Assembly (NCBI GenBank): GCA_001564255.1
Contig: LKNC01000059.1
Location: 1 to 12,172 of the forward strand
Reading direction: 5' to 3'
DNA from: Natrialbaceae archaeon Tc-Br11_E2g1
GTDB taxonomy: Archaea; Halobacteriota; Halobacteria; Halobacteriales; Natrialbaceae
DNA: 12,172 nt
Made by a program: the position numbers and the translations under genes. The stretch's first letter is position 1. Each line of letters starts with the position of its first letter. Below are positions 1 through 12,172 of the stretch, piece after piece. Below the pieces are notes generated by a model. That model searched no databases, was not told where the DNA came from, and saw only the letters and a program-made list of their open reading frames with translations.

Positions 1-567
1 GTCGATTACCTCACCGGCGACGGCTCGGCGCTCGCCGGCGTCCGGTTCGTCCCGACGACCGCCCACCTCGGTCTCCTCAGGTACCGAGACGGGTGGGAGG
101 GTGACGTCGCCTCGGTTTTCCTCGACCACTTCGACCCGGATTCCGACACCTTCGAACCCGGTCCTGTCGGGGCGCTCTTCGAGACGGCAATCGTCCTCGA
201 GGGGCTCCGGGAGCTCCGGGACCGCCTCGAACTCCCCCACAAGACCTGTCGGTACGTTCAGGTCCCGCTCGTCGATCGGTCACGGACCAGGGTCGACTGG
301 GTCCGTGAGAGCGTCGAGGCGACCGTAGACCCCGTCGACCTGACGGACGTCTACGTCGACCAGCAGACGTTCAGGAAGACCCACGAACACCGCAACGACC
401 TCGTAGACGAGCGCCTCTCCCGGACGCTCTCGGCGCTCACGTCCGGTGCGTTCGATCCCGACCCACAGTGGGAACGGATCGCCGATTCGGCCTGTCCGGG
501 CTGTGCGTACGCCGTCTGCTGTGAGCAGTTCCTGGCAGGGGAGGTGAGATTCGGTGGCCGACCGTGA
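1..567 (+). CDS. 3' part of an unidentified protein with a C-terminal cysteine cluster, partner of the helicase-nuclease
   Basis: This gene is cut off by the window start; 188 codons remain, open from base 1 to a TGA at 565-567. I do not recognise the family with certainty. The fragment is acidic and ends in a cluster of four cysteines (CPGCAYAVCC, about residues 165-174), which resembles the C-terminal Fe-S cysteines of AddB/Cas4-type PD-(D/E)XK nucleases. It starts with VDYLTG, which could be a degenerate form of the nuclease motif (usual pattern D-x-K), but the residues before it are missing, so this is speculative. The last 14 bases overlap the start of the helicase-nuclease gene, and that gene's Shine-Dalgarno lies inside this one, so the two are very likely co-transcribed and translationally coupled. 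By analogy with AddAB or RecBCD this would be the second subunit of a DNA end-processing complex; that role is inferred from context only. Confidence 0.7.
   Translation, partial: VDYLTGDGSALAGVRFVPTTAHLGLLRYRDGWEGDVASVFLDHFDPDSDTFEPGPVGALFETAIVLEGLRELRDRLELPHKTCRYVQVPLVDRSRTRVDWVRESVEATVDPVDLTDVYVDQQTFRKTHEHRNDLVDERLSRTLSALTSGAFDPDPQWERIADSACPGCAYAVCCEQFLAGEVRFGGRP
540..547 (+). promoter_or_regulatory. Shine-Dalgarno deciding the helicase start
   Basis: GGAGGTGA is a perfect complement to the usual archaeal 16S rRNA 3' end. It lies 6 nt before the GTG at 554, inside the end of the preceding gene. This fixes the helicase start at GTG 554 and supports translational coupling. Most other genes in the window lack such a site and instead show leaderless-type promoters. 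Confidence 0.75.
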
Positions 568-3500
568 GTACCCACGGACGCCGAGGGGGAACCAGCCGGC
601 CGCGATCGAGAGCGACGCCGCCTGTCTCGCCGTCGACGCCGGTGCGGGGACGGGCAAGACGACGACGATGCTCATGCGGATCGAGCGGGCGATCGAGGAC
701 GGGGAGATCCGTCCCGACGACGTGCTCGTGCTCACGTTCGCCAACGAGGCCGCAGCGAGCGTCCGCGAGGCGATCACGGAACGACTCGGCCCCGAAGCGG
801 CCGCCGGGATCGACGTCTACACCTACCACTCTTTCTGTCACCGACTCGTCCGCGAGTACGCCTACTACCTCGGGATCTCCCCCGAGTTCGACGTCGTCAC
901 CGGGCGAGGACGGCGACGGATCGTCAGACGCCTGCTCGAGGACGGCGACTACGGCTTCGCCGAGCCATCGACGCGCGGGGACGGATCGGCCGCGGACCTC
1001 GCGGAGACGGTCGCGGAGTTCGTCGCGACGGTGAGCCGGGAGGGGATCGACCCGGCGGCCCTCGCCGAGGGGCTCCCGGACGTCCGCACCCTCGAGGTCT
1101 TAGGGGAGTTCGCCCTCCGGCTCGACCGTGTGGCCGACGAGCACCTCTCCTTTTCGAACGAGGCCCTGCGATACTTCAATCGGGAGAGTCACCTCGAGGG
1201 CGGCCGTGAGGCGTTAGTCGAGTACGGCAAGGTGTTGACCGTCTGTCTCGAACGGATCGCGGAGGCACCCGAGGAGTACCGCGACGATCCGGTCGTTCGT
1301 GACGTCGAACGCTACCTCGAGGCGATGCGTGAGACCGTCACGACCGTCCACGGGACGCTCAGCCTCGACGACCGGACGACCAAACACCTCCCGCGGGCGC
1401 TGTTCTGTGACGGGATCCACGGGGAGAAAACGGGGTTGCTCGAACAGTCGCCCGCGGGGCGACTCGAGCGGACCCTCGAGTTCCTCCGGCTCGCACGCCA
1501 CTACACCGACGTCTACGCCGACTACCGGGCGTACCTGCGCCGGGAGGGGGTCGTCGACTTCGACGAACTCGTCCGGACGGCGACCCGGTTGCTCTGTGAC
1601 GACGCCGTCGCCGGCGAGATCACCGACAGGTGGGAGCAGGTCTACTGTGACGAGTTCCAGGACACCGACGGGACACAGTTCGACCTCGTCACGGGGCTGA
1701 CCGACGGCGTCGACAGGCCGGCCCTGTTCGCGATCGGCGACAAAGACCAGTCGATCTACGGCTGGCGTGGGACAGAGAGGGAAGGGTTAGACCGCCTCGA
1801 GACGGTCTACGACGACTACCGGGCGGTCGAACTCGTCGACAACTTCCGGTCGAAACAGGAGATCCTGGAGCTGACGAACCGCTGTCGGTACGGCTTCGGG
1901 GCGTCAAAGACCTTATGGGAGATCGATCGGGACCCCGGGAGCTACGGGAGGGACGATCCGCCACTGCGAGTCGGCCGGATCGACACCGACGGCATCGACG
2001 TCTCGACGGCCGAGAGCGTGGCGACGACCGTCTCACAGTTGCTAAACGGCGAACTCGAGGGCGTTCCGGCGAAAGACCTAGCTGACGTCGCCGTGATCGT
2101 CCGGACCAACCGGCAGGCGATGGCCGTCGCCGAGGAGTTACGGACCCTCCGGATCCCCTACGAGGTGTCGGGGTCGGCCCGCGGGGAGGTCTCCCCCGGG
2201 ATCGAGACCGTCCTCTCGTATCTCCGGGTCCTCGTCGATCCGACCGCTGACGTCCACCTCCGGCGGGTGTTGCTCTACCGGTATCGACTCCCGGGGGACG
2301 ACCTCGAGGCGCTTGGCTCCCGGGCGGGGTCGCTGTACGACGCCTTACTCGGGGCCGACCCCGAGGCGTTCGACGACCCGGACCGTCTCGAGCGTGCCCG
2401 GACGGACCTCGAGGCGTTGCTCGGAATGCGCGAGGTCTACCCCCTCCCCGTCTTCGTCCGGCGGGTCATAGAGCGAGCCCGCCTGGAGTGGTTTCTCACG
2501 GGCGAGGAACGACAGGACCTAGAGCGGATCGAACGGTTCACCGAGAGCTACGACTCCGGCGGCGTCCTGGGGACGCTCACCGCGACGTTCGTCGACGCCC
2601 TCGAGGACGCACTGACCGGCGGCGGCGGCGAGTACGACCGGGGGACGAAAACCGACGACCACGTCGACGTGATGACGGTCCACCAGGCGAAAGGACTCGG
2701 GTTCGATACGGTGCTCGTCCCGTATCTCACCGACGAGGAGTGGTGTCTCGAGGGCGATTACGCCCGTCGGGCACGCTATGAGTTGCTCGCGGCGACGATC
2801 GGTGGCGAGGTCGACTCGCCGCTGTGTGCGGACCTCGCCGGCGAGAAAACGGGCGAGGAGTGGCGTGTCCTCCACGTCGCGCTCACGCGGGCGAAAGAGC
2901 ACCTGTTCGTGTTCGGCTCGGGTTACGACTACGAGGGCGAGGACGACCAGCTGTCGACGGCACTCGCTGACGCGTGTCTCGGGGACGGGATCGAGTGGAG
3001 CGTCGCCGGGAAGCGCATGGACCTGTGGGAGCGACTCACCGAGAGCTTCGAGGCGGTCCGGGACACCTACCCGGAAACCGTCGCCGACCTCACCGAGACC
3101 GTCGCGTTCTCGGCGGGACGGACCCCGGGAACGATCACCTACTACGAGGCCTACGACGACCGCGACGTCGAACCCCTCGAGACCGCGGAGGCGATCGAGA
3201 CGGTCCATCGCCTCGGCCGACTGCTCCGGACCGGGAACTTGCTCCCGGCGGCGGACGCGGCCGACTGCGTTCCCGAGGCCGGCCGGGTCCCGACCGGCCG
3301 ATCGACGGGGGCGTTGACCCTCGAGACCGTCCGCTTCCCGGTCGAGGCGCTCTCGACGGTCACGGAACTCCCACTGGCGATCTCTCACAGCTACACCTCG
3401 ATGCGAACACACGAGACGTGTGCCCGGAAACACTACCTCGATCACGTCGTCGGCGCGATCGACGATCCGGTCGCCGGAGACGGGGACGGGGGCGGACGAG

Positions 3501-4114
3501 CCGTCGGCACGGTCTTTCACGCGGTCGCCGAGGAGGCCTTCCACCGCGAGTACACGACCCGAGAGGCCTGGCATACGGCCGCGGTCAGGCAACTAACCGC
3601 CCGCGACGACCTCGAGTACCGCGAGGCGGTTCTGGCCTGTATCGACCGATACTTCGAGGCGACCGCGAACGGAGAGGGTCCGCTCTCGGAGTGGGACCCC
3701 CTCGCGGCGGAACTGCCCTTCGCCCTCGAGGACGTCCCCGGCGTCACGGGCGAGGTCGTCGGCTACATCGATTCCGTCCGGCGGACTCCCGGGGGAGACC
3801 TCGTCGTCCTCGATTACAAGACGCGGGCCGAACCGATCCCGGCCGACGAGGCGACCCAGCTTTCCCTTTACCTGCGCGCCTGCCGGGAACGGTTCGACGA
3901 CCCCGTCACCCGTGCGGGCTACGTCTACGTCGGCGAGGGCGGGCCGCGGGTCGACCTCTTTGCCGGCGTGGAGCTCCCCGCCTGGGAGTCGGTCGCCGAG
4001 GGCCTCGCCGACGCCGAGGAGTTCTCCTTCAGGCCGACCCCCGGTGACCACTGTCGGTTCTGTCCCCACCGCTCGCTTGGCTGTGGACCAGACGGCCTCG
4101 AGGCGGACGACTGA
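554..4114 (+). CDS. UvrD/AddA-like superfamily 1 helicase fused to an Fe-S PD-(D/E)XK nuclease
   Basis: An ATP-dependent 3'-5' DNA helicase with a C-terminal nuclease, 1186 residues, starting at GTG 554. Superfamily 1A motifs are all visible: Walker A GAGTGKT (30-36), LTFANEAA (60-67), DEFQDT (366-371), GDKDQSIYGWRG (395-406), DNFRSK (429-434), VHQAKG (709-714) and ALTRAK (776-781). The C-terminal third has the RecB/AddB/Cas4 nuclease pattern: C956 in the THETCARKH segment, a VGTVFHAVAEEA helix (about 985-996), acidic D1073 in GYID, the catalytic D1087-Y-K1089, Q1102 in the following helix, and C1167, C1170, C1177. With C956 these make a likely 4Fe-4S staple. The size matches bacterial AddA, but the Fe-S cysteines are normally a feature of AddB, so this single chain combines both. 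It probably resects double-strand DNA ends with the overlapping upstream partner. Helicase and nuclease assignments are firm; the pathway is inferred. Confidence 0.93.
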   Translation: MADREYPRTPRGNQPAAIESDAACLAVDAGAGTGKTTTMLMRIERAIEDGEIRPDDVLVLTFANEAAASVREAITERLGPEAAAGIDVYTYHSFCHRLVREYAYYLGISPEFDVVTGRGRRRIVRRLLEDGDYGFAEPSTRGDGSAADLAETVAEFVATVSREGIDPAALAEGLPDVRTLEVLGEFALRLDRVADEHLSFSNEALRYFNRESHLEGGREALVEYGKVLTVCLERIAEAPEEYRDDPVVRDVERYLEAMRETVTTVHGTLSLDDRTTKHLPRALFCDGIHGEKTGLLEQSPAGRLERTLEFLRLARHYTDVYADYRAYLRREGVVDFDELVRTATRLLCDDAVAGEITDRWEQVYCDEFQDTDGTQFDLVTGLTDGVDRPALFAIGDKDQSIYGWRGTEREGLDRLETVYDDYRAVELVDNFRSKQEILELTNRCRYGFGASKTLWEIDRDPGSYGRDDPPLRVGRIDTDGIDVSTAESVATTVSQLLNGELEGVPAKDLADVAVIVRTNRQAMAVAEELRTLRIPYEVSGSARGEVSPGIETVLSYLRVLVDPTADVHLRRVLLYRYRLPGDDLEALGSRAGSLYDALLGADPEAFDDPDRLERARTDLEALLGMREVYPLPVFVRRVIERARLEWFLTGEERQDLERIERFTESYDSGGVLGTLTATFVDALEDALTGGGGEYDRGTKTDDHVDVMTVHQAKGLGFDTVLVPYLTDEEWCLEGDYARRARYELLAATIGGEVDSPLCADLAGEKTGEEWRVLHVALTRAKEHLFVFGSGYDYEGEDDQLSTALADACLGDGIEWSVAGKRMDLWERLTESFEAVRDTYPETVADLTETVAFSAGRTPGTITYYEAYDDRDVEPLETAEAIETVHRLGRLLRTGNLLPAADAADCVPEAGRVPTGRSTGALTLETVRFPVEALSTVTELPLAISHSYTSMRTHETCARKHYLDHVVGAIDDPVAGDGDGGGRAVGTVFHAVAEEAFHREYTTREAWHTAAVRQLTARDDLEYREAVLACIDRYFEATANGEGPLSEWDPLAAELPFALEDVPGVTGEVVGYIDSVRRTPGGDLVVLDYKTRAEPIPADEATQLSLYLRACRERFDDPVTRAGYVYVGEGGPRVDLFAGVELPAWESVAEGLADAEEFSFRPTPGDHCRFCPHRSLGCGPDGLEADD

Positions 4115-4281
4115 CCGACGGGATCGCGCCGATCAAACGCGGCCCCCGGGAGGGGGTTCCCGGCGAGGTGATCGTCGAGACGCGGGACGGGCTTTCGGAG
4201 GCGGCACTCGAGTGGGTTCGCGGTGATACGGCTGGACGAACGGATTCACACTCGTTGAGGTCTCTTCGGCATATCAGTCGC

Positions 4282-4515
4282 CTACCGTTCGACGAGCAGG
4301 TAGGTGTGGCTGCCGCGGTGTTCGAGGGAGACGTGGTCGGTGTCGATCCGCTCGTTCACGTACCGTCGCAGACTGTCGGCGTCCATGTCGGTGACGTCGA
4401 TGCGACGGCGCGACGGGTCCTCTCTCCCGACTTGCCCCTCGAGGTCGTCTTCGACTCGCTTCGGTTCGACGTACATACCTGTTCGTCGGAGGGACCGTAG
4501 GTCAATCCGAGCCAT
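4282..4515 (-). CDS. Small conserved-looking hypothetical protein, 77 residues
   Basis: A minus-strand frame of 77 codons with the charged composition of a real haloarchaeal protein (R/D/E-rich). It ends in a segment predicted to mix helix and strand (DADSLRRYVNERI, then HVSLEHRGSHTYLLVER). I do not recognise the family. Two starts are possible: ATG 4515, or an internal ATG at 4476 giving MYVEPKRVEDD. Neither has a convincing Shine-Dalgarno, and no TATA-like element lies 25-30 nt upstream of either. That suggests co-transcription with the gene ending 42 nt upstream at 4558, which does have a TATA box. It is convergent with the helicase gene. Plus-strand frames through the same stretch look like shadows. 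Confidence 0.65.
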   Translation of the reverse strand: MARIDLRSLRRTGMYVEPKRVEDDLEGQVGREDPSRRRIDVTDMDADSLRRYVNERIDTDHVSLEHRGSHTYLLVER

Positions 4516-4557
4516 CCGGAGTGAAAGTGAAAGTGACCACGGGCGTCGACCTCGGGA

Positions 4558-4974
4558 TCAGCCGAGGTGTTTGACCTCGACGCGGTGTGGGCCGCCCGCA
4601 GTCTCGAGGACGACGGAGTCGACGATCGCCCCGCCGGCACGCTCACGCCACGCATCGAGGGCCTCGGCGTGGGCCTTCCGGACGGTTTCCGGATCGTCGG
4701 CCTCGAGGGCCGTCTCGGTCCCCTCGAGGGCCGGGAACGAGTCGACGACCGTCTCTTCGAGCAGTCGTGTGGGCCCAATGTGGATCGCGCCCGTCTCGTG
4801 GGCGTCCTCGAGTTGATAGACGTGAAGGCGGGCACGCATCCGGCCGTGAAACGGCGGTGTCACGCGCAAGACGGCGGTTCCCGGGTTCGAGCGGGTGTAG
4901 ACGAAGGCGTTGACGACGTCCTCACTCGAGACGGCGAGTGCACGGATCGCGGTGGGGTCGGCGTCGCCGGCCAT
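4558..4974 (-). CDS. Hypothetical soluble haloarchaeal protein, 138 residues
   Basis: I do not recognise the family. The frame is open up to ATG 5088, but the ATG at 4974 (MAGDADPTAIRAL) is the better start: a textbook TATA box (GTATATAC, 4998-5005) is centred about 27 nt upstream, as for a leaderless transcript, and the residues in front of it do not look like protein. The product is acidic and has no signal peptide or membrane segment. It begins with a short alpha/beta part (AIRALAVSSEDVVNAFVYT) and a beta-rich middle (TAVLRVTPPFHGRMRARLHVY). A long charged helix follows (about residues 84-113, DDPETVRKAHAEALDAWRER), and a final strand pair ends it. It probably leads a two-gene unit with the 77-residue gene downstream. 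Confidence 0.75.
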   Translation of the reverse strand: MAGDADPTAIRALAVSSEDVVNAFVYTRSNPGTAVLRVTPPFHGRMRARLHVYQLEDAHETGAIHIGPTRLLEETVVDSFPALEGTETALEADDPETVRKAHAEALDAWRERAGGAIVDSVVLETAGGPHRVEVKHLG

Positions 4975-4997
4975 TGGGCCCGTTTTGGATCGCGGCG

Positions 4998-5005
4998 GTA
5001 TATAC
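4998..5005 (-). promoter_or_regulatory. TATA box of the 138-residue gene
   Basis: The palindromic GTATATAC sits 24-31 nt before ATG 4974 in otherwise GC-rich DNA. This is the spacing expected for a leaderless haloarchaeal transcript and is the main reason to prefer that start. Confidence 0.7.
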
Positions 5006-5127
5006 TCGATGAACGCGGCCAAGCCGTGACCGTCGCGACGGCAACCGAGATCACCGCGTTGTAAATCGGGTAGGTAGTGAGTACCCATACCACGCGAGAG
5101 GGCAAACCGTCCCGGCGATCCTCGCGG

Positions 5128-5505
5128 TTAGCCGGTCAGACCGACGAACGGCCAGTCCCCGCCCTCGCCGTCGTCGTCGCTGATACTCGGGGCGCTGACG
5201 AGGACGAACGCACTCTCGTCGTCGCCGTTTTTGATCTGGCGGGTCGACTCCGGGGGGATCCAGACCGCATCGCCGGTCTCCATCCCGACTTCCTCGTCGT
5301 CTATGACCACCGTCGCCTGCCCCTCTATGAGCACGTAGACTTCCTCGTGTTCGTTGTCGACGTGGTCGTGTGGACGGCTGTTCCAGCCTGGATCACACCG
5401 GGCGACCGTCACCCCGACCTGTTCGGTCTCGAGCGGTTCACCGAGAAAGTGCATCGCGTTGCCCACCTGTTCGACGTCCTCGTAGTTTACCTTCGTGTGC
5501 GACAT
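5128..5505 (-). CDS. Single-domain cupin protein
   Basis: A 125-residue beta-barrel protein of the cupin_2 type. Cupin motif 1 is clear: H46-D-H48, then E54/E55 and G62 in HEEVYVLIEG. Cupin motif 2 follows as TGDAVWIPPES with P84/P85, but the position where most cupins have the third metal-binding histidine is Q90 (STRQIKN). Metal binding may therefore be altered or absent; similar Gln variants may occur in other haloarchaeal cupins. The C-terminus is an acidic tail (SDDDGEGGDW). Cupins of this size act in sugar, polyketide or small-molecule metabolism or as stress proteins, so no substrate can be given. ATG 5505 is supported by a TATA-like element 22-32 nt upstream, so the gene is probably a separate leaderless unit. 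Confidence 0.88.
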   Translation of the reverse strand: MSHTKVNYEDVEQVGNAMHFLGEPLETEQVGVTVARCDPGWNSRPHDHVDNEHEEVYVLIEGQATVVIDDEEVGMETGDAVWIPPESTRQIKNGDDESAFVLVSAPSISDDDGEGGDWPFVGLTG

Positions 5506-5526
5506 CCTATTCGACCTTTCGGTGGG

Positions 5527-5537
5527 TAAATAGTAAA
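5527..5537 (-). promoter_or_regulatory. TATA-like element of the cupin gene
   Basis: TTTACTATTTA on the minus strand is centred about 27 nt upstream of ATG 5505 in a GC-rich background, fitting a leaderless promoter. Confidence 0.6.
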
Positions 5538-5564
5538 ACCACGCGCTCGGTCTCGTCCCCTGGG

Positions 5565-5993
5565 TTACTCCCCCTGAGAGATCGGATCGAAACTGTCGAC
5601 GGGATTGACCGAGTAGTCGACGGTCAACACGTCCTGGGTCGCACGGATCTTGCCGACGAACGTCGAGATATTCTCGAGTGACCCCTCGAGGACGAACAGT
5701 TCCATACAGTAGTGATCGCCGACGTGGCTGTGGAAGTTCGAGGCGACGAGCTCGTCGTGTTCGTGTCGCAGGTGCATCATCCGCTCCTCGACGGTGGTCG
5801 TCTCGTAATCAAAGAGGACGGTGACGATCCCCATCAGTTCGCGGTCCTCGAGGCGGACGTCCTCGAACTCTCCCAGGAGATTCCGAGAGGCCTCGCGGAC
5901 GACCTCGCTCCGTCCGGTGTAACCGTGTTCGTCGGCGAACTGGTCGAGTCGCTCCAGGAGTTCGTCGGGCATCGAGACGCTGACAACTGCCAT
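5565..5993 (-). CDS. nikR: NikR-family nickel-responsive transcriptional regulator
   Basis: A 142-residue ribbon-helix-helix regulator. The N-terminal DNA-binding part (about 1-45) reads [20 protein letters not shown] followed by the [14 protein letters not shown] helix. The C-terminal ACT-like metal-sensing domain keeps all four ligands known for the E. coli square-planar nickel site: H77, H88, H90 and C96 (E. coli H76, H87, H89, C95), with the same spacing. The length is close to the family's usual 130-150. The frame is open further upstream, but ATG 5993 ([11 protein letters not shown]) matches the family start. Known NikR proteins repress nickel uptake genes when nickel is bound. No nickel transporter is in this window; the neighbours are copper-related nosL genes, so its targets here may be itself or genes elsewhere. 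A near-perfect palindrome lies between its probable TATA element and the start, a position suited to autoregulation. Confidence 0.93.
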
Positions 5994-6000
5994 ATAACAA

Positions 6001-6016
6001 CTCGGGCCGGCTCGAG
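6001..6016 (-). promoter_or_regulatory. Near-palindrome in front of nikR, possible operator
   Basis: CTCGGGCCGGCTCGAG is a 16-bp inverted repeat with one mismatched pair, lying 8-23 nt before the nikR start and just after its likely TATA element (6015-6025). An archaeal repressor bound here would block transcription initiation. CTCGAG is very common in this genome, so chance is a real alternative. Confidence 0.35.
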
Positions 6017-6025
6017 TATTAGTCT
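6015..6025 (-). promoter_or_regulatory. Probable TATA element of nikR
   Basis: AGACTAATACT on the minus strand lies 22-32 nt before ATG 5993, in the position expected for a leaderless haloarchaeal promoter. The match to a TATA box is moderate. Confidence 0.45.
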
Positions 6026-6077
6026 TTATCATCGCCACGGGGCCGGATGGGCTACGTCGGAGAGGGACCTGCCGACG

Positions 6078-6704
6078 TCAGGCCATCTCCTCGAGACGGG
6101 GTTCCCTGTAGAACTCCGCCATCTCGCGGTCGATGTCCTCGAGGGTGAACACGTCGTCCTCGGAGAGGTCGTCGTACTCCTCGACGTAGTCGAGGGCGCT
6201 CTCTTCGTCCTCGAACGCGGGCGGACTCCCCCGTGGCATCGGGTAGTCGTGACGGTCGGTGTCACGCTCGTACACGAAGTAGCCCTCGGTGACGTCAATA
6301 AGGTCGCCGCTGTCGAAACTCGTCGCCCAGACGCCGACGATCTCCTCGTCGGGGTCGCCACCGGTGAACTTCTCGGGTGCGAAGTAGTAGGCGACCAGAC
6401 ACCCCTTCGAACAGAAGTACTCGCGGTGGCCGTCCTCGTGAACGACCTGTGCGTTCCAGTCGGGGTACTCTACGGCGATCATATTACAAACCGCACACTC
6501 TCCCTCGTCGTCGTCCTCGGGGAAGTCGACGGGCTCTGTGAGTTCCGGCTCCTCGCCGTTCTCTTCCTCGTCGTCACCGTTCTCTTCCTCGTCGTCACCG
6601 TTCTCCCCTTCGTCGCCGAGACAGCCCGCGATGGCGGCCGTCGCGCCGATGCCGATCGTTCCGAGTACCCTGCGTCTGTCGACCGTTCGTCGGTCAGATG
6701 TCAT
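6078..6704 (-). CDS. nosL: NosL-like copper-binding Tat lipoprotein, copy 1
   Basis: A 208-residue secreted lipoprotein. The N-terminus has a twin-arginine motif (DRRRVLG, 9-15), a hydrophobic stretch and a lipobox ending at C28 (AIAGC), then an acidic EENGDDE-repeat linker (about 29-57). The globular part begins with C70-x2-C73-N-M75, the NosL copper motif region, followed by a YFC98SKGC102 pair that also resembles TRASH/YHS metal domains. The second half has the YFVYERDT...YPMPRG segment (M156) and an F...A...F pattern seen in NosL proteins. NosL is the copper donor for nitrous oxide reductase maturation and acts on the outer face of the membrane, passing copper to NosD. ATG 6704 is chosen because it starts the signal peptide and lies 25 nt after a TATA element. 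It is a close tandem paralogue of the gene at 6895-7569. Confidence 0.85.
   Translation of the reverse strand: MTSDRRTVDRRRVLGTIGIGATAAIAGCLGDEGENGDDEEENGDDEEENGEEPELTEPVDFPEDDDEGECAVCNMIAVEYPDWNAQVVHEDGHREYFCSKGCLVAYYFAPEKFTGGDPDEEIVGVWATSFDSGDLIDVTEGYFVYERDTDRHDYPMPRGSPPAFEDEESALDYVEEYDDLSEDDVFTLEDIDREMAEFYREPRLEEMA
6556..6597. repeat. 21-bp tandem repeat inside nosL copy 1
   Basis: Two exact consecutive 21-bp units (6556-6576 and 6577-6597), with a degenerate third from 6598, encode the acidic GDDEEEN-type linker after the lipidated cysteine. The length is a multiple of three, so gain or loss of a unit only changes linker length. Confidence 0.85.
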
Positions 6705-6728
6705 GCACGTACCCGTAGCCGTGGGAGT

Positions 6729-6745
6729 CATAAATCAAATATGGT
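6729..6745 (-). promoter_or_regulatory. Promoter element of nosL copy 1, shared with copy 2
   Basis: ACCATATTTGATTTATG on the minus strand, with the AT-rich core 25-30 nt before ATG 6704. The identical 17 bases occur at 7596-7612 before the second nosL. It most likely contains the TATA box and the BRE of a leaderless promoter. Confidence 0.7.
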
Positions 6746-6751
6746 CCATGA

Positions 6752-6767
6752 ACCGAACGGATTCGGT
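6752..6767 (-). promoter_or_regulatory. Perfect inverted repeat ACCGAA-N4-TTCGGT, probable activator site of nosL copy 1
   Basis: ACCGAACGGATTCGGT is a perfect 6+6 inverted repeat with a 4-bp spacer. Its CGAA-N4-TTCG core starts 8 bp upstream of the shared promoter element, a typical activator position in archaea. I recall a motif of this type for NarO-controlled denitrification promoters in Haloferax; the regulator is inferred from that memory, not shown here. Confidence 0.55.
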
Positions 6768-6819
6768 AGACGAACCAGAGCGGTTTTGCAAATCAGGGGA
6801 ACGGTGTTGTGTTTGGTCG

Positions 6820-6836
6820 GTTTGGTCGCCCCAAAC
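6820..6836 (-). terminator. Possible hairpin terminator after nosL copy 2
   Basis: GTTTGG and CCAAAC form a perfect 6-bp stem with a 5-nt loop, about 60-75 nt after the stop of nosL copy 2. A tandem 9-bp repeat (GTTTGGTCG, 6811-6819 and 6820-6828) overlaps it. No T-run follows on the transcribed strand, so a terminator role is doubtful. Confidence 0.25.
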
Positions 6837-6860
6837 GCAGTGACGTGTTCACGCCCCGGT

Positions 6861-6875
6861 ACCTCGACTCGAGGT
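6861..6875. repeat. Perfect 15-bp palindrome downstream of nosL copy 2
   Basis: ACCTCGACTCGAGGT has 7-bp arms around a single central base, 20 nt beyond the nosL copy 2 stop codon. It could form a short RNA hairpin at the 3' end or bind a protein. It contains the genome-common CTCGAG. Confidence 0.5.
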
Positions 6876-6894
6876 CACGGACGAAGTCGGACGA

Positions 6895-7569
6895 TCAGTG
6901 GTCGTGGCCGTCGTCGTGACCGTTGTCGTCCTCGAAGAACTGCGCTCTGTAGGTCATCGCGAGATCCATGTCGAACTCCTCGAGGGTGATGATGTCGTCG
7001 TCGTCGTACGCCTCGAAGTCGTCGACGAACTCCTCGGCGTCCTCGCGATCGGCGAATGGGATCGGGTTCATCCGCATGATGTCGTCGATGTCGTCCGGAT
7101 CGGTCACACGCACGAAGTACGCTTCCGAGGCGTCGATGAGGCCGTGGTCCTCGGCGCCCGGACCGGCGTCCTCGTCGACGTCCGCGCCGTACTCGGTGAC
7201 CCACACGGTCTCGATCCCGGAGTCCGGACCGCCGAACTGTTCGGGGTCGGCGTAGTAGGCGGCCATACAGCCCGACGAACAGAAGACCTCCCGGTGGCCG
7301 TCCTCGTGGACGAGTTGGGCGTTCCAGTCGGGGTACTCGACGGCGATCATATCACAAACCGCACACTCCCCCTCGTCGTCTTCGGGGAAGTCTGTGGGCT
7401 CTGTGAGCGCTGTCCCCTCGCCGTCGTCGTCTCCGTTTGCCTCATCGTCACCGTTGTCGTCGCCGTTTGCCTCCTCCTCGCCGAGACAGCCCGCGAGCGC
7501 GGCCGCCGCGCCGATGCCGACCGTTCCGAGTACCCAACGCCTCTCGACCGAACGTTCTGCAGGTGTCAT
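6895..7569 (-). CDS. nosL: NosL-like copper-binding Tat lipoprotein, copy 2
   Basis: A 224-residue lipoprotein with the same layout as copy 1. It has a Tat motif (ERRWVLG, 9-15), a lipobox cysteine C28 (LAGC), an acidic Asn/Asp/Gly linker, then C69-x2-C72-D-M74 and FC97SSGC101. The segment around TEPxDFPEDD through AVEYPDWNAQ and VHEDGHRE is almost identical to copy 1 in protein and DNA, so this is a recent duplication or is kept alike by gene conversion. Differences are in the second half: copy 2 has a longer insertion (about 127-145), an MRM pair (M165, M167) and a histidine-rich end (GHDDGHDH) that could bind extra metal. ATG 7569 is chosen because it opens the signal peptide and lies 27 nt after the shared promoter element; the frame continues further upstream without looking like protein. 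Its expected role is copper supply to NosD and nitrous oxide reductase. Confidence 0.85.
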   Translation of the reverse strand: MTPAERSVERRWVLGTVGIGAAAALAGCLGEEEANGDDNGDDEANGDDDGEGTALTEPTDFPEDDEGECAVCDMIAVEYPDWNAQLVHEDGHREVFCSSGCMAAYYADPEQFGGPDSGIETVWVTEYGADVDEDAGPGAEDHGLIDASEAYFVRVTDPDDIDDIMRMNPIPFADREDAEEFVDDFEAYDDDDIITLEEFDMDLAMTYRAQFFEDDNGHDDGHDH

Positions 7570-7595
7570 TGACTGTCGACCGTTGTCCCCCGAAA

Positions 7596-7612
7596 CATAA
7601 ATCAAATATGGT
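7596..7612 (-). promoter_or_regulatory. Promoter element of nosL copy 2, identical to that of copy 1
   Basis: The same 17 bases as at 6729-6745 lie 27 nt before ATG 7569. Identity of this non-coding element implies a duplicated promoter or selection for the same regulation. Confidence 0.7.
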
Positions 7613-7620
7613 GTGAACAT

Positions 7621-7632
7621 CGAATGGTTCTG
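7621..7632 (-). promoter_or_regulatory. Degenerate counterpart of the CGAA-N4-TTCG site
   Basis: CGAATGGTTCTG matches the core before nosL copy 1 (CGAACGGATTCG) at 9 of 12 positions and lies at exactly the same 8-bp spacing from the shared promoter element. It may be a weaker site for the same regulator or a decayed one. Confidence 0.4.
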
Positions 7633-7742
7633 GAGAGTACACCACAATATTTTGGTTTTTTAGACTACATGTACGTTCCCTGTGAGCTCCGGGCCACGAT
7701 CGACGACACACTCTTTTCGTCCTCGAGTCGAATCACGTATCT

Positions 7743-8537
7743 ATGTATCTCCCACACCGGACGTGGCCCGACCTCGGGGAGTACGTCGCCGAGGAGTCAC
7801 TCGCGATCGTCCCGGTTGGATCGACAGAACAACACGGCCCCCATCTGCCGGAGGGAACCGACCACATGATCGCCGAGGCCCTCGCCCGGGAGGCGAGCGA
7901 GCGAACGGGCTATCTCTGTACGCCCCCGATCACCGTCGGCGTCAGCCCCCACCATCGGCAGTTCCACGGGACGATGTGGGTCGACGCGCCCGTCTTCCGT
8001 GACTACGTCGAGAACCTCTCGCGGAACCTCACCTACCACGGGATCGACCGAATCGTCTACGTCAACGCCCACGGCGGCAACGTCCCCCACCTGCGGGAGG
8101 TCGGCCGCCGGCTCCACGAGGACGAGGTCGCCTTCGCCTGTGAGTGGATGTGGGACGAATCTATCCCGGAGTTGATCGAGGAGGTCTTCGAGACCCCGGG
8201 CCCCCACGGCGGGCCAAAGGAGACGGCGATGATCATGCACGTTGCCCGGAAACTGGTCAGGGAAGACCGCCTCGAGGCCGCCCGGGACGGCGGGGTACAG
8301 GCGGTCGCGGACGAACAGCCGAGCGTCGAGGGGGCACGGGTGTTCTACGACGCGATCGAGGTCACGGACAACGGCGTTCTCGGCGACCAGACCGACGCGA
8401 CGCCGGAAGTCGGCGAGGAACTCTTCGAGGCGGCCACCGGGGCGCTGATACGGCTCCTCGAGTGGCTCGACGACCGACCGTTCGCCCACCTCATGCCCGA
8501 GCCACACGTCGAGCCACGACCGGGCAGTCGTCGGTAG
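7743..8537 (+). CDS. Creatininase-family amidohydrolase (ArfB/MftE-like)
   Basis: A 264-residue metal-dependent amidohydrolase. Family motifs are all present: VGSTEQHGPHLPEGTD with E29, H31 and D40, VNAHGGN with H110, and HGGPKETA with H155 and E160; these form the two-metal active site in creatininase. Family members cleave creatinine, deformylate a riboflavin/F420 precursor (archaeal ArfB) or trim peptides (MftE). True creatininase is unlikely in an archaeon. ArfB is a reasonable guess because haloarchaea make F420, but many haloarchaea have several paralogues and no flavin gene is nearby. ATG 7743 is preferred, giving an N-terminus (MYLPHRTWPDL) that fits the family; no Shine-Dalgarno is seen and the promoter is weak (CTTTTC about 27 nt upstream). 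It is divergent from nosL copy 2. I see no functional link to copper. Confidence 0.88.
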   Translation: MYLPHRTWPDLGEYVAEESLAIVPVGSTEQHGPHLPEGTDHMIAEALAREASERTGYLCTPPITVGVSPHHRQFHGTMWVDAPVFRDYVENLSRNLTYHGIDRIVYVNAHGGNVPHLREVGRRLHEDEVAFACEWMWDESIPELIEEVFETPGPHGGPKETAMIMHVARKLVREDRLEAARDGGVQAVADEQPSVEGARVFYDAIEVTDNGVLGDQTDATPEVGEELFEAATGALIRLLEWLDDRPFAHLMPEPHVEPRPGSRR

Positions 8538-8581
8538 AATCAGGTGGCTTTTTCCTGTGGCTGTGTTTCGGTACGAACGAG

Positions 8582-8821
8582 ATGAACGTAGAATACGGTC
8601 CGAGCGGGCGAGCGTGGTTCAAAATCGTCGGGTTTTTCCTCGCGCTCGTCGCCCTCACCGTCGTACTCTTTGCGGTCGTTCCCGAGGGCGACGCCGTCCA
8701 CACCGGCTATCTCGTGAGTATGCTCGTCTTCGGGATCGCCGTGGTCGCGACGGCACTGGCGATCTCGAGGATGGGACAGCGGGCGGCCCCGAGCAGGCAG
8801 GGACCCGAACTGAAACGCTAG
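8582..8821 (+). CDS. Small membrane protein with two helices, 79 residues
   Basis: A short frame starting at ATG 8582 with two clear membrane segments (about residues 12-33 and 41-62) and a basic, Gln/Arg-rich C-terminal tail (RMGQRAAPSRQGPELKR). The frame is also open far upstream through the creatininase gene, but those residues are a shadow; the hydrophobic protein begins here. CTTTTTCC at 8548-8555 is a weak TATA-like element about 30 nt before the start, so it may have its own leaderless promoter or be read through from the creatininase gene 44 nt upstream. I do not recognise the family. A loop with EGDAVH joins the helices. Function unknown. Confidence 0.72.
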   Translation: MNVEYGPSGRAWFKIVGFFLALVALTVVLFAVVPEGDAVHTGYLVSMLVFGIAVVATALAISRMGQRAAPSRQGPELKR

Positions 8822-8872
8822 ACGCCGTCGTCGGAGAGGGGACCGACCCCGCAGTCGACGTTTGACGCGGTA

Positions 8873-9241
8873 CTAGCCCGTATCGTCGATCCGCCGTTCT
8901 TCCCAGCTCGTCGATCCGCTTCGGTAGATCGCAGCCAGTAACAACGACGCGATGAGGAAGTCGAGTCCGTGTTCGACGAGGTGGTGGATACCCATCGGGA
9001 CGTAGCCGAGGGCGGTCCCGAACCCGACGATCGTCCGGACGACGAGCGCGCCGAGTGCGAGCGTAATGAGGAGATACGGGACCGATCGTCGCTGGGAGTA
9101 CGCAATGGCCCCGAGTGTGAACAGGACAGTCGTGCCGACCCCCGCGAGGAAGATGGTGCCGAGGAGTATCGGCGAGTGTCGGATCTCGGACCAGTCGGTC
9201 AGCGTGGACGCCTCGAGGCCGAGAGCGACCTCCCCGATCAT
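8873..9241 (-). CDS. Haloarchaeal membrane protein with three helices
   Basis: A 122-residue integral membrane protein with three likely helices (about residues 23-47, 56-81 and 93-114). A conserved-looking HHLVEHGLDF segment at the start of the last helix has three histidines that could bind metal or haem. The frame is open to ATG 9382, but ATG 9241 (MIGEVALGLEAS) is preferred: a GGAG Shine-Dalgarno core (9249-9252) stands 7 nt upstream, and the extra residues are low-complexity. It is divergent from the winged-helix regulator at 9483, with 241 bp between the two starts, a common layout for a regulator and its target. I do not assign a family or function. Confidence 0.78.
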   Translation of the reverse strand: MIGEVALGLEASTLTDWSEIRHSPILLGTIFLAGVGTTVLFTLGAIAYSQRRSVPYLLITLALGALVVRTIVGFGTALGYVPMGIHHLVEHGLDFLIASLLLAAIYRSGSTSWEERRIDDTG

Positions 9242-9332
9242 GGGCTCACTCCCGCCCCCACGTTCGGTGACCGATCGTTCGTTCCGCTCATTGTCGGCTA
9301 CCCATAGAACCGTCTCCCGAATGTACTCACTG

Positions 9333-9347
9333 GTTCGTTTGCCGAAC
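9333..9347. repeat. Inverted repeat GTTCG-N5-CGAAC between divergent genes
   Basis: GTTCGTTTGCCGAAC has perfect 5-bp arms around a 5-bp spacer, in the 241-bp gap between the membrane-protein and regulator genes. It could be an operator of the regulator. A repeat this short may be chance. Confidence 0.3.
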
Positions 9348-9482
9348 GGGGTGGTGTCTCCCGTAGCCGGGGCCGCCGTCACAGCGCACTCGACGCGGCG
9401 ATTCCCACTGGCTGGTAACGGGCGAAAGCTGCATACAACCGGCGTAACACTCGTCTACAAGAGTACGACCGATCGAGAGAAC

Positions 9483-10022
9483 ATGAGTGACGTACGCCAG
9501 AACATCCGACGGCAGGTCTGTACCGACCCCGGAATCCACTTTAACGAACTCGTCCGCGAACTCGATCTGGCTGCGGGCCAGACCCAGTATCACGTCCGGC
9601 GGCTGCTTCGGTCCGAGGAGATCGTCTCCGAGGAACTGTACGGGCGCACCCACTACTACCCCGACGGCTACGACGACTGGGACCGGTGTGCACTGGCACT
9701 GTTCCGCCGTGAAACCTGTCGTGACGTGTTGTTGTACCTGATCGAATACGACGGTGCTCGCCCGAACGCCGTCGCCGACGAACTCGACATCGCCCGGAGC
9801 ACCCTCGAGTATCACCTCTCTCATCTCGTCGAGGAAGAACTCGTCGAGAAACGGTACGGCGACCGAAACAGAGTCACCCTCCACCTCGCGAACCCCGAAC
9901 GAACGGGTGAACTCCTCTCGCGGGTGACGCCGTCGGTTTCGGATCGCCTGATCGACCGGTTTACCCGCCTCGTCGACACGCTACTCGAGGACGCCGACGG
10001 CACCCCCCGTCCGACGAACTGA
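9483..10022 (+). CDS. Double winged-helix transcriptional regulator
   Basis: A 179-residue cytoplasmic DNA-binding protein with two winged helix-turn-helix units. The first spans about residues 4-60, with recognition helix AAGQTQYHVRRLLRSEEIV and wing EELYGRTHYYPD. The second spans about 70-137, with ADELDIARSTLEYHLSHLVEEELV and wing EKRYGDRNRVTLHL. A short helical tail follows. Both repeats have the Q/E-Y-H-x2-x-L recognition-helix pattern typical of haloarchaeal two-wHTH regulators. Cysteines C13, C69 and C79 are present but do not make an obvious sensor cluster, so it is not a NarO-like protein. The frame is open upstream to 9066, but ATG 9483 starts the folded domain. It faces the membrane-protein gene divergently and lies 104 bp before nosD, so either is a candidate target. 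What it senses cannot be told from sequence. Confidence 0.85.
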   Translation: MSDVRQNIRRQVCTDPGIHFNELVRELDLAAGQTQYHVRRLLRSEEIVSEELYGRTHYYPDGYDDWDRCALALFRRETCRDVLLYLIEYDGARPNAVADELDIARSTLEYHLSHLVEEELVEKRYGDRNRVTLHLANPERTGELLSRVTPSVSDRLIDRFTRLVDTLLEDADGTPRPTN

Positions 10023-10097
10023 TCGGCTCCCGTCCCGCCACAGGTCGGCGGCTCTCCGTCCGGTTTTCCCACTCGGTTCGAACGCCAGACCAGACGG

Positions 10098-10103
10098 TAT
10101 ATT
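10098..10103 (+). promoter_or_regulatory. TATA box of nosD
   Basis: TATATT in a GC-rich context is centred about 27 nt before GTG 10127, indicating a leaderless nosD transcript and supporting that GTG as the start. Confidence 0.65.
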
Positions 10104-10126
10104 GCCGTTCGCTCCGTACGTCCCGT

Positions 10127-12076
10127 GTGCAACGTCCAGGGCTCCTGTCGGTCTTGCTCGTCGCCGTCGTCGTGGTCCTCGGGGTGGGTGGGTTGTTCGC
10201 CGTCGACGCCGGCCAGGCCGACCACGAACCGGCCAACTTCGATCGGACCGTCCAGATGGGCATCACCCTCGAGGACGAGATCGCCCGCGGCGACGACGTC
10301 GATTTCCCACAGGTCCAGGTGTTTTACTCCCAGTATGGGTACGTCGTGGGCTACTACGGCGTCGAGACGTTCCTCGAGACCCGAGACCAGGAGGGACACC
10401 AACAGCGGTTCGGTTATCCGCTCACCGTCCTGGTCTCCGATTACAGCGGCGTCGACCTCGAGTTGACCGAGGAGGGGTATCCCGCGACCGACGCCGTCAC
10501 CGGCTGGGCCGACGCCGAGGACGCGGTCTTCGTCGTCGACAGCGAGGCCAGGGCGACACACGGCGAGACCGTCCTCCCCTTCTCCGAACGGGAAGACGCC
10601 GAGGCGTTCGCCGAGGAGTACGACGGTGAGGTGGTGAGCTGGACGGAGCTCCTCGAGGTCGGTTTCGAGATCGACGACGCCGACGTGGTCCGCGAGCGCG
10701 TCGACGACGACCACGGCTACGCCGACGAGTTAGTCGCCAGTTCCCGGCCGTTTCTCGACCGCGACGTTCGTCCCATCTCCGTCGAGGTCGGCGGCGAGGA
10801 CGGCCCCGAGACGATCGAGGCGGCGATCGAGGAAGCCGACAACGGGACGACCGTCGTCGTCCCGGAGGGGACCTACGAGGAACGGATCGAGATCGACAAA
10901 CCGATCACCCTCGCCGGGGAGGGTGCGACGATCGACGGCGGCGGCGACGGGACCGTCGTCACGGTCACCGACGACGACGCCGCGGTTACCGGCCTCGAGA
11001 TCGTCGGAACCGGGGACATCGCGACCGACCGCGACCGGGACGAACCGGCCGACGACGAGGAGGTTCCGGAAGACGGCCACGACGACGGCGAGTGGGACGA
11101 GCGCGTCGAGGAGTACTACGGGACCGGCGACGCCGGGATCACCGTCGACGACGCGTCGAACGTCTTACTCGAGGACGTGACGATCGAAACGGAGGCAAAC
11201 GGCGTGTTACTGCTGGATAGCGCGGACAACATCGTTCGGAACGCGACCGTGTTCGGGACCGAGGACCCCTACGACGGCTTCATGGGCGTCGCGACGTTGC
11301 GCTCTCCGGGCGTAATCGAGGACTCGACGTTCGTCGGTGGCCGGGACGGGGTCTACACCCACCGTGCCGACGGGATCGTCGTCCGGGACAACGAGGCCAG
11401 GGACCTCCGGTACGGGATCCACCTGATGTACACCTCCGACTCGTTGATCGCGGACAACCACGTCGAGAACCCCGACGTCGCGGCCATCGACGTCATGACC
11501 GTCCCCGAACGGAACGCGATCGTCGGCAACTACGCGGAGGGCGGGAACTACGGCTACCGGATGCTCGGCAGTCACTTCTACATCGCCGACAACGTCGCCG
11601 TCGACAACGGCGTCGGCATACGGGACGCCGTCACCAACACCATCTACGAGCGGAACGTCTTCGCCGGCAGTGAGACCGGCTTCGAATCGGTGTCGATCCT
11701 GCCGACCGATCGGGTCGTCGACAACGACTTCGTCGACAACGACGAACACGCCACCTCCGCGGACGGACCACTGCGCGTGTTCACCCACGACGGGACGGGC
11801 AACTACTGGGACGGCGCGATCGGGACCCCGGACGGTCCGACCCTCGACCGATCGTACGCCCCGACCGACGCCGTCGACAAGCGACTCCACTACGTCGACG
11901 GCACTCCAACCCTCGCTCAGTCGCCGGCAGTGACGGCGACCCGCGGCCTCGAGGACGCCGTCCCGGCACTCCGGCAGGGCACGATCATCGACACCGCGCC
12001 GCTGTGTGAGCCGGCAAACCCCGACGGCCTCGAGGCGATCGGCTGGGAGGGTGCCGTCCGGAACTGTGAGGCGTAA
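10127..12076 (+). CDS. nosD: NosD-like periplasmic beta-helix copper protein with an N-terminal NosL-like segment
   Basis: A 649-residue exported protein. Residues 5-27 are a hydrophobic signal or anchor. Residues 60-178 resemble a NosL fold, notably VFVVDSEARATHGETVLPFSE followed by EDAEAFAEEYDGEVVSWTEL, the pattern of the NosL C-terminal half, but without cysteines. From about 215 to 625 lies the parallel beta-helix of NosD/CASH repeats, starting with ETIEAAIEEADNGTTVVVPEGTY. It includes the NosD hallmark RYGIHLMYTSDS (428-439) and NYWDG (559-563). An acidic insert (about 300-332) interrupts an early coil. Two cysteines, C627 and C647, lie at the C-terminus. NosD works with the ABC transporter NosFY in building the copper sites of nitrous oxide reductase and accepts copper from NosL. 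GTG 10127 is supported by a TATA box about 27 nt upstream. NosF/NosY are not in the window. Confidence 0.9.
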   Translation: MQRPGLLSVLLVAVVVVLGVGGLFAVDAGQADHEPANFDRTVQMGITLEDEIARGDDVDFPQVQVFYSQYGYVVGYYGVETFLETRDQEGHQQRFGYPLTVLVSDYSGVDLELTEEGYPATDAVTGWADAEDAVFVVDSEARATHGETVLPFSEREDAEAFAEEYDGEVVSWTELLEVGFEIDDADVVRERVDDDHGYADELVASSRPFLDRDVRPISVEVGGEDGPETIEAAIEEADNGTTVVVPEGTYEERIEIDKPITLAGEGATIDGGGDGTVVTVTDDDAAVTGLEIVGTGDIATDRDRDEPADDEEVPEDGHDDGEWDERVEEYYGTGDAGITVDDASNVLLEDVTIETEANGVLLLDSADNIVRNATVFGTEDPYDGFMGVATLRSPGVIEDSTFVGGRDGVYTHRADGIVVRDNEARDLRYGIHLMYTSDSLIADNHVENPDVAAIDVMTVPERNAIVGNYAEGGNYGYRMLGSHFYIADNVAVDNGVGIRDAVTNTIYERNVFAGSETGFESVSILPTDRVVDNDFVDNDEHATSADGPLRVFTHDGTGNYWDGAIGTPDGPTLDRSYAPTDAVDKRLHYVDGTPTLAQSPAVTATRGLEDAVPALRQGTIIDTAPLCEPANPDGLEAIGWEGAVRNCEA

Positions 12077-12172
12077 CTCCGTAGGAACCGCACCTCTCTA
12101 TTGGCTCCCTGTCATTAACGCCCCGGCTATGGGTTTTGTATTTGTATTGTTGCTGGTTTTACTAGTACTATA
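12077..12172. other. AT-rich end of the window after nosD
   Basis: No gene is seen. From about 12130 the DNA is strongly T-rich on the plus strand (GTTTTGTATTTGTATTG, then GGTTTTACTAGTACTATA), unlike everything else in the window. It may be the T-rich terminator of nosD, the promoter of the next gene, or both. TTTGTA/TTGTAT is repeated. The window ends before this can be settled. Confidence 0.45.

Follow-up and report, generated by a model that had tools for sequence, protein, structure and literature searches.

The window analysed here, 12,172 nucleotides in all, is contig C48 of a haloarchaeal MAG (2.16 Mb, 68% complete). It carries two adjoining genes, nosL1 and nosL2 (56-57% identity), that we assign to the NosL family because both products score above the PF05573 gathering score and have a CxxCxM motif. 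Which promoter signal do the two genes have in common, and which regulon does it mark? A sequence-only reading had seen a perfect inverted repeat, ACCGAA-N4-TTCGGT, before nosL1, likened it to the motif of the denitrification regulator NarO, and tentatively placed both copper donors in the denitrification regulon. We find that the conserved unit is TTCG-N6-GNACCA, followed at a fixed register by a TATA-like TTT, and that a denitrification regulon is not supported for it. The features discussed are collected in Table 1. In addition, a gene for a NikR-type nickel regulator (5565-5993, minus strand) lies directly downstream of nosL1, and the nosD gene of the window encodes a NosL-NosD fusion.

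Table 1. Genes and promoter features of the window, in order of position
Feature	Position	Strand	Description
nosL1	6078..6704	-	NosL-family lipoprotein; PF05573, E 2.8e-11
nosL1 TATA-like box, ATTTATG	6729..6735	-	inside the 17-mer; TTT register from 32 promoters
nosL1 element, TTCGGTTCATGGACCA	6742..6757	-	53 nt before ATG at 6704
Dyad, TGGTCC-N6-CGAA-N4-TTCG-N6-GAACCA, 36 bp	6742..6777		two elements back to back; palindrome central
Opposite-strand element, TTCGGTAGACGAACCA	6762..6777	+	then GTTTTG at 6783-6788
nosL2	6895..7569	-	NosL-family lipoprotein; PF05573, E 2.8e-18
nosL2 TATA-like box, ATTTATG	7596..7602	-	inside the repeated 17-mer
nosL2 element, TTCGATGTTCACACCA	7609..7624	-	8/9, off-consensus; 55 nt before ATG at 7569
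DUF7471 small membrane protein	8873..9241	-	PF24283
Element upstream of DUF7471, TTCGGCAAACGAACCA	9331..9346	-	105 nt before ATG at 9241
Tandem winged-helix protein, candidate regulator	9483..10022	+	PF24266 and HTH_20
nosD element, TTCGAACGCCAGACCA	10077..10092	+	TATATT at 10098; 50 nt before GTG at 10127
nosD with N-terminal NosL-like domain	10127..12076	+	PF05048, PF05573

The palindrome and the composite element

The inverted repeat before nosL1 is as had been described: ACCGAACGGATTCGGT occupies 6752-6767 without a mismatch. The 17-mer CATAAATCAAATATGGT, reported as common to both nosL promoters, is indeed present in exactly two copies (6729-6745 and 7596-7612; none expected from 200 shuffles), and the gap between it and the CGAA core is 8 bp at both (6746-6753 and 7613-7620). 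The CGAA-type site claimed before nosL2 did not hold up. Its sequence, CGAATGGTTCTG (7621-7632), is not a palindrome. It has 8 of 12 bases, not 9, in common with the first 12-mer, and it is absent from the matches to CGAANNNNTTCG with at most one mismatch and to ACCGAANNNNTTCGGT with at most three.

By itself the palindrome is little proof of anything, because its frequency in the window is about that of shuffled sequence and the genome holds many more. ACCGAANNNNTTCGGT with up to three mismatches occurs 8 times in the window versus 8.5 in shuffles, i.e. without enrichment; CGAANNNNTTCG with up to one mismatch occurs 14 times versus 9.9; and there are 113 exact CGAA-N4-TTCG sites in the 2.16-Mb MAG (13 in the reversed control). 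The palindrome alone was also considered as the functional unit and ruled out: 24 of 32 element-bearing nosL promoters have no full CGAA half.

What the two window promoters have in common, read on the minus strand, is TTCG-N6-NNACCA-N6-ATTTATG, with nosL1 scoring 9/9 and nosL2 8/9 for the element; the '17-bp element' consists of the ACCA arm together with the TATA box. The earlier proposal of a conserved promoter element common to both genes therefore survives for this composite and falls for the palindrome at nosL2.

The same architecture recurs upstream of NosL relatives in a set of 61 genomes: TTCG is followed after six free bases by GNACCA and, another five to six bases on, by TTT within a TATA-like box. 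One arm position was loosened from R to D in the later counts, and each figure belongs to its own pattern form. Four nosL loci whose match starts late (L025, L032, L039 and L042) were left out, giving 40 upstream regions. The element is present at 8/9 or better in 29 of them (shuffle mean 1.8, maximum 6), at 9/9 in 21 (shuffle mean 0.08), and absent at the 8/9 level from 11; when T is permitted at the second arm base, 32 of the 40 qualify. The antisense strand of these regions gave 11 sites at 8/9 or better and five at 9/9, part of which we put down to the dyad described below. Across 32 promoters the columns A+4, G+10 and TTT at +23 to +25 stand out beyond the letters used for selection, and TTCG is as conserved as ACCA, the element having been chosen by these letters so that their columns are partly given. 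Within 260 bp, 39 of 48 nosL loci from named or MAG genomes qualify, a count without a chance control.

A stringent form, TTCG-N6-GAACCA-N5-GTTTTG, has 10 matches in the 61 genomes and none in the reversed control. Nine lie directly before nosL; the tenth is in the window itself, at 6762-6788 on the plus strand, overlapping the palindrome. The composite TTCG-N7-RACCA occurs four times in the window (mean 0.15, maximum 1, in 60 shuffles). The spacing of the DUF7471 copy is off-consensus in the window, and in the orthologue of the same-genus genome G001 the element is 50 nt before the likely start. Among the papers listed by searches of the open-licence PMC literature, made by word and not by sequence, none has a title or displayed abstract that deals with TTCG-N6-GNACCA.

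At nosL1, CGAA-N4-TTCG is the centre of a dyad, TGGTNN-N6-CGAA-N4-TTCG-N6-NNACCA, since a full CGAA half usually comes with a TGGT arm. The outer arm (at least 3 of 4 bases) is found in 7/8 promoters with the full CGAA half versus 1/24 without it, and in a named set in 9/10 versus 0/29, the two sets overlapping in four genomes (L150, L155, L163 and L165 are from the same genomes as L019, L020, L022 and L029). The 36-bp dyad has one copy in the window, both strands counted (shuffle mean 0), and the genome has a second full-dyad site, on C170. In its bare form, GGT-N8-CGAA-N4-TTCG-N8-ACC, the dyad has 11 sites in the 61 genomes versus one in the control, four of them before nosL and seven outside known nosL promoters. 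With a 5-nt offset the same dyad occurs in Natronorubrum bangense (L226), Haloarcula sp. GH36 (L228), Halobacterium hubeiense (L234) and Haloarcula halophila (L229), where both elements score 8/9. It lies between opposite genes for SCO and NosD in L228, for SCO and NosL in L229, and between two opposite nosL genes in G001.

No convincing gene was found downstream of the plus-strand element in the window (6762-6830), and transcription from there would run against the 3' end of nosL2. The plus-strand element (6762-6788) is therefore a relic or an antisense promoter.

Genes behind the element

Four window genes stand behind the element: nosL1, nosL2 (at 8/9), nosD and the DUF7471 gene. A relaxed form has eight matches in the whole MAG versus one in the control, among them nosL1, its plus-strand partner, a third nosL, the window nosD, a gene with a NosD-like N-terminus (no Pfam match, 90 residues scanned) and a gene for a DsbD_2-like membrane protein; at the matches on C40 and C65 there is no copper gene. 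The pattern TTCGN6GRACCA has 18 matches there (one in the control), of which six were assigned and 12 are without a recognised fitting gene.

A similar relaxed form gave 35 matches across the 61 genomes versus three in the control. Thirty of these loci were examined, and 14 led to NosL, three to DUF7350 lipoproteins and two to DUF7475. Three genomes (G001, G021 and G016) together have 23 matches, with none in the control. A gene starts 50-56 nt on from 13 of them (NosL six, NosD two, DUF7475 two, YgaP-like two, HTH_10 regulator one); no fitting gene was found for the other 10. Loose forms of the pattern are thus noisy.

In 17 annotated plasmid loci an element at 8/9 or better precedes 24 of 46 metal-class genes versus 6 of 134 others (p 4e-12), the class labels having been assigned by us after some elements had already been seen. 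This count excluded genes with an upstream gap below 45 bp or too near the end of the stretch, and L230 was not entered; its fused NosL, scored separately, reaches 6/9 and has no element. By gene type the element precedes NosL (10/10), NosD or NosLD (5/5), the TAT beta-propeller (3/3), SCO (2/3), plastocyanin (1/2), 'iron transporter' (2/5) and DUF7471-type genes (1/8). It is absent at this level before multicopper oxidase (0/2) and before the winged-helix genes themselves (0/6), and one further beta-propeller gene and one NosY are also without it. In 13 of the 15 plasmid NosL and NosD/NosLD genes the distance from the element to the start codon is 50-53 nt.

A copper role is not clear for every gene behind the element, the exceptions being those for DyP peroxidase, DUF7475, YgaP-like proteins and the HTH_10 regulator. 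Before the DyP-type peroxidase gene (L231, 7877) the element scores 8/9 and lies 52 nt from the gene start. The element in the promoter of the HTH_10 (Bat-like) regulator gene (L267, G001:C1:1502092) may link the proposed copper regulon to oxygen control.

A candidate regulator

The tandem winged-helix protein encoded at 9483-10022 is the most likely reader of the element, to judge from the company its gene keeps. A relative (E 1e-20 or better) is found in 53 of the 61 genomes, and DUF7471 is close to the winged-helix gene in 28 of 30 loci. The gene behind it differs among genomes. All 15 cases in which that gene encodes NosD, DUF7350 or a beta-propeller lipoprotein (in many instances rich in His) have the element, including L212, whose element falls a few bases past the scanned stretch; where it is ilvE the element is present in 0/6, and with nine other or uncalled genes it is present in one (L224). 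In its relaxed form the element occurs in 27/53 genomes with the winged-helix protein versus 0/8 without (p 0.006, not corrected for kinship). One genome without the protein, G012, has a nosL (L045) that scores 7/9, and thus no element.

Ten plasmid loci were fetched by means of the winged-helix protein. Seven (L231, L232, L234, L237, L250, L251 and L252) have an element at 8/9 or better before a metal-class gene, and three (L233, L235 and L236) have none there. On plasmids of Haloarcula, Halobacterium hubeiense, Salarchaeum and Haloprofundus the winged-helix gene has Nos or cupredoxin genes as neighbours; for L228 and L253 the identity of the protein was checked. A metal-gene island of iron transporters, a TAT protein and the winged-helix gene is alike in L232, L237 and L251, and in L237 and L251 it also holds a cupredoxin and a multicopper oxidase. 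The presence of such alike islands on plasmids of Haloarcula, Salarchaeum and Haloprofundus suggests transfer.

In an AlphaFold2 model (pLDDT 87) the protein folds into two winged helices plus a C-terminal helix. A fold search of the PDB returned no close relative; its matches, to winged-helix proteins among others, were all weak and partial. The second helix-turn-helix weakly matches the ArsR/SmtB model NF033788, and CzrA is among the weak fold matches; the protein differs from that family in having two winged helices per chain and no conserved metal-site cysteines, and in falling below the curated cut-off (31.2 bits versus 55). Among 30 winged-helix sequences no Cys column is conserved, and His 19, 37, 57 and 111 are invariant. 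The main role of the protein may be other than this element, since its presence in 53 of 61 genomes extends far beyond the element-bearing nosL genes.

Alternative readings and a proposed mechanism

The palindrome could be a NarO-type denitrification operator, with the nosL genes in the denitrification regulon. In Haloferax mediterranei a semi-palindrome, CGAAYATDKTYG, lies 66-79 nt before the ATG in nirK, nor and nosZ promoters, according to the passages on this motif in PMC10062603 and PMC11218638, where Hattori 2016 is cited for NarO, and the relevant part of PMC11218638 gives the regulator that binds the motif as undisclosed. The window palindrome has the CGAA-N4-TTCG core (6754-6765) in common with the published motif, and to that extent the likeness drawn earlier is sound. 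It ends at the centre, where the window has CGGA, outside the consensus, with A6 and T7 both replaced by G; the TGGT/ACCA arms and the target genes differ as well. It also speaks for this reading that NosL and NosD are, by family name, NosZ-maturation proteins. Over the 61 genomes, nosZ occurs in 21 and nirK over cut-off in 30. Of the 23 near-complete genomes (completeness 90% or more) in which nosL has the element, nine have nosZ, in keeping with a NarO operator, but 14 do not, and 10, including G001, lack both nosZ and nirK over cut-off. Because of this distribution of nosZ and nirK the placing of the nosL genes in the denitrification regulon is not supported. In the first 330 bases of 21 nosZ loci the plain palindrome is found in 10, the composite at 9/9 in none and at 8/9 in three; a 9/9 match in L070 falls within nosZ itself. 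The TTCG-ACCA part, moreover, is kept in the 24 of 32 promoters where the full CGAA half is absent. A NarO-type operator is accordingly quite improbable, though a better prospect than the Bat-like regulator or the duplication considered next.

The least improbable of the alternatives, still an unlikely one, dispenses with a dedicated activator and takes ACCA-N5-TTT as a special BRE/TATA promoter for one haloarchaeal TFB, with TTCG as an outer contact. ACCA does fall at about the BRE position and in strict register with the TATA-like box. The outlying TTCG is nevertheless as conserved as ACCA (in columns partly given by selection), the element also comes in copies spaced by about 20 bp and in back-to-back dyads, and it tracks one specific winged-helix gene, none of which favours a basal promoter. 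A Bat-like HTH_10 regulator, kin of NarO and DmsR, might read the element, given that the HTH_10 gene of G001 carries it and that in Natrinema pallidum (L238) and N. thermotolerans (L254) nosL or nosD has a Bat-like or similar HTH gene in its vicinity. In the 48 named nosL loci, however, the L254 protein has three short weak matches and the L238 protein none, versus four strong ones for the winged-helix protein, and we rate this reading slightly below the NarO one. It is least plausible of all, with very little probability left to it, that the promoters are alike only through tandem duplication of nosL with its promoter, the 17-mer having no function. The genes do adjoin, are 56-57% identical and have the 17-mer exactly in common; against this, TTCG, ACCA and TTT recur at nosL genes of about 40% identity, at nosD, at SCO and at unrelated lipoprotein genes. 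Duplication may be behind the extra identical bases, not behind the element.

The reading we favour, and consider probable, is that the element is an activator site controlling an extracytoplasmic copper-delivery regulon, with the winged-helix protein as its reader. What we observe is the element, the register in which it stands, the genes that it accompanies and its linkage to the winged-helix gene; binding by that protein, activation over repression, and the signal are inferred. TTCG-N6-GNACCA would act from just upstream of a weak TATA box on genes for extracytoplasmic copper-delivery proteins (NosL, NosD and partners). Each chain would use one of its two helix-turn-helix units for TTCG and the other for ACCA, which are separated by about one helical turn, and the 36-bp dyad would take up a dimer. 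At 6742-6777 two copies stand back to back on the common CGAA-N4-TTCG centre; one side would drive nosL1, and because there are two such copies the site could fire both ways. Upon a copper or redox signal the protein would recruit TFB/TBP to the weak TATA box; the target genes suggest that this signal is copper supply or redox state.

The anatomy is that of a GvpE-type activator site, because of the weak-TATA register, the copies about 20 bp apart and the back-to-back dyads. Tandem elements at about that spacing lie before the beta-propeller lipoprotein gene behind the winged-helix gene in L203, L210 and L216. The sections of PMC4390858 on gas-vesicle promoters of Halobacterium and Haloferax describe GvpE upstream activating sequences, UAS-A and UAS-D, of 2 x 8 nt with 4 nt between and a 7-nt overlap of back-to-back copies, at least one of the opposite promoters being weak without the activator; GvpE itself resembles a leucine zipper. 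As far as that description goes, the likeness lies in a bipartite element that immediately precedes BRE/TATA at a short, constant distance and in overlapping back-to-back copies between opposite promoters. The geometry differs in detail, with 4 nt and 6 nt held 6 apart and a 12-bp centre in common here, as do the target genes and the candidate regulator, a tandem winged helix and not leucine-zipper-like.

The plasmid loci L228, L227, L234 and L253 resemble nosDFYL clusters in that genes for NosD, an ABC ATPase, an ABC permease (taken as NosF and NosY) and NosL stand together on haloarchaeal plasmids. They differ from such clusters in having no NosZ annotated in any fetched stretch and, in one of them, SCO and TauE/SafE as well.

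On a wider statement of this reading our judgement is evenly poised: the PF24266 tandem winged-helix protein next to DUF7471 would be an undescribed haloarchaeal regulator that reads TTCG-N6-GNACCA, alone or as the 36-bp bidirectional dyad, and thereby turns on the genes of a copper-delivery regulon (NosL, NosD/F/Y, SCO, DUF7350 and some cupredoxins) that in many haloarchaea supplies copper enzymes other than NosZ. According to the part of PMC9240420 that deals with metal-responsive regulators, those annotated to date in H. mediterranei are unrelated to copper. Counts of CGAA-N4-TTCG can mix two regulons. Now that an operator, its regulon and a single candidate gene have been defined, how haloarchaea control copper loading becomes directly testable.
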